A program made the translations under genes and the position numbers. A stretch of 64,000 nt of DNA from Chondrocystis sp. NIES-4102. GTDB lineage: Bacteria > Cyanobacteriota > Cyanobacteriia > Cyanobacteriales > Xenococcaceae. The stretch lies in assembly GCA_002368355.1 (NCBI GenBank), contig AP018281.1, positions 2,542,001 through 2,606,000 on the forward strand, given 5' to 3'. How positions within the stretch are numbered: position 1 is the stretch's first letter; the number at the start of each line of letters is the position of its first letter. The notes beneath the pieces are model-generated. The model had not been told where the DNA came from. It did no database searches and was given only the letters and a program-made list of their open reading frames with translations. This document shows, piece after piece, positions 1 through 64,000 of this stretch.

Positions 1-2
1 AA

Positions 3-146
3 GGTCAAACAAGTCCCACCGAAGTCTTAAACTCCTGGATTAATAGTGATGGACATCGCGAAAATATACTTAATCCTAGTTTTACAGAGATTGGAGTCGG
101 GTATGAAGATAATTATTGGACTCAAGTATTCGGTAGACCTAGATAG
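3..146 (+). CDS. CAP/SCP-like domain protein, C-terminal fragment
   Basis: An open frame runs in from the left edge and stops at TAG 144-146, giving 47 residues. It contains the motif SDGHRENIL followed by IGVGY and YWTQVFG. This is the typical end of the CAP (cysteine-rich secretory/SCP/PR-1) domain, in which the GHRxNIL segment and the final aromatic-rich strand are diagnostic. Bacterial CAP proteins are usually exported and their biochemical role is poorly defined. The start and any signal peptide lie outside the window, so length and localisation cannot be judged. Confidence 0.8.
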   Translation, partial: GQTSPTEVLNSWINSDGHRENILNPSFTEIGVGYEDNYWTQVFGRPR

Positions 147-274
147 TTTTTTTAATTGTATTACAACAGTTAACTTAAGCGAATTTTAATTATTTATTTA
201 ACTTATATTTACTTGCTACTGGGATATTAATCATCAGCTTGAGATAACTGTTGAACTAACTTTAAATTTAAACA

Positions 275-1063
275 ATGCCATTTCTAACGATCAAAGGTGT
301 ATTTAATCCTCAAAGTGGTATTCTTGATGGCGACTCAGTTAGATTTCTGGCGGATGATGATGCTTTATTTGATCAATTGCAAGGAAGACTCAAATTTAAG
401 CCTAATGGCGAAGTTCAACTACGATATGAAGCAATAGATGCTATAGAAAAGGCAGCCAGACAACCTTTTGCTGCCAATGCTACAAAACGCAACTTGAAAT
501 TATTAGGCGGTAATGAAAATGGTTTGCCAGGATATATTTTATCTAGCCACACGGATAATAATGGTAGACCTGTTTGTTTTGTGTTTATCGGGGATACGCC
601 CAATTTAGACGGCACAGAAATAATTCTTACACCCACAGCAGTTAGAAATAGTGTCAATTATCAATTACTAGCAGAAGGTTTTGTATATCCTCTGTTTTAT
701 GACAAACTCTACAAAGAATTAAGAGACGAGATGGTAACAGCAGTAGAAGCTGCTAGGGAACAAAATCTGGGGTTATGGCAAGCAGATGTATCAAATAAAG
801 GATTTATTATTCAACCACCAGTAGATTTAAGGGAATTAAGCCCTATTTTTCCTAAACTATGGCGCAGACTAGAAAGTTTTTACCGTCGTTTATCAAATCA
901 AGATAAAACTGCGGATCAGTTTCTCGCATTTTTGGCACAAGGAAACGATGCTTTATTTACTATTCGGGATCAACGCTATATTAATTTTTCTAGTGCTTTG
1001 GAGTTGCAAGGAGACAAAATTAAATTGAATTATAAACCAGAGCAAATGGTTTTCCGCAGTTAG
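275..1063 (+). CDS. Thermonuclease (SNase-fold) family protein with C-terminal extension
   Basis: The 262-residue protein starts with a beta-rich segment carrying DGDS (18-21), then QLRYEAIDAIE (49-58), NNGRPVCF (95-102), LLAEGF and a helical run ending in GLW. This is the layout of staphylococcal-nuclease domains. R50, D55, E58 and R98 align with the catalytic or metal residues Arg35, Asp40, Glu43 and Arg87 of SNase, with R50 to E58 spaced exactly as Arg35 to Glu43. About 85 residues after the GLW motif are not part of the usual fold and I do not recognise them. There is no signal peptide, so it is probably cytoplasmic. The nuclease assignment is from motif spacing and overall divergence is high. 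Confidence 0.6.
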   Translation: MPFLTIKGVFNPQSGILDGDSVRFLADDDALFDQLQGRLKFKPNGEVQLRYEAIDAIEKAARQPFAANATKRNLKLLGGNENGLPGYILSSHTDNNGRPVCFVFIGDTPNLDGTEIILTPTAVRNSVNYQLLAEGFVYPLFYDKLYKELRDEMVTAVEAAREQNLGLWQADVSNKGFIIQPPVDLRELSPIFPKLWRRLESFYRRLSNQDKTADQFLAFLAQGNDALFTIRDQRYINFSSALELQGDKIKLNYKPEQMVFRS

Positions 1064-1160
1064 ATAGAAATTGATAAATAGAAGAAGTATTATTACTTGG
1101 ATATTAAAGCCAGAAGTAGGGTAATTAGCTTAAATGGGTATGGTGATCGAGATACAGTAG

Positions 1161-1412
1161 CGGAGGCTTACTTCATCACACTTAGAATTTGCAATAGTTG
1201 AGAGACTAGAAGTACCGTTTACCAACGTAGTAAAAGGTAGACAAATAAAAAAATTGAACCTAAGCAACACTAGTTTAGGTTTTCTACGTTTAAGGTGCAA
1301 TGTGATCGATCTTCAACATCATAAATTATCTGAAAATCTATCAGCAGACTTGAGTCTACAACCTTGTCTTCTATTGTCGGCTAAAAACAATAAATTTATC
1401 CTGTTTACCTAG
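1161..1412 (+). pseudogene. Unassigned open frame, possible gene remnant
   Basis: The frame is open for 83 codons between TAG 1158-1160 and TAG 1410-1412. It reads with protein-like composition (for example HLEFAIVERLEVPFTNVV and NLSNTSLGFLRLRCNVI), but has no ATG and no ribosome site at a useful position. It may be the tail of a decayed gene or a chance open frame. I do not recognise a family. Confidence 0.2.
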
Positions 1413-1467
1413 TTGACTTAAAAATCAAATATCGGTATGATATTTTTCATGTTGATTTAAAAATCAA
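1413..1467. promoter_or_regulatory. Pair of near-palindromic 16-mers, candidate operator
   Basis: TTGACTTAAAAATCAA (1413-1428) and TTGATTTAAAAATCAA (1452-1467) are two copies of one 16-mer differing at a single base, 39 bp apart. The second is a perfect 7-bp inverted repeat around AA. They sit immediately upstream of a strong Shine-Dalgarno AAGGAGG (1472-1478) and the coiled-coil gene. Two copies at a near-constant helical phase suggest a binding site for a dimeric regulator. This is inference. Confidence 0.35.
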
Positions 1468-1487
1468 TTACTAAGGAGGAAAAAAAT

Positions 1488-2474
1488 ATGAATTATCTAA
1501 CAAACAATCAACAAGTTACACCGTCTACAGCCAAGGATGCGATCGCGATCGCTTTTAAGCAATTGTTAGATCAGTATCAACAGAATGAATATAAAATTGC
1601 CACAAAAGAGGAAGAAGCAGAAAAGGAAAAGAACAAGGAGTTATTAGAAAAAACTAGGAATTATACAGTTAATAATATTGTTAATGATCTGGCTGCTTTG
1701 CAGTTAAATTTTGGTGGTGTAATCAATCAATTGACCAATAACTTAACTACAGAAAGCGATAAATTAGAAGAATTAAAGAAAGCGATCGCAGTTGAATCTA
1801 AGTATTTGGAACAATTAAATCAAGTCCGTTTAGTTGCCGATGCTTTACACATTTTTGAACAGGAACATCAAGAAAAAATTGCTTCTTTAGAGATGGAAAC
1901 TCAATCAGAAAAAGAAATGATTGAGCAAGAAATGGTTCAGGTAAGAAAAGTATGGGAAAAGGAACAAATTCAATTTGAATATAAAGTAGCAGCAGCAGCA
2001 GAATTAACCACCAGACAAAGAGAAGCAGCAGCAGCAGATTATCAATATCAATTAGAGCGTCAAAGAACTATTGAACAGGACGAATATGAGGAAAATAAAC
2101 GTTTACAAGCCAGGGAATTAAGCGAACAGCAAGCAGCAAAAAATCTTGATTGGCAAGAGAGGGAAAAGTATTTAGCAGATCATCGGGAAGAATTTTTAAA
2201 AAACCAAGAGAAAATTAATACTTTTGATGCCAAGCTGACAGAAGAATATAATCAAGCTAAGGGAAATGCTATTAAAGATGCGGAAAGTAGATATAAGTTT
2301 GAAGCTGAATTAAAAGAAAAAGACTGGTCGGCAACTAAGGAAGGTTATCAGTTAAAAATTGAGTCTTTAAGCGCAACAATAGAAAGACAGAACCAACAAA
2401 TTACTGAAATAACTAATAGATTGCAAGAAGTTAATACTCAAGCACAAAATTTGGCAAGACAAGCATTTCAATAA
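1488..2474 (+). CDS. Coiled-coil protein A of a tandem paralogous pair
   Basis: This 328-residue protein is almost entirely charged alpha-helix, rich in Glu, Lys and Gln, with long heptad-like stretches from about residue 35 to the C-terminus. There are no membrane segments and no signal peptide. It resembles the next gene product in length and layout: a short leader, a TVNN/NDL segment near residue 58, a motif NFGG(V/A)xxxL, a central KEQ-rich helix and a tail VQNLA/AQNLA. Start is fixed by a strong AAGGAGG seven bases or so upstream of ATG. Cyanobacterial coiled-coil-rich proteins can assemble into filaments, and tandem pairs such as LfiA/LfiB of Anabaena are known, but homology to those cannot be established here. 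Function is unknown. Confidence 0.75.
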   Translation: MNYLTNNQQVTPSTAKDAIAIAFKQLLDQYQQNEYKIATKEEEAEKEKNKELLEKTRNYTVNNIVNDLAALQLNFGGVINQLTNNLTTESDKLEELKKAIAVESKYLEQLNQVRLVADALHIFEQEHQEKIASLEMETQSEKEMIEQEMVQVRKVWEKEQIQFEYKVAAAAELTTRQREAAAADYQYQLERQRTIEQDEYEENKRLQARELSEQQAAKNLDWQEREKYLADHREEFLKNQEKINTFDAKLTEEYNQAKGNAIKDAESRYKFEAELKEKDWSATKEGYQLKIESLSATIERQNQQITEITNRLQEVNTQAQNLARQAFQ

Positions 2475-2637
2475 ACCAATTCAATTTTTTAATTTTATGG
2501 AATCCTTAGTTACGGATATCTCTCTGGCGATTAAGTAATGAATTAAAATTACATTTTTTGAGCAACGCGAACCGTTAATTTATTAATCCTTTGGGATAAC
2601 TAATACCAATTACATTAATATAGGAGGAACAATTACT

Positions 2638-3702
2638 ATGACAATCAATTCCAAAAGCACAAAAACAGAAATCTTAGCAGCATACAAAGAAATAGAAAAG
2701 CAAAATAAAAGTTTAGAAGCTGAAGTAAGAAAAGGCGGTTTAACTTCTAAAACTACTAATCAAGTAATTGTAGAAAAAAAAGAAGTAGTGACTGTAAAAA
2801 ATTACAATAATGATATCTCCGCAACGATTAAATCATTAGAACAAATACAGAATAATTTCGGTTCAGCAGTAAGTAACTTATCAGAAAGACTAATTAGCGA
2901 ATCAACAAAACTTACAACTATTAGAAACGCGATCGCCCAGGAAAAATCGCAATTAGAACAACTACATAAACTTACAGATATTGAAGATACAACAATTGAT
3001 ACTTTAATTCAACAATATCAAGCTAACGTCAAAAGGTTTACCGAACAACTCAATCAAAAACAGGAAGAATCACAGCAGGAAATAGAAACCTTGCTGGAAG
3101 CTTGGACAAAAGAACAAGAAACCCACAATAGATTAGTTAAAACTAGAGACGACGAATATCGAAAAACGCAACAAAGACAACAACTAGAATATGAATACAA
3201 TTTAAACTTAGAAAGAAATCTCAATCAAGAAGAATACGAACAAGAACAAAAGATTAAACAAGAAGAATTAAAATTAACCCGTACAACAATAGAAAAACAA
3301 TGGCAAGAAAGAGAAGCAGCGATCGCAAAACAAGAACAAGATTACAGTGAGGCGCAAATAAAAGTCTCAGCTTTTGAAGAACAATTAAAAGCAAAAATAA
3401 AACAAGGAAAAGAAGAAGGAACAGGTATAGGTAATTACCAAACCAAAATCAAAACCGAATTAAGAAATAGAGAAATTATCGGTGAAACCCAAAATTATCA
3501 ACTAAGAATTGAAGATCTACAACAAATAATTCAACAACAAGAAAGTAGAATTAATAAACTCTCACAACAATTAGATACTTCCCTGCAACAGGTACAAAAT
3601 TTAGCAGTCAAAGCCATCGAAGGTACATCAAATCGTAACTCTTTTGAAGCCATGAAAGCGATCGCTCTGGAACAAGCTAAGACACAAATTAAAAATAAAT
3701 AA
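2638..3702 (+). CDS. Coiled-coil protein B of a tandem paralogous pair
   Basis: The 354-residue product parallels the gene 163 bp upstream: TVKNYNNDI near residue 51, then IQNNFGSAVSNLSERL, a long Gln/Glu/Lys coiled coil with the EYEQEQK-type core, and the tail QVQNLAVKAIEG. It also has about 28 extra C-terminal residues. No enzyme motif, membrane span or signal peptide is visible. AGGAGG lies a few bases before ATG 2638, matching the strong ribosome site of its partner. The shared layout points to an old duplication and probably to hetero-oligomer assembly; the latter is inference. Both could be cytoskeletal or scaffold proteins, but phage-tail-like or other fibrous roles are not excluded. 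Confidence 0.75.
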   Translation: MTINSKSTKTEILAAYKEIEKQNKSLEAEVRKGGLTSKTTNQVIVEKKEVVTVKNYNNDISATIKSLEQIQNNFGSAVSNLSERLISESTKLTTIRNAIAQEKSQLEQLHKLTDIEDTTIDTLIQQYQANVKRFTEQLNQKQEESQQEIETLLEAWTKEQETHNRLVKTRDDEYRKTQQRQQLEYEYNLNLERNLNQEEYEQEQKIKQEELKLTRTTIEKQWQEREAAIAKQEQDYSEAQIKVSAFEEQLKAKIKQGKEEGTGIGNYQTKIKTELRNREIIGETQNYQLRIEDLQQIIQQQESRINKLSQQLDTSLQQVQNLAVKAIEGTSNRNSFEAMKAIALEQAKTQIKNK

Positions 3703-3844
3703 ATTAAATAAATATTAAATATTCTAGGGTATGTAGGGGTAAATCATCTTTATCTCTACTTTTTTTTGAATGAATATATAGTAATAATATTAGGTTTATA
3801 TTTTAGCTGCTAACTATTAGCTTTGGGTTTGGGCTTTTAGCTTC

Positions 3845-3937
3845 TTAATTAATAACTTAGTTCATAATATCTATTACTTTTTAGCTTTGGTATCTTATCA
3901 ATACGCTATAACGCTCAACTAATCCGTGCTTGATAAC
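3845..3937 (-). repeat. Dispersed non-coding element, inverted copy of 30237-30316
   Basis: Positions 3845-3878 match the reverse complement of 30283-30316 at 31 of 34 bases. Positions 3912-3937 match the reverse complement of 30237-30262 with a few changes, so the two conserved blocks are in the same order with a diverged middle. A third partial copy of the first block lies at 30341-30370. This is a short intergenic repeat family without coding capacity. Confidence 0.65.
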
Positions 3938-4159
3938 TCTTAGCTATTATTTTTAAAGTAATATGTGCTACTTAATACCTAATACAATTAGATCTTAGCT
4001 TGTTTTGTCTCCTGACTCCTGACTTGTATTACCTAGTACCTACTACTTTTCATAGCTAATAATCATCTAAATTTTCATAAACTAATCTGGTACAAATATA
4101 TAATTCAGCACATATTAAATAAAAAATATTAACAGTAATTAACATCAAACACAGCAAAC

Positions 4160-4189
4160 CTTTAAAAACCGATTACCTATTCTTAATAT
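4160..4189 (+). promoter_or_regulatory. Candidate Pho box (weak)
   Basis: Three octamers at exact 11-bp spacing, CTTTAAAA (4160), GATTACCT (4171) and CTTAATAT (4182), each partly match the cyanobacterial Pho-box unit CTTAACCT. The matches are imperfect. The interest comes from the spacing and the position 115 bp upstream of a phosphoester hydrolase gene. Confidence 0.3.
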
Positions 4190-4303
4190 ACCCATGAAAT
4201 CCTAATAACTAGAAAACATTAATTAGATAGTTATAACAGCTTCCAATTATATGTTTTTACTAATCTAAATAGTTTGATTTCATTCAAATAAAAAAATTTA
4301 AAC

Positions 4304-7300
4304 ATGACTAACCAAATAATTGGTTTTACTTCTCTACCAGCAGATACTTTTGCAGATGGTACACCCGCAGGAGGTAATGACGGTGAAGGAAAGCCAATAG
4401 ATGCCAATGGTAGAACGGGCCCTTTTGATGGACAACCTGTTCAAGGTTTTAGTGGTGTACAGTTTGCTCCCGATAATACAGGATCATTTTGGTTTCTATC
4501 TGATAATGGTTTTGGGACAAAAGAAAATAGTAGTGACTATCTATTACGCATCTATCAAGCAGATCCCAATTTTCGGGGAGTAGAAAACGGTGACGGTAAT
4601 ATAGCTATAGAAAACTTTATTCAGTTAGCCGATCCTGATAATTTAATTCCTTTTGATATTACTAATCAAGATAGCCCAGAACGCTTGCTAACAGGGAGCG
4701 ACTTTGATCTAGAATCCTTAAGTATCGATTCCAATGGCGACATCTGGGTTGGTGATGAATTTGGGCCCTATCTATTGCATTTCGACTCCGAAGGTAAATT
4801 ATTTGAAGCACCTATTGCCACTCCTAATATTACCAATTTAAATACCCTAGAAGGACAAGATCCATTAGTAATTGCTCATCGTGGTGCAAGTGGTATATTA
4901 CCCGAACATACCTTAGAAGCATATAAAGTAGCGATCGCTCAAGGGGCAGATTTTATTGAACCTGATTTAGTTAGCACTAAAGATGGGGTGTTAATAGCTC
5001 GTCACGAACCCATTCTTGATGACACTACTAATGTCGCCGAGATATTTGGTGAAGAAAGAATGTCTACCAAAATCCTAGACGGAGAAGAGGTAACAGGATA
5101 TTTCGCCGAAGATTTCACTTTAGAAGAAATTAAACAGTTAAGAGCGGTTCAACCACGGGAATTTCGCGATCAAGAATTTAATGGTGCGTTTGAAATTCCT
5201 ACCTTCGCCGAAGTTATTGAATTAGTTCAACAAGTCGAAGCCGAAACAGGGGTAAAAGTTGGTATTTATCCCGAAACTAAACATCCGACCTTTTTTGAGC
5301 AACAGGGCTTATCTTTAGAAGAACCACTAATTAAAACCCTCAAAGAAACAGGGTTTACCGATAGCAATCGCATTTTTATTCAATCCTTTGAATTTCAAAA
5401 CCTCATTGAACTTCAAGCAATGCTGGATGCTGAGGGGTTAGGGGATATCCCTTTAGTGCAACTTTACGGTGATACAACTAAAGATGCTAGTCCTGAAGAT
5501 GGTTTTTCCGTACCCTACGATATCCGTTACAACCTCGAACAAGGTAATGATCTAGCTGCTATTTACGGTCAAGATTTCGTTGAGGCGGTAGAAAATGGTT
5601 TATCAGCAAGTACTACTTATAAAGATTTAGATAGTGCCGAATTTTTACAACTTATCAGTGATCAATACGCCGAAGGTGCAGGACCCTGGAAAAACAATAT
5701 CTTATTACGTGAGAGTATAGATACCCCAGTCGATGGCGATGGTGATGGTGAAGCTGAAATTACCACCCAGTTAACAGGTGAAATAAGCCCATTTATCGAT
5801 GATGCCCATGCTGCTGGGCTACAAGTTCATCCCTACACCCATCGTAACGAAGAACGGTATCTAACCCTAGGGGCGGATGGCACACCCCAAACCCCAGAGA
5901 AAGAACTAGAACAACTGATAGAAATAGGTGTCGATGGATTTTTTACAGACTTTCCAGCCACTGGAGTAGCAGTAGTAGATTCGGTAACAGGAGAACTAGT
6001 GCGATCGCCAGAAAATCCTGATTTAGGCGAGGAATTACCTAATTTAGACACATCACGCGGTTTTGAAGGAATGGCATATAGCCCAGACCGTCAGACCTTA
6101 TATCCTTTCCTCGAAGGCAAAGTAGCTGGTGATCCTGAAGATGCCCTACGCATCTATGAATTTGATGTGGCATCTGGCAGTTATACAGATTTGGTTGGTT
6201 ACTATCCCACCACCGATGGTAATCCTATTGGTGACTTTACCCCCATTAACGACCACGAATTTCTAGTGATCGAACGGGATAACAACCAGGGACAAGAAGC
6301 GCAATTTAAAAAAATCTTTAAAGTCGACCTATCTCAGGTAGATGAAAACGGTTTTGTAGCCAAAGAAGAAGTTGTTGACCTACTTAATCTTGACGACCCC
6401 GAAGACTTAAATGGCGATGGTCAGACTACCTATGATATGCCCTTTGTAACCATTGAAAATGTCGTGGTCGTTGACGAAAACACCATCTTAGTTGCCAACG
6501 ATAACAATTATCCCTTTTCTCAAGGTAGAGAAGGCGATATCGACAATACCGAAGCAGTTTTAATCAATTTAGAACAACCCTTAAATCTTGACCCTAATCT
6601 TGGAGGTAATCCCATAACATCAACACCCATTACTAATACTGGCGATACCGAACAACCTAGTCAAATGAAAGGTTTAAATGGTTACCAAGTAGATCCCATT
6701 TTTACCGTTGGTGAAGAAGTAAATGGCTATACTCCTCCTGGTATTCTAGACGGTTTGGGAGCATTTACTCTAGACGACGATACTATTAGAGTATTAGCAA
6801 ACCACGAATTTAGTGCAGATTTAGGTTATAGCTATACATTGGCTAATGGTGCAGAATTAACTGGGGCGCGAGTTAGTTATTTTGATATCAATAAAGAAAC
6901 TCTACAATTAGAAGCTTCTGGGTTAGCTTACGACAAGATTATTAATCGTGCTGGGGAAGAAGTAAACGAAGCATCAGACCTCGAATTTGAAGGTATCGAT
7001 CGCACTTGTTCTGCTCATTATATTGAAGCGGAGCAATTTGGCGAAGGTCGTGGCTTAAAAGATAGTTTGTTTTTTACTGGGGAAGAAACCAATGGTGGTA
7101 CTGAATTTGTACTAGACCCAGCTACCAATACTCTTCATGCTGTGCCTTGGATGGGTCGCGCTGCTTGGGAAAATGTTACTGAATTAGATACAGGTACAAC
7201 CGATAAAGTAGCATTTTTAATTGGAGATGATCGCGAGGCTGCACCTTTACTCATGTATGTCGGTGAAAAAGATTGTAGTTGTGATGCCAACTTGCTAGAA

Positions 7301-8230
7301 CGTAACGGTTTAGTTGGCGGTAAACTCTATACTTGGGTTGCTGATAATGCTTTAGCAGATACTCCTACTTTTACTAACGAAGATGGCGAAATCGTTGATG
7401 ATGATAGCGCACCAGATCCATCTGGTTTTAATGGTACTGGTAATAGTCAAACTGGTAGCTGGGTTGAATTAGACTATTATCGTCCTGACTTGGCTGCTTC
7501 GGCGGTAGATACTAACGATGATGGGGACATTCAAGATGAACTTGGTTACGATGAACAGGGTTTTGCAACTCAAGCACAACAGGATGAATTATTTATCGCT
7601 GCTGGTGGTTTCCAATTCTCACGCCCTGAAGATGTAGCCACTAATCCCGAAGATGGTACACAAGCAGTACTAGCTTCTACTGGTCGTGGTAATCGCTTTG
7701 CAGAAGATAATTGGGGTGATACCTATAAAATTGATACCGAATTTAGTGAGTCTGGCGATCCTTTAATTGGCAAAATCGATATTCTTTATGATGGTGATGA
7801 TGCAGGAAAAGGTCAATTTCCAGATTCCGACTTTGGTTTACGTAGCCCCGATAACTTAGATTGGGCAGAAGATGGGTATATATACGTTCAAGAAGACCGT
7901 GCAACAGCAGAAGATGAACAATTTGGTGGTACATCTGGCGAAGAAGCTTCTATTTGGCGTATAGACCCTCTTTCTGGTCAATTAACACGTGTGGCTCAAA
8001 TGGATCGTTCAGCTTTACCCCAAGGACAAACTGATCCTGAACCTAATGATCTTGGTAATTGGGAGTCATCGGGTATTCTTGATGTTTCTAATTTATTTGA
8101 TCAAGATCCTGGAAGTCTATTTATCTTCGGTGTTCAAGCCCATAGTTTAGAAGATGGTATCATTGCCGAGGCTGATTTAGTCCAAGGTGGTCAATTAGCT
8201 TTCTTAAATAGCGAAACACATTCAATGTAA
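4304..8230 (+). CDS. Multidomain phosphoester hydrolase: phytase-like, GDPD and PhoX-like (DUF839)
   Basis: This 1308-residue protein carries three hydrolase modules. Residues about 4-180 and 577-770 look like two halves of the esterase-like phytase family (GFSGVQFAPD; DNGFGTKENS; GFEGMAYSPD). Between them, about 188-560, lies a glycerophosphodiester phosphodiesterase domain with AHRGASG, PEHTLEAY and DFIEPDLVSTKDGV, the HRG...ExD catalytic signature. Residues about 785-1300 are DUF839/PhoX-like (NHEFSADLGY, FFTGEETNGG, FSRPEDVATN). The likely role is release of phosphate from organic esters outside the cell. There is no N-terminal signal peptide and no obvious RTX repeat, so the export route is unclear; type I secretion is common for such cyanobacterial enzymes. 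A weak Pho-box match lies upstream. No phosphate-transport gene is adjacent. Confidence 0.85.
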   Translation: MTNQIIGFTSLPADTFADGTPAGGNDGEGKPIDANGRTGPFDGQPVQGFSGVQFAPDNTGSFWFLSDNGFGTKENSSDYLLRIYQADPNFRGVENGDGNIAIENFIQLADPDNLIPFDITNQDSPERLLTGSDFDLESLSIDSNGDIWVGDEFGPYLLHFDSEGKLFEAPIATPNITNLNTLEGQDPLVIAHRGASGILPEHTLEAYKVAIAQGADFIEPDLVSTKDGVLIARHEPILDDTTNVAEIFGEERMSTKILDGEEVTGYFAEDFTLEEIKQLRAVQPREFRDQEFNGAFEIPTFAEVIELVQQVEAETGVKVGIYPETKHPTFFEQQGLSLEEPLIKTLKETGFTDSNRIFIQSFEFQNLIELQAMLDAEGLGDIPLVQLYGDTTKDASPEDGFSVPYDIRYNLEQGNDLAAIYGQDFVEAVENGLSASTTYKDLDSAEFLQLISDQYAEGAGPWKNNILLRESIDTPVDGDGDGEAEITTQLTGEISPFIDDAHAAGLQVHPYTHRNEERYLTLGADGTPQTPEKELEQLIEIGVDGFFTDFPATGVAVVDSVTGELVRSPENPDLGEELPNLDTSRGFEGMAYSPDRQTLYPFLEGKVAGDPEDALRIYEFDVASGSYTDLVGYYPTTDGNPIGDFTPINDHEFLVIERDNNQGQEAQFKKIFKVDLSQVDENGFVAKEEVVDLLNLDDPEDLNGDGQTTYDMPFVTIENVVVVDENTILVANDNNYPFSQGREGDIDNTEAVLINLEQPLNLDPNLGGNPITSTPITNTGDTEQPSQMKGLNGYQVDPIFTVGEEVNGYTPPGILDGLGAFTLDDDTIRVLANHEFSADLGYSYTLANGAELTGARVSYFDINKETLQLEASGLAYDKIINRAGEEVNEASDLEFEGIDRTCSAHYIEAEQFGEGRGLKDSLFFTGEETNGGTEFVLDPATNTLHAVPWMGRAAWENVTELDTGTTDKVAFLIGDDREAAPLLMYVGEKDCSCDANLLERNGLVGGKLYTWVADNALADTPTFTNEDGEIVDDDSAPDPSGFNGTGNSQTGSWVELDYYRPDLAASAVDTNDDGDIQDELGYDEQGFATQAQQDELFIAAGGFQFSRPEDVATNPEDGTQAVLASTGRGNRFAEDNWGDTYKIDTEFSESGDPLIGKIDILYDGDDAGKGQFPDSDFGLRSPDNLDWAEDGYIYVQEDRATAEDEQFGGTSGEEASIWRIDPLSGQLTRVAQMDRSALPQGQTDPEPNDLGNWESSGILDVSNLFDQDPGSLFIFGVQAHSLEDGIIAEADLVQGGQLAFLNSETHSM

Positions 8231-8287
8231 TTAGTTAAATTACGCTTGGCGATTTCGGAACTTTAATATTTTTTAGAGTTCTGCGAT

Positions 8288-8331
8288 CGCGAAGTGTAGC
8301 CCTTCTGGCTATTCGCGAAGTGTAGCCCTTC
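8288..8331. repeat. Two direct copies of an 18-mer with 26-bp period
   Basis: CGCGAAGTGTAGCCCTTC occurs at 8288-8305 and again at 8314-8331, next to a HIP1 octamer. It lies between the convergent ends of the phosphatase and the VanZ-like gene. Probably a dispersed non-coding repeat. Confidence 0.6.
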
Positions 8332-8360
8332 GGGTAATTGCCATTTTTTAGCTTTTGAGG

Positions 8361-8723
8361 TTAATTGTTCCCTTTCAAGAAAATTCTTTGTAATAATTCC
8401 GCCATGATCCATCCCACTAATAAACCCATAACATTAGCCAGTAGATCTTGTAACTCTCCGTAGCGATTAATATATGGTTGTAGTAACTCAATCATGCCAC
8501 TCCAAGCAATAAAACCCAAAGCAATGATCAGCCAATTATCGGGTTTTCTCAAAGCTGTCGGTAACATAAGCACCCCATAAGCAATAAAATGATGCAGTTT
8601 ATCCCCACCAGGAAAGGGAGGTAATTTATCTAACGGACGCAGAGATAAGATAGTTATTAGTGTCAAGATAAATATAGTCAGGGATACCCAATGTCTTCTA
8701 ATTAAAGTTAGCAATGCAACCAT
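8361..8723 (-). CDS. VanZ-like family membrane protein
   Basis: The 120-residue product has four hydrophobic segments and the VanZ-family pattern DKLPPFPGGDKLHHFIAYG near residues 33-51, then a fourth span preceded by ELQDLLANVMG. VanZ-like proteins are small integral membrane proteins of largely unknown function; only VanZ itself is linked to teicoplanin resistance. I chose ATG at 8723 because the codon before it, also in frame, is TTG. The gene is convergent with the large phosphatase and has no operon partner. Confidence 0.8.
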   Translation of the reverse strand: MVALLTLIRRHWVSLTIFILTLITILSLRPLDKLPPFPGGDKLHHFIAYGVLMLPTALRKPDNWLIIALGFIAWSGMIELLQPYINRYGELQDLLANVMGLLVGWIMAELLQRIFLKGNN

Positions 8724-9057
8724 CAAATAGCTAGCTTGTGATAATTAAACCTATCGACTTGTTTGTTTAAACAAAATAAAAATTAAATTTGCTCTTAGAT
8801 GATCATCTATATCTCAATTTGGGAATCATAAAATCATGCCCTATTAAGTTATCAAATAACCTCCAAAGAAAGCTTATGTAAAACAATAGCAGTTTTGAAT
8901 ACCAAATTCTTCCTTTATGCAGTTGGGTTAAACCACACTTAATCATAAAAATTGAAAACTGCTTCAAATAACCAACAATGGCGTAGATTCTACTGCAATT
9001 ATCCCAGAAATCGCACCCCGTTTAGAGTCCTATTTTTTTTATCTATCTCTAGTCCCC
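8724..9057. other. Gene-free leader between VanZ-like gene and glycosyltransferase
   Basis: These 334 bases separate divergent genes and should hold both promoters. A perfect 14-bp palindrome TTTGTTTAAACAAA lies at 8762-8775, about 40 bp upstream of the VanZ-like start, and could be an operator. Nothing else is recognised. Confidence 0.4.
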
Positions 9058-10074
9058 ATGAACCCTCTAGTTAGTATCCTGATCCCTTGCTTCAATGGTG
9101 AACATTGGATCGAACAAGCTATTAAATGCGCACTTAAGCAAACCTATGACCACATTGAGATTATAGTCTTAGATGATGGTTCGAGCGATAATAGTTTAGA
9201 AATCGTAAAAAGCTTTGGTAAACATATCAGTTGGTACACCAGCACTCATCGCGGACTTAATTATACTCGCAATCATCTATTAGATTTGAGTCGAGGTGAA
9301 TGGTTGCAATATTTGGATGCTGATAATTATTTATTGCCCAATAAAATAACTAAACAAACCAGATTTGTATTAGAAAATCCTGATACTGATCTAGTTTACA
9401 GTCCGAGTATTTTACAAGCTTATAACTATCTAGTTGAGGCAGCATTAAAAAATAGAGAAGATCAAGCAATAATTAATGCACATCAAACCCTTAACCTCGA
9501 CTCTCCCAATACAATCACCCAGGAAGTTTTACCTATTCCCCAACCTCATGATCCCTGGATTTTGTTAGCCAGATGGTATTTACCACCAATAGCAAGTTGT
9601 CTTTTGCGCAAACAAGCCATTATTGATGTGGGTGGTTGGAAAGAAGAGCAATCTTATTGTCAGGAATATGAGTTATATTTACGTTTATTAAAAGCTAATA
9701 AACAGTTTAATTATTGCAATGAAGCAGGTTTAATAGAAAGACAAAATAATCAGCTTCAAATTGAGCAAGGAAAGACTTATCAGCAGCAACTAGAAATTAT
9801 TGATAATCTTGAACAATATTTACTCAATACCAACCAATTAAATCAAATTCGGCAAACGGCAATTAATCAGGCTAGATTTGAATTTGCCAGGATGATCTGG
9901 TTAATTAATAAACAGTGGTCTAAAAATATTATTAACCAAATTCATCAAACACAAAATAGTTTCATTCCCTCCAATAATTGTGTCTCAAAAATTTATCGTT
10001 TAATGTACCAAACTTTAGGATTTAATCTGGCGGAAAATCTGGCTCATTTTAAACGTCCATTGGTTGTTAATTAG
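9058..10074 (+). CDS. Glycosyltransferase family 2
   Basis: The 338-residue protein begins MNPLVSILIPCFNG and continues ALKQTYDHIEIIVLDDGSSDNS, the nucleotide-sugar binding half of a GT-A (GT2) fold. A metal-binding LDADN motif lies near residue 94 and a later W/E-rich acceptor region includes YCQEYELYLRLL. It transfers a sugar from a nucleotide donor to a glycan or lipid acceptor that cannot be named from sequence. No membrane span is seen. It precedes a GT4 enzyme by 65 bp on the same strand, so both probably build the same surface polysaccharide. Confidence 0.9.
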   Translation: MNPLVSILIPCFNGEHWIEQAIKCALKQTYDHIEIIVLDDGSSDNSLEIVKSFGKHISWYTSTHRGLNYTRNHLLDLSRGEWLQYLDADNYLLPNKITKQTRFVLENPDTDLVYSPSILQAYNYLVEAALKNREDQAIINAHQTLNLDSPNTITQEVLPIPQPHDPWILLARWYLPPIASCLLRKQAIIDVGGWKEEQSYCQEYELYLRLLKANKQFNYCNEAGLIERQNNQLQIEQGKTYQQQLEIIDNLEQYLLNTNQLNQIRQTAINQARFEFARMIWLINKQWSKNIINQIHQTQNSFIPSNNCVSKIYRLMYQTLGFNLAENLAHFKRPLVVN

Positions 10075-10139
10075 TTGGAAAGCTAAAAAATATCATACCT
10101 GCCATTACTAAAACAAGTAGACTTTAAATAAAAAATATA

Positions 10140-11417
10140 ATGTCAAAACAACTTAATAATTGGATTTGTTGCCAGATAGGAAATACACAGGATTATCAAA
10201 TAGCTAAAGCTTTACATAGTAACAAAAGACTAAAATACTTAATTACCGATGCCTGGTTATCTTACTTCTCCCCCTTTAATTTCTTGCCCAAAATATTATT
10301 AAACACATCTAGATCTCTAGAACATCCAGAATTAAGCAGAGCAAAAATAAAAGCTTTCAACGATCCATTACTCATTTGGGAAATATCCCAAAAATTCGAT
10401 AATATTCGAGGCTGGGAATACAAAACTACTCGTAGCAGTTGGTGGCAAGCACAGGTAATAAAAATATTAAGTAAAACCAAATTTAGCGAGCCAAATATCA
10501 CTTTATATGCTCAAAGTTATGCAGCTTCGGAATTATTTAAATATGCCAAACATCGAGGCTGGAAAACCGTATTAGGACAAACAGATCCAGGTATTATAGA
10601 GGAAAAACTATTAATAAAAGAAAGTCAAATTTATCCCCAATATCATAATGCAGTATCAGTAGCCCCCTTAGACTATTGGCAAAAGTGGCGAGAAGAATGT
10701 ACCTTAGCTGATCAAATTATTGTTAATTCAGCTTGGTCAGCCCAGGCTCTTATACAAACTGGGGTTGCTAGTGATAAAATTAAGATTATTCCCTTAGCAT
10801 ATCAAGCAACAGCTAAAAATAAGGATTTTAACCGAACCTATCCTCAAAACTTTTCTCAGCAGCGTCCTCTAAAAGTTGCATTTGTTGCCGATGTAATCTT
10901 ACGTCATGGTGTGGCTGCTATCTTTGAAGCGATGGAATTACTAACTAATAAACCCATTGAATTATGGATGGTGGGAAAAATAGGAATTAAAATACCCAAA
11001 GCCCTGAAAAAAAATCCCAAAATAAAATGGTTTAATACAACCCATCCCCACAAAATAAAGCAATATTATCAACAAGCAGATGTCTTATTATTCCCAAGTT
11101 TATCTGATAATTTCGGCATCAATCAATTACAAGCCCAAGAATGGCAATTGCCAATAATTAGTTCAAAACATTGTGCCAATGTAGTAAAAGATAAAATCAA
11201 TGGACTAATCTTACCAGAAGTAAGCGCAATGGCGATCGCAGATGCTTTAAGTTTTTGCCAAACTCATCCTCAACAATTAACTGCTTTTGCACAGGCTTCC
11301 CAACAGACACTAATAGATTTCGAGCGGAAGCTGGTGGCGGAAAAACTGGGGATTTTAAATTATCCTGAATATTCACAAAAATCTTTGATTCATTATCAAT
11401 TAGGTAGTGGGGGTTGA
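10140..11417 (+). CDS. Glycosyltransferase family 4
   Basis: The 425-residue product has a GT-B C-terminal Rossmann half: LKVAFVADVILRHGV, MVGKIG, YYQQADVLLFPSLSDNFGI and the LQAQEWQLPIISS segment. The FPSLSDNFG stretch carries the usual donor-binding region, with Asp in place of the more common Glu of the GT4 EX7E pattern. The N-terminal half is divergent (WICCQIGNTQDYQIAKAL). It follows a GT2 enzyme and likely acts with it on an exported polysaccharide. The last codons run into the repeat array that fills the downstream gap, so the extreme C-terminus may have been altered by that array. Confidence 0.85.
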   Translation: MSKQLNNWICCQIGNTQDYQIAKALHSNKRLKYLITDAWLSYFSPFNFLPKILLNTSRSLEHPELSRAKIKAFNDPLLIWEISQKFDNIRGWEYKTTRSSWWQAQVIKILSKTKFSEPNITLYAQSYAASELFKYAKHRGWKTVLGQTDPGIIEEKLLIKESQIYPQYHNAVSVAPLDYWQKWREECTLADQIIVNSAWSAQALIQTGVASDKIKIIPLAYQATAKNKDFNRTYPQNFSQQRPLKVAFVADVILRHGVAAIFEAMELLTNKPIELWMVGKIGIKIPKALKKNPKIKWFNTTHPHKIKQYYQQADVLLFPSLSDNFGINQLQAQEWQLPIISSKHCANVVKDKINGLILPEVSAMAIADALSFCQTHPQQLTAFAQASQQTLIDFERKLVAEKLGILNYPEYSQKSLIHYQLGSGG

Positions 11418-11612
11418 GATTGTTGGGTAGGAGGTAGTAGGTAGGAGGTAGCCCTAAAGGATAAGCTATGTCTACGACAGCTACGCAACCGCAAATCCCA
11501 CAAGGGGACAATGTGGGTAGTAGGTAGTAGGTAATAGTCAAAAGGTAAGAAGCTAAAAGCTAAAAGCATCCCTCGCACGGGTTAACTGCGCGTCAAAGCT
11601 AAGAAGCTAAAA
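11405..11612. repeat. Intergenic heptamer/AGCTAAAAGCTAA repeat array
   Basis: GGTAGGAGGTAGTAGGTAG units are followed by a block ATCCCACAAGGGGACAAT (11498-11515), more GTAGTAGGTAGTAGG, then AGAAGCTAAAAGCTAAAAGC. The ATCCCACAAGGGGACAAT block recurs as its reverse complement at about 28189-28206. These resemble the short tandem heptamer repeats known from cyanobacterial intergenic DNA. Confidence 0.75.
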
Positions 11613-11717
11613 GAATCAATAATTCTTATTTATCGTGCAATGTTGAACAATAATTTGTTAAATACCAATTAGCTGATTACAATGCGGTAAACTAAATGAT
11701 TTTTATGGCTATCACTT

Positions 11718-13373
11718 ATGACTCAGATTATGACCTCATCCCTCTTATCTGTCGCCAATCTTAGAGTTGCTTATCCTCGTCAATCTCAATCACAAACAAT
11801 TTGGGCGGTGGATGATGTTTCTTTTAGTCTTCAGCCTGGTGAAAAAATGGGGTTGGTGGGGGAGTCTGGTTGTGGTAAATCCACCTTAGGAAGGGCAATT
11901 ATGCGTCTTTTACCAGAAGGTAGCCAAGTGGAAGGAAAGGCAATTTTTAAAGATAAATCAGTTTTTGAATTAAATAAAAGCGAATTACAACAGTTACGTG
12001 GGGAAATTGTGGCGTTAGTTTTTCAAGATCCCATGACACGCCTCGACCCGTTAATGACTATTGGTGATCATTGTTTAGAAACCATTAAAGCCCATCAACC
12101 AAAGCTAAGTAAATCCGCAGCCAAGCAACTAGCCTTAGAGACATTAGCAACAGTTAAAATACCTGCAAGCCGTTGGGGACAATATCCCCATGAATTTAGT
12201 GGTGGAATGCGACAGCGTGTGGCGATCGCTCTGGCTTTATTACTTAATCCTAAGATTATTGTGGCTGATGAACCTACTACAAGTCTTGATGTTACAGTTT
12301 CGGCAGAAATTTTAAAAGAATTGACTAGATTATGTAGTGAAAGGGAAATGGCTTTATTGTTAATTTCTCATGATCTTGCAATGGTGGGGGAATATTGCGA
12401 TCGCCTGGCGGTAATGTACCAGGGTAAAATTGTCGAAACAGGGGATGTTAAATCAATTTTTAAATCTCCAACTCATGAATATACTAAGTCGTTATTGGAT
12501 GCAGCCCTACACCTTCAAGCGATCGATCTTAATCCACCCCTAGCCATTAATCACACGCAAACACCTATTCTACAAGTCAAGAATCTTCAACAGCACTTTA
12601 CCCTAGAAACCAATTTCATCCAGCAGTTGTTTTCGCCCAATAAAGCCTCTGTAATTAAAGCTGTAGATGATGTAAGTTTTGAATTGTATCCTGGGGAAAT
12701 ATTAGGACTGGTGGGAGAATCTGGATGTGGTAAAAGTACCCTCTCAAGGACTATTTTACAGTTGCTTAAACCTACTGGAGGTAGTGTTACCTTGGGTGGA
12801 CAGGATCTAACTAGTCTTTCCCCTCAAGCAATGCGTAGTCAACGGCGACAGCTACAAATGGTTTTCCAAGATCCACGCGCCTGTCTTAATCCTTTAATGA
12901 CTATCGGCGATAGTATTGCAGATCCACTATTTATCCATCAATTAGCTACTGTTAGCGAAGCCAAACAACAGGTAAATCTAATGTTGGAAAAAGTTGGTTT
13001 AACACCGACTACGGACTATTATCAACGCTATCCCCAAGAATTATCTGGTGGACAACAACAACGGGTAGCGATCGCTAGAGCCTTAATTACTAAACCTAAA
13101 ATAATTATCTGTGATGAGCCTGTCAGTATGTTAGATGCTACTGTGCAAACTCAAGTATTGGAACTAATGTTGGCATTAAAAGCCGAATTTGACCTAACTT
13201 ACCTATTTATCACCCACGATCTCTGGGTAGCCAGATTCTTTTGCGATCGCATTGCGGTAATGAATGGCGGTAAAATTGTCGAAATTGACACCACTGAAAA
13301 GATCTTTACCCAAGCCCAACATCCCTATACTCAAAAGTTACTCGCTGCTGCACCTTTATTAACCAACAACTAG
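11718..13373 (+). CDS. ABC transporter ATPase with two fused nucleotide-binding domains (peptide/nickel type)
   Basis: The 551-residue protein contains two complete ABC ATPase domains, about 9-265 and 290-545. Each has a Walker A GESGCGKST, a Q-loop in FQDPM/FQDPR, a signature (FSGGMRQR and LSGGQQQR) and a Walker B followed by DE. Each ends with the C-terminal region typical of the DppD/DppF (OppD/OppF) family, including the HPYT/HEYT segment. Such fused ATPases energise import of peptides or similar solutes. No permease or binding protein is nearby, so partners must be encoded elsewhere. The crcB gene begins one base after its stop. Confidence 0.9.
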   Translation: MTQIMTSSLLSVANLRVAYPRQSQSQTIWAVDDVSFSLQPGEKMGLVGESGCGKSTLGRAIMRLLPEGSQVEGKAIFKDKSVFELNKSELQQLRGEIVALVFQDPMTRLDPLMTIGDHCLETIKAHQPKLSKSAAKQLALETLATVKIPASRWGQYPHEFSGGMRQRVAIALALLLNPKIIVADEPTTSLDVTVSAEILKELTRLCSEREMALLLISHDLAMVGEYCDRLAVMYQGKIVETGDVKSIFKSPTHEYTKSLLDAALHLQAIDLNPPLAINHTQTPILQVKNLQQHFTLETNFIQQLFSPNKASVIKAVDDVSFELYPGEILGLVGESGCGKSTLSRTILQLLKPTGGSVTLGGQDLTSLSPQAMRSQRRQLQMVFQDPRACLNPLMTIGDSIADPLFIHQLATVSEAKQQVNLMLEKVGLTPTTDYYQRYPQELSGGQQQRVAIARALITKPKIIICDEPVSMLDATVQTQVLELMLALKAEFDLTYLFITHDLWVARFFCDRIAVMNGGKIVEIDTTEKIFTQAQHPYTQKLLAAAPLLTNN

Positions 13374-13374
13374 A

Positions 13375-13788
13375 ATGATTCCAACCCTTTCAATTCGTAA
13401 TCCAATTGCTGTTAGCTTAGGAGCGATCGCTGGGGCTTTATGTCGCTATTATTTAAATTTATGGTTACCCCAAATTTTTGGTACAGGGTTTCCCTATGCA
13501 ACTTTACTAGTTAATTTAACTGGCTCATTTACCATCGGCGTTATTTCTACCCTGGCTATTCAACAAGTTGGCTTTATTACCCCAGAAATAATTTTATTAC
13601 TTGTAGTAGGTTTTCTCGGTTCTTATACTACCTTTTCTAGTTACGAACTCGATAGTTTAAACCTCTGGCGTGGTAGTGGTTGGCAAATCGCTTTTTTCTA
13701 TTGGTTTGGTAGTGCAGTTGGGGGTTTTTTTAGTCTTTATTTAGGAATTTTATTAGCTAAATTTTTTATTAATGCTCACCATAGCTGA
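13375..13788 (+). CDS. crcB: Fluoride ion channel CrcB/Fluc
   Basis: The 137-residue membrane protein has four hydrophobic segments and family signatures: GAIAGALCRYYL near the N-terminus, LLVNLTGSFTIG in the second span and GFLGSYTTFSSYELD in the third. The Asn-x-x-Gly-Ser and Gly-x-Tyr-Thr-Thr-Phe-Ser motifs line the fluoride pore and the central sodium site. It exports fluoride as an antiparallel homodimer. It starts one base after the stop of the double ABC ATPase, suggesting co-transcription. No fluoride riboswitch is evident in the short space available. Confidence 0.93.
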   Translation: MIPTLSIRNPIAVSLGAIAGALCRYYLNLWLPQIFGTGFPYATLLVNLTGSFTIGVISTLAIQQVGFITPEIILLLVVGFLGSYTTFSSYELDSLNLWRGSGWQIAFFYWFGSAVGGFFSLYLGILLAKFFINAHHS

Positions 13789-13799
13789 AAATAAATTTG

Positions 13800-14095
13800 T
13801 TAGGAGGTAGTAGGGGTTGAGGTAGGAGGTAGTAGGTAGTAGGTAATGAGGGTTGAGGTAGTCGCGTTATTGACAATTGACAATTGATAGTTAATTTGGT
13901 CGTTTGACCTCTTGCCTATGACTGCAGGGGTAATTATCAATTATCCATTCTTAATTATCAATTAATAGCTATGCTAAAAGCTAAGAAGCTAAAAACTATC
14001 CTAAGTCCCTTGGTATAACCACTACTTACCCCCATTGCGGTTAAATCAAAGCTAGAAACTGTAAGCTATAAGCTAATAGGTTATCAACGTTGCTA
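13800..14095. repeat. Intergenic repeat array
   Basis: The gap starts with TAGGAGGTAGTAGG heptamer-type repeats. It continues with TTGACAATTGACAATTGA and ATTATCAATTATCC/ATTATCAATTAA units, and ends with AAAAGCTAAGAAGCTAAAAA and GCTATAAGCTAAT. No coding frame is supported. The same three unit types recur in other gaps of the window. Confidence 0.75.
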
Positions 14096-14105
14096 TTGCT
14101 CAATT

Positions 14106-15023
14106 TTGAATAAATACGGTTTTGCTATTGTATATCATCCCGATTACGTCGCCCCCTTACCTGATGTTCATCGGTTTCCCATGCCTAAGTTTAAAATACT
14201 AAGGGATTTACTGCTTAAGGATGGAGTGGTTGAGGAGAAACAAATTTACCAACCAGAATTACCAAATTTAGATTTAATAAAACTAGTACATACACCCGAA
14301 TATGTTCAAGCCTACTGTGAGGGAACATTAGACCCCAAAGCCCAACGACGTATAGGTTTACCTTGGAGTCCTGCTTTAGTTAATCGTACCTGTATTGCGG
14401 TTGGGGGAACAATCCTCACAGCCAAACTTGCTTTAGAACTTGGTTGTGCTTGTAATACCGCAGGGGGAACACATCACGCTTTTCCCAGTTATGGTTCAGG
14501 ATTTTGTATTTTTAATGATTTAGCGATCGCAGCCAGAGTTTTACAACATCAAGGTAAGGTAAAAAAAATTTTAATTATCGACCTGGATGTTCATCAAGGA
14601 GATGGTACAGCCTACATCTTTCAAAAGGATGATAGTGTATTTACTTTCTCGATGCACTGTGAAGCCAATTTCCCAGGAAGGAAACAACAGAGTGATTTAG
14701 ATGTTCCCTTACCCATAGGTTTAGATGATGATGGTTATTTACAGATTTTAGCCAGCCATTTATCCGACCTATTGACCCAAGTAAACCCAGATCTAGTGCT
14801 ATTTGATGCAGGAGTTGATACCCACGTCGGCGATCGCTTGGGCAAACTTTCTTTAACGGACTGGGGTATATACCGTCGAGAACGAATGGTTTTGAGTACC
14901 TGTAAAGCTGCTGGATATCCTGTAGCTTGCGTTATTGGTGGCGGTTACAGTCAAAATATGTCTGCTTTGGTTTACCGCCATTCTCTACTACATCGAGCAG
15001 CTAAAGAGGTTTTTGAGCATTAA
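14106..15023 (+). CDS. Histone deacetylase/acetylpolyamine amidohydrolase family protein
   Basis: The 305-residue protein keeps the full zinc deacylase site: tandem His H123-H124 in GTHHAF, the ligands D161 and H163 in DLDVHQGDG, D243 in VGDRLG, and Y281 in GGGYSQN. It therefore probably removes acetyl or other acyl groups from lysine or small amines; bacterial members often act on acetylpolyamines or acetoin-pathway targets and the substrate is not deducible. The reading frame starts at TTG 14106 with no clear ribosome site; homologues begin at this point of the fold (YGFAIVYHPDY). It stands alone, after a repeat array. Confidence 0.88.
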   Translation: MNKYGFAIVYHPDYVAPLPDVHRFPMPKFKILRDLLLKDGVVEEKQIYQPELPNLDLIKLVHTPEYVQAYCEGTLDPKAQRRIGLPWSPALVNRTCIAVGGTILTAKLALELGCACNTAGGTHHAFPSYGSGFCIFNDLAIAARVLQHQGKVKKILIIDLDVHQGDGTAYIFQKDDSVFTFSMHCEANFPGRKQQSDLDVPLPIGLDDDGYLQILASHLSDLLTQVNPDLVLFDAGVDTHVGDRLGKLSLTDWGIYRRERMVLSTCKAAGYPVACVIGGGYSQNMSALVYRHSLLHRAAKEVFEH

Positions 15024-15115
15024 CTGAGATATTGCACGCGCCTATAATTAGACGGAATAATAAGGGCGATGATGATCAATTTATTGTCCTTTCCTGTGAT
15101 TATACAAGTCAGCAA

Positions 15116-16306
15116 CTATAAAGAATAAATTCGCCCATCAATCAATAGCCTAGTAATGCCTTTTTCCTGCAGATATTGGGATGTTTTCTGTAGCATCCGA
15201 CCATCTGGAACTTTAATCACTCGCTCCCGACGATGGGAAAAGCGTTTAGCAATACGATGATTATCAAATACAGGTAGGGTTTTTTGTTTAACTTCCGTTT
15301 GGGGAATTGATCCTAGATCAGCAAAATCAGCCAGAGGTTTAACAATTAACTCCGCACTGCGATCGATGACTAAATAGCAAGTTCTAGGAAAAGAGGCTTG
15401 AGACAAGGGAAGAATTGGAACATTGCTTAAGTTAGAGGTTTTACCAGAGTAGTTAATTAGTTCTTGACGAGCAGCATCCCAATCATCATCATCGTCCTCA
15501 TCGTCATCGTCCTCATCGTCGTCGTCTTCGTCATCCTCTTCATCATTAATATCTTCTAGATCTTCTCCCAACATCTCCTTGAGAGTAATCATATCAACTT
15601 GGTTACGCACGTCTTCTTCTTCCAGATTAACTCGCTCTGTTTTTAAGACTAAGCGATTGCTTTTGCTGGGAATTACAAGTTTTTGTGGCTCAGTGGCGGA
15701 GGAATCTGGTTCTATGTTAGTGCTGGGTGCTTCTTCTTCTGGTACTTCTTCTTGTCTATCTTCATTAATAGCAGTATCAATAAAATCAGAATTTTCTATA
15801 TTGGTGCTAGATGCTGTTACCAATTCATCCTCAATACTACTAGTACTACTAATAATTGGTACTTCTGAGGTTGTGCTAGGTGCTGTTATCAATTGATCTT
15901 CCCCACCCTCAACGGTAGAACGGCTACTACGACGACGACGGCGACCTATGGGGGCTGGTTTTTCGCTTTCGGTGGATACAGTATCGGTAGTTTCAGACAA
16001 TAGATCAGCAGCAATAGGGATATTCTCGGCTACTACTTCTGGTTGTTGAGAAATTGGAGGTAGTTCTTCAGCTAAACTAAAAATATCTTCACTCAGGGAT
16101 TTTTCACCTCTGGGAGTACGTGCTAAACGTTTTTGTTGGATTAAATCTTCATATTCTGTAGAAGATAACTTATTTTTAAGAAAGCGACTGATAGTAGAAC
16201 TACTCACCTCATATTGACTTGCCAACGTTGAGGTGGTGGCTTCAGAGTTACGATACAATTGTAGAATTTCTTGCTTATCGTCTTCAGTTAGTTTTCTAGG
16301 ACTCAT
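15116..16306 (-). CDS. Helix-turn-helix protein with acidic tract, conserved in cyanobacteria
   Basis: The 396-residue product begins with an HTH of the transposase/Hin type (TEDDKQEILQLYRNS, then LASQYEVSSSTISRFLKN, residues about 6-47). A low-complexity Ser/Glu/Thr linker follows, with RRRRR near 127 and an Asp/Glu tract of about 28 residues near 250-277. The C-terminal 110 residues are ordered (CYLVIDRSAELIVKP; FDNHRIAKRFSHRRERVIKVPDG; GITRLLIDGRIYSL). There is no DDE catalytic core, so it is not a transposase. It probably binds DNA and partner proteins through the acidic tract; its exact role is unknown. Confidence 0.7.
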   Translation of the reverse strand: MSPRKLTEDDKQEILQLYRNSEATTSTLASQYEVSSSTISRFLKNKLSSTEYEDLIQQKRLARTPRGEKSLSEDIFSLAEELPPISQQPEVVAENIPIAADLLSETTDTVSTESEKPAPIGRRRRRSSRSTVEGGEDQLITAPSTTSEVPIISSTSSIEDELVTASSTNIENSDFIDTAINEDRQEEVPEEEAPSTNIEPDSSATEPQKLVIPSKSNRLVLKTERVNLEEEDVRNQVDMITLKEMLGEDLEDINDEEDDEDDDDEDDDDEDDDDDWDAARQELINYSGKTSNLSNVPILPLSQASFPRTCYLVIDRSAELIVKPLADFADLGSIPQTEVKQKTLPVFDNHRIAKRFSHRRERVIKVPDGRMLQKTSQYLQEKGITRLLIDGRIYSL

Positions 16307-16415
16307 GCTTTCTTAATTAACTCGCGCTAGTTTAGCTTGGCTATTGGTGACCATATCAATTATAGAATCCTCTAAATGTTTAAATGGAATTTTTTATCTA
16401 AAAACCACTTTATAA

Positions 16416-19400
16416 TTAGAAAATTGTGCCTAAAGCTTCAAGATTACTAATGTTGGCTTTGGTTAAACCACTGACTCCCTGAATATTCATGGACTTGTAG
16501 GGTTGGTCTACTAGTAAAGTTTTAACGCATTGACCAGTAGTAAGATCCCAAAGTTTAATTGTTTCATCCTCACTACTACTAACCAAGCAAGACCCATCAG
16601 GACTAAAAGCAATGGAGTTTACCAAGGCTTGATGACCAGATAGTATTTTAATACATTTGCCACTACTAACTTGCCAGAGTTTGAGATTATGGTCTTGACT
16701 ACAACTAGCTATTAACTGACCATCGATACTATAAGCTATCACCTGGGAATGTCCTGTGCGATCGCGTAAGATTTTTTCGCATTTTCCTGTCGAAATATCC
16801 CAAATTCTAATAGTTTGATCGGCACTAGTACTAACCAGACTTTGATTATCTCTACTCCAAGCGATCGCCCAGACCCAACTAGTATGTCCATTTAAAGTTA
16901 TTAAACATTTATTGGTTTTTATATCCCACAGTTTTATTGTCTGATCGAAGGAAGCACTAGCCAGCAATTGATAGGTAGAATTAAAGCTAATTGCCCAGAT
17001 CTCAGCCAAATGTCCCTTAAGAATTTCTTTAGGTTTCCCCGTCGCCAGATCCCAAAATCTAATTGTCTGATCATCCCCTGCACTGACTAAAGTTTTACCA
17101 TCCACTCCAAATGTAATCGATCGCACTGCACCTCGATGTCCTTTTAAGGTGTTAAGACATTTCCCTGTTGGGATATCCCACAGTTTTATTGTTTGATCGT
17201 AACTTCCACTAGCTATAAGATCCTGATTATGGTTGAAAACTACCGATAATACCCAATTTGAATGTCCTTCAATAGTCTTGATAACTTTACTCGTCTGACT
17301 ATCCCACAATCTAATTTTGGCATCTTGACCACCACTTGCTAATATTTGCCCATTATGGTTGAAAGCTAGGGATAAAGCTTGATTATTATACCCCTGCCAG
17401 GTTTTAAGGCATTGAGATGTTAGAGGATTCCACAGTTTTACTGTTTGATCGTAACTCCCACTAGCTATTAAACAACCTTGAGGACTAAACGCCACTCCAT
17501 TAACTACATTTGTGTGACCAAAAAAAACTTTTAAACATTCGGCAGTATTAATATCCCATAATCTCACTGTCTGATCGATGCTACTACTAACCACCCATTC
17601 CCCCTGGGGGGCAAAAGTTACATTTAGTACTACATTTTCATGACCAAGAAAAACTTGTAAACATTCTGCAGTATTAAGATCCCAAAGTTTAATAGTGCGA
17701 TCGCTACTGGCACTTACTAACATCTGACCATCGGGACTTAATCCGAGGGAACGTATCCCAGCTTGATGTCCTGGTATAATTTTCTGGCATATCCCCGTTT
17801 TAAGATCCCAAAATCTAATAGTCTGATCTTGACTTGCGCTAATTAATTGTTGTCCATCGGAGGTAAAAATTACCGCTAAAACTTCACTCAAATGATCTGA
17901 ATAAACTTGTAGGCATTCACCTGTACTAACCTGCCACAATCTCACCTGATGATCGTCACATCCTGTAGCGAGTAATTCCCCATCGGGACTAAAGCATACC
18001 GACCAGACTTCTTGTAAATGTGCATCTAAAGTATGGAGACATTGACCAGTTGCAACATTCCAAAGTTTAACTGTACAATCGCAACTACCGCTAGCTAAGG
18101 TTTGTCCGTCGGGGGTAAAGGCTAAGGACACCACCCACCCATGATGTCCCTCAAATCTGCGTATTAATTGACCATCTACCACTCTTCGCCAGGAAATATT
18201 ACCTTTAGTATCCCCTGTGGCTAAATATTGACCATCAGGACTAAAAGCTACTGACCAAATACCGCCGAAATTTTCCGCAAAGACTGATTTTGAAAGGTCG
18301 GCATTTTGGAAGTTTACCTGATGTAATTGTAAAGTACGTAGATCTGCTTGCCATACACAGAGATTTGAGAAATCATAACCTGTAAGATCGGTTTTTAGCT
18401 GAGAGAAACAATTAATTAGATTACCTGCTGTATAGTTCGGATCGCCTTGAAATCTCAGACGTTGGGTTGTGAGAATTTCATTTAAATGTGCTGTGGTATG
18501 CTGACCAAAAGTAGCTGTAAGTCGCTTAAGAATAGGCTGAAGAATTAATCTAATTTGATTTTCTCGAATATAGTCTTTAGCAGTTGCTTTGATTAGAGCA
18601 TGAGTACGTAATAGTTGCGGTTTTTGGTTAACAAATTCTTGTATTATTTCTTCAATCAAACGACTAGTTACATATTCCATAACTACGGGTTGCTGAGTAA
18701 AACCACTAAGATTACTTTCAATCAAAGAGCGTCTTGATAGTGATTCCAAGGTTTCTAATAATTTAATTGAGGAAATTTGCCAGACTACATCTTCTTGTAA
18801 TTCTTTAATTTCGATTGGTTCACGGGCGATCGCCAGCCAATACATGATTTCTCTCTCGGTGGCTGATAGTCGATCAAACTGCTGATCAAGAATTTCCCTG
18901 ACATCACCAAATACTATTTTTTCTTGCTTGAGAAATTTAGCAATATTACCTTCAAAAAGATCTTGAATGGTAGTAGCCACAACCTTAAGAGCGAGTGGAT
19001 TCCCTGCATAGCGATCGCTCAAGAGTTTTAATTCTGGCTCTGATCCTGATAATCCTTTAATTTTACATATTTCTTGTCCTTTTTCTCGCAATCCTTCTAA
19101 CTGCATTGAGCGCACTGCTAATCTATCCCCTTCTAAGACAGCTATTTCTTTAGGTTTTTCCCGTGAGGTTAGCATCAAACAGCTTATGTGACTAGTTTGT
19201 CCTACTCGTTTAAATAGTTCACCATATTCTTCACATCCTGGTAAATAAGTTCCTACACGACCACCTTTATCTAATAGAGATTCGGCATTATCAAGCAAGA
19301 TTAAACAGCGATAGGAGCGTAAATGCTCAATTAGACGAGTAATTTTTTGTCCCACTTTTAGAGGTAAATTCGCTGCTGTTTCCTGTCCTTGGGATAAAAA

Positions 19401-19928
19401 CTCGATTAAACTGATTAGAATTTCTTCTAGGGGAGGAGCTTCACGCAAAGATCTCCAAATTACATAATCAAAATTACTCTTAATTTCTTGAGCCAGTTTT
19501 AAAGATAAGGTTGTTTTGCCAATACCCCCCATACCTAAAAGTGTAATTAGACGACAGCGATCTTTTACTACCCAGGTTTTAATTGTGTCTAATTCTATAG
19601 TGCGTCCAAAAAAATAATCAACCGCGATCGCTTCTCCCCAATCTTGTTTTAGATTATGGTTGATTTTAGTGTAGTATTTTTCTGTAATTTCTAATTTAAA
19701 AGCTATAAATAATTTTTCAATTGAGCGTCTATCAACCGCTTCTTGAGTAACTAATATTTTTTTAATTGTATTGATATCTAAATTAACCAGTTCACTTAAT
19801 TTTTCATAAGTATATCTTTCCCCAAAATTATCTTGAATTTCCCAGAGCGATCGCTTGCTTTGGATTGCTTCTAAGCCTTCATTTGTCAGAATTACACCAC
19901 GGTTTCGTCTTTGCTTTAGCTTTCTCAT
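16416..19928 (-). CDS. STAND ATPase: N-terminal HTH-like domain, NB-ARC and 14 WD40 repeats
   Basis: The 1170-residue protein begins with an HTH-like domain common on cyanobacterial signal-transduction ATPases (RNRGVILTNEGLEAI ... YEKLSELVNLDINTIKKIL). An NB-ARC ATPase follows, with FFGRTIELD, Walker A GMGGIGKTT (132-140), ILLDNAESLL and the GNPLAL motif. Then comes a short pentapeptide-like stretch (DLTGYDFSNL; NFQNADLSKS). From about residue 555 there are 14 WD40 repeats, each ending in GH or similar, enough for two seven-bladed propellers. The tail MNIQGVSGLT is typical of this group. STAND proteins are ligand-triggered switches; many bacterial ones act in defence or cell-death circuits. 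No effector domain is visible, so partner proteins are expected. Confidence 0.9.
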   Translation of the reverse strand: MRKLKQRRNRGVILTNEGLEAIQSKRSLWEIQDNFGERYTYEKLSELVNLDINTIKKILVTQEAVDRRSIEKLFIAFKLEITEKYYTKINHNLKQDWGEAIAVDYFFGRTIELDTIKTWVVKDRCRLITLLGMGGIGKTTLSLKLAQEIKSNFDYVIWRSLREAPPLEEILISLIEFLSQGQETAANLPLKVGQKITRLIEHLRSYRCLILLDNAESLLDKGGRVGTYLPGCEEYGELFKRVGQTSHISCLMLTSREKPKEIAVLEGDRLAVRSMQLEGLREKGQEICKIKGLSGSEPELKLLSDRYAGNPLALKVVATTIQDLFEGNIAKFLKQEKIVFGDVREILDQQFDRLSATEREIMYWLAIAREPIEIKELQEDVVWQISSIKLLETLESLSRRSLIESNLSGFTQQPVVMEYVTSRLIEEIIQEFVNQKPQLLRTHALIKATAKDYIRENQIRLILQPILKRLTATFGQHTTAHLNEILTTQRLRFQGDPNYTAGNLINCFSQLKTDLTGYDFSNLCVWQADLRTLQLHQVNFQNADLSKSVFAENFGGIWSVAFSPDGQYLATGDTKGNISWRRVVDGQLIRRFEGHHGWVVSLAFTPDGQTLASGSCDCTVKLWNVATGQCLHTLDAHLQEVWSVCFSPDGELLATGCDDHQVRLWQVSTGECLQVYSDHLSEVLAVIFTSDGQQLISASQDQTIRFWDLKTGICQKIIPGHQAGIRSLGLSPDGQMLVSASSDRTIKLWDLNTAECLQVFLGHENVVLNVTFAPQGEWVVSSSIDQTVRLWDINTAECLKVFFGHTNVVNGVAFSPQGCLIASGSYDQTVKLWNPLTSQCLKTWQGYNNQALSLAFNHNGQILASGGQDAKIRLWDSQTSKVIKTIEGHSNWVLSVVFNHNQDLIASGSYDQTIKLWDIPTGKCLNTLKGHRGAVRSITFGVDGKTLVSAGDDQTIRFWDLATGKPKEILKGHLAEIWAISFNSTYQLLASASFDQTIKLWDIKTNKCLITLNGHTSWVWAIAWSRDNQSLVSTSADQTIRIWDISTGKCEKILRDRTGHSQVIAYSIDGQLIASCSQDHNLKLWQVSSGKCIKILSGHQALVNSIAFSPDGSCLVSSSEDETIKLWDLTTGQCVKTLLVDQPYKSMNIQGVSGLTKANISNLEALGTIF

Positions 19929-20468
19929 TAGTTATCCATAACTACATTTACATTACCTAAATTTGGTAATGTTTTAATCATTTAGCTTTTTTATAACTTT
20001 CTTATTTAGCTATTTAATCACTACTCTACAATTCAGCCGAAGGCAGCAATTATAACTTTAGATAACGTCTCTGGTTAAGAACACTTAGGGGCAAATAAGT
20101 TGAAAAATGAGTAATAGCAACTTTACATAGTATTTTTAGGTAAAAATAGTGAGCGTTTTTACATTTTTGCATATCTTCTGCTTAACTTCCTAAACTTCAC
20201 TGGTAAATATTTTTTCAAGATTGCACACTAGATGCTATCAATAGTTTTCTATATACAACTTAAATTCTTTCATTCCTCCCCACAGAAAATTTAATTACTC
20301 ACTAACACTTAAGTAGTAGCACGTAGTATTAAAGGTTAATACCAAGAGGAATTGAGAATAATCAAATTCAAAACTAGATAAACGATTTACATATGCAAGT
20401 TTATCTCAGTAGCGTCTTGCCAATTTTCCAATATCAAACCTAGTAAAAAACATTTTTTCTGAAATACT
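19929..20468. other. Gene-free gap between divergent STAND and sulfotransferase genes
   Basis: These 540 AT-rich bases separate divergent genes and should carry both promoters. I see no RNA gene, array repeat or credible small gene. No defined regulator site was found. Confidence 0.5.
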
Positions 20469-21557
20469 ATGAATATGCAAAATATTAAGACAGTTAATAG
20501 ACCCAGACCAGTTTTAATGACTCCAATTAGACGTTGTGGAAGTCACGCTTTACGTTTGAGACTAAATTTATCACCTGATTTTTATTCTCCCTACCCTCTA
20601 CATATTGTGGATTTTATGCCATTGGTGCAACTATATGGAGATTTAAATAATGATTGGTCTTATTTTCAATTAATTGTAGACTTAGTAGGACTACAAAGTG
20701 CCACAATGGTTAAATGGGATAATGTTGCATTAGACCCTGTTAAAATTTTTGAAGCTATTAAGAATGAGCCACGTAGTCCACATCGAGTAGCTTGGGAAAT
20801 GTTATTTCAAGCGGGACAAAAACATCAAGCTAAAGTGGTGATGGATAAGTCTTTAGATAATGTTTTTTATGGGGATGAGTTAGTTGAGCTTTTCGATGAT
20901 ATTTTATTCTTAAATGTAGTGCGTGATCCTCGCGCCCAAGTTAACAGTATTAATCGCGCAATTATTCATGACTACGATACAATTTTAAATACTATTTCTT
21001 GGGTAAAAGCACAAAAGCAAGCTCAATCTTTAATCGCTAAATATCCAGATCGTGTACTAACAATTAGATACGAAGACTTTCTGAATAATCAAGAAGTTGT
21101 TTTATATAAGATTTGTCAGTTTTTGGGAATTGAATTTTTAGATTCCATGATGGATGTTAGTAGTTCTAAAGAAGCTAAAAACATCGCCGTCTTATCTGCA
21201 CTTTGGGAAACCAATAGTTCTGCTCCTATTCCTGCTTATATTGATAAATTTAAGCAAACAATGAGTACTGAAGAAATCGAAATTATCGAATCGATCGCAG
21301 GTGAATATATGGAGCATTATGGGTATGAAAAAATGACCCCCGCCTCTTTTGAAGTTACTCCCGAAGCGATCGCGTCCGCTAAAAAACGTAGTGCGCCCAA
21401 AAAAGAACAAGCATGGTTTGAATTAAAAAGTAAAGATCCCCGTGACTATCAATTACGCAGATTCCGTGCTGATTATTTAGATATGGTCAAGCAGAGACTT
21501 TTGGCTCAGCAAGTAGCTGCTTTAAATCGCTCAGAAATGATTGAATACGCCATATAA
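20469..21557 (+). CDS. Sulfotransferase family protein
   Basis: The 362-residue protein has the PAPS-binding pair of sulfotransferases: a 5'-phosphosulfate loop region TPIRRCGSHALRLRL (residues about 18-32) and a 3'-phosphate motif LNVVRDPRAQVNSI near 153-166, followed by RVLTIRYEDFL. It would transfer sulfuryl groups from PAPS to an alcohol or amine on a polysaccharide, lipid or metabolite; the acceptor is not deducible. It lies 58 bp upstream of the APS/PAPS reductase gene, so both users of activated sulfate are side by side. ATG 20475 is an alternative start only two codons downstream. Confidence 0.85.
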   Translation: MNMQNIKTVNRPRPVLMTPIRRCGSHALRLRLNLSPDFYSPYPLHIVDFMPLVQLYGDLNNDWSYFQLIVDLVGLQSATMVKWDNVALDPVKIFEAIKNEPRSPHRVAWEMLFQAGQKHQAKVVMDKSLDNVFYGDELVELFDDILFLNVVRDPRAQVNSINRAIIHDYDTILNTISWVKAQKQAQSLIAKYPDRVLTIRYEDFLNNQEVVLYKICQFLGIEFLDSMMDVSSSKEAKNIAVLSALWETNSSAPIPAYIDKFKQTMSTEEIEIIESIAGEYMEHYGYEKMTPASFEVTPEAIASAKKRSAPKKEQAWFELKSKDPRDYQLRRFRADYLDMVKQRLLAQQVAALNRSEMIEYAI

Positions 21558-21615
21558 AAGTATTCTTTGCTTAATTGATTATCCACTTTCCTATTCGCAA
21601 CGAGCAGGTTAATTT

Positions 21616-22365
21616 ATGACTCAAGCTACTGTTACCAAAACATCTTTAAATTTTGCCCAAATTCAAGCGGAATACGAACATAAAACCCCTCAAGAAATTT
21701 TAACTTTAGCCTTAGATAAATTTGACAATATTGCTATTTCTTTTAGTGGTGCTGAGGATGTTGTCTTAATTGATATGGCGAAAAAAATTACTGATAATGT
21801 ACAAGTTTTCTCTATAGACACTGGTCGTCTACATTCCCAAACTTATCAATTTTTTGAAAGGGTTAGGCAACATTATAATATTGAATTAGAAATCTTGTTT
21901 CCAGATGCTCAACAAGTGGAAGCTTTAGTTAAGGAAAAAGGTTTATTTAGTTTCTACCAGGACACCCATTCTGAATGCTGTGGAATTCGTAAAGTAGTTC
22001 CTCTACGTCGTAAATTAAATACTCTAGAAGCCTGGATCACTGGACAACGCAAAGATCAAAGTCCTGATACTCGTGCTAGTATTCCTGTTATGCAATTAGA
22101 TACTGCCTTTTCCACTGAAGATCATAATTTAGTTAAATTTAATCCTTTAGCTAATTGGACATCTCAGCAAGTATGGCAATATATTAGAGATTTTGATGTA
22201 CCATACAATCAATTACATGAGCTTGGTTTCGTTAGTATTGGTTGTGAACCCTGTACTAAAGCTGTACTCCCTAATCAACATGAAAGAGAAGGTCGTTGGT
22301 GGTGGGAAAATGCAGCCCAGAAGGAATGTGGTTTCCATCAAGCAAATTTGCAAGTTAGCAAGTAG
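21616..22365 (+). CDS. cysH: APS/PAPS reductase, iron-sulfur type
   Basis: The 249-residue enzyme has the P-loop-like [10 protein letters not shown], the [10 protein letters not shown] pair C121-C122, the GCEPC pair C210/C213, and the catalytic KECGFH (C238). The two cysteine pairs bind a 4Fe-4S cluster and are typical of assimilatory adenylyl-sulfate reductases, whereas the E. coli-type PAPS reductase has only the ECGxH cysteine. It reduces activated sulfate to sulfite using thioredoxin. It sits between a sulfotransferase and a TauE-type exporter, followed by a thioredoxin-like protein, which fits sulfite/sulfur handling. Some four-cysteine enzymes accept both APS and PAPS, so substrate preference is open. 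Confidence 0.93.
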
Positions 22366-22487
22366 GTAATGGGGAAAGGGATAATCAGAGGTTGAAATAG
22401 TGGGGACTTATTTTCAATTGCTGTATTTTCTTTTTCCAACAATATACTTCTAAAGTTATTAATAGTTACATCATCTAATTAATAACT

Positions 22488-23258
22488 ATGGAAAACCTGC
22501 TTATTTTAACTGCTGGGGGCATATTATCGGGGGTTTTAGCTGGATTACTGGGAATTGGGGGAGGTGTTATTATTGTCTCTTTACTAGTAAGTTTGGGCTA
22601 TCCTCCCATCCAAGCTGTGGCTACTAGTAGTTTGGTGATTATCCTAAGTTCTAGTACAGGCAGTTTTTATAATTGGCGCCAGGGTTATTTAGACTGGAGA
22701 AGAGTAGTTTATTTAGCCTTACCAGCTATAGTTGCAGCCCAACTGGGGGTATATCTTGCCATAAATATACCGCCATATATTTTATTAACCACCTTTGCTT
22801 GTTTTTTACTAGTTAATATTTTTTTAATTAGGTTGCGTCAAAAATTAGCAGCAGCCAAAAGCAATACTCCTAACCTTTTTAATCCTTTGCTATCCAAACT
22901 AGTTACAGGTAGCTTGGCTGGATTTTTAGCAGGTTTATTGGGAGTGGGTGGCGGGACAATTATGGTGCCATTGCAGATGTTACTTTTAAATGAAGAGATA
23001 AAAGTAGCTATTCGGACTAGTTTAGCGGTAATTATCGTGACAACTATATCTGCTTGTATATCTCAAGCACTGCAAGGCAACGTTTTGTTTATTCCAGGTT
23101 TAATTTTAAGTGTGGGGGGAATTTCAGGTACACAAATTGGGGCTAGAGTTTTGCCTAAATTACCAAGCTCCTTGGTGAGCAAAATTTTTATTTTATTTTT
23201 AGCAGCCATGTCGGCATTAAATTTTTGGCAAGCATGGAAAATTTATCAGGGTTTTTAG
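22488..23258 (+). CDS. TauE/SafE family sulfite/anion exporter
   Basis: The 256-residue membrane protein shows about eight hydrophobic segments and an internal duplication: GVLAGLLGIGGGVIIVSLL in the first half and AGFLAGLLGVGGGTIMVPL in the second. These glycine-rich repeats are the TauE/SafE signature. Members export sulfite, sulfoacetate or related organic anions. The place directly after cysH, which produces sulfite, supports a role in relieving sulfite stress. It is separated from cysH by 122 bp and from the next gene by 26 bp. Confidence 0.9.
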   Translation: MENLLILTAGGILSGVLAGLLGIGGGVIIVSLLVSLGYPPIQAVATSSLVIILSSSTGSFYNWRQGYLDWRRVVYLALPAIVAAQLGVYLAINIPPYILLTTFACFLLVNIFLIRLRQKLAAAKSNTPNLFNPLLSKLVTGSLAGFLAGLLGVGGGTIMVPLQMLLLNEEIKVAIRTSLAVIIVTTISACISQALQGNVLFIPGLILSVGGISGTQIGARVLPKLPSSLVSKIFILFLAAMSALNFWQAWKIYQGF

Positions 23259-23284
23259 TTTAGTTATAGGAGTAATTGCAGTAG

Positions 23285-23617
23285 ATGAATATTATTATGG
23301 TGAAAAAGATTCGACCAGATGGTAGTTTGTGCCGAAAATCAGCAGAAGTATCCCAAAAATTAGCCAACCTAAATTTAAGCGATCGCATTAATTGTATCGT
23401 CTTTGCTGATGAGCGAGAATTTTTTAGTCCTGGGTTGGAATTGGCAAGAAAGCACGGAGTTAATGCTGCACCCTTCTTTATTGTTGAGCAGGACTGTTCT
23501 ACCCAAGTCTATACTATGTATTCTAGGTTTGTAAAAGAGGTTTTAGGACACAATATTTCTGAAACTGAAGAGATCAGCGAAATTATGGCACAACATCCAG
23601 ATTTAGACTTTATTTAA
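23285..23617 (+). CDS. Small thioredoxin-like protein with CxxS site
   Basis: The 110-residue product begins with a beta strand (NIIMVKKIRPDGS), then CRKS (C16 to S19) at the start of a helix, and a later GVNAAPFFIVE whose P63 suits the cis-proline of thioredoxin folds. The active site is thus a monothiol CxxS rather than CxxC. It follows the TauE-like gene by 26 bp and lies in a sulfur-assimilation block, so redox chemistry with sulfite or a reductase partner is plausible. This is inference. A ribosome site AGGAG (23268-23272) supports the first ATG; ATG 23297 is an alternative. Confidence 0.6.
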   Translation: MNIIMVKKIRPDGSLCRKSAEVSQKLANLNLSDRINCIVFADEREFFSPGLELARKHGVNAAPFFIVEQDCSTQVYTMYSRFVKEVLGHNISETEEISEIMAQHPDLDFI

Positions 23618-23686
23618 ATTAGCTATAAATTTCTAAGAACGCCTTACTATAATTATTGGTAATTTTTATATGCGTTCTAGATTTTA

Positions 23687-24076
23687 ATGCCAACTACGAT
23701 TAATACTAATCATTTAAAAGCGATAGACGATGAGCTTTCTAAACGCCCTATCGCCCTCGATCCTGGTGGTTACTATATTATCTACCTAGATCGACAAGCA
23801 GGGTTGATTTGCGCTAAACACTATACCAATATTATCAACGAGCAAGGTTTAGCAGTAGATCCAGATACAGGCGAGGTAATTGCTTGTGGAGGTAAAAAAG
23901 TTGAACGTCTTGCCGAAACACTATATACAGGCAGAACTGCTAAAGAACTTTGTGTTAAAGTAATTGAATCTCAACCCTGTCCAATTACCATGTTAGACCA
24001 CGCTGCCTATCTGGGTCGGGAATTTACAAGGGCTGAGTATGCTTTAATTAACGAAACTGAATATATTCAAGATTAA
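23687..24076 (+). CDS. DUF4346 family protein
   Basis: The 129-residue protein matches the DUF4346 pattern: DPGGYYIIYLDR, KHYTN, DPDTGEVIACGG, GRTAKELCVKVIE and LDHAAYLGREFTRAE. The family is mainly cyanobacterial and its function is unknown; in some proteins it is joined to a dihydropteroate-synthase-like region. No membrane segment or signal peptide is seen. The stop overlaps the stop of convergent psb32 by 4 bases, leaving no room for separate terminators. Confidence 0.85.
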   Translation: MPTTINTNHLKAIDDELSKRPIALDPGGYYIIYLDRQAGLICAKHYTNIINEQGLAVDPDTGEVIACGGKKVERLAETLYTGRTAKELCVKVIESQPCPITMLDHAAYLGREFTRAEYALINETEYIQD

Positions 24077-24795
24077 TCACCCAAGCCGACATACCAATAG
24101 TAGGTTGCCATGGGAATAATTGTAGCTACAATTAAAAAGCCAATTACCCAGATAGTTGCACTACCTTGATCTGTATCTTCAGCTTTGGTAAATGTACCTT
24201 CTATTTGAATGTCATCTTCCATCTCTGGGGGTCCTGGATCGGTTTCGCCAGATAAAACTGCTACCAAGCGATCGCCTGCATCTAAGAAGGCTTGGTTATA
24301 TTTGTTTCCCTTGCGGATATTATACCCAATTGTGTCTTCCACCAGACTTTGGGCGATATCTGTATTAACTAATGCTTGGGCAGATTTGCCTGTGCGAATA
24401 GCTACGTTATTAGTTAGGGTATCTAATACTATCAACGTTTGCTTATCCTGCTTTTCGGGGGTAGGATACCAGTTTTGGAAGATTTCATCCGCTAGGTTAT
24501 CTACGGTCTGTCCATAGTCTAAACGACGAATTGCCACCATTCTTACTTGTTGACCTGTGGAATTGGCTAACTCTTTAAAAGTACTAGTAAGCTTGCTTTG
24601 GTTAGAATTACTAATAGCATCCGCCGTATCTACCACCCAAACTTGATCTGCATTAAAGTCGGGTAAATCATATAAACCTGTGGCAATTGCAGGTGCTGTA
24701 AGGCAAATTGTGACTAATACAATTAATATTGTTGAGGCTATCAGGCTTTTTAACCACAAAACAGTCTGCTTTATGGATATTAGGTTTTCTTTCAT
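24073..24795 (-). CDS. psb32: Photosystem II repair protein Psb32 (TPM domain)
   Basis: The 240-residue protein has an N-terminal hydrophobic segment of signal/anchor type ending APAIATG, and a TPM domain (VWVVDTADAISNSNQSKL ... GQQVRMVAIRRLD ... QTLIVLDTLTNNVAIRTG ... DAGDRLVAVL). It ends with a C-terminal membrane span (ATIWVIGFLIVATIIPMAT). This layout is that of Psb32, the cyanobacterial relative of plant TLP18.3, which protects photosystem II and supports its repair in high light. It lies next to psaL on the same strand and overlaps the convergent DUF4346 gene by 4 bases. Confidence 0.88.
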   Translation of the reverse strand: MKENLISIKQTVLWLKSLIASTILIVLVTICLTAPAIATGLYDLPDFNADQVWVVDTADAISNSNQSKLTSTFKELANSTGQQVRMVAIRRLDYGQTVDNLADEIFQNWYPTPEKQDKQTLIVLDTLTNNVAIRTGKSAQALVNTDIAQSLVEDTIGYNIRKGNKYNQAFLDAGDRLVAVLSGETDPGPPEMEDDIQIEGTFTKAEDTDQGSATIWVIGFLIVATIIPMATYYWYVGLGD

Positions 24796-24876
24796 ACTTT
24801 TTTGTTCTCAAATAATTACTTATTTTAGGGAATAAATTACAACTACCGACAATTGTTGAATATCTATATAAATAAT

Positions 24877-24903
24877 AGAGCCTGGAGAACCCCCCCAGAC
24901 TCT
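24877..24903 (-). terminator. Hairpin downstream of psaL
   Basis: AGAG-C-CTGG (24877-24885) pairs with CCAG-A-CTCT (24895-24903) around a 9-base loop, with one mismatch. On the minus strand it lies about 55 bases after the psaL stop and is followed by an A/T-rich ATTATTT tail. It probably separates psaL from psb32. Confidence 0.5.
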
Positions 24904-24957
24904 AAATCTTTTAAGCTAAAAGTTTTGTACTTCGCTTAATCTTTTTTTATTTACTAA

Positions 24958-25440
24958 TTAATTAGCAATTAGGGTTTTTATACCTGCTAAATAGGCTGAG
25001 GAAAGCAAGAAATAAGCAAAGAATGCTCCTCCAGCACCACCCATGAAGAAACCACTGCCAAACTCACTCCAACCTTCTTTGGTAGAAAAAGCAGCAGGCA
25101 CACGACCTGTAGTAATAGTTTCAGTAGGTTTACCACCCATAGTACTAGCATATAGGGATAAGCAGACGGTTAAAATTGCTATTAACCCTAGAGATGATAA
25201 TAAAGCAGCAATATCAGCATTGTCTGTATTACGTAATGGCCCCAACATTAAGAAAGGTCCATAGATAAAATACCCATGTGCCATGCCGACTTCTAACCCA
25301 CGACGAAATGGTGCTAAACCATCACGGTATGCAGGTAAGTTACGGATAAAGCTTTTACTAAAGTCTGAGGAATTAAGAGGAGTAGCTAAATTGCCAATTT
25401 GAGGATCTCCTGCGGGTTGAATAGCTGTGTATTCATTCAT
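24958..25440 (-). CDS. psaL: Photosystem I subunit XI
   Basis: The 160-residue protein reads as PsaL throughout: IQPAGDPQIGNLATPL, NLPAYRDGLAPFRRGLEVGMAHGY with the conserved chlorophyll-site histidine, FLMLGPLRNTD and the C-terminal FAYFLLSS span, giving three membrane helices. PsaL forms the trimerisation (or tetramerisation) core of cyanobacterial photosystem I. It is divergent from psaI, which encodes its direct neighbour in the complex. AGGAG lies 13 bases before the ATG. Confidence 0.97.
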   Translation of the reverse strand: MNEYTAIQPAGDPQIGNLATPLNSSDFSKSFIRNLPAYRDGLAPFRRGLEVGMAHGYFIYGPFLMLGPLRNTDNADIAALLSSLGLIAILTVCLSLYASTMGGKPTETITTGRVPAAFSTKEGWSEFGSGFFMGGAGGAFFAYFLLSSAYLAGIKTLIAN

Positions 25441-25614
25441 AAAGATTTGATTTCTCCTAAAGTTTATGTTTTACGTATCCTTTAAATAGCATTACTTTAA
25501 CTTGGTTTAAGTTCGCTTTTTGTTAAGAATCTTTATAACTCGACCTAATGGGGTTTGTGTTCGCAGTAATATCCATGTTGTCAACGTTTTAATCCAAAAT
25601 AGGAAAGGTAAAAT
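25441..25614. promoter_or_regulatory. Divergent psaL/psaI control region
   Basis: These 174 bases separate divergent psaL and psaI and must contain the signals for both photosystem I subunits. AGGAAAGG (25601-25608) is the psaI ribosome site. A clear RpaB (HLR1) double box was looked for and not found. Confidence 0.5.
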
Positions 25615-25740
25615 ATGATTGGCAGTTATGCAGCTTCCTGGCTACCCATTGCTATGGTCCCGCTTGTCGGTATTGTAGGCGCAGCAATATCTATGGCTCT
25701 TTTGCACGTTTATATTGAAGGCGAATCTGAAACAAAATAG
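25615..25740 (+). CDS. psaI: Photosystem I subunit VIII
   Basis: A 41-residue protein begins MIGSYAASWLPIAMVPLVG, continues with a single membrane helix AAISMALLHVYIE and ends in a charged tail. This matches PsaI, which contacts PsaL and stabilises the oligomerisation domain of photosystem I. The start is supported by AGGAAAGG just upstream. It is transcribed away from psaL and has its own terminator 51 bases after the stop. Confidence 0.93.
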   Translation: MIGSYAASWLPIAMVPLVGIVGAAISMALLHVYIEGESETK

Positions 25741-25790
25741 TAAGGTATAAGTAGTACTTTAAGTAACTTGTTTTTACTTAATAAATCTTG

Positions 25791-25820
25791 ATACTCTGCC
25801 TAACTTGGTAGGGTATTTCT
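25791..25820 (+). terminator. Rho-independent terminator after psaI
   Basis: ATACTCTGCC (25791-25800) pairs over ten positions, two of them G-T, with GGTAGGGTAT (25807-25816) around loop TAACTT. TTTCTATAT follows. Its position after the short psaI gene fits a terminator. Confidence 0.65.
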
Positions 25821-26072
25821 ATATAATTATAAAGAGCGATCGCCTTTTGATGAGATATTTTGTTTGCTTGATTAGATATTAAAATTATTAGATTATAAAT
25901 AGGTGAGGGTTCTTACTCTTCGTTTACTATCTCCCTTGCCGATTGTTTTTATATAATTACTAAAAATAATAAAACAGTTTAATTTTGCCTTAATTTAAGA
26001 GTTTCTGACGATGTAATTGTATCGTTCCTCACAATATTATGGGAGAAATAACTAATATAATATTTTGAGAAA
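25821..26072. promoter_or_regulatory. Leader of the ParA-nuclease module with two inverted repeats
   Basis: The gap holds an 18-bp palindrome ACGATGTAATTGTATCGT (26008-26025) with five perfect outer pairs, two G-T positions and central AATT. A second inverted repeat, AATATTAT (26033-26040) and ATAATATT (26057-26064), ends 9 bases before the start codon. Both are close to the ParA-like start, and partition operons are commonly autoregulated at such sites, so one could be an operator or a parS-like centromere. Neither matches the chromosomal parS consensus. Confidence 0.4.
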
Positions 26073-27470
26073 ATGGTATCTATAGTTGCAGAAGAAACAG
26101 AATTTTCCTCTTCCAAACTAGCAAAAGAATTAAAAGTAGCATTAGAAAAGTTACCTTTAGATGCACAAGAATCAATAGTAGATAATAATTTCATTGCTAG
26201 AATATTTTTAGATGCTTTAGGTTTTTCTTTACCAGAGCGTATTCCAGAATTTAAAACGGGTGACGGGGCTGTTGATTATGCCCTGCGTAAGAATATAAAA
26301 GATAATAATTTTCTACATGATAAAACTAATCCTCAAGTATTAGTTGAAATAAAAGGTAGAGATATTAATCTTAATAGTGGAACACCTGCTTATAAAGCGA
26401 TAGTTAAACAGATAAAACGTTATTTATTAGCACCTTATTGTCAATCCGCACAATGGGGCATAATTACTAATTCTAAACACATTCAATTATTTAGAAAACA
26501 TGGCAAAGTTGTTTATCCTGCAACACCTATTTTAGAAATCACCCCTGATAATATTGGAGATATTACTGTAAAGATTAGAAGTAAAATTGAACAAACATCA
26601 AGAGCTTTAACGGTAGCTATCTATAATAATAAAGGTGGGGTTGGTAAAACCACAACAGTTATCAATTTAGCAGCTACTCTAACGTTACATAAGCAAAAAG
26701 TTTTAGTTATTGATTTTGACCCTAATCAAAGGGATTTGACCGATTACTTAAATGTTCATGTAGGCAAATATAAGTTATATGATTGTTTAAAAGATAAAAA
26801 AGGTTTAATAAATATCAATAAAGTTATTTGTCCTTATATTAAAACTTTTAAAAATGGAATTTCCTTGAGTTTTGATGTAATTCCTGTAGATGAACAATTT
26901 ACTAAAATAGATGAGGATAAGTTACGTAGTGAATTAAGTTTTTATAGCTTACGTAAAAAACTAGAAACCCTTAAATCTGATTACGATTATATTTTAATTG
27001 ATGCCCCTCCTAACTGGAGATATTTTAGTATTAGTGCTGTCTATGCAGCAGATGTAGTTTTAATACCAACGCAACATAATAATATTGGTTCATTAAAAAA
27101 TGCAGCTACAGTTATTGGACAATATATTCCAGAAATACAAAAAGCTCGACAAGCAAAAACTCAAGGTTTAGAATTAGGAGCGATCGCTTTACCTATTTTT
27201 TTTAATGGAGAAAAGATTACTGAAGCAACTAAAGTTAATGCAAAAAATGCAATTAACGAAATTATTAATAAAGCATGCAAACTATATAATTTTGATTTAA
27301 TATCCTATTTTTATCCTAATTTTCTCCATAGCAAAAACACTTCTATCTTTGAATTACCCAATCTAGCTTTTATAGCATCTTCTTGTTTTGAAAACATTCC
27401 TGCTGTTTATAAAAGTAAAGTGGCTTATGATTATTATTCTCAATTAGCTAAGGAGTATTTTTTACAATGA
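26073..27470 (+). CDS. ParA-family ATPase fused to an HsdR_N-like (PD-(D/E)XK) domain
   Basis: Residues about 30-155 resemble the N-terminal nuclease domain of type I restriction subunits: LDALGF, GAVDYALR (D68), VLVEIKGRD (E92, K94), VKQIKRYL (Q113), and WGIITNSKHIQLFR. The D-ExK-Q residues of the nuclease core are present. Residues about 178-460 form a ParA/MinD ATPase with deviant Walker A KGGVGKTT (187-194), Walker A' VLVIDFDP and Walker B YILIDAPP (D310). The fusion would link a nucleoid-walking ATPase to DNA recognition or cleavage. The next gene, a ParB-like protein, overlaps by 4 bases (ATGA), so the two are co-translated. No plasmid replication gene is near. It could be a partition module, a phage-defence module or a remnant of a mobile element. 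Confidence 0.85.
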   Translation: MVSIVAEETEFSSSKLAKELKVALEKLPLDAQESIVDNNFIARIFLDALGFSLPERIPEFKTGDGAVDYALRKNIKDNNFLHDKTNPQVLVEIKGRDINLNSGTPAYKAIVKQIKRYLLAPYCQSAQWGIITNSKHIQLFRKHGKVVYPATPILEITPDNIGDITVKIRSKIEQTSRALTVAIYNNKGGVGKTTTVINLAATLTLHKQKVLVIDFDPNQRDLTDYLNVHVGKYKLYDCLKDKKGLININKVICPYIKTFKNGISLSFDVIPVDEQFTKIDEDKLRSELSFYSLRKKLETLKSDYDYILIDAPPNWRYFSISAVYAADVVLIPTQHNNIGSLKNAATVIGQYIPEIQKARQAKTQGLELGAIALPIFFNGEKITEATKVNAKNAINEIINKACKLYNFDLISYFYPNFLHSKNTSIFELPNLAFIASSCFENIPAVYKSKVAYDYYSQLAKEYFLQ

Positions 27471-28144
27471 GTAATTTAAGTGATGTTGGCAATTTGATGT
27501 ATCTTGATATAGCGATAATTGAACCAGGAGAACTTACTAAAGTTTCTACTTATTTAATTAATGCTACTGCTAAAGAATTGAATAATACCGACGCTAGAAA
27601 TTGGATACCTTTAATAGTAAAAGAAATTAGTGAAGATCGCTATCAAGTTATTGGTAATTCTTTTATTTATGCAGTGGCAGAAGCAGCAGGGTTAGAAAAA
27701 GTTTGGTGTATCATTGCCGATGATAGTGAAAAAACTGCCAAGATAACTAAAATTTTAGCAGGGGAAGAAATACCAAAAATAAATTTATCAACTGCATCAA
27801 GGGATGAAATTAAAGCAGCATTAGAATATTTAGTAGAACAACCTACCACAGTTTTGAAAGGAATAAAAATACCTGTTGTAACTAATCGTATTGAAGCAGC
27901 ACCTCGTCATAATTGGCAAAATTTAACCCCTATTATTAAATTAAATTGTGGTATTACCGCAGGTAAAAAAATTAAAGCATTAGAACAAGTTTTTTATCTT
28001 ACTCCTAAAGAAGAAGTAAAATTGGATAATAATAATGATTTGAGTAAACTAACTGTTACAGATTTGAAAAAAATCGCTAAAGAACGTAAATTATCTGGGT
28101 ATAGTAAATTAAATAAGAGTCAGTTAATAGAGTTATTAGGTTAG
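27467..28144 (+). CDS. ParB-like N-terminal domain protein with C-terminal Rho-N/SAP-like motif
   Basis: The 225-residue product starts inside the last codons of the ParA-fusion gene. Its first ~95 residues follow the ParB N-terminal pattern (NWIPLIVKEIS, then YQVIGNSFIYAVAEAAGLEKVWCIIAD), but the usual GERR CTP-binding box is replaced by GNSF, so CTP switching may be absent. There is no typical ParB HTH in the middle. The last 35 residues (LSKLTVTDLKKIAKERKL; GYSKLNKSQLIELL) form a Rho N-terminal/SAP-like helix-extended-helix motif, which usually binds nucleic acid. It probably is the DNA- or RNA-binding partner of the ParA-nuclease. Confidence 0.7.
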   Translation: MSNLSDVGNLMYLDIAIIEPGELTKVSTYLINATAKELNNTDARNWIPLIVKEISEDRYQVIGNSFIYAVAEAAGLEKVWCIIADDSEKTAKITKILAGEEIPKINLSTASRDEIKAALEYLVEQPTTVLKGIKIPVVTNRIEAAPRHNWQNLTPIIKLNCGITAGKKIKALEQVFYLTPKEEVKLDNNNDLSKLTVTDLKKIAKERKLSGYSKLNKSQLIELLG

Positions 28145-28265
28145 TTTTTAGCTTTTAGCTTTTCACTTTCTCCTGACTTGTTACTCTCATTGTCCCCTTG
28201 TGGGATTACTCCTTATTTAATACTCCTGACTTTTACCTACTACCCACTACCTAACTCATAACCAT
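28145..28265. repeat. Intergenic repeat array
   Basis: The gap after the ParB-like gene contains TTTTAGCTTTTAGCTTTT, TCTCCTGACTTG, ATTGTCCCCTTGTGGGAT (the reverse complement of 11498-11515) and CCTACTACCCACTACCTAAC. No coding frame is supported. Confidence 0.7.
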
Positions 28266-28276
28266 CTATTAATATA

Positions 28277-29095
28277 TTAATTAACATTTGAAGAGGAGCG
28301 ATCGCAGATAAATAATGTTCCTGAAGCGACACACAAGGGAATAGTAACTAAATTAACTAAAGGAATACTAATTAACCCTAAACATACTAAGCCAAAACTA
28401 CCACTGGCAGGTAAATTTTTAAAGACAGTATTAAGTTTTTTACGAAATTTTAATCGTCTTCTTTCTAAATATGAATCGAGGAAGTCTAAGCAAACAATTG
28501 TAGTAGTTAAGGTTAACGATCCGATGGTAAAAATTACTGTCCCCACTCCTGGAATGAAATTAATTAATAACAAGGGAATACCTACTACAGCAATTAATAA
28601 TAGTTTTTTAAGTTCGTATAATAACGCCCTACCCAAATCACTAAAAATGTTTAATTCAATTAATTCTACCTTGCCAGTACGTACTTTTTCTATTTGCTCA
28701 GATAGTTTACCATACCAGGGCGCGCCTAATAAAACTCCAAACTGAGTTAAGATAAACCCAGTAGCAATAAACAGTATAATTATTAATAAAAAACGTAGAA
28801 TAATAATTAATCCTGCAACAAAGTAGCTTAAAAATCCTAACCACTGAGGCAGATTAGTAATTACTTGATTTAACCAAATAGTTATATCACCTTGTACTTG
28901 ATCGACAATTTGCCATCCAAAGTAAAGTAACCCACTGTAAAGAGCGATCGCGATTATTATATTGACAATAATAGGTACAATAATATATTGGATTAACTGC
29001 GGATTATTGATAAAAAGATTTAGAGCTTTAAATGGATACGTAGCACCGTTAATAAGTCCAAATCCACCTAATATTTTTTTAAAAGTTGCTAACAT
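28277..29095 (-). CDS. EI24 domain (CysZ-like) membrane protein
   Basis: The 272-residue protein has four to five long hydrophobic helices and the EI24/CysZ layout: an N-terminal GFGLINGATYPFKAL amphipathic start, paired helices, GVLLGAPWYGKLSEQIE in the cytoplasmic link, and a later LLINFIPGVGTVIFTIG hairpin. CysZ is a sulfate permease in enterobacteria, while many EI24 proteins have no known substrate. The APWYGKLSE region fits the family best. A sulfur role would match the block at 20-24 kb, but it is not contiguous with it. Confidence 0.75.
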   Translation of the reverse strand: MLATFKKILGGFGLINGATYPFKALNLFINNPQLIQYIIVPIIVNIIIAIALYSGLLYFGWQIVDQVQGDITIWLNQVITNLPQWLGFLSYFVAGLIIILRFLLIIILFIATGFILTQFGVLLGAPWYGKLSEQIEKVRTGKVELIELNIFSDLGRALLYELKKLLLIAVVGIPLLLINFIPGVGTVIFTIGSLTLTTTIVCLDFLDSYLERRRLKFRKKLNTVFKNLPASGSFGLVCLGLISIPLVNLVTIPLCVASGTLFICDRSSSNVN

Positions 29096-29205
29096 TTCTC
29101 TTATGAATACTTTAATATATATTATTTAACACAGCAAAAAAATAAGAGTAATTTTTGATAATCACCCAATAATCTATTAACTTGCAAGCATTGCCATCTT
29201 AACAA

Positions 29206-29994
29206 TTAATTATCTATTTGCTGACAAAATTGCTCAAACTGTTGTAAAGATAATAGTTGTATACGTTGAGAAATTGCTACTAAGTCGCGATCGCTAGCTA
29301 AATTATATCCCCAGTCTGCTAAATATAATTTTACATTTTCTAAGTCGTTCTGTTGTGCTACTTGCTCTAAGGCTGGTAAACGATCTTCTACAAAAAAGAT
29401 CTGTGGATCTGTTGCACTTATTTGATGTTGCCCTTTCAATATTCTTAAAGTTTCATATTTTGGGCGTTTGCTTTGTTTACCAATTATTTGATCTGCAGAT
29501 AAACTAATACCCTGCTGTTTGAGCAGTTGTTGTACGAAACGTCCTTCTTTAGTGGTAACAATATATAATTGCGTTGAGCTATTTAATATTTTTCTTAAAC
29601 TGTCAACTATCCCAGGATAGAAACGATGTAATGCAAGCCAACTATCCAAGTCTTGTTGAATAAACTTATCCCTCACCTCATCCAGTTGTTGTGCTACGAT
29701 CGCCTTAGATAAGTTTTCTGAAGTTAAAATATTTTGTGCGATCTCTTGCCAGTTAGATAGTATTTCTGTTTCACTATTACCTAATATTAAAGCCCGTAGT
29801 AGAATTGGCATTTCCCACCCAGTCTCAATTATTGGGCGCAGTCGAGAGAAAATGACTTGTAGATTATTATCTATTTCTGTCTCTTGCCATATTTGTTGAT
29901 AAGTCTTTTTGGTGCTGACGAAGTATTCTATTAAACCATCACATATTACCCCATCGAAGTCTAATGCCAAAATATTTATGGGTTTTGAAGACAT
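29206..29994 (-). CDS. HAD superfamily hydrolase
   Basis: The 262-residue enzyme has HAD motif I DFDGVICDG near residue 13, a helical cap, motif II in YIVTTKEGRF, a lysine in IIGKQSKRPKYET and motif III FVEDRLPAL. This is the set for phosphoaspartate chemistry, so it is probably a phosphatase of a small metabolite. The substrate is not deducible. It stands alone on the minus strand between the EI24 gene and a repeat array. Confidence 0.85.
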   Translation of the reverse strand: MSSKPINILALDFDGVICDGLIEYFVSTKKTYQQIWQETEIDNNLQVIFSRLRPIIETGWEMPILLRALILGNSETEILSNWQEIAQNILTSENLSKAIVAQQLDEVRDKFIQQDLDSWLALHRFYPGIVDSLRKILNSSTQLYIVTTKEGRFVQQLLKQQGISLSADQIIGKQSKRPKYETLRILKGQHQISATDPQIFFVEDRLPALEQVAQQNDLENVKLYLADWGYNLASDRDLVAISQRIQLLSLQQFEQFCQQIDN

Positions 29995-30403
29995 ATTATA
30001 GTGATCCTTTTTGAATTATTAAGCAAAAAACGCACAAGGCGTGATCTCAGAATAATTTCTAAATGTTAATTATATTCGTACAAGATTAGTTTAAGACAAT
30101 TCGGGTAATTATATCCGCTATAAGTAGTTAGCCAAATAAGGATAAGCGAAGCAAATAGATAGTAGGTAGGAGTCAGGAGTCAGGAGTCAGGAGTGGTAAA
30201 TAAAAAGTAACGAGTAACGACGCGGGAATATCTAAAAGTTATCAAGCATGGGTTAGCTGCGCCTTCTAGCTAAGAGCTAAAGAGTAGTAGATGTTATGAA
30301 TTAAGTTATTAATTAAAAAGCTAAAAGCTAACAGCTAAAAAGTAATAGATATTATGAATTAAGTTACTAATAGAAAAATATCCCTCAATTATCTAGTACT
30401 GCT
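29995..30403. other. Gene-free gap dominated by dispersed repeats
   Basis: No gene is supported. The left 150 bases hold the HAD gene promoter region. The rest is the repeat array annotated at 30150-30375. Confidence 0.6.
30150..30375. repeat. Repeat array with a duplicated 58-bp unit
   Basis: AGGAGTCAGGAGTCAGGAGT tandem units (30167-30193) are followed by an element also found inverted at 3845-3937 (30237-30316). A second, partial copy of its right block lies at 30341-30370, 58 bp further on. AGCTAAAAGCTAACAGCTAA lies between the copies. The array is non-coding. Confidence 0.7.
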
Positions 30404-31234
30404 TTAAATAAATTCAATTAAGGGATGTTGGAATTCAAAACCAGCAGCTTTTAACTTTGAAGAGGATAATTTTAAATTCAAAGAGCGACTTGGAGTTTGA
30501 GTACTATCCCAAGTAATTCCAGGAAGGTTATGGGCTTGAAATAATTGAGCGAAAAAATCTTTACTCGTTAATACCTGATCACTATTTACATTATAAATAC
30601 CATCTAACTGCTGTTGACGCGCAAAAGCGATCGCTCTTACAATGTCCTCTAAATTAACCCAGTTAGTATAATTGTCTCCTGTACCTGGTTGGGTTGTGCC
30701 TGCTCGTTTATGGAAAATCTTGATTAATTCTCTACCTTTGCCATAAATTCCTGATAGTCGCAGAATACAAGTTTTTAATTGCGGTGTTGAAGCTGACATT
30801 AATACTTGCTCTGTTTGGTAGAGTATCTTGCTTTTATCACTAACGGGATTAATTACAACAGTTTCGTCCACAACATCCCCACTCATATCATTGATAATAC
30901 CATAACTACTAGTATAAATCAACTGCTTAAGTTGCGATCCACTATCAATTGCCTTAACTAAATTCTCTGCCGTTTCCAGGTAGGTTTTAGCATAGGTTTC
31001 CCCTCCGCGCTGTTTTGGAGCAACACTTAATAAGATTACATCTTGCTCTTGCACTAATTCCCTAAAACTTGCTAAATTATCGCCTGTTAAGATAACTACT
31101 GTGGTTGCAATTGTTTGTAGTTGCTCTTGCTTGTGGGGGGAGGTGGTGGTGACAGTAACTTCATCTCCTGCTGCGTGCCATAAACGGGCTACTTGACTAC
31201 CGACATACCCACAGCCAATAATTGCCACTTTCAT
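30404..31234 (-). CDS. NAD(P)-dependent epimerase/SDR-type protein (YeeZ-like)
   Basis: The 276-residue product opens with MKVAIIGCGYVGSQVARLW, a Rossmann glycine motif GxGxxG, and continues LIYTSSYGI with the catalytic Ser/Tyr region and LRLSGIYGKGRE. The late segment TNWVNLEDIVRAI and GIYNVNSDQ is typical of extended SDR/NAD-dependent epimerase-like proteins such as YeeZ. It probably binds NAD(P) and acts on a sugar nucleotide or other small metabolite. Only 21 bases separate it from the gene upstream, so the two form an operon. Confidence 0.85.
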   Translation of the reverse strand: MKVAIIGCGYVGSQVARLWHAAGDEVTVTTTSPHKQEQLQTIATTVVILTGDNLASFRELVQEQDVILLSVAPKQRGGETYAKTYLETAENLVKAIDSGSQLKQLIYTSSYGIINDMSGDVVDETVVINPVSDKSKILYQTEQVLMSASTPQLKTCILRLSGIYGKGRELIKIFHKRAGTTQPGTGDNYTNWVNLEDIVRAIAFARQQQLDGIYNVNSDQVLTSKDFFAQLFQAHNLPGITWDSTQTPSRSLNLKLSSSKLKAAGFEFQHPLIEFI

Positions 31235-31255
31235 AAATCAAATTACCCTAAATAA

Positions 31256-31843
31256 TTATTTTGATTGGTAGCTTCGATCAATAATCCAATCTTCTTGTGC
31301 AAATTGATATTCTACTTTAGTAATCACGTTTTGCTCTAGAAGCCAGCGCAGTCTCTCTGTTTGCTGTTGTAAATTTTGATTAGGATTGATATAAAAATAT
31401 TTATCTCGCAAATATTGCTTACGTTTCAACCATAGTTGGGCTAGAAAACTTTCTAAAGCTTGGCGGTTGGGTTGATCTTTGAGAAAAATTACTTTTTTAC
31501 GATCAAAAGTTTCTAAGATTAAATAACCTTGTTGCTTGAAGTTATATAAAATCGCCAAAATTACAGTAACTATAGCAGGAATAATAATTGGCTTAAAACT
31601 TTGGTTTGTAACTAAACTATGAATTATTAGACTGATAGTTAAACTACCACTCAAGAGCGTGAGAAAAAGTAATTGTGGGTTTTTACGACAACATATTTGA
31701 GTTTCACTTTTAAGACTTTCATAGGCAATATAATTTTCATATTCTCCTTCCGCATCTTTAAGATAAAGTTTAAGTTTAGTTGGTAATAGGAAAAAACTTC
31801 TCTTTTCTAACAAAGCCCTTTGATGTAACTCCATGAGTGCCAA
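31256..31843 (-). CDS. Hypothetical membrane protein with two spans
   Basis: The 195-residue protein has a polar N-terminal region, two closely spaced hydrophobic helices at about 57-75 and 85-100, and a basic C-terminal half (AQLWLKRKQYLRDKYF; ERLRWLLEQNVITKVEYQFA). The C-terminal helix pair looks like short-oligomerisation regions of some membrane proteins, but I do not recognise a family. An alternative start is ATG 31834 (MELHQR). It precedes the SDR gene by 21 bases. Confidence 0.55.
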   Translation of the reverse strand: MALMELHQRALLEKRSFFLLPTKLKLYLKDAEGEYENYIAYESLKSETQICCRKNPQLLFLTLLSGSLTISLIIHSLVTNQSFKPIIIPAIVTVILAILYNFKQQGYLILETFDRKKVIFLKDQPNRQALESFLAQLWLKRKQYLRDKYFYINPNQNLQQQTERLRWLLEQNVITKVEYQFAQEDWIIDRSYQSK

Positions 31844-31925
31844 TATTGATATTTAAAGTAAAATTTAACAGTAAATAGCAAAAATCAAACAAATTTAATT
31901 TTTACTCGTGTAAGAGTAACGGAAG

Positions 31926-31948
31926 CTACTGGATTTCACATCCCGTAG
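31926..31948. other. Inverted repeat between hypothetical gene and recombinase
   Basis: CTACTGGAT (31926-31934) and ATCCCGTAG (31940-31948) pair at eight of nine positions around a 5-base loop. It lies about 100 bp upstream of the serine recombinase gene. It has no T-run and could be an attachment-like site or a random hairpin. Confidence 0.2.
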
Positions 31949-32044
31949 TCGCGTTACTTAAAAATAGCGTGCTTAAAGAATAAATGTAAGTTCATAAAAT
32001 GAAATTTACACAATACTATTGGGTGTTTAAAATGTTAATAAAAT

Positions 32045-33358
32045 ATGAAAATTTTTGCTTATATTTATACCGAGCCTCTTTTAGAATTTACACCAACTCA
32101 AGAAATTTGGGGATGGGAAATAGACAGAGTTTATCAAGATTTTGGTAACTATTATCAGTTAGAGAAGCTCCTTATTGATTGTCAAACCGAAAAACCAAAT
32201 TATCTATTAATACGTCGCCTAGAAGAGTTGGGGGAGAATTTTGAGATTATTAGCGATCGCCTTAGACAATTAGAAGCCTTGGGAATGATAATCGTAACAA
32301 CGGAACAAGAGTACAGTATGGGGACTACGGGTGTAACAAATAATGGTTACCTTAATCATAATTTAAGCAAATTATTCGCCCAAATACAAGCAAACAAGCA
32401 GCGTTCCCACTTAAAACTTGGTCATGCTCGTAATCGCTTGAAAATACTACCACCTCCAGGTAAAGCTCCCTATGGGTATCGTCGTGGACAAGACAGATAT
32501 ATAATCGATAAAAGTACTGCTCCTGTAGTTAAAGATTTTTTTGAAAGATTTTTATTATTCGGGTCGTTAAGGGGTGCGGTTAGATACCTAGAAAAACGAT
32601 ATGGTAAAAAAATATCTCCTACCACTGGTCGTAATTGGTTAGTTAACCCCGTCTATCGTGGAGATTTAAAGTATAACAATCAAGAATTAATTTCTAATAC
32701 CCATACCCCCATTATAAATCGTGAAGAAGCAGCCCAAATAGACCGTCTTCTACGTCGAAATAGCCGTATACCTCATCGTACAGCTAGCGCGCCTCGATCT
32801 TTAGCAGGTTTGGTAATTTGTAACTCTTGTCAACAAACCCTAACAGTTACTTCTGTGATCAAACCCAGACAATCAAAAGAATATCTTTATTTGCGTTGTC
32901 ATAATTGTCCACAGCAACCAAAATGTTCAGCGATCGCTTACGAAGAAGTTTTTTCTCGAATCATTGATCAAATTTGTCTACAATTACCTCAAGCTGTGGC
33001 AAAACTTAATATATCTGCAAGTTTTCTTTCGACAAAAGTGCTACAAGAAGAAATTGCTCAAAAGAAAGATATCCTCCAACAGTTGCCAAACCTCTTACAA
33101 CAAGAAATTCTAGACTCGCAAACATTTGCATTGCGTAACTATCAACTAAAAACCCAGATATCCCAATTAGAAACAAAACTTGCCCAATTACCACCAGATA
33201 ATCTACCAGCGATCGCCCGTGCCGTTTCCATTCCCCAATTTTGGCTAGATTTATCGGAAGCTGAAAGACGTTTTTATTTGCGTGAATTCATTAAACAAGT
33301 AGAAATTCTGCGTACCTCAAATTCTTGCTGGGATTTAACTCTAAACTTTATCTTTTAA
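32045..33358 (+). CDS. Large serine recombinase family protein, XisF-like
   Basis: The 437-residue protein has a resolvase-like N-terminal region (GWEIDRVYQDFG; NYLLIRRLEELGENFEIISDRLRQLEALGM), a recombinase domain (KAPYGYRRGQD; GRNWLVNPVYRGDLKY), a zinc ribbon (CNSCQQTL ... CHNCPQQPKC) and a C-terminal coiled coil. This matches the XisF/fdxN-element recombinase group of cyanobacteria. The canonical nucleophile motif YxRxS reads IYTEPL, and the DRLxR motif reads RRLEE, so the standard Ser and second Arg are not in place. It may be catalytically changed or a domesticated protein. No other element genes or clear att sites flank it. Confidence 0.8.
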   Translation: MKIFAYIYTEPLLEFTPTQEIWGWEIDRVYQDFGNYYQLEKLLIDCQTEKPNYLLIRRLEELGENFEIISDRLRQLEALGMIIVTTEQEYSMGTTGVTNNGYLNHNLSKLFAQIQANKQRSHLKLGHARNRLKILPPPGKAPYGYRRGQDRYIIDKSTAPVVKDFFERFLLFGSLRGAVRYLEKRYGKKISPTTGRNWLVNPVYRGDLKYNNQELISNTHTPIINREEAAQIDRLLRRNSRIPHRTASAPRSLAGLVICNSCQQTLTVTSVIKPRQSKEYLYLRCHNCPQQPKCSAIAYEEVFSRIIDQICLQLPQAVAKLNISASFLSTKVLQEEIAQKKDILQQLPNLLQQEILDSQTFALRNYQLKTQISQLETKLAQLPPDNLPAIARAVSIPQFWLDLSEAERRFYLREFIKQVEILRTSNSCWDLTLNFIF

Positions 33359-33453
33359 AGATATACCCCCTGTTTATTTGACAAAGATTTGCAATTAATC
33401 TTATGCTCAAAAGTCTCAGTGATAGTGGAGACTACAAATCAGGTTAACTTGAG

Positions 33454-33472
33454 TAGAATTAGAATCATTATC
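33454..33472 (+). promoter_or_regulatory. Candidate Fur box
   Basis: TAGAATTAGAATCATTATC matches the Fur consensus GATAATGATAATCATTATC at 15 of 19 positions, with the right half (ATAATCATTATC equivalent) nearly complete. It lies 32 bases upstream of the iron-porin start codon, as expected for repression under iron sufficiency. Confidence 0.6.
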
Positions 33473-33504
33473 ATATTAATTTATTTTGTGTGTGAGAGTT
33501 ATAA

Positions 33505-35148
33505 ATGGCTAAGATTTCTTTGGGCAAAATCGCCCCAATCATTTTCACCGCTATAATTGCAGGCTTATATAGTAATCCAGCCCAAGGACAAACAATACTC
33601 AATCAAATAGAACAATACGGGCAAGAAAACCAAATAAATCAAGTAACCAATGTCAATCAATTAAAAGATGTTTCCCCCACAGACTGGGCATATGAAGCCT
33701 TGCGTAGCTTGGTAGATCGTTATGGTTGTATTGCAGGCTTTCCTAATCAAACATACCGAGGTGATCAGCCCCTATCACGTTACGAATTTGCTGCGGGCTT
33801 AAATTCCTGTTTAAACCAAATTGAGCGTCTAATTGCTTCCTCCCAGACTGTTACCCAAGAAGACTTAGATACAATCAATCGTTTAAATCAAGAATTTGAA
33901 GCAGAATTAATCTCATTGGGGGATAAACTAGACAACTTAGAAACTCAGACAGCCAAATTAGAAGATACACAGTTTTCCACCACTACAAAGTTAGCAGGAG
34001 AATCAATTGTCGCGGTTGCCAGTGTGGTTGCAGGTTCAAACGATGATGGAGTAGATGCCACCAATGACGAAATCGATCAAGTTCCTGTTTTAGGTCATCG
34101 TACGCGCTTAGAATTAGAAACCAGCTTTAGTGGAGAAGATTTACTATTTACCCGTCTTTCTACGGGAAATTTCCCCGAATTTGTGGAACAAACAGGCACT
34201 TTTCAGGGAGAATTAGCTTTTGCTGAACCTGCGGATAACCAATTAGGGTTAGAAGTCCTATTTTACGATCGCCCTATTGGCGAAGACACTAATATCTTAA
34301 TTGGGGCAGTAGGGCTAGCTGCTGATGATATCGCTAATACTGTTAGTATCTTAGATGGAGATGGTGCTTCTGGGGCAATATCCGCCTTTGGTACTCGTAG
34401 TCCGATATATCTACCCCCAGGGGAAACTGGACTAGGAATTATTCATAGATTAGGGGATAAATTAGAATTAAGTGCTGGTTATTTAGCAGGGGAAGCTAGC
34501 CAAACTGAAGAAGATAGTGGATTATTTAGTGGTTCATATAGTGCCTTGGGACAAATACTATTTACTCCCTCTGAAAAACTCAACCTTGCCTTTACTTATG
34601 TACATGGTCGCGATCAGAGTGATACAGGGGTAGGTAGCGATCTTGCCAATATCCAAGCCTTAACTACACCAGATGAGGGTGAACCATTAGACGAGAATAT
34701 TTTTGCCCAGGGAGTGCCGACGGTAAGTGATTCCTATGGCGCACAGTTTTCCTTTGCCTTAAGCGATCGCGTTGTTATTGGTGGTTGGGGTGGCTTAAGT
34801 AAGGTTACTACCCTCTCTAGTTTTAACGCGGGTGGACAGCTAGTTGAAAGAGGGACACAAGATATTTGGAATTGGGCTGCTACTTTAGCTTTTCCAGATC
34901 TGGGTAAGGAAGGTAACCTCGGTGGTATTATTGTGGGGATGCAGCCCTGGGTGGCAGATTCTACCATTGATACACCAGGTTTTGGCACAGATCAAGAACA
35001 ATCCCTCCATGCTGAGGCTTTCTATCAGTATCAAATCAACGATAATATTGCTGTTACACCTGGGGTTGTTTATATTAATAAACCCGATAACAATGAGAAC
35101 AATGATGATTTAATTTTGACAACTATCCGCACTACTTTTACTTTTTAA
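33505..35148 (+). CDS. Iron uptake porin with SLH domain
   Basis: The 547-residue protein has a signal peptide (hydrophobic to about NPAQG-Q), an SLH domain (VSPTDWAYEALRSLVDRYG ... GFPNQTYRGDQPLSRYEFAAGLN), a short coiled coil (NRLNQEFEAELISLGDKLDNLE), and a beta-barrel of the OprB-like iron-porin type ending in a terminal aromatic (TTIRTTFTF). Cyanobacterial SLH porins of this type permit inorganic iron passage across the outer membrane, with the SLH domain anchoring to peptidoglycan-linked polymer. A 15/19 Fur-box match just upstream supports iron control. The gene stands alone. Confidence 0.9.
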   Translation: MAKISLGKIAPIIFTAIIAGLYSNPAQGQTILNQIEQYGQENQINQVTNVNQLKDVSPTDWAYEALRSLVDRYGCIAGFPNQTYRGDQPLSRYEFAAGLNSCLNQIERLIASSQTVTQEDLDTINRLNQEFEAELISLGDKLDNLETQTAKLEDTQFSTTTKLAGESIVAVASVVAGSNDDGVDATNDEIDQVPVLGHRTRLELETSFSGEDLLFTRLSTGNFPEFVEQTGTFQGELAFAEPADNQLGLEVLFYDRPIGEDTNILIGAVGLAADDIANTVSILDGDGASGAISAFGTRSPIYLPPGETGLGIIHRLGDKLELSAGYLAGEASQTEEDSGLFSGSYSALGQILFTPSEKLNLAFTYVHGRDQSDTGVGSDLANIQALTTPDEGEPLDENIFAQGVPTVSDSYGAQFSFALSDRVVIGGWGGLSKVTTLSSFNAGGQLVERGTQDIWNWAATLAFPDLGKEGNLGGIIVGMQPWVADSTIDTPGFGTDQEQSLHAEAFYQYQINDNIAVTPGVVYINKPDNNENNDDLILTTIRTTFTF

Positions 35149-35214
35149 AAGTGATTACTTATTAGCGATCGCTTTGTTTATTTCCAGTTAATATTAGTTT
35201 TTAAGTATTAGCTG

Positions 35215-35290
35215 GAAAGATAAAAAATTGCCTTTTACTACCTTCCCCTATCCCCCCTCTGGTCTCCTGACTCCCATAAAGGCTAATAAG
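35215..35290. repeat. Short intergenic repeat pieces
   Basis: CTGGTCTCCTGACTCCC and GGCTAATAAGCTTTAAG resemble the CTCCTGACTC and AGCTAAAAGCTAA units of the other arrays. The gap between the porin and the convergent ABC gene has no coding frame. Confidence 0.4.
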
Positions 35291-35292
35291 CT

Positions 35293-37041
35293 TTAAGTCA
35301 AAACTTCCTTAAGTTGATGCTGTTGCCATAAGGTTTGATACAATCCAGGTTGCTGCACTAAACTTTGATGAGTACCATTTTGCACAATTTTACCTTCATC
35401 CATAACTAAAATGCGATCGCAAATAGCTGCTGCGGATAGTTGATGGGAAATAAAAATGACAGTTTTTTTAGTAGTGGCTGGGGATAAACTATTAAGAATT
35501 TTAGTTGCAGTTTCGTTATCAACACTAGAAAGGGCATCATCTAAAATTAACACTTTCGCATCCACTAATAAGGCTCTAGCCAGAGAAGTCCGTTGTCTTT
35601 GTCCACCTGAGAGAGTAATCCCTCTTTCCCCCACTAAAGTTTCGTATTCTTGGGGAAAAGTCATGATTTCTGGGTGAATTTGCGCCTGTTTAGCTGCTTG
35701 TTCCACATTATAAGTTTCACTTAAAGGTTCACCATAACGAATATTATTTTTAATACTAGTACTAAATAAAAAGCTATCCTGGGGAACATAAGCGATCGCT
35801 TTTCTTAAGGTTGCTAGATCTAGTTTGGTAATATCATGACCATCTAAGAATAGTTCTCCTGATGCAATATTTAGTAAACGCGGAATAGCATTAGCTAATG
35901 TTGATTTTCCTGCACCTATTGTGCCGACTATGGCTACTGTTTCCCCTGGCTTGATTGTAAAATTAAGATCATAAAGGGCAGGGTTAGCAGCATCTGGATA
36001 GGTAAAGGTAAGATGACGGGCGGTAATTTCTCCCTCAATGTTATCTAAGGGTAAAACAATTGACTGGGGAGTATTGTAAATTTTAGGTTGAGCTTTAGTA
36101 ATTGCTTCAACGCGATCAATACTTACTTCCCCCTGTTGATATGCTGTAATGGTAAACCCAAGTAAAGCAGTGGGGAAAACTAATCTTTCAACAAATAAAG
36201 TTAAAGCAATAAAATCACCGACAGTAATTTCTCCACGAGCGATCGCTGCTGTACCTAACCATAGCAGAATCAATAAACTAATATAAGCAATGCCCTCAAT
36301 TACGGGAAACAAAATATTTCTCGTTTTAGCTAATCTCAGATTTGCCTCTAATAGTTTCTGATTTTTTAGCTTAAATGCCTGTCTTTCGGGGATTTCTTGG
36401 GCATAAATTCTAATTAGAGCCATCCCACTCATGTCTTCTTGAATTAGCTCACTTAGATCCGATAATTCTTCTTGAATCTCTTCTTGATATTGCCGTAATT
36501 TACCACTAAATAGTTGTACACTAATCAACATCACAGGATACACTGCGATCGTCAAAAGAGTTAGACGTACATGAATATTCAGCATCGCAGGCAAAGTAAA
36601 GCCATAAGCAAAAATAATATTTACAAAGCTTAATACTGCAAACCCCACTAAACGACGTATATTATCGACATCACTGGTGGCACGATTGATTAAATCTCCT
36701 GATGTATTAGCCGAGAAATATCCAGGTTCGATAGTTAGTAGGTGCTGAAAAATACTTTGTTTAAGACTAAATTCTACTTGTCTGCCTACACCAAAAATTA
36801 ATACCCGCGAGATCATCCTAAATGCCCACATCACCGCCGACAGTAATAACAGCCATAATGCAGTGTAGGATAATTGTTTAAAACTGAATTTTCCTTGTAG
36901 CTGATCAATGCTATCTCTAATTAATAGGGGAATGTATACCCCCAAGCCATTGACAATTATTAAGGCGATAACCCCTAATAAAATAATTCGCCAGTAAGGA
37001 CGAAGATAGTTACCTAGTTTCTGTAGCCTTGAATTTTTCAT
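35293..37041 (-). CDS. ABC exporter half-transporter (permease plus ATPase)
   Basis: The product of about 582 residues has an N-terminal six-helix ABC type I membrane domain (GDLINRATSDVDNIRRLVG is the coupling-region signature) and a C-terminal ATPase with Walker A GTIGAGKSTL, LSGGQRQRTSLARALL and ILDDALSSVD. The architecture is that of MdlB/MsbA-like exporters, which work as dimers on lipid or drug-like substrates. I place the start at ATG 37041 (MKNSRLQKLG); the frame extends upstream to TTG 37077. No accessory membrane-fusion gene is adjacent. Confidence 0.9.
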   Translation of the reverse strand: MKNSRLQKLGNYLRPYWRIILLGVIALIIVNGLGVYIPLLIRDSIDQLQGKFSFKQLSYTALWLLLLSAVMWAFRMISRVLIFGVGRQVEFSLKQSIFQHLLTIEPGYFSANTSGDLINRATSDVDNIRRLVGFAVLSFVNIIFAYGFTLPAMLNIHVRLTLLTIAVYPVMLISVQLFSGKLRQYQEEIQEELSDLSELIQEDMSGMALIRIYAQEIPERQAFKLKNQKLLEANLRLAKTRNILFPVIEGIAYISLLILLWLGTAAIARGEITVGDFIALTLFVERLVFPTALLGFTITAYQQGEVSIDRVEAITKAQPKIYNTPQSIVLPLDNIEGEITARHLTFTYPDAANPALYDLNFTIKPGETVAIVGTIGAGKSTLANAIPRLLNIASGELFLDGHDITKLDLATLRKAIAYVPQDSFLFSTSIKNNIRYGEPLSETYNVEQAAKQAQIHPEIMTFPQEYETLVGERGITLSGGQRQRTSLARALLVDAKVLILDDALSSVDNETATKILNSLSPATTKKTVIFISHQLSAAAICDRILVMDEGKIVQNGTHQSLVQQPGLYQTLWQQHQLKEVLT

Positions 37042-37129
37042 GCTACGAATCTTAACAATTTTTTTCTTGCTAACCAACAGTCTCAGGAAAGATTAGGGAG
37101 TTATTTTTTAATGGGAAAAGTTACTTTTT

Positions 37130-37250
37130 TAGTTTGTTAGCTTTTAGCTTTTAGCTTCTCCTGACTTCTAATTCAAGCCCTACTATTCCCTATCCCCTAC
37201 CTACTACCTACTACCTACTATCTGACTCCTAACTCCTGACACAACTAATA
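37130..37250. repeat. Intergenic repeat array
   Basis: TTAGCTTTTAGCTTTTAGC, TCTCCTGACTTC, CTACCTACTACCTACTACC and CTGACTCCTAACTCCTGAC follow each other in the gap between two minus-strand genes. These are the reverse-complement forms of the units at 11.4 and 13.8 kb. Confidence 0.75.
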
Positions 37251-37314
37251 AACTTAAAAAAAAAGAAGTCCTATTATTTTAGAACTTCAAAATTAAATTA
37301 AATATAATTACTAT

Positions 37315-37962
37315 TTAAGCGATCGCAGGACAAGTTACATTAGTGCCACCAAGTCCACAATAACCATTAGGATTTTTAGCCAAATATTGTTGATGATATT
37401 CTTCAGCGTAATAAAACTCTGGGGCATCAAGAATTTCAGTGGTAATATTATCGTAACCTGCTTGACTTAACTCTTGTTGATATAGCTTTTGAGAAGCCTG
37501 GGCCAATTGCTTTTGTTCGTCGGTAAAAGTATAAATACCAGAACGATATTGTGTACCGCGATCGTTACCTTGGCGCATTCCTTGAGTAGGGTTATGGCTT
37601 TCCCAAAATACTTTTAATAAATCTTGGTAACTAATGATAGCAGGATCATATACAACCAACACCACCTCATTATGTCCTGTCATTCCAGTGCATACTTCTT
37701 GATAAGTAGGGTTAGGTGTATGACCAGCAGCATAACCTACAGCAGTACTATAAACTCCTTTTTGTTGCCAAAATTTGCGTTCTGCACCCCAGAAACAACC
37801 TAAACCAAAGATTGCTTGTTCCATAGTTGCAGGAAAAGGGGCTTTTATAGGATTACCATTAACATAGTGTTTTGCAGGTACAGCCATTGCTTGGCTACGT
37901 CCTGGTAGTGCTTCTTCACGGCTGGGAATGGATGCTTTTTTACCTAGACCAAATAGTGCCAT
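37315..37962 (-). CDS. msrA: Peptide-methionine (S)-S-oxide reductase
   Basis: The 215-residue enzyme has the MsrA site GLGCFWGAE with catalytic C56, then [23 protein letters not shown] and the [12 protein letters not shown] segment. A C-terminal cysteine (C211) may be a resolving residue. It repairs the S-diastereomer of methionine sulfoxide in proteins using thioredoxin. The N-terminal ~45 residues ([21 protein letters not shown]) precede the core, as in other cyanobacterial MsrA proteins. Start ATG is clear and it stands between asnS and a repeat array. Confidence 0.95.
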
Positions 37963-38068
37963 AATATTATGATTGTTGAACTTTTATTAATTTTTTTAAC
38001 GCTATATTCATGATAGAAGAATAGTGAGTTTTTGAAATTCGGCTAACCCTACTTTGTTGTGATTAAAA

Positions 38069-39460
38069 TTAAAAATCGGCACTTAAAGGAGTTCTAGGGA
38101 AAGGAATTACATCACGAATATTAGTCATACCCGTCATAAACTGTACTAATCTTTCAAAGCCTAAACCAAAGCCTGCATGGGGTACAGTACCATAACGACG
38201 TAAATCTAGATACCACGATAAATTATCCGCCTCAATATTCATTTCCTTGATTCTTCTTTCTAAAATATCTAAGCGTTCTTCCCGTTGTGAACCACCGATG
38301 ATTTCCCCAATACCAGGGGCTAGAACATCCATTGCGGAAACTGTTTTTTCCCCTTCATCCAGACGCATATAAAAGGCTTTGATATCTTTGGGATAGTTGG
38401 TAACAATTACGGGTTTTTTAAATAATTCTTCAGCTAAATAGCGTTCGTGTTCCGATTGTAAATCAATACCCCACTCCACAGGAAATTCAAATTTTTTCTG
38501 GGATTTTTCCAGGAGGTGACAAGCTTCTGTGTAGGTGACTCGTTCAAACTCATTATTAATAATGTTATCTGCATTAGCCAAGACAGATTTATCTACCCAC
38601 TTGTTGAAAAATTCTAAATCATCGCTGCAATGTTCCAGGACGTATTTAAAAATATATTTGAGAAATTCCTCAGCCAGGTTTTGATCCCCTTCTAAATCAC
38701 AAAAAGCCATTTCAGGTTCAACCATCCAAAATTCGGCTAAATGACGGGAGGTATTGGAATTTTCGGCGCGAAAAGTGGGCCCAAAGGTGTAGACATTTTG
38801 AAACGCCATTGCCATAACCTCTGCCTGTAATTGTCCACTAACGGTTAAATAGGCAGGTTTACCAAAAAAGTCCTGGGTGTAATCAACTTTTCCTTGGTCA
38901 TTCTGCGGTAGGTTATTTAAGTCGAGGCTAGTAACAGTAAATAATTCCCCTGCCCCTTCACAGTCACTTGCAGTAATAATGGGGCTATGTATCCATAGAA
39001 AACCCTGGGTTTGAAAAAACTGATGAATTGCCGTAGCACAAGCATTTCTGACTCGAAATACCGCCCCTAAAGTATTAGTGCGCGATCGCAAATGACCTAT
39101 AGTACGCAAAAATTCAAATGAGTGACGTTTCTTTTGCAATGGGTAGGTTTCTGGATCTGCTGTGCCATATACTGTGAGGGATTCGGCTTTTAGTTCTAGA
39201 TTTTGTCCTTTCCCTGGAGATTCTACTAATTGACCTGTAATAGCAACAGATGCACCAGTTGTAAGTTGTTTTAGCAGTTCTTCGTAATTGGGGATATTGG
39301 CATCTAAAACGGCTTGCAAACCTGTTAATGATGAACCGTCATTGATTTCTACAAAAGCAAAACCTTTTAGTTCTCTTTTGGTACGTACCCAACCTTGGAT
39401 AGTTAATGATTCTCCTGCTTGACCATGTTTTAGAATTGTTGCAATTCGTCTGGTTGCCAT
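38069..39460 (-). CDS. asnS: Asparaginyl-tRNA synthetase
   Basis: The 463-residue protein has an N-terminal OB-fold anticodon domain ([25 protein letters not shown]) and a class II catalytic core with motif 2 ([22 protein letters not shown]) and motif 3 ([27 protein letters not shown]). These are the AsnRS signatures. It charges tRNA-Asn with asparagine. Length is normal. The upstream region contains a local duplication that may lie in its promoter. Confidence 0.97.
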
Positions 39461-39505
39461 GTAGCTATAGTATCCTGCTTGATATTTGTTTAGATATATT
39501 TTACC

Positions 39506-39750
39506 TGTAGGCAGTGGTATGTCTTTTTTTTAGTCTGAGGCTAAGGTTTTGGTTTTTTGTGATGAGTCGCGCTAAGGGTTTATGGGTGATTTGATTCTCA
39601 TTTCTGCTTAGTGTTTGTAGGCAGTGGTATGTCTTTTTTTTTATTTCACGCAGAGGCGTTTATCCTTGTATCCTTGTATCCTCGAATGGGGACAAAGACG
39701 CTAAGGTTTTGGTTTTTTGTGATGAATCGCGCTAAGGGTTTACGGGTGAT
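39506..39750. repeat. Local duplication upstream of asnS
   Basis: A 25-base unit TGTAGGCAGTGGTATGTC followed by seven T occurs at 39506-39530 and 39616-39640. A 50-base unit beginning CTAAGGTTTTGGTTTTTTGT occurs at 39541-39590 and 39701-39750 with 48 of 50 bases identical. The second copy has an additional ~50 bases containing tandem TATCCTTG units. The open frame on the plus strand here is not a gene. Confidence 0.8.
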
Positions 39751-39793
39751 TCATTTTGTTTTTTTAAAGGGAAAAGCGAGTAGGTTTTGTGGT

Positions 39794-40978
39794 TTATTTT
39801 TGGATTTGGTTGTTGAAATATTCGGTTTTGTAATTTATTGATTTGGCTATTTCTAGACCTTGTTGAAAGTATTTTTTTGCTTCTGCTTTTTGATTGATAT
39901 TTAAATATATTTTGCCCAGGGTATCATAAGTGTTTACCTGACCATAGTAGTTATAGGTTTGCTGTTGTATTTGCAACAATTTATTGTAGGTTGAAATTGC
40001 TAAATCAATTGACTTGTTTTGTTGGTATATTTGCCCTAAGCCTGTTAAAGCTTCACTAGCTATGGCTAATTGTTGTGTTTCGATAGCCATTTCTACAGTT
40101 GAATTGTAGGCGGTGATTGCCTGATTTGTTTGTTTTAATGTTTGATAATTGCTCGCGATCGCCAGTTTTATAGCAGGTATTTTGTTGGGTTTTTGGGTAG
40201 CTAGATAATTTTGGATTAAGTCTTTTCTTATAGCGATCGCTTTTTGGGGTTTGCCTGTTTGATCGTATATTTTTATTAGGGTATTAAGATAGTCCTCCTT
40301 TTGCTCTTTATTGTTTGAATTTAAGAGTTTTTGGTAAACTACACTGGCATTTTGATAGTCAAAGATGGCTAAGTAAAGTTCACCTAAGTTTTTTAGAATG
40401 GTTTGTTTTTGTAAGGAGTTAGTATTATTTGGTTGCTTGGCTAATAAGTTTTGATAGATGTTTATTGCTTTGTCTAAATAGCGTACCTGTCGATAGGAAA
40501 AAGCTAAATTATCTAATATTTCTGGCTGCAACTGTTCTTGAGTTGTAATTTTATTTTCGATTTTTATTAGATGTTCTGCCAAGTAACGGACATCTCCAGA
40601 ACGATTTAATTTCCAGGCGATCGCGCCAATTTCTCCTAATGCTTTGATTTCGGAATCTACACCTAGTAAGTTATTTAATTTTAATTGGCGATACCATAAT
40701 TCAAAAGCCTGATCTTGATTGCCTTGATTTAATTTATTTGTGGCTGCTCCCTTAAGTTGATTAATAGCCCTGGTAACTCTATATTTCTCTAAGGAAGTTA
40801 ATTCTTTTTTGCCAATTAATGATTCGCTTTGCTCAACTATCCAAGAATTAAACTGTGTCTGGGATAATACTTGTTGAGGTATAAAAAATAAACTATTAAT
40901 CCCCAACAAATATATTAAAAGTCCTGTAATTTTTGGCTTAATCATTAAATTTTGCTGTTGCTTCTTACTTTTAAACAT
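39794..40978 (-). CDS. Tetratricopeptide repeat protein, exported
   Basis: The protein is built mostly of TPR helix pairs from about residue 120 to the end (for example LDKAINIYQNLLAKQPNN; FDYQNASVVYQKLL; IDLAISTYNKLLQIQQ; AEAKKYFQQGLEIA). From ATG 40978 the N-terminus (FKSKKQQQNL, then a hydrophobic GLLIYLLGINSLFFIP and VLSQ) is a signal peptide. The frame extends to ATG 41065, but that would place 29 extra residues before the signal. TPR arrays mediate protein contacts; the partner is unknown. It lies downstream of the topoisomerase gene on the same strand. Confidence 0.75.
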   Translation of the reverse strand: MFKSKKQQQNLMIKPKITGLLIYLLGINSLFFIPQQVLSQTQFNSWIVEQSESLIGKKELTSLEKYRVTRAINQLKGAATNKLNQGNQDQAFELWYRQLKLNNLLGVDSEIKALGEIGAIAWKLNRSGDVRYLAEHLIKIENKITTQEQLQPEILDNLAFSYRQVRYLDKAINIYQNLLAKQPNNTNSLQKQTILKNLGELYLAIFDYQNASVVYQKLLNSNNKEQKEDYLNTLIKIYDQTGKPQKAIAIRKDLIQNYLATQKPNKIPAIKLAIASNYQTLKQTNQAITAYNSTVEMAIETQQLAIASEALTGLGQIYQQNKSIDLAISTYNKLLQIQQQTYNYYGQVNTYDTLGKIYLNINQKAEAKKYFQQGLEIAKSINYKTEYFNNQIQK

Positions 40979-41116
40979 AAGGATTTGTCTCTTATACACC
41001 TTACATAAAAAACTAAATAAATTAGGTTTATCTCTAAACAATAAGCTCCTTTGCCCCTTAACCATTAACCTTTGCTCTTAACATAACTAGTGAGTTTTAT
41101 CCTCATCCAATGGATG

Positions 41117-43639
41117 TTAAACATAAGGATAAATTCCAGTAATAATCTCATTAGGTTTAAGCTTACCAATTGTTGCCCCCGTGCTATTTTTTTCAGCCAG
41201 ACTAAGGCTATCTACGGGTAATATTAACCGACGATCAATACTAGTGGTTAAAGTAATATTTTCCCTACCCTTAGTATTAATAATTCCTGCCAGTAAATCC
41301 TCCTTACTATTAAACCCAATGGCTTGAGTACCAATATCACCACGATTAGCTAATCGTAAACTATTAACACCAAGGCGTTTACCAAAACCTTGTTGAGTAA
41401 TCACTGCTAAGGAGTCTTGGGCATTTACCACACAACAGCCTACAATAGCTTCCTTCAATCTCAAACGCATTACCCGATTACCCTGAGCATTTCTACCCAT
41501 ACTGGGGATTTGAGTATCATTGATAGGTAAACGTAAGATCCGCCCTCCCGTAGTAGCAATAACTATTTCTTGTTCGGGTTTTGCCAGACAAAAATACTTT
41601 AAAGTATCTTGATCTTTGAGCTTAATCAACACTAAACCCCGATTACCTAAACCATCCAATTCAGTTGCTTCTAAACGTTTAATAATTCCGTTTGCCGTCA
41701 GCATAATTAAATCTAACTGAGGTTGATGATTTGCAGGTGGGAAAAAATGAGCCACAGTAGTTGTAGCATCGCGCTGGGCTGCGGAAGATAATAATTCTAG
41801 GGCTGATAATTCGGTTGTTTCGATACTTGAGGGGATTTCAGTAATGTTGACAGGATAAGCCTTACCACTATCAGTAACCACCACTAAATTTTCGCGATCG
41901 CCAATTGTTTCTTGCTCGATAATAAAATCATCACCATTTTTAGGAATAGTCTTACCAACCTCCGTATCTGCAATAGGATTTTGCCAATAAATACAAGCAG
42001 AATTAGTAACGGTTAAACTCGCTTGTGCAGAGCGTTCAAAAGTGAGGGTGGGAGAGACTACTAAGGCAGGATCGGGGATTTTTTGAGGAGTTGTGGTTAC
42101 TTGGGTTAGTGCAGCCTCGACAGGTTCACTATTAACCACATTAATAATACGAGTGCGACGCACATCAGCAAATTTACGCTTGAGAGAACGTAATTCCTTT
42201 TTAAAAGATTTAAGTAATTCAGTGCGATCGCTTAATATTTTTTTAAGTTCTGCAATACGCTGTTGTAACTCTGTTGATTCACTCTCTAGTTTTTGCTTTT
42301 CCAAACCAGTTAGGCGACGCATTGGCATGGCGAGAATAGAATCGGACTGGGTGGGGGTAAAGTCTAATTCTTCCTGTAAACGTAACTTAGCAGTAATGCC
42401 ATCGGGTGCATGACGTAAGATGTCGATCACCCTATCAATTTGATTGAGGGCAAGTAATAAACCTGCTACTAAATGTAGTTTTTCCTCTGCTTGTTCTAAT
42501 TCGTGGGTATATTGCCTCGTTAAGGTGTGTTCACGGAATTTGAGGAATTCCTCGAGCATTCCCCGTAAAGATAGCTGAATCGGCTTATTATTGACCAATG
42601 CCAGCATAATTGTCCCGAAATTACTTTGTAAGGCTGTCTGACGATACAATTGTTGTAAAACCTTGGGAGCAGTAGCATCTTTTTTTAGTTCAATAACCAC
42701 GCGCATACCACTGCGATCGCTCTCATCCCGAATATCAGAAATTCCTTCAATTTTGCCTATATTTACCAATTCAGCAACTTTTTCAATCCAGCTTGCTTTA
42801 TTTACCTGATAGGGTAATTCAGTAATAATAATCGCTTTCTTTTCCTTGCGTCGCTTATTACCTACAGTTAATTTTTCAATTTGGGCAATACCGCGCATTT
42901 TAATGATGCCTTTACCTGTACTGTAAGCATCCTGAATACCTTGTAATTCTACAATTTCCCCCCCTGTGGGAAAATCAGGGCCAGGAATCAACTCCCACAG
43001 TTGCTCATCAGTTAAATTAGGGCGATCGATCAAAGCAATTAAACCGTCCACCACTTCCCCTAAATTATGGGGTGGAATATTGGTTGCCATCCCCACCGCA
43101 ATTCCCGAACAACCATTTAACAGTAGAATTGGTAATTGGACAGGTAAGACAATGGGTTCAGTTTGAGAATTATCAAAGTTATCAGTAAAGTTAACCGTAG
43201 CCTCGCCAATTTCAGTTAACATCGCCTCATAAGCTATGGGCGCAAGTCTGGTTTCGGTGTAGCGCATGGCAGCAGGGGGATCATTATCCACCGACCCAAA
43301 ATTACCATGACCATCCAATAAAGGATAACGGGTAGAAAAATCCTGTACCAAACGCACTAAAGCATCATAGACCGATTGATCGCCGTGGGGATGATATTTA
43401 CCTAATACGTCCCCCACCACACGAGCGCATTTTCTGTAGGGTCGATCTGGGGTCAATCCCAACTCGTACATAGCATAGAGAATTCGACGATGGACAGGTT
43501 TTAATCCATCTCTTACGTCGGGTAAGGCTCTACCGACTATAACGCTCATTGCATATTCAAGATATGACCTCTCCATTTCTTGATGAAGAGGGGTAGGAAT
43601 GATCTGCCCATTACCTAACAAATTAAGCTGCTGTGCCAT
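41117..43639 (-). CDS. Type IIA topoisomerase subunit A (GyrA/ParC family)
   Basis: The 840-residue protein has the winged-helix core with [23 protein letters not shown], the active-site tyrosine Y127 in AAMRYTET, the coiled-coil gate and a C-terminal beta-pinwheel. It cuts and passes DNA together with a GyrB/ParE subunit. The quinolone-region segment reads [10 protein letters not shown], with Gln88 at the position of E. coli GyrA Ser83. The first blade lacks a canonical QRRGGKG GyrA box ([12 protein letters not shown] instead), which is essential for gyrase wrapping. It may thus be the ParC-like paralogue of cyanobacteria. I leave the symbol blank for that reason. Confidence 0.9.
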
Positions 43640-43886
43640 TCAATAAGTCTCCGAGTGTGAGGGAAAATATGCCAAGAATACAATTGAGGATAAAGTCTGG
43701 GAAAAATTTAATTAATGCGATTTAAGTATAGAAATATAGCGTAGTTTAGTTTTAGTAAAAGTAGACTGTGCTATCTCAATCTTTTGAGCCACAATTAAAG
43801 GGGTTATTGCAACCTCATGATTTTGACCTCATTATTATTAGTACTAAATTTTTCGCCAATTAAATAAAACTTTCTCAGTAATATTT

Positions 43887-44285
43887 ATGACAACGGTTTT
43901 GATTGTAGAAGATGACCCCATTAATTTACGGGTTTTTTCCAAAATACTAACAAAAAGAGGCGGTTTGCAAGTAAAAGGGACAGAAATTGTCGAAGAAGTC
44001 TTGCAATTAGCTCAATCTGGCGCGATCGATGCAATTTTGATGGACGTTGCTTTGGCTAATAGTATGTATCAGGGTAAGCCAGTAGACGGCATTAAGATTA
44101 CTCAAATGCTCAAAGCAGATCCTTTGACCGCACAATTACCCGTAATTTTGGTAACTGCTCATGCAATGTCTGGCGATCGCGAAAATTTTCTGCAACAAAG
44201 TGGTGCTGACGGTTATATTTCTAAACCAGTAGTTGACCACGAGGCTTTTATTAATCAAATTGTTACCTTAATTAAGCAACCATAA
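43887..44285 (+). CDS. Single-domain response regulator (CheY-like)
   Basis: The 132-residue receiver domain has the acidic pair in IVEDDPINLRVF, the phospho-acceptor D53 in ILMDVAL, the switch Thr/Ser in ILVTAHAMSGDREN and the K of GYISKPV. There is no output domain, so it works by protein contact. An unusual insert (ANSMYQGKPVDGI) follows the acceptor, a feature of the DivK/Cph-type receivers in hybrid systems. No sensor kinase is adjacent. Confidence 0.9.
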   Translation: MTTVLIVEDDPINLRVFSKILTKRGGLQVKGTEIVEEVLQLAQSGAIDAILMDVALANSMYQGKPVDGIKITQMLKADPLTAQLPVILVTAHAMSGDRENFLQQSGADGYISKPVVDHEAFINQIVTLIKQP

Positions 44286-44431
44286 TTGCGAAATTTACAT
44301 TTTGTCACTATCCTCACTCTATTGATTGTCCTTCTAGTACTTTAATACTATTCTAATTTAACTATACTTTTTAACTGGGTCTAAGCTAAATTGAAACAAG
44401 ACGCTCTAGAATTAAAATTAGAAACAAGTTG

Positions 44432-45400
44432 ATGGGAGATATAACAAATAGCGAAACGTCTCAAACTATTTCATTACCAAGTAAAGAAAGCGCGATCGCT
44501 TTATCGGGGATCAGTGAACAGAATCTGAAGTTATTATCCCGTCATACAGGTGCAAATTTAATCTGCCGTGGACAAGACTTGATAATTCAGGGTCGATCTA
44601 AAGCTGTTGATCGTTGTTGTAAAGTAATTAACGCCTTAGAGCCATTATGGTCTGTTGGTAAAGCCTTATATGAGCCTGATATTTTAACCGCATTTACCGC
44701 CATAGACACTGGTAGAGCGGAAGAATATAGTGAAATTCAAAAAAGTGTACTAGCCCGTACGAAAAAAGGCGAAATTGTTCGCGCCAAGACCTTTAAACAA
44801 AAGCAATATGTACAGGCAATTCAAAAACATGATATCACTTTTGGCATCGGCCCTGCGGGGACTGGTAAGACTTTTTTAGCTGCGGTTTTAGCAGTCAAAG
44901 CTCTACTTAGTGATGAATGTGAAAAAATTATTCTTACTCGTCCTGCGGTAGAAGCAGGGGAGAAGTTAGGATTTCTACCAGGTGATTTACAAGAGAAAGT
45001 TAATCCTTTTCTCCGTCCTCTTTATGATGCTCTCTACGAATTTATTGATGCTGAAAAGATTCCTGATTTAATGGAGCGAGGTAAAATTGAAGTTGCTCCT
45101 TTGGCTTATATGCGTGGACGCACTCTATCCCATGCCTATGTTATTGTAGATGAAGCACAGAATACCACACCTGCTCAATTGAAAATGGTGTTAACTCGTT
45201 TAGGTTTCGGGTCTAAAATGGTGGTGACTGGAGATATAACTCAAACTGATTTACCTGCTCATCAAGATTCAGGTTTAATTGTGGCACGCAAAATTCTACG
45301 TAATGTTGAAGGCATTGCTTTTTGTGAATTAACTCAGGCGGATGTAGTACGTCATCCCTTGGTACAAAAAATTGTAGCTGCTTATGAAAAGTACCAATAA
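44432..45400 (+). CDS. phoH: PhoH family protein
   Basis: The 323-residue protein has an N-terminal KH-like part (ISEQNLKLLSRHTGANLICRG) and a PhoH ATPase core: IGPAGTGKTFLAAV (Walker A), ILTRPAVEAGEKLGFLPGDLQEKV, AYVIVDEAQNTTPAQLKMVLTRLG (Walker B) and TGDITQTDLP. PhoH-like proteins hydrolyse ATP and probably act on RNA with YbeY. I took ATG 44432; the frame also allows TTG 44429. No ybeY gene lies beside it. Confidence 0.95.
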   Translation: MGDITNSETSQTISLPSKESAIALSGISEQNLKLLSRHTGANLICRGQDLIIQGRSKAVDRCCKVINALEPLWSVGKALYEPDILTAFTAIDTGRAEEYSEIQKSVLARTKKGEIVRAKTFKQKQYVQAIQKHDITFGIGPAGTGKTFLAAVLAVKALLSDECEKIILTRPAVEAGEKLGFLPGDLQEKVNPFLRPLYDALYEFIDAEKIPDLMERGKIEVAPLAYMRGRTLSHAYVIVDEAQNTTPAQLKMVLTRLGFGSKMVVTGDITQTDLPAHQDSGLIVARKILRNVEGIAFCELTQADVVRHPLVQKIVAAYEKYQ

Positions 45401-45505
45401 TTAGATTAATCAAGGGTCAAAATCTGAAATTTTAAGTATTGTTTACTCAATTTGTGAATTAATTCAATAAAATAAACGAAAAATATATTGATCTTGGAAA
45501 ATACT

Positions 45506-45688
45506 ATGGAAGGACAAGGGGCAAAGATTGGCAGCACAGCTATTATTTGGAGTTTGGCAACAGGAATGATGGCTATTTCTATTCCTATAATTAAAATGAC
45601 TGGGACAGGAATTATCTTACCGATAGCGGTTGTGGTGGGTGTCAGTTTAAGTACGATCGCTATTTGGTTGAGTAGCTGGCTATCTTAG
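45506..45688 (+). CDS. Small membrane protein, two spans
   Basis: From ATG 45506 the product has 60 residues: a short MEGQGAKIGS start, a hydrophobic helix (STAIIWSLATGMMAISIPII), then GTGIILPIAVVVGVSLSTIAIWLSSWLS as the second. No family is recognised. Upstream TTG 45488 could add six residues. A hairpin follows 62 bases after the stop. Confidence 0.55.
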   Translation: MEGQGAKIGSTAIIWSLATGMMAISIPIIKMTGTGIILPIAVVVGVSLSTIAIWLSSWLS

Positions 45689-45750
45689 AAGGCTCAATTT
45701 TGATAACTGTATTAGTAGTGATATATATTTTATTTGAAAATAATACAATC

Positions 45751-45776
45751 AGGGGATGTCTGGTGAAACACCCCCT
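45751..45776 (+). terminator. Hairpin after the small membrane gene
   Basis: AGGGG-A-TGT (45751-45759) pairs with ACA-C-CCCCT (45768-45776) around an 8-base loop, with one mismatch. No U-run follows directly, so termination is uncertain. It could be the 3' end of the small gene transcript. Confidence 0.4.
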
Positions 45777-46234
45777 AGATAAATTTGAGATTTAAAGTGA
45801 CCCTTATGTACCAGCAGTTTTATATTTATTTAGCTGGCGGTATTTATAGTGATATTTATAAGTTTGATCATAAATCAGGGATCATGATCCATGCTGTGAT
45901 CTTAAACACACTGATTAGTTGTTTTTTATAGTATTAACTGACAACTATATAAGACGTTGTATCTATGCTCGAAAATAACCGAAGAAGTACACTTTTGATT
46001 GAGCCTGATATTTTTAAAAATTGATATTAGATTCCTTAAGTCAACTAACTTATTTTTAGTCAAATAAATAAAGGGAATTGGCGCATTAAAGTCCAAATCT
46101 ATAAAATAAACTTAGAAATTAGACTTTAGATAATTACCAATACCCTCATTAGTGAATTAATTAATTCAGATTCGAGTAGCAACCCTAGACTAAGAAAAAC
46201 CGAGTTAATACTTGCCACTCGAAAATAACTTTAA
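45777..46234. other. Gene-free gap before ybaB
   Basis: The interval between the small membrane gene and the convergent YbaB gene (45689-46234) holds no credible reading frame. Apart from the 45751-45776 hairpin, only short inverted pieces around GATCATGATC (45890-45899) are noticeable. No known RNA family is recognised. Confidence 0.4.
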
Positions 46235-46570
46235 TTACATTCCTGGAAGATTCAAACCACTAGTCAACTCTTCCATGCGTCCGCGCATCAATTCTGTAGA
46301 CTTCTCATAAGCAGATTTCATAGCTGCGGTAACAGATGCCGATAAAGCTTCTGCACCTTGGGAAACAGCATCAGGGGAGATCTCAACACGACGAGGTTCT
46401 TGATTACCACTCATGACTACCTTAACCAATCCGTCGGGGCTAGTTCCTTCAATTTCTAACTGCTCTAATTCATTTTGGAGTTGTTGCGCTCCTGCTTGTA
46501 CTTCCTGAGCCTTTTTAAAAGCATCAGCAAGTTCTTTCATTTTTCCTAATGGACCAAATCCTTTTGCCAT
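46235..46570 (-). CDS. YbaB/EbfC family nucleoid-associated protein
   Basis: The 111-residue protein has the YbaB layout: N-terminal helix ([27 protein letters not shown]), a strand core [26 protein letters not shown] and a C-terminal helix pair. Family members bind DNA as tweezer-like dimers and help shape the nucleoid. It is separated from murB by 75 bases on the same strand. Confidence 0.92.
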
Positions 46571-46645
46571 ATCTATATTAATTAATTTTTGATAAGGGAC
46601 TACAAAATCTACTAGAACGATTAGTTTAACTCAAAGATGTTTTAG

Positions 46646-47542
46646 CTAAAATTCTCCAATTAGTTTAACTTCAGGCTCTAACGATACTGACCAATGATAT
46701 TCTACTTTCTCTTGAGCATAACGGATTAGTTCAAATATATCTTTAGCGGTAGCCACACCACAGTTAAGAATAAAGTTTGCATGACGATGAGCTATCTGAG
46801 CGTCGCCTATTTTATATCCTTTGAGTCCGATTTCTTCAATCAGTCTGGCTGCTGCATAGGGTTGGGGATTACGGAAAACACTACCACAACTAGGGAGATG
46901 ATAGGGTTGGGTGGTTTTGCGCTGTGTCCAATTTTGATTAGTAAGCTCGAGCAGTTCCCCTTTACTATAACCTGGTTCTAACTGCATGGTGGCTCTAACT
47001 ACTAAGCGATTATCTTTTTGTAGGTTAGAAGTTCGGTAGCTATAGTTTAAATCTTCTGGCTTTAATTGAGTTAAAGTGCCATCGGGAGATAATACAGTAG
47101 CACTAACTAAAATATCTGCCATACAAGCAGAATGTGCGCCAGCATTCATTACTACACCACCACCCACTGTACCAGGAATCCCTACAGCCCATTCCAATCC
47201 TTTTAAACCTCGTTTAGCAGCTTTCCAAGCTAATTTGGCGATCGCTTCTCCTGCATCAGCAGTTAGTAAACCAGTTTCAGGGTCAAACTCATAATTACGG
47301 AAATAACGAGTAGAAAGTACTAACCCTGGTACACCGCGATCGCTGATTAGTAGATTTGAACCAGCACCTAAGAGGGTTAAAGGTATATCCTGAGCTTGAT
47401 ACCATTCAAAACTTGCTTCAAGTTCTGCCCAATTTCTCGGTGCTACATACCATTGGGCATTACCTCCAACTTTATAAGAGGTTTGATTGGCTAAGGATAT
47501 ATCAGACTGAATTAAATTATCCATTTGATGATTAGTGATCAC
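46646..47542 (-). CDS. murB: UDP-N-acetylenolpyruvoylglucosamine reductase
   Basis: The 298-residue flavoenzyme has the FAD-binding LLGAGSNLLISDRGVPGLVL and GLEWAVGIPGTVGGGVVMNAGAHS, then CGSVFRNP, with the catalytic Ser, and the late catalytic Glu in SLEPEVKLIGEF. It reduces enolpyruvyl-UDP-GlcNAc to UDP-MurNAc. The start is GTG in a GTGA overlap with the murC stop, so murC and murB are co-translated in the order murC-murB. ATG 47524 is an alternative start. Confidence 0.96.
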   Translation of the reverse strand: MITNHQMDNLIQSDISLANQTSYKVGGNAQWYVAPRNWAELEASFEWYQAQDIPLTLLGAGSNLLISDRGVPGLVLSTRYFRNYEFDPETGLLTADAGEAIAKLAWKAAKRGLKGLEWAVGIPGTVGGGVVMNAGAHSACMADILVSATVLSPDGTLTQLKPEDLNYSYRTSNLQKDNRLVVRATMQLEPGYSKGELLELTNQNWTQRKTTQPYHLPSCGSVFRNPQPYAAARLIEEIGLKGYKIGDAQIAHRHANFILNCGVATAKDIFELIRYAQEKVEYHWSVSLEPEVKLIGEF

Positions 47543-49020
47543 TGATAACTGTTAATTACCTTGGGTATAGCCTGGTTGAGATTCCCTGCACCTAGAAATA
47601 TGGCTAAGTCTCCTGGGCGTAGTATTTGTTGCTGGAGAAAACTGGGAATGGAATCAACACAGGGATGATAGTAAACAAGCTGATGATAATGAGCGATCGC
47701 TTTATATAAATCTTCTCCTTTAATGTCAAAGGTGTTGCTTTCCCCTGCACTATAGATATCTGTTAATACCACTACATCTGCTTGCTCAAAGACTGTGGCA
47801 AACTCTTTTAAAAAAGCTTGAGTACGACTATAACGATGAGGCTGAAAAATGGCTACTACTCTTTGTAAAGTATCACTACCTTCTACTCTTAATTTGGCAG
47901 CAGCTAAGGTTACGGCAATTTCACTGGGATGATGAGCATAATCATCGATAAAGGTAATGGCGTTGATTTCGCCCCGATGTTCAAAACGTCTTTTCGCTCC
48001 CTGAAAACTAGCTAAGGATTGAGCAATGTCTGCAAAATTTAAACCTATTTGTCTAGCAACAGCGATCGCAGCAAGGGCATTATTTAAGTTATGTTCTCCC
48101 AATAAAGGTAATTTTAATTCTCCTAAACATACTCCCCTCTCCCAAATTTCTGAATTACTACCTTGACCATGATATGTAATATTTTTGGCTGTGTAATCTG
48201 CTCCTTTATCTGGATCAAGACTATAACTAATTGTTAGTGCTAATTCTTCGCGAATAATCGGATCATCAATACAACCTATCAATGTGTTGCATTGTCCTGC
48301 AAAGGTTTGGAATATATTAATGACTTCATGAATATCCTGATAATGATCGGGGTGATCTAGTTCTATATTGGTAATTACTCCAATACTAGGATGGTGCTTG
48401 ATTAACGAGCCGTCAGATTCATCCGCTTCTACGACTAAATGTTCTCCCTTGCCACTATAGGCATTCCCAGCCCAAGCATCAACCTCTCCACCGACGATGA
48501 TCGTAGGGTCTAACTGGTTTTTAAAGAGCATATACCCAATTAAACTACTAGTAGTTGTTTTACCATGTGTACCTGAGACGGCAATACTTTGATACTGCTC
48601 AATTAAGGCTGCCAAAAGATCGGATCGATGAAAAATTGGACAACCTAATCTAACTGCTGCTTGATATTCAGGATTGGTTTCGGCGATCGCTGTAGAACAA
48701 ATTACTTGTGGTAAAGATTCAACAAAACTTCTTACAGGTTCATCTATAGGCTCTGGGTTTGGTGATTTACCGACAGTTACTGATAACGGTTGAGTTTTTC
48801 GACTCGGCAAAGTAATTAAAGACTCTAAATTGTTGGCTTGGTGTCCACGAAAAATTTTGACCCCTAATGCCTCCAAACGTTGAGTTATATGGCTAGAATT
48901 TAAATCAGAACCCGATACTGGTAATTGGCGTTGAGCAACTATATAGGCTAATGCAGACATACCGATGCCACCAACACCAATAAAGTGAAATGGTTTACCA
49001 TTCAAATCTACTTTTGTCAC
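47539..49020 (-). CDS. murC: UDP-N-acetylmuramate-L-alanine ligase
   Basis: The enzyme has FHFIGVGGIGMSALAYI, the Mur-ligase ATP loop VSGTHGKTTTSSLIGY, the NNALAAIAVA region, FIDDYAHHPSEI and RYSRTQAF. It adds L-alanine to UDP-MurNAc. A short insert of about 22 residues after residue 80 (RKTQPLSVTVGKSPNPEPID) is unusual. I chose GTG 49020 because AGGAG lies eight bases upstream; ATG 49038 lacks a ribosome site and TTG 49056 is further upstream. The gene overlaps murB by four bases. Confidence 0.94.
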   Translation of the reverse strand: MTKVDLNGKPFHFIGVGGIGMSALAYIVAQRQLPVSGSDLNSSHITQRLEALGVKIFRGHQANNLESLITLPSRKTQPLSVTVGKSPNPEPIDEPVRSFVESLPQVICSTAIAETNPEYQAAVRLGCPIFHRSDLLAALIEQYQSIAVSGTHGKTTTSSLIGYMLFKNQLDPTIIVGGEVDAWAGNAYSGKGEHLVVEADESDGSLIKHHPSIGVITNIELDHPDHYQDIHEVINIFQTFAGQCNTLIGCIDDPIIREELALTISYSLDPDKGADYTAKNITYHGQGSNSEIWERGVCLGELKLPLLGEHNLNNALAAIAVARQIGLNFADIAQSLASFQGAKRRFEHRGEINAITFIDDYAHHPSEIAVTLAAAKLRVEGSDTLQRVVAIFQPHRYSRTQAFLKEFATVFEQADVVVLTDIYSAGESNTFDIKGEDLYKAIAHYHQLVYYHPCVDSIPSFLQQQILRPGDLAIFLGAGNLNQAIPKVINSYQ

Positions 49021-49440
49021 TCTTTTATCTCCTGCCATAAGACAATTTTTCTGCAAATAAGGGTCACGGGACTGCTCCTTTACTGCCTAGGGAGTAGCCT
49101 ACAATTGGTTATTGCTCTAAACAATACGGGCTATGATAACAATAAATTTTTAAACTTAGGTACAAAAGATAACCGATTAATAAGCAAATTTAATTTTTGA
49201 CTTTGTATGTTTTAGTAAATCAACTTAGAAATTAATAATCAAATTGCTTTTAGCACAATAAATTAGGATTTGCTAAATTTATTTAATATTACTCAAACTG
49301 TTTTACCCAGATTTTCAAGGGTTCTAGAGGGTTTAAATTGATTGTAAATCGGGTCTTGAATTGTGCATACTTTACGATATGATGAGTCTTATTAAGAATG
49401 TTTTAATCTATTAACCTAATAAAATCGAGGGCAAGAAATA
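49021..49440. promoter_or_regulatory. Divergent murC/gap2 gap with a sigma-70-type promoter for gap2
   Basis: TTGAAT (49356-49361) and TATGAT (49378-49383), spaced 16 bp, form a good sigma-70-type promoter for gap2, with the start codon about 58 bases downstream of the -10. The GAGGG ribosome site precedes GTG 49441. The rest holds no recognised gene. Confidence 0.5.
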
Positions 49441-50454
49441 GTGGTTAGAGTAGCAATTAACGGTTTTGGACGTATTGGGCGCAACTTTGTCAGATGCTTA
49501 ATAGGCAGAGAAAACAGCAATCTAGAATTAGTCGGTATTAACGATACTTCAGATCCAAAAACTAATTCTCACCTGTTAAAGCATGATACTATGCTTGGCG
49601 TTTTACATGACGCAGATATTCAATATGATGCTAACTCTCTAATCGTCAATGGCAACACAATTAAATGCGTCTCTGATCGCAATCCTTTAAATTTGCCTTG
49701 GAAAGATTGGGACATTGATATTGTTATTGAAGCTACTGGGGTATTTCGTGATTTAGAGGGCGCAGGCAAACATTTACAAGCTGGAGCAAAGAAAGTAGTT
49801 ATTACTGCTCCTGGTAGTGGCTCGGGTATTGGAACTTATGTTATGGGTGTTAATGACAAAGCTTATAAACCTGGGGAATATGACATTGTAAGTAATGCAA
49901 GTTGTACTACTAACTGTTTAGCTCCCATTGCTAAAGTTATTCATCAGCAATTTGGTATTATTAAAGGTACAATGACCACCACTCATAGTTATACTGGTGA
50001 CCAACGTATTTTAGATGCTAGCCATCGTGATCTTAGAAGAGCAAGAGCAGCAGCAGCTAACATTGTTCCTACTTCTACTGGTGCAGCACAAGCGGTAGCT
50101 TTAGTATTACCCGAACTTAAAGGAAAATTAAATGGTATTGCTTTACGTGTACCTACTCCTAACGTTTCAGTTGTAGATTTAGTTGCTCAAGTTGAAAGAA
50201 AAACTATCGCTGAAGAAGTTAACGAAGCACTTAAAAAAGCTTCTGAAGGTGAACTTAAAGGAATTTTAGGTTATACTGATTTGCCTTTGGTTTCTTCTGA
50301 TTTTAGAGGTACTGATGTATCCTCCACAGTTGATGGACTTTTAACTATGGTAATGGATGGCGATATGGTTAAAATTATCGCTTGGTACGATAACGAATGG
50401 GGTTATTCTCAACGTGTTGTTGATTTAGCTGAATTGGTTGCTAGTCATATGTAA
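49441..50454 (+). CDS. gap2: Glyceraldehyde-3-phosphate dehydrogenase, photosynthetic type
   Basis: The 337-residue enzyme begins [18 protein letters not shown], has catalytic C155 in [12 protein letters not shown] and H182 in [10 protein letters not shown], and the phosphate sites [10 protein letters not shown]. The stretch [16 protein letters not shown] is typical of the cyanobacterial gap2 (Calvin-cycle, NAD(P)-linked) enzyme rather than glycolytic gap1. The start is GTG with GAGGG upstream. A strong terminator follows. Confidence 0.95.
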
Positions 50455-50504
50455 GTTAATAAGATTTAGTATACTATTTATTTAATTTCGTTAATTTAGT
50501 TACG

Positions 50505-50540
50505 ACACCTCCCTATCTAAACTTAGGTGAGGTGTTTTTT
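50505..50540 (+). terminator. Rho-independent terminator after gap2
   Basis: ACACCTC (50505-50511) pairs with GAGGTGT (50529-50535), extended by CCTA/TAGG inside, and is followed by T residues to 50540. Confidence 0.9.
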
Positions 50541-50566
50541 ACTCCTGCTTATTTTATATTTTGTTT

Positions 50567-50854
50567 ATGCAGTTACCAGCACTCCATTATCCACAACAAA
50601 AGCTTACTTGTCCTCAGTTACCTTTGGCTGTATATCGCGAAGTAGTGGCTCATTTACGACAGGTAGAAGGAGTTGACGCAAAGATTATACTTCGTCCTCA
50701 CTATCATGATAGTACTCAATTTGACTATTATCAAAGTCAAGTAGCAGCCATAGAAATTAATTATTCGGAAAATTTAGATGATCGCAAGAGAAAGCAAGTA
50801 ACCGCTATTTTGGATTTTTATGCTCAACGTTATCAACCCTGGCAAGAATATTAA
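50567..50854 (+). CDS. Conserved hypothetical protein, 95 residues
   Basis: From ATG 50567 the product has 95 residues with a Pro/Leu-rich start (QLPALHYPQQKLTCPQLPLAVYREVVAHL), a strand region (VDAKIILRPHYHDSTQFDY) and a basic C-terminal helix (DRKRKQVTAILDFYAQRY). The pattern looks like small conserved cyanobacterial proteins, but no family is recognised. TTG 50561 is an alternative start. No membrane segment is seen. Confidence 0.55.
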   Translation: MQLPALHYPQQKLTCPQLPLAVYREVVAHLRQVEGVDAKIILRPHYHDSTQFDYYQSQVAAIEINYSENLDDRKRKQVTAILDFYAQRYQPWQEY

Positions 50855-50909
50855 TTACTAAGCATCAAAGTAGTACAATAATATTGTATTAATTAAATTC
50901 TTTTTGGAA

Positions 50910-51533
50910 ATGGCAAAAACTGCAACAGTTTCACATTTTGTCGCCGTCAGTGATCTATCTAAGCCAGCAACAGAACAAGAAGGTATATTAATTGAAGTAC
51001 CAGGATCGGGCGGAGACACAGCCAAAAATCGAGCCAAAGCTTTAGATATAGTGCAGGAAATGTGGGAAAAAGAAGAGATCGATGTTGAGCGTTTTCCTGA
51101 TGGTTTAACCGAGGATAATATTTTTTATGTACCTTTAAATAGTCTTGAAATAGCATCTAAAAATACTATGTCTGCCGATGAGCAACAACCATTAGAGAGT
51201 CAAGAATTGTTACCAATTGTACAAGGAGCGCAGGAAATAATTCAATTAACTAAACTGCAATTAGAAGTGCAAGAAGCATCCGAACAAGCTTCACAATATG
51301 TACCAATTATTAAAGTTATATTAGAGCGATCGCGCCCTTTAACTGCGGAAGAAAAGGATTTAGCTAAAGATAAGAAATATGGCAAAACTATTGAAAGGTT
51401 GGGTGAAGTGGTAGCAGCCCAAGAGGAATATCAGCAAACTTGTTCGGGTAATGGGGATTTAATTCTTAATGCGATCGCTTGGCAGCTTAATCAAGGTATT
51501 GAACAGCATCAAAAGAAGAAGAATGATAATTGA
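50910..51533 (+). CDS. Hypothetical protein, 207 residues
   Basis: From ATG 50910 the product has 207 residues, mixed acidic and Gln-rich, without membrane spans or signal. It starts AKTATVSHFVAVSDLSKP and includes IQLTKLQLEVQEASEQASQ and a C-terminal helix (RLGEVVAAQEEYQQT). No family is recognised. It lies 55 bases after the 95-residue gene on the same strand. Confidence 0.5.
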   Translation: MAKTATVSHFVAVSDLSKPATEQEGILIEVPGSGGDTAKNRAKALDIVQEMWEKEEIDVERFPDGLTEDNIFYVPLNSLEIASKNTMSADEQQPLESQELLPIVQGAQEIIQLTKLQLEVQEASEQASQYVPIIKVILERSRPLTAEEKDLAKDKKYGKTIERLGEVVAAQEEYQQTCSGNGDLILNAIAWQLNQGIEQHQKKKNDN

Positions 51534-52136
51534 TTTTATTGATCTGTTGTGGATTAGTTAATATTATCTTGAGATATTTGTAGTTTATCTGGTAGTTTAT
51601 TTGATTGAAAATTATCTAAGGTTATATCAACGTTTAGTTTGGGTATTTCATCTCTCAATAATATAATATTGTGTCTTGATTGTTTTTAATTATTGCTGCT
51701 AATCAAGGATTTATTATCTTAATAAGAGTGAGCAATAACCTTGGGTAAACTAATTTTTATAATTATCTAGGGTTGAGATGGGGAGATAACATATAGTTGC
51801 TGACCAGATTAAATCCGATTACAGTTTACTTGGGGTAACATTGCTTTTATTTAAGTTATTAGGACAGTAGTAGATTCTTAATGAGCAAACTTTTAGATCT
51901 ATCAACCAATAGCTTGAAAGTCATTATTATTAGGGATTAATCGCACACTGGCAAACAACTTATTGATAATTTAAATTAAATCACCGCGATCGCAAGTACT
52001 TCTAAGCGATCTACATTATTAACTTGCTACAACCAAGGATTTTTTAGCAGTAAAAGTCTCGATAAGATCAAGACAAGCAAAAGAATGTTCTAAAATAGAA
52101 ATTCGTACAAAACACTATAAAAGCCATATTTATAAT
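51534..52136. other. Gene-free, AT-rich gap before rseP
   Basis: These 603 bases have no reading frame with a start, ribosome site and length to support a gene. A 45-codon open frame on the minus strand around 51546-51690 was considered and not accepted. No array repeat or RNA family is recognised. The rseP promoter must lie near the right end. Confidence 0.5.
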
Positions 52137-53228
52137 ATGTCAGTATTGGCAGCAATTTCAGTTGTACTTCTATTAATAGTAGTCCACGAGTTCGGTCATT
52201 TTGCAGCAGCACGGTTGCAGAAAATCAGAGTTAATCGTTTTTCCATCGGTTTTGGGCCTACTTTATTAAAATACCAAGGATCTGAAACAGAATACGCAAT
52301 TCGAGCTATTCCTTTGGGGGGTTATGTAGGATTTCCTGATGATGATCCTGAAAGTAATATCCCTTTAGACGATCCTAATCTGTTACGTAATAGACCAGTA
52401 TTAGACAGAGCAATTGTAATTAGTGCTGGGGTAATTGCCAACTTAATTTTTGCTTATTTCCTATTAGTCGGTCAAGCCACAACTATTGGGTTTCAAGATA
52501 TCCATTATAAATCAGGAGTGGTAGTACCGCAGTTGTTAAGTACTGAGGAATCTGCTGCTGCTAAGGCTGGGGTTAAGGCTGGAGATATCATTTTAAAGAT
52601 AGATAATCTGGAATTAGATGATTCTGGTAAGGCTTTGGAAAATCTGAGAAATACTATTCAACAGTCCCCTAATCAAACCTTAGAATTAACCATCCAACGA
52701 GACGCAGAAACAGTGGTTTTAAATGTTAAGCCAGATATCGGTCAAGATGGAAAAGGGAAGATTGGTGTGATGCTTGCACCCAATGGCGATATTATTCGTC
52801 GTCATCCAAGTAACGTTATTGAAGCTTTAACTGCTGGTGCTAACGAATTTCAAAGAATCGTACAATTAACTGTACAAGGATTTTGGCAATTAATTAGTAA
52901 TTTTCAAGAAAATGCTCAACAGGTGGCAGGACCCGTTGCTATTGTTGCAGTTGGTGCAGAATTGGCTCGTAATGATTTGAGTAATATGTTTCAATTTGGA
53001 GCTTTAATTAGCATTAACCTGGCGGTGATTAATATTTTGCCCCTACCTGCTTTAGATGGTGGTCAACTAGCATTTTTAACCGTTGAAGGTGTGACAGGTA
53101 AACCTCTGCCTAGCAAGATACAAGATGGCATTATGCAGACAGGTTTAGTTTTGTTGCTGAGTTTAGGAGTTTTTATTATTGTCCGCGATACAATTAATTT
53201 GGCGTTTTTCCAGAATTTATTCCAGTAA
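52137..53228 (+). CDS. rseP: Site-2 protease, RseP family
   Basis: The 363-residue membrane protease starts with the zinc motif HEFGH (17-21) in the first helix, has a PDZ domain at about 115-200 (VKAGDIILKIDNLELDD), and ends with a helix containing INILPLPALDGGQL, where the Asp is the third zinc ligand. It cuts membrane-bound substrates such as anti-sigma factors within the bilayer. Its stop directly abuts the nth start, so both belong to one transcript. Confidence 0.95.
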   Translation: MSVLAAISVVLLLIVVHEFGHFAAARLQKIRVNRFSIGFGPTLLKYQGSETEYAIRAIPLGGYVGFPDDDPESNIPLDDPNLLRNRPVLDRAIVISAGVIANLIFAYFLLVGQATTIGFQDIHYKSGVVVPQLLSTEESAAAKAGVKAGDIILKIDNLELDDSGKALENLRNTIQQSPNQTLELTIQRDAETVVLNVKPDIGQDGKGKIGVMLAPNGDIIRRHPSNVIEALTAGANEFQRIVQLTVQGFWQLISNFQENAQQVAGPVAIVAVGAELARNDLSNMFQFGALISINLAVINILPLPALDGGQLAFLTVEGVTGKPLPSKIQDGIMQTGLVLLLSLGVFIIVRDTINLAFFQNLFQ

Positions 53229-53966
53229 ATGCCCGACTCTAAAATGAGTGCCAAATCTGGGAGAACTAAAGTTAGGAAAAAGACTAATAAAGCTCCCAGT
53301 CAGGCAAAAAAAAAGCTCTCTCTCGATATTTTCAATCTCCTAACGGCTTTATATCCTGATGCTACTTGTACCTTAGACTATCAGACTCCCGTGCAACTTT
53401 TGGTAGCTACCATTCTTTCTGCCCAATGTACTGATGAGCGGGTGAATAAAGTAACTCCTGCCCTATTTGCCCAATATCCTGATGCTGCTGCTTTAGCAAG
53501 TTGCGATCGCGATCAATTGGAATCTCTGATTCGTTCTACGGGTTTCTATCGTAATAAAGCCAAAAATATCCAGGGTGCTTGTCAAATGATTGTCTCTGAG
53601 TTTGATGGTCAAGTACCACAGGAAATGGAACAATTGTTAAAACTCCCTGGAGTTGCCCGTAAAACCGCTAATGTGGTCTCTGCCCATGCTTTTGGTAATA
53701 ATCAAGGGGTAACGGTAGATACCCACGTAAAACGGCTGAGTAACCGTTGGGGATTAACTAAATCAGATAACCCCCTTGAGATTGAAAAGGATCTGATGGC
53801 TTTGTTACCTCAGTCGGAATGGGAAAATTATTCAATTCGTACTATTTATCACGGTAGGGCAGTTTGTAAGGCTCGTAAACCCCTGTGCGATATCTGTCAG
53901 CTAGCTTCTCTTTGTCCGTCGGCTAAAGAATATATTTCTGCCATTAATCCCGTAAATTCTAATTAA
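53229..53966 (+). CDS. nth: Endonuclease III
   Basis: The 245-residue DNA glycosylase/lyase has the helix-hairpin-helix LPGVARKTANVV with catalytic Lys, the conserved Asp in VTVDTHVKRLSNRWG, and the C-terminal [4Fe-4S] loop C-x6-C-x2-C-x5-C (CKARKPLCDICQLASLC). It removes oxidised pyrimidines in base excision repair. A basic N-terminal tail of about 25 residues (KMSAKSGRTKVRKKTNKAP) precedes the core; ATG 53244 (MSAKSG) is a possible alternative start. Confidence 0.95.
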   Translation: MPDSKMSAKSGRTKVRKKTNKAPSQAKKKLSLDIFNLLTALYPDATCTLDYQTPVQLLVATILSAQCTDERVNKVTPALFAQYPDAAALASCDRDQLESLIRSTGFYRNKAKNIQGACQMIVSEFDGQVPQEMEQLLKLPGVARKTANVVSAHAFGNNQGVTVDTHVKRLSNRWGLTKSDNPLEIEKDLMALLPQSEWENYSIRTIYHGRAVCKARKPLCDICQLASLCPSAKEYISAINPVNSN

Positions 53967-54052
53967 ATTTCAGGCAAACGGATTTATTTAGGGATGAAAT
54001 ACTATTAAGACAAAAATTACTTAATTTCTGCCTCGCAATTTGATATTTAAAT

Positions 54053-55426
54053 TTACTTTATCGCTTTAACTCTCATTTTTACCCCACCCGCAGGCGTGAA
54101 AGTAAAACCACGACGACCAAAGGGCAAGGGACGGTTATCTAATAGTTCTAGTTCTACGTGAGATAAAATAGTAGCTAAAACTAACTTCATTTCATATAAA
54201 GCAAAAGCATAACCTAAACAGCGACGATTTCCGCCACCAAAAGGCAAGAATTCATAGGGAGAAAATTGTCTGGTTAAAAATCTTTCTGGTTTAAATTCTT
54301 TGGGTTGGGGATAAAGATCTTCTCGTTGATGAGTTAGATAAATTGAGGGAAGTAATGATGTTCCTGCCTCAAAATGATATCCCATTAATTCCATTGGTTG
54401 TTTTAATTGACGATTAACAAAAACTACTACAGGATTTAATCTTAAGGTTTCCGACACTACTGCATCGAGATAGGGTAGCTTGATAATTTCGTTAAAGTCG
54501 ATATTTTCCCTCAAGGAATTTAATTCAGTTTGGCATCGATAACCAACTTCAGTTCGTCTATGTAGCCAATAAAAAGACCATGCTAAAGAACTTGCTGTAG
54601 TTTCATGTCCTGCAAATAACATTGTCATTAATTCATCTTTGATTTCCTCATCACTCATTCCCTTTCCATCCTCATATTTGGCTTCAAGCAGTAGACTAAG
54701 AATATCTTCCCTCATGGTGTCGGGATCTTGGCGACGGCGATCGCATTCTGCTTGTAAGATGTCTCTAATTTGGCGTTTAAGCCTCAGAAATCTACCCCAA
54801 GGAGTTATAGCACCTAAATCTTGCTGCAAGGCTGGGAAAAAGAGGAAAAATGATTTTAATGGCGAGTTAAAAATCTCTAACCAATCAACTAAAATTTCTT
54901 TGAGGCGATAGCATCTTTTCCCTTGATCTAAGCCAAATATAGTTTTAAGAATTATTTGTAGGGAAATCTCTTGAGTATAGTCACGAATACAGATAGTTTG
55001 ACCGACTTGCCATTGGGAAATTACTTCTTTAGTTATTTCTACCATAGTCTCACCGTAACTTTTCATTCTCTCCCCATGAAAAGGAGGCATTAGTAACTTT
55101 CGATGTCTTTTGTGTTTAATACCATCAAGTAAGACTAAAGAATTATCCCCTAATAAAACTCTAACAGGCGCGCTAGATTGTGTCCCTACTTCAAATAAAT
55201 TTGGATCAGCAGTAAATACTTGTTCTATGGCTTTGGGGTTGCTGAAAATTACATTAGGAGGAAATAAGGAAGATTTAGGGGAATAAAATAATTCTCCATA
55301 TTTTTGTTGGTATTTTTCTAACGTCCCAAACTGATCTAATAAGGCTTGAATTATCGTAATAATTCCAGGAGTCTTAACTGTTGGTGGTAATTTGTTTTTG
55401 TTGGCAGGAGAAGTTACGGTAGTCAT
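54053..55426 (-). CDS. Cytochrome P450, CYP110-like
   Basis: The 457-residue haem protein has the I-helix oxygen motif FAGHETTASSLAW, the ExxR motif ETLRLNP, the PERF segment FKPERFL and the haem-binding loop FLPFGGGNRRCLGYA with the cysteine ligand. It looks soluble; an N-terminal anchor is not clear. Sequence style resembles the cyanobacterial CYP110 group, whose characterised members hydroxylate fatty acids or terpenes. No terpene or lipid gene lies next to it, so the substrate is open. Confidence 0.92.
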   Translation of the reverse strand: MTTVTSPANKNKLPPTVKTPGIITIIQALLDQFGTLEKYQQKYGELFYSPKSSLFPPNVIFSNPKAIEQVFTADPNLFEVGTQSSAPVRVLLGDNSLVLLDGIKHKRHRKLLMPPFHGERMKSYGETMVEITKEVISQWQVGQTICIRDYTQEISLQIILKTIFGLDQGKRCYRLKEILVDWLEIFNSPLKSFFLFFPALQQDLGAITPWGRFLRLKRQIRDILQAECDRRRQDPDTMREDILSLLLEAKYEDGKGMSDEEIKDELMTMLFAGHETTASSLAWSFYWLHRRTEVGYRCQTELNSLRENIDFNEIIKLPYLDAVVSETLRLNPVVVFVNRQLKQPMELMGYHFEAGTSLLPSIYLTHQREDLYPQPKEFKPERFLTRQFSPYEFLPFGGGNRRCLGYAFALYEMKLVLATILSHVELELLDNRPLPFGRRGFTFTPAGGVKMRVKAIK

Positions 55427-55569
55427 AGGGAATAATATCGGCTAATTACTAAGTTTTTTCTGCGATATTTTAATTATTAGTATGCAAAATTCCTCAATAA
55501 TTAGCTTGTATATTCCTCAGATCTTGGGATATTCGGATTATTTGTTACCTATGTCAATAGAATTTAATC

Positions 55570-56895
55570 TTAAGTATTAGGTATTTGTTTCTTAATTGCC
55601 TTTTGCAGAAAGATTAAAACCACTCCAATAGCTGTAAATATCAGTGCCAAAACGTGACTGGAACTAGAGGCGAAGGCGACTAAAATTAAATCAAACAATA
55701 GTGCGATCGCAGGAATCAAGATAGGAACACGAAATCCATTACTTTGTGGTTCTCGCCGTTTAATAATTAACAATGAAATATTAACTAAACAAAACATTGC
55801 CAAAATCAAAGTAGCAGTTGTCCCTGCTAAAAATTCTAGAGTGCCAGAAAGTGCGAGAAAAATGGCAATTGGTAAAATAATTATCAATGTACGATAAGGT
55901 GTACCTCTACGGCTATGTAGTTTTCCTAGCCAGGCTGGTAATAAACCTTCCCTTGCCATGCCAAACAATAAGCGTGAGGCAGTGACAAAATTAAGTAAGG
56001 TGGTATTGAGTACGGCAAATAAAGCAATGACTGTAAAAACTACCTGGGGAAAACTGGGTTGCGCCCTACGTACTACATCGAGTAGTGGAGCTTCAGAAGC
56101 TGCTAATTCCGAGGGATTAAGTACCTGAACCGATAACCAGGCAATAATTATATAAACTACACCAGCGATCGCTAAAGCCATTAGAATAGCCCTGGGAACA
56201 TTACGTTCAGGATTTTTTACTTCTTCGGCAACATTGACAATATCCTCAAAGCCAATGAAAGCATAAAAAGCTAATGCTGCCCCTTGTACCACTGCAACCC
56301 ATCCTATTGCTTCCGTATTGGGTATAGTAGGGGGGTTTACTGTACCACCACCACCCAAAAAGAAGCTGGCTACTAAAATTACAATAATTAAACCTGTAAT
56401 CTCAATAAATGTACAGAAAATATTGAGGGCGGAAGATTCTTTCATCCCCCTAAAATTGACAAATGCCAACACAGCAAACAGCGTCAAGACAATCAACCAA
56501 GCTGGAATAGCAGGGGCAAAAGCATTAAGATATCCAGCAAAGGCTTTGGAGAGTGTCGCCATTGACACTAAGCAGGTACAAAACATTAACCAGCCTACCA
56601 ATACTGAAAGCCAGTCTATACGAAACGCCTTGTGAACAAAATATGCAACTCCGCCACTTTTAGGAAAACGACTACCAAGTTCGGCATAACTTAAAGCAGT
56701 AAAGGCAGCTACAACCATTGCGGTTAAAAAAGAAGCCCATACTAAAGTTCCAGAAAGTCCAGCAATTTTACCAATTACTGCATAAATTCCTGCGCCTAAA
56801 ATATCACCAACACCATATATTACTAAAGTTGGTAATCCAAAAACTCGTTTGAGGGAATCTACTTGTGCTGCATTAACCTCTACATCGGTTTTCAT
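55570..56895 (-). CDS. APC family amino-acid permease
   Basis: The 441-residue integral membrane protein has about 12 helices and the APC signatures GVGDILGAGIYAVIGKIAG at the first unwound helix and FYAFIGFEDIVNVAEEVKNPERNVPRAI in the sixth. It imports an amino acid or polyamine with protons or by exchange. The substrate cannot be named. It stands on the minus strand between P450 and rlmB, separated from rlmB by a 474-base gap. Confidence 0.93.
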   Translation of the reverse strand: MKTDVEVNAAQVDSLKRVFGLPTLVIYGVGDILGAGIYAVIGKIAGLSGTLVWASFLTAMVVAAFTALSYAELGSRFPKSGGVAYFVHKAFRIDWLSVLVGWLMFCTCLVSMATLSKAFAGYLNAFAPAIPAWLIVLTLFAVLAFVNFRGMKESSALNIFCTFIEITGLIIVILVASFFLGGGGTVNPPTIPNTEAIGWVAVVQGAALAFYAFIGFEDIVNVAEEVKNPERNVPRAILMALAIAGVVYIIIAWLSVQVLNPSELAASEAPLLDVVRRAQPSFPQVVFTVIALFAVLNTTLLNFVTASRLLFGMAREGLLPAWLGKLHSRRGTPYRTLIIILPIAIFLALSGTLEFLAGTTATLILAMFCLVNISLLIIKRREPQSNGFRVPILIPAIALLFDLILVAFASSSSHVLALIFTAIGVVLIFLQKAIKKQIPNT

Positions 56896-57369
56896 ATTCT
56901 TATTTTGAAATTATAAATTTGAGTTAATTATTAGTAAATAATTAGCAAGTAACTATTAATTAAATAAATATTAAAGACATGAAAATACAAGCGACAAATC
57001 TAAATGTCTGCTGTATTTTAGGAATATTAAGAGTTACTATATATATACAGTTTTATAGTTCAAAATAATTTTAAATTCTGTATCTTTTGATATCTGATAT
57101 ATGTAGATTTGTCAGGATAATATTACAAAATATTTATCTTTGTAATCAATTATAAAATTGCCAAAATAGTTTGTAGCGATCGCGAATTATTTTAAGCAAA
57201 GATTATTTACCAGAAATGATATTTTTAAATGCTGCTGTTTAATTAAATTACTTTAATAGCGTAGGGAAAATTAAGGGCGATCGCGGTTGCCATCAATATA
57301 TTTATTTTTTAAATTACTATTAAGCTTGAAATGAAAAACGGGGCGAGGTTATTAATTTACTAGATAGTC
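56896..57369. other. Gene-free gap between rlmB and amino-acid permease
   Basis: No supported gene in 474 bases. It contains two HIP1 sites (57178, 57278). A 16-base identity around the second (GCGATCGCGGTTGCCA) also occurs in the rlmB 3' end, which is probably coincidence. The permease promoter must lie in the right-hand... left-oriented upstream part near 56900-57100. Confidence 0.4.
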
Positions 57370-58206
57370 TTACTGTCGTTGACGAAATATTTCATAAAGA
57401 GCGATCGCGGTTGCCACTGAAGCATTAAGACTAGGGGTTTTACCCATTAAAGGAATTGCCACCAACTGATCACAATTTTTTTCAGTTAAGGCACTCAAAC
57501 CTTTTCCCTCCGAGCCTACTACTAAAGCTACTGACCCACTAAAATTAGTTTCATGTAATAAAGTGTCAGTGTCGGCAGTTGTGCCATAAATCCAAAAACC
57601 TGCTTCTTTTAACTTAATAATTGCTTGATTAAGATTGACAACTCTAGCGATCGCTAAATTTTCCAATGCCCCAGCACTAACTTTCATAACTGTCGAGGTT
57701 ACACCTACAGCCCTTCTTTGAGGAATAATCAAACCTTGCACCCCCAAAGCTTCAGCCGTGCGAATAATTGATCCCAAATTATGGGGATCTTCAATACCAT
57801 CGGCAATAACCAAAACAGGATCAGTAGTTTGCTGGGCTTGAGTTAATAAATCTTCCAATTCCCAATAAATATAAGGAGCAACTTGGGCGACAATTCCCTG
57901 ATGATTTCCCCCTTGAGTTAGTTGAGATAGACGACGAGAATCAACTTCGTCAACAATTGTACCGTTGCTTTTAGCTTCTTTAATCAAAGGGTAAAACTGC
58001 CCATGAGCTAACAACTTATCTGTTACCCACAGTTTATTAATTTGGCGATCGCCTTTGAGGGCTGCTAACACCGCATGACGACCATAAGTTAGATCTAAAT
58101 TTTCCGTGGTTTGAGAATCAAGATCAACAGCAGGTGATTCTAAAGCGGTCGTGCGATCGCTCAGTCTTTTTTGCTGCTTAGGGGCAATTCTAGGTTTCGA
58201 TTTCAT
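57370..58206 (-). CDS. rlmB: 23S rRNA (guanosine-2'-O)-methyltransferase RlmB/TrmH family
   Basis: The enzyme of 279 residues has a basic N-terminal leader, an L30e-like substrate domain (TYGRHAVLAALKGDRQINKLWV) and a SPOUT knot with the family motifs ADGIEDPHNLGSIIRTAEALG, VVGSEGKGLS and IPLMGKTPSLNASVATAIALYE. It methylates a 2'-hydroxyl of a guanosine in 23S rRNA. The start is ATG 58206; the codon before it is TTG. It follows mrnC by 59 bases on the same strand. Confidence 0.93.
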   Translation of the reverse strand: MKSKPRIAPKQQKRLSDRTTALESPAVDLDSQTTENLDLTYGRHAVLAALKGDRQINKLWVTDKLLAHGQFYPLIKEAKSNGTIVDEVDSRRLSQLTQGGNHQGIVAQVAPYIYWELEDLLTQAQQTTDPVLVIADGIEDPHNLGSIIRTAEALGVQGLIIPQRRAVGVTSTVMKVSAGALENLAIARVVNLNQAIIKLKEAGFWIYGTTADTDTLLHETNFSGSVALVVGSEGKGLSALTEKNCDQLVAIPLMGKTPSLNASVATAIALYEIFRQRQ

Positions 58207-58268
58207 CAAAATTACAAACTATAGGTTATGAGTATAAACCGACTAACTTATTTTTCTACTAAGCAATA

Positions 58269-58742
58269 CTAATTAATTGCCTCAAAATCCAATTTAGTAA
58301 ATAACTCTTGTAAACGTGCTGGGTTAGTTAAATGAAGATAGCCAATTAAAGCTTCTAAACCAGTGGCTTGTTGATAAGTTTTACGATCTAAACGACGTGG
58401 TTTAGTGGCACAAGCATTACGTCCACGGCGCAAAATTTCTTTTTCCGAGTCAGTGAAATAAGGTAATAAAATTGCCAAATGGATCGCCTGACTTTCGGCT
58501 CTTACTTGAGTAACAACTTGATTATGATAATCAGTCATACGTTTAGGAGGAAGTAAAAATTTAGTGCGAACATAAAGTTCATACACAGCATCCCCAATAT
58601 ATGCCAAAGCGATCGGCGAGAGTCTATCAATTTGATTTGACTCAATAATGGGGATCGAATCTAGCCTTACTCCGTAATTAACCCAAGTTTGAGCCTGGTC
58701 GGTTGGCGCGTTATCTTTTTTATTTGCCTCTGGTGAATTCAC
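58269..58742 (-). CDS. mrnC: Mini-ribonuclease III
   Basis: The 157-residue protein has the RNase III catalytic segment LSPIALAYIGDAVYELYVR, the RRGRNACATKPRR loop and LEALIGYLHL with the second acidic site, but no double-stranded RNA-binding domain. This is the Mini-III layout, involved in 23S rRNA maturation. The start is GTG 58742. It lies 17 bases after the STAS gene and 62 before rlmB, so rRNA processing and methylation genes are coupled. Confidence 0.93.
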   Translation of the reverse strand: MNSPEANKKDNAPTDQAQTWVNYGVRLDSIPIIESNQIDRLSPIALAYIGDAVYELYVRTKFLLPPKRMTDYHNQVVTQVRAESQAIHLAILLPYFTDSEKEILRRGRNACATKPRRLDRKTYQQATGLEALIGYLHLTNPARLQELFTKLDFEAIN

Positions 58743-58759
58743 AGCCTAGCGGGAGGTTA

Positions 58760-59167
58760 TTATTTTATATTTTCCAGTGCTGCTTCTACAGAAGGCTGAA
58801 GAGAAAGAAACTTCTCTAAACGAACTAGTTTTACGGTTTGTGTCACTCGTGCATTAGTAACAACCTGTAGGCTGCCACCTATTGTTTGAGCCTTTTTAAC
58901 CAATTGTACTAAAGCTCCCAAACCAGAACTATCGATAAAATCAATCTGTGCTAAAACCAAAATTAGGTTGTTTGGTCCTTCGTCTATACAATTACCGATA
59001 ACTTTACGAAATGCTGGTTCGGAAAAGGCATCTAGTAATCCAGTAAGACGAAATATTTGATAATTTTCCCTGACTTCACGGGTGCCTCTTAAGCTTACAG
59101 TCAGGTTTAGCTGCTCAGGAATAATCCCCTCCTCAACTTTAACCTCTATTCCAGTAACAATAAGCAT
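58760..59167 (-). CDS. STAS domain protein (anti-sigma factor antagonist type)
   Basis: From ATG 59167 the protein has about 135 residues with a STAS domain: NYQIFRLTGLLDAFSEPAFRKVIGNCI, LILVLAQIDFIDSSGLGALVQLVKKA (the phosphorylatable Ser region DSSG) and GGSLQVVTNARVTQTVKL. It probably acts in a partner-switching pathway with an RsbW-type kinase and a PP2C phosphatase not found here. The frame extends to TTG 59212 but the ATG is the usual start in this family. Confidence 0.88.
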   Translation of the reverse strand: MLIVTGIEVKVEEGIIPEQLNLTVSLRGTREVRENYQIFRLTGLLDAFSEPAFRKVIGNCIDEGPNNLILVLAQIDFIDSSGLGALVQLVKKAQTIGGSLQVVTNARVTQTVKLVRLEKFLSLQPSVEAALENIK

Positions 59168-59323
59168 TATGCCGAATAACGGTTGCCTATTGTTAACTTT
59201 GTCAATGGTCAAGTATATCCTATTTTCAATAGGAATGTTAGTTTTACTAATAAAGATTGTTTATTTCAATGTTTTAGGCGAAAATCCCATCAACATAAAA
59301 CTTTAAATTAATTAAAATTACGA

Positions 59324-59355
59324 TAAAAAACCCTACTCCATATAGCAAGTAGGGT
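59324..59355 (-). terminator. Orphan Rho-independent terminator on the minus strand
   Basis: ACCCTACT (59330-59337) pairs perfectly with AGTAGGGT (59348-59355). On the minus strand the stem is followed by TTTTTT (59329-59324), a classic terminator. There is no minus-strand gene upstream to the right (59356-59624), which implies a short untranslated transcript or a fossil. Confidence 0.75.
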
Positions 59356-59370
59356 CGCAGAGCAAGAGGA
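59324..59370 (-). ncRNA. Candidate short transcript ending at the orphan terminator
   Basis: A transcript reading left toward 59324 would have the orphan terminator as its 3' end. A weak promoter-like pair (TTGAAT at 59402-59397 and TAAAGT at 59379-59374 on the minus strand, 17-bp spacing) lies upstream. The Yfr1 core ACUCCUCACAC is absent. The boundaries are inferred and I see no known sRNA match. Confidence 0.25.
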
Positions 59371-59624
59371 ATTACTTTAAATAATTACGTATAGTGATTC
59401 AAATAATGAACTGCTTTTTAATTAACCAAATATTACTCTCGATATATTTTTCCAGCATTGGTATAAATACTGAAAACCGATAAGCTAGCAATTTTTCCGT
59501 CTAGTTGTTTATACTTACAGGGTCTATTTTTTGATTGCTGTTAAGGCTTCGTTGTAGAGTAGGCAAAAGGAGAAAAATTTATTTGATTGAATGCTTAAAT
59601 CAGTTCGCTGATTAAATATAAATA

Positions 59625-60929
59625 ATGTTAATAATTAGTTGGTTAACTAAATTCCGTAAAACTAGCTACTCACCTAAGAGAAATTCTCTATTGCTGATTT
59701 TAGCTGCTACTTTGGGTTTAATCATACAGTTAGTAATTTTGCCAGCTTGGACGGGGCAAGTAATTACGATTAAAACTTTAATAAGAGCAGATGAAGCCTC
59801 TTTGTTGCAGCCTTTGGTTAGCAAATTCAATCAACAACATCCAAATATTAAATTGCAAATTGTCGAAGCACCTAGTGACAGTAACCAGGTAGAGGATTTA
59901 TACACATCTTCCTTTTTATTGGGCAATTCCCCCTACGATTTAGTTTATATGGATATAGTGTGGACTCCTAAGTTTGCTGCTGCTGGATGGTTAACAGATA
60001 TTACAGATTTTGTATCAAAGGCGGATCTAGAATCATATTTAGAAGCAGATATAGCTGGAGGCAAATATCAAAATAAACTATATCGTTTTCCTTTTCGCTC
60101 CGATGCAGGAATGCTTTATTACCGTCAAGATTTACTCACTCAAGCAGGATATCAACCCCCCCAAACCTTTGCAGAATTAATAACAATAGCTAAAGATCTA
60201 CAAAAGCAGGGACTAGCCCAATGGGGTTACCTTTGGCAGGGTAAACAATATGAGGGATTAGTTGCCATGTTTGTCGAGATTTTGCAAGGAAATGGAGCTT
60301 TTTGGGTAAATCCAGCTTCTTTAGAAGTAGGTTTAGACCAAGCTGAAGCAATAGAAGCGGTAGAATTTCTCACCAGTGCGATCGCTCTTAATATTTCTCC
60401 CCCAGGTGTTACTACCTATGCTGAGGAAGAATCGCGTATATTATTTCAAAATGGTAAGGCTGTTTTTTAAAGAAATTGGCCCTATGTCTATAGTTTGGCA
60501 CAAGAGTCTGAAATTCAAGGTAAATATAGTATAAAACCAATGGTTCATGCTCCAGGTAAAAATAGTGGGGCTACTTTAGGGGGATGGGGATTAGGTATTG
60601 CTAGTAGTAGTAAACATCCACAAGCAACTTGGGAAGTAATTAAATTTCTCAGTAGCCAAGAGTCACAACGGGAGTTTGTTTTAGCTACGGGATTTGTCCC
60701 CAGTCGCATCGCTTTATTTAATGATCCGCTTATTGTTGCCAAATATGACTATTACCCCAAGCTTTTAGATGTAGTTAAAAGTGCTGCTCTTCGCCCACCC
60801 ATTGCACAATATGCTCAAGCTTCAGATATCTTACAACGTTATTTAAGTGCAGCCATCACCAATAAGATGACTCCAAAAATAGCTATGGAAGCTGCTGCTA
60901 AGGAAACTCGGAGTTTATTGGCAAGGTAG
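59625..60929 (+). pseudogene. Sugar ABC transporter substrate-binding protein, interrupted by an in-frame TAA
   Basis: One reading frame encodes a family-1 sugar binding protein of about 434 residues: a signal region (hydrophobic LLLILAATLGLII), IKTLIRADEASLLQPLVSKFN, VYMDIVWTPKFAAAGWL, YYRQDLLTQAGY and GKNSGATLGGWGLGIASSS. Frame is broken only by TAA at 60468-60470, in ...GKAVF*RNWPY; both sides remain in the same frame and the RNWPY motif is the normal continuation. Without the stop the gene would look intact, so the change is recent, a readthrough site, or a sequencing error. Such proteins deliver sugars like trehalose or glucosylglycerol. It directly precedes its permease. Confidence 0.85.
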
Positions 60930-60934
60930 GCAAA

Positions 60935-61813
60935 ATGAATAATAAACAAGAAAAACTCACAGGTTGGATTTTACTATTACCTGCTTTACTTATTCTCAGC
61001 TTAGTTTTCATTTATCCCATTGCTAGAGCTTTTTGGCTAAGTTGGTTTACACAAAACCTGGGGACACAACTTAAACCAGAGTTTTCAGGGTTGAGTAATT
61101 ATCATAGAATGCTTGGGGATGGTAGATTTTGGCAGAGTTTGTATAACACTTCGATCTTTACTCTCATTAGCGTCATTCTAGAATTACTATTGGGTTTGGG
61201 GGTGGCTCTGATTTTAAATAAATCTTTTTTTGGTCGGGGAGTTGTACGTACCATTGCCATTATTCCTTGGGCTTTGCCGACTGCTATTATGGGCTTGGCT
61301 TGGGTATGGATTTTTAATGATCAATATGGTGTGGTTAATGATATTTTTACCCGTTTAGGACTAATTAATACAGGAATTAATTGGTTAGGGACACCAACTT
61401 TAGCGATGACGGCTTTAATAGTTGCTGATGTTTGGAAAACCACGCCGTTTATTAGTATTATCTTGCTGGCAGGTTTACAGTCTATTTCTCAAGATTTATA
61501 TGAAGCCCACAAGATGGATGGGGCAAGTCCTTGGCAAAGTTTTTGTCAAATTACTTTACCTTTATTAATGCCTCAAATTTTGCTCGCTTTACTATTTAGA
61601 TTTGCTCAGGCTTTTGGAATCTTCGATTTAGTGCAGGTAATGACAGGCGGGGGCCCTGCTGGGACAACTGAAACAGTTTCTATTTATATTTATTCTACGG
61701 TGATGCGCTATTTAGATTTTGGCTATGGTGCAGCTTTAGTAGTTGTAACGTTTTTATTGCTGATTTTGGCTGTGACAATTACTGCTTTGTTACTTAAAAA
61801 GGTGCGTATTTAA
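60935..61813 (+). CDS. Sugar ABC transporter permease, MalF type
   Basis: The 292-residue membrane protein has six helices and the EAA-loop EAHKMDGASPWQSFCQITLPLLMPQI that contacts the ATPase. N-terminal LTGWILLLPALLILSLVFIYPIARAFWLS is typical of MalF/UgpA/LacF permeases. It starts 6 bases after the binding-protein stop, so the two are co-transcribed. The expected second permease (MalG type) and ATPase are not downstream, so the transporter is incomplete here. A related ATPase may be shared from elsewhere in the genome. Confidence 0.9.
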   Translation: MNNKQEKLTGWILLLPALLILSLVFIYPIARAFWLSWFTQNLGTQLKPEFSGLSNYHRMLGDGRFWQSLYNTSIFTLISVILELLLGLGVALILNKSFFGRGVVRTIAIIPWALPTAIMGLAWVWIFNDQYGVVNDIFTRLGLINTGINWLGTPTLAMTALIVADVWKTTPFISIILLAGLQSISQDLYEAHKMDGASPWQSFCQITLPLLMPQILLALLFRFAQAFGIFDLVQVMTGGGPAGTTETVSIYIYSTVMRYLDFGYGAALVVVTFLLLILAVTITALLLKKVRI

Positions 61814-61835
61814 AAATATGGAAAGAGCGATCGCC

Positions 61836-61863
61836 AAACCTTTAGTTTAATATAAGGGTTTTT
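61836..61863 (+). terminator. Hairpin at the end of the sugar transporter operon
   Basis: AAACCTTT (61836-61843) pairs with AAGGGTTT (61854-61861), with one G-T pair, around a 10-base loop, followed by TT. It lies 23 bases after the permease stop. The T-run is short. Confidence 0.4.
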
Positions 61864-62070
61864 AGGTAGTGGGTTGTGATTATGAAGCTAAAAAATGTCC
61901 CGTGAGTTATCTAGTATTGCTATAACTGCCAACTGCACAACATAGATTAATTAATAAAAGACAATCTAGATAGATATAGTTGATTAATAAAAGAAAATAA
62001 TGTAAGAAGTACGTCGATCGCTACAATAAAACTAATTGCTAAATATAAATACCTATAGATTCCCAATTTA

Positions 62071-62814
62071 ATGAATACTTTTCCCGAAACTTTAGATATA
62101 GCAGTCGAACAGGCAAAAGCAGCAACCAAGCAAGCGATCGCAGATGGTTATAAACTAATACAAGTAGAATTAGTTGTCCCTGAAATTGCTCTTCAATCTG
62201 AGTCATTAGCCTTAGAATTTGCCAATCTTTTTACCGAATATGGCAAGGGAGTAAAAGTTCTGTTTCCTGATACAGGTGCAGCAGCTTTAGCCAAGCGTAA
62301 TTGGGGCGATAGACCTTTTCAAGTAACTGATTTAGGTAGTCGGTATACTACGGTTGAATCACAAATTTCTGACGAAGATCAGATTTTTATTGTTGCTTGT
62401 CCTTCCTCAGTAGAAGTTGAACGTGCTGAGAAACTGAGTCAGTTAGCTGGCGATCGCCCTGTAATCTATTTAATTCCGCAATTAGAAGATGTTGCGATGG
62501 TGGGTATTGGTTTAACCGCTCGTAAGCTACGCGATCGCTTTATTAGTAATATTTATTCTTGTTACTATCTACGTCCAATCGACGGTGGAGCTATTTTACG
62601 TTGTCATCCTTCTTCTTGGCAAGTTTGGCTACAGAAGGAATCTGGGTATGAATTAGCAACAGAATTATCTACTAAGCCTATGGGTGAAGATTTAGAAAGA
62701 TTAATGCTCCAGTTAACTACTTCTGAAGGCGAAACTCAACAAGATCCTCCACAAAGACAAAAACCTAGCTTATTAGGTAACTTACAAAAGTTTCTTAAAG
62801 CCTTAAGTCAGTAA
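62071..62814 (+). CDS. DUF1995 family protein
   Basis: The 247-residue protein matches DUF1995: FPETLDIAVEQAKAATKQAIADGYKLIQVEL, VKVLFPDTGAAALAKRNWG, DQIFIVACPSSVEVERAEKL and CYYLRPIDGGAILRCHPSSWQVW. The family is shared by cyanobacteria and plastids (LPA3-like in plants has a role in photosystem II assembly). No membrane segment or signal is seen. The biochemical role here is unknown. Confidence 0.88.
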   Translation: MNTFPETLDIAVEQAKAATKQAIADGYKLIQVELVVPEIALQSESLALEFANLFTEYGKGVKVLFPDTGAAALAKRNWGDRPFQVTDLGSRYTTVESQISDEDQIFIVACPSSVEVERAEKLSQLAGDRPVIYLIPQLEDVAMVGIGLTARKLRDRFISNIYSCYYLRPIDGGAILRCHPSSWQVWLQKESGYELATELSTKPMGEDLERLMLQLTTSEGETQQDPPQRQKPSLLGNLQKFLKALSQ

Positions 62815-62876
62815 CTATGGGGAGTTCGATGTATTCTATTATTTGCTTACCCTCTTAGAAATGAGGATTAGATGAA

Positions 62877-62956
62877 TGGGCAAAGAGAGACTCGAACTCT
62901 CACGATTTCTCGCCACATTTTGAGTGTGGTGCGTCTACCAATTCCGCCATTTGCCC
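62877..62956 (-). tRNA. tRNA-Leu (anticodon CAA)
   Basis: Reading the minus strand from 62956, a seven-base acceptor GGGCAAA pairs with TTTGCCC, the anticodon stem CCACA/TGTGG encloses loop CTCAAAA (anticodon CAA), and a class II variable arm (CGAGAAATCG) precedes the T arm GAGAGTTCGAGTCTCTC. The discriminator is A. CCA is not encoded. It reads UUG codons. Confidence 0.95.
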
Positions 62957-63873
62957 TTTATTGTGCTGTTTAAGGATTATAGTGCATTTTTGACTTTGAC
63001 ACAAGACAATATTTTTCAATATATATTTTTTTAACTGTAAATAATTAAGGACGTACATTTATATTTTGTTTACTGCTTTTTAAGTTACTAATTTATTACA
63101 AGTGTATTTGTAGATTAAATTAAATATTAAAACTAATCAAGTGGTGACATTTTGTATAGATATTGCCGACACTAAGATTATTACGATTTTTTGGATTAAG
63201 AATTTTTGGTTAACTTTTAAACAAATCTTTGCAGGGTTTTTTGTCATATAGTACTGCATCTTTAATGTCTTGCAGCAATCAATTTAGTATGTTACCTGCT
63301 TTTAAAAACTAATATTTAAAGTGGGCAAATCACTTAATAATTGCCAATTGATAGAAACTTGGATGAAGCAACTAGATTAAACCCTATTATTCCTTACGCA
63401 AGAAGCTATTAAGACCCTACATCAATCTGAGGATATAATTTACCTTAAAAAGTACTGTAAGCCTTGCAAAATATAATTTATAGTAACTCGATAGTAATTT
63501 AAATATCTATCTTTAGATTAATAGCATTTTTACTGAGTTTAAATAATAATAATGTGGTAATTCTTATCCAAGAAAGTCATCTAAAACTGTGTAAATACAG
63601 ACGTGGTAGGATGCCGAAAAGTGAGCGAAATTTAACCGATAAATTGTAGTTACTGATGACTTTTATATTTACCTTGCTATTTTTACAGTTTTAATTAAAT
63701 GAAGTTAATTTACTAAACTTGCTATCAAATTTATATAAATATAAATAAGTTTTTCGGTTATTTGGCATAGTTGGAATTCACCGTACAGAGGCAAGTTAGC
63801 AACAAATATCAACCTTGGTAAGAATATTGCAATTATTAAAGCTAAAACGTTAGACATTTGAGGAATAAATATT
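62957..63873. other. Long gene-free stretch
   Basis: No reading frame with credible start and protein-like composition is visible over 917 bases. Base composition is very AT-rich. I find no array repeat and no recognisable RNA gene. It contains the promoter of tRNA-Leu to the left and the leader of the membrane-protein gene to the right. Confidence 0.5.
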
Positions 63874-64000
63874 ATGGCTTATACAGATCCTAGTAGAGAC
63901 AGAGTAGTAGAAACATTTGCATTTACTGAAGATAAAGATAGAATCAGATGGGGTCCTATTTTAGCAGGGCTAATGGTGGCGATCGCCAGTCAATTGGTAT
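63874..64000 (+). CDS. Hypothetical membrane protein, N-terminal fragment
   Basis: The frame starts at ATG 63874, with AGGA (63861-63864) about ten bases upstream, and runs off the window end. The visible 42 residues are a charged leader (DRVVETFAFTEDKDRIRWG) followed by the start of a hydrophobic helix (PILAGLMVAIASQLV). The RWGPILAGL pattern is usual for small cyanobacterial membrane proteins of unknown function. The remainder is outside the window. Confidence 0.65.
   Translation, partial: MAYTDPSRDRVVETFAFTEDKDRIRWGPILAGLMVAIASQLV

Follow-up and report, generated by a model that had tools for sequence, protein, structure and literature searches.

A putatively mobile cyanobacterial gene pair combining a ParA-type ATPase, fused to a predicted PD-(D/E)XK nuclease domain, with a ParB-like partner

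Among the described systems close to the gene pair reported here (genes A and B) are the ParABS modules, i.e., Soj/Spo0J and plasmid ParA-ParB, with which it shares a complete ParA ATPase with a deviant Walker A motif and a partner of the ParB-N fold encoded immediately downstream. The pair differs from them in that its ParA is fused to a nuclease, the partner lacks the GERR box, the HTH and the ParA-binding motif and has HhH-like and Rho_N/SAP modules, and neither a centromere repeat nor an adjoining rep gene was found at A/B. The ParA-ParT-parS system of Streptomyces SCP2, which works without CTP, also combines a ParA with a ParB-like partner (PMC12260392); however, a CTPase-fold domain is entirely lacking from ParT, whereas B keeps the fold and loses the box, and in A/B it is the ParA that carries a nuclease. 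The counterpart of the nuclease part is Type I HsdR, exemplified by EcoR124I, whose HsdR has the RecB-type motif Gln179-Ile-His-Arg-Tyr183 (QIHRY) (PMC4454674). In both, a PD-(D/E)XK domain that belongs to shared Pfam families and contains a QxxxY motif lies N-terminal to an ATPase, but the ATPase of A is a ParA and not an SF2 translocase, and there is no HsdM/HsdS partner.

In their survey of ParB-CTPase folds, Kaljevic et al. (2025) described divergent folds on mobile elements, fused to lineage-specific domains (PMC12704722), and B resembles these fusions in all these respects. The survey names only the DUF3850 fusion as consistently adjoining parA; a SAP/Rho_N fusion and a ParA-nuclease are both absent from its main text. 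By analogy only, the pair may also be compared with MksBEFG/Wadjet, in which a chromosome-organising ATPase is coupled to a nuclease reported to remove plasmids (PMC10123090); there, the ATPase is of the SMC type, the nuclease is another one and four genes are involved. Our searches of the open-access literature brought up neither a report on a ParA-nuclease fusion nor any characterised system with the composition of A/B, for which the first-pass annotation had likewise known no precedent. The parts of A/B are already known; their combination, its conservation and its mobility are, to our knowledge, new. We regard it as quite possible, on a tentative basis, that A/B is a mobile nuclease system switched by its ParA part, foreign DNA being its most likely target.

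The window, i.e., the whole 64,000-nucleotide stretch analyzed, is part of a cyanobacterial chromosome (Chondrocystis sp. NIES-4102, contig C1, 2542001-2606000). Gene A (26073..27470, + strand) encodes a 465-aa fusion of a PD-(D/E)XK nuclease domain and a ParA ATPase, and gene B (27467..28144, + strand) encodes its 225-aa ParB-like partner; they share a 4-nt ATGA overlap (27467-27470). The coordinates, the reading frames and the overlap were correct as first noted. The initial description of A as an HsdR_N-like nuclease fused to a complete ParA is borne out by Pfam, the AF2 model and the conservation among homologues, and that of B as a ParB-like fold without GERR, followed by a Rho-N/SAP tail, agrees with the Pfam matches and the structure superposition.

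The HsdR_N/RecB-type domain of A (26130..26597, + strand, residues ~20-175, with E33, D68, E92-x-K94 and Q113-xxx-Y117) was recognized by Pfam matches in homologues, conservation and the order of secondary-structure elements. In the window protein itself, HSDR_N_2 matches residues 72-142 below the Pfam cut-off (21 bits vs 25); a Pfam scan of 26 A homologues detected HSDR_N_2 in 17, HSDR_N in two and MmeI_N in one of them. D68, E92, K94 and Q113, proposed from the start as nuclease residues, proved real, being invariant in 26/26 A homologues, and amongst 62 distinct homologues E92 is universal, D68 and K94 are each present in 61 and E33 in 60. In the main clade, Q113 is present in 52/53 A proteins and Tyr117 in 43, which gives the QxxxY motif (QIKRY in the window protein), and A has the D...E-x-K plus QxxxY arrangement of the HsdR nucleases. 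This conservation is meaningful because the main-clade and divergent-clade A proteins share only 21-32% identity. The divergent (plasmid) clade matches HSDR_N and MmeI_N, and a comparison of its profile with the main-clade one gave a match of 98% probability.

The first-pass annotation had left the PD-(D/E)XK fold to be checked by structure prediction, and the AF2 model of A (mean pLDDT 87) displays the expected alpha-beta-beta-beta-alpha-beta core in the right order: helix 33-48, strands 56-61, 66-71 and 89-93, helix 105-118 and strand 128-132. The second strand carries the catalytic residue D68 and the third ends with E92, just ahead of K94; Q113 is part of the helix that comes next. A fold search with the whole A model returned ParA relatives only and no direct structural match for the nuclease domain, because the ParA part occupied the structure match lists; comparison of the nuclease-domain profile with PDB sequences gave chance-level matches only. 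A degenerate nuclease fold was considered and rejected, as the catalytic residues are conserved in the homologues. Judged from sequence and model, A appears to carry an intact PD-(D/E)XK nuclease domain of the HsdR/RecB type, i.e., what looks like a live DNA-cutting domain. In one A copy, L097 (G199), D68 and K94 are replaced by G and T, respectively, and the ParA motifs are intact; it appears inactivated and looks like a natural nuclease-dead variant.

The ParA/Soj ATPase domain (26598..27470, + strand, residues 176-465) contains KGGVGKT at 187-193, D216 and the Walker B residue D310. It matches AAA_31/ParA over residues 180-343 (E=1.8e-32, Pfam), and the model of A resembles H. pylori Soj (Z 26.2) and McdA (Z 23.7). 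The signature lysine K187 is present in 61 and the P-loop K192 and the Walker B D310 in all of the 62 homologues, and the deviant Walker A of the ParABS ATPases is found in A together with a Soj-like fold, with KGGVGKT, D216 and D310 conserved. The signature residues of ParA are kept, and what is known of this family leads us to expect that A works as an ATP-dependent switch that binds DNA.

The complete ParA and the A-B order with an overlap, typical of parAB, bring in the main rival of the foreign-DNA reading, namely partition with a retained nuclease, in which A would be the ParA and B a CTP-independent centromere-binding adaptor; CTP-independent ParABS does exist (PMC12260392). We consider this explanation unlikely, and just as unlikely its further parts, that the nuclease fold would serve DNA binding, dimerisation or the resolving of linked plasmids and that the chromosomal copies would be captured plasmid modules. 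The conservation of the nuclease catalytic triad across both clades speaks against it, as does B, from whose sequence the ParA-binding motif LG-R/K-GL is absent.

The N-terminal ParB-N/Srx fold of B (27467..27772, + strand, residues 1-102) scores 19.6 bits against ParB_N (Pfam cut-off 26.3) and so does not reach the Pfam cut-offs of the survey of Kaljevic et al. (PMC12704722). In structure, residues 9-102 match the CTPase domains of ParB proteins (superposition on M. xanthus ParB with Z 12.4, rmsd 2.2 over 90 residues). The position of the GERR box reads VIGNSFIYAV, with N64 conserved instead of the box, and N45, P48, W80 and C81 are invariant in the B homologues. The Trp-Cys pair, located within a ParB-N strand (C81 at window ~27707-27709), is invariant in 34/34 B proteins. 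The helical middle domain (27773..28006, + strand, residues 103-180) includes the HhH-like motif L.C-G-I-T-x-G-K-K; in the model, helices 154-159 and 167-173 flank CGITAG, the turn cysteine of which is invariant. This domain weakly matches the photosystem II chain 4yuu_U2 (Z 4.0), i.e., PsbU, a chain with HhH, and the model weakly supports a helix-hairpin-helix-like middle segment. The Rho_N/SAP nucleic-acid-binding tail (28034..28141, + strand, residues ~190-225) was identified by PF07498 (30.1 bits, cut-off 24.9), with SAP just below the cut-off, and by structure comparison, in which the C-terminus matched Rho-N, the RNA-binding domain of Rho, at Z 5.2 and Ku at Z 4.9. Pfam yielded no HTH match in B, which has the HhH-like and Rho_N/SAP modules there instead.

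The C-terminal DNA-binding modules of B seem interchangeable. The middle domain is duplicated in L094/L104, L098, L091, L093, L111, L095, L097 and L115; in some homologues a second copy of it takes the place of the tail, in others the copy and the tail occur together, and the divergent clade is devoid of either. The B proteins of L094/L104, L098 and L242 are 315-318 aa long, the middle domain being doubled in them, with or without the Rho_N tail.

HhH and SAP modules are common in repair proteins and QxxxY is a RecB-type motif, both of which would fit a control of DNA repair or recombination, with a RecB-like nuclease gated by the ParA switch and processing the host's own DNA; in addition, one locus has been retained across a genus (L099/L100 and relatives). 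We find such a role improbable, and equally so the part assigned to B in it, i.e., targeting the nuclease to breaks, forks or, through Rho_N, untranslated transcripts. The pair is patchy, horizontally moved and lost in close relatives, and A evolves fast when its neighbours do not (see below), none of which agrees well with a function of this kind.

In the window, A and B form a cassette of ~2.45 kb located just after the psaI terminator. Gene psaI (25615..25740, + strand, 41 aa, below the ORF-listing size) lies between psaL and the cassette, forming the left flank of the insertion site; its terminator-like end (25788..25818, + strand) is the last block that can be aligned with the empty sites. 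The inserted cassette extends approximately over 25819..28276, from the psaI terminator to the EI24/CysZ gene, both ends being approximate. In seven relatives (G011, G012, G010, G009, G002, G008, and G016) the site is empty and psaL-psaI is directly followed by the EI24 gene (401-498 bp). Of these relatives, G009 carries the pair at another place in its genome; six congeners are without any copy of it. This absence from congeners speaks against partition and makes us lean to a conflict role. A plasmid remnant in the window was rejected, given the psaL-psaI and EI24 flanks and the empty site in relatives, and so was the idea that A/B is the chromosomal ParABS of the organism, since congeners are without the pair. 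The sole ParB_N above the cut-off in this genome lies on contig C3. In G007 (L235), the psaL/EI24 gap holds a gene of an MFS-type transporter, seemingly split by a frameshift; because this congener has a different insertion there, the spot is one that tolerates insertions.

The A/B family is patchily distributed in cyanobacteria, with matches in 60/386 genomes at E<=0.001, ~35 of them strong, and two close relatives carrying A+B are represented by database contigs of Pleurocapsa and Xenococcus. Of the 41 loci included in the comparison, mostly with 5-10 kb of flanking DNA, 40 have both genes, the exception being L068 with a truncated A; at practically all intact loci the two genes are next to each other, and besides A/B no gene family is common to more than four of the loci. 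In the tree, copies from plasmids and from chromosomes are interspersed with strong support. To judge from these comparisons, A+B is apparently a mobile stand-alone cassette that moves horizontally across cyanobacteria. A highly divergent pair is located on the chromosome in L242 (G207) and in G348, the genomes of which have only 1.7-1.8 Mb.

Plasmid-borne copies are a point in favour of partition. One such case, which is also a point against the foreign-DNA reading, is a 12.6 kb Pseudanabaena plasmid having CyRepA1 and A/B as the sole candidate partition module among its annotated genes; on the Pseudanabaena plasmids with A/B, genes of the CyRepA1 type are some kilobases off. The pair is also carried by the Leptolyngbya plasmid pLBA and, in three different versions, by three plasmids of Nostoc sp. 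UHCC 0870. Of the latter, two possess ParM in addition, and a ParAB-like pair is likewise found on two; such coexistence with other partition systems argues against a partition function and is one of the reasons for which we favour a conflict role. Furthermore, at least 14 other loci lie on chromosome-sized contigs (>3 Mb) between unrelated housekeeping genes and without plasmid genes at the flanks, again contrary to partition. The outcome named initially as refuting the first-pass reading, i.e., homologues that always sit beside a plasmid replication gene and have no nuclease residues conserved, is not what we observed: no rep gene adjoins A/B as a rule, the nuclease residues are conserved, and the flanking genes include those of ATP synthase, photosystem, glycosyltransferase and Uma2 proteins. 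The surrounding DNA may speak against partition, too: no inverted repeats conserved around A/B were found in 700 bp upstream and 300 bp downstream at 39 loci (a search that a single unshared site would escape), and in the window the repeats around the pair are at chance level only, with no centromere-like repeat or iteron block common to the loci.

The overlapping genes that are always together, on plasmids and at scattered chromosomal sites, and the occurrence of decayed copies might also be expected of a selfish addiction or toxin-antitoxin-like cassette, in which A would be toxic once B is lost, stabilising the carrier replicon or the cassette. We judge this very improbable, because B is more like a DNA-binding adaptor than an antitoxin and the elaborate ATPase in A is not expected of a toxin.

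The 145 nearest neighbours of A/B comprise mixed housekeeping genes with some defence-like matches, and a simple look, made without a background set, revealed no clear defence enrichment; that these neighbourhoods are not obviously defence islands may count against the foreign-DNA reading. No methylase or specificity gene is a conserved neighbour of the pair. Another point against this reading is that the PADLOC defence models gave no full-length match, those of A, to candidate models, being short and partial around the Walker A region and B having none. In IMG/VR we detected one full-length relative of A (L119, on a 58 kb contig) and no match of B, and no phage record covers 80% of A; a viral origin was rejected on these grounds. 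A tRNA-linked integration was rejected too, as 23/26 locus stretches have no tRNA and on the other three none adjoins the pair.

The two genes evolve differently. At a locus shared by two congeners, dN/dS is 0.60 for A (at 87.4% identity) and 0.11 for B, with 0.00-0.33 for the ten flanking genes; these are NG86 estimates from few pairs, uncorrected for recombination. At one locus in another genus, A is 64% identical and B 93%, and the closest relative of one of these A proteins is a plasmid allele. Across the family, where two B proteins share 80-90% identity, their A partners share 62-80%. The A alleles look mosaic: in L085, the middle part of A matches L083/L086, whereas the C-terminus matches L082. 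From these alignments, A apparently evolves much faster than B and is probably swapped independently of it, which hints at diversifying selection on A or at an exchange of its alleles; recombination may account for part of the rapid change of A.

That A diversifies and B and the neighbours do not is a further reason for favouring the conflict role, as is the fact that both active centres are kept in a pair that is mobile and dispensable. The decayed copies count in its favour as well. Mechanistically, A-ATP dimers would coat DNA non-specifically via the ParA part and hold the paired nuclease domains restrained. By means of its HhH and SAP/Rho_N modules, B would settle on one kind of DNA, presumably that which is foreign, replicating or damaged, and its subsequent contact with A would trigger ATP hydrolysis or a rearrangement and lead to local cleavage. 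The most likely role would be conflict with incoming plasmids or phages, in which the pair would serve chromosomes and also plasmids, the latter in their competition with others. It is possible that A/B represents an undescribed class of genome-conflict system, in which a ParA-type gradient/switch, set off by a CTP-independent ParB-like DNA sensor, governs a PD-(D/E)XK nuclease destroying foreign DNA; partition machinery would then have been turned into a weapon. On the other side, the nuclease residues could have been conserved for a housekeeping cleavage under tight control. If the foreign-DNA reading is true, the ParA switch, known for positioning cargo on the nucleoid, would also be used to cut DNA, and a compact two-gene candidate system for defence or inter-plasmid competition would be added in cyanobacteria; A/B may then matter for the engineering of strains that resist transformation.

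The flanks of one further locus differ between congeners (L109 12969-16045 vs L118; G118 vs G170). The ATP synthase subunit genes next to the cassette have dS of ~1 or more, whereas the genes on either side of this divergent stretch differ little (dS 0.1-0.3), i.e., part of the atp operon is locally replaced between the two congeners.
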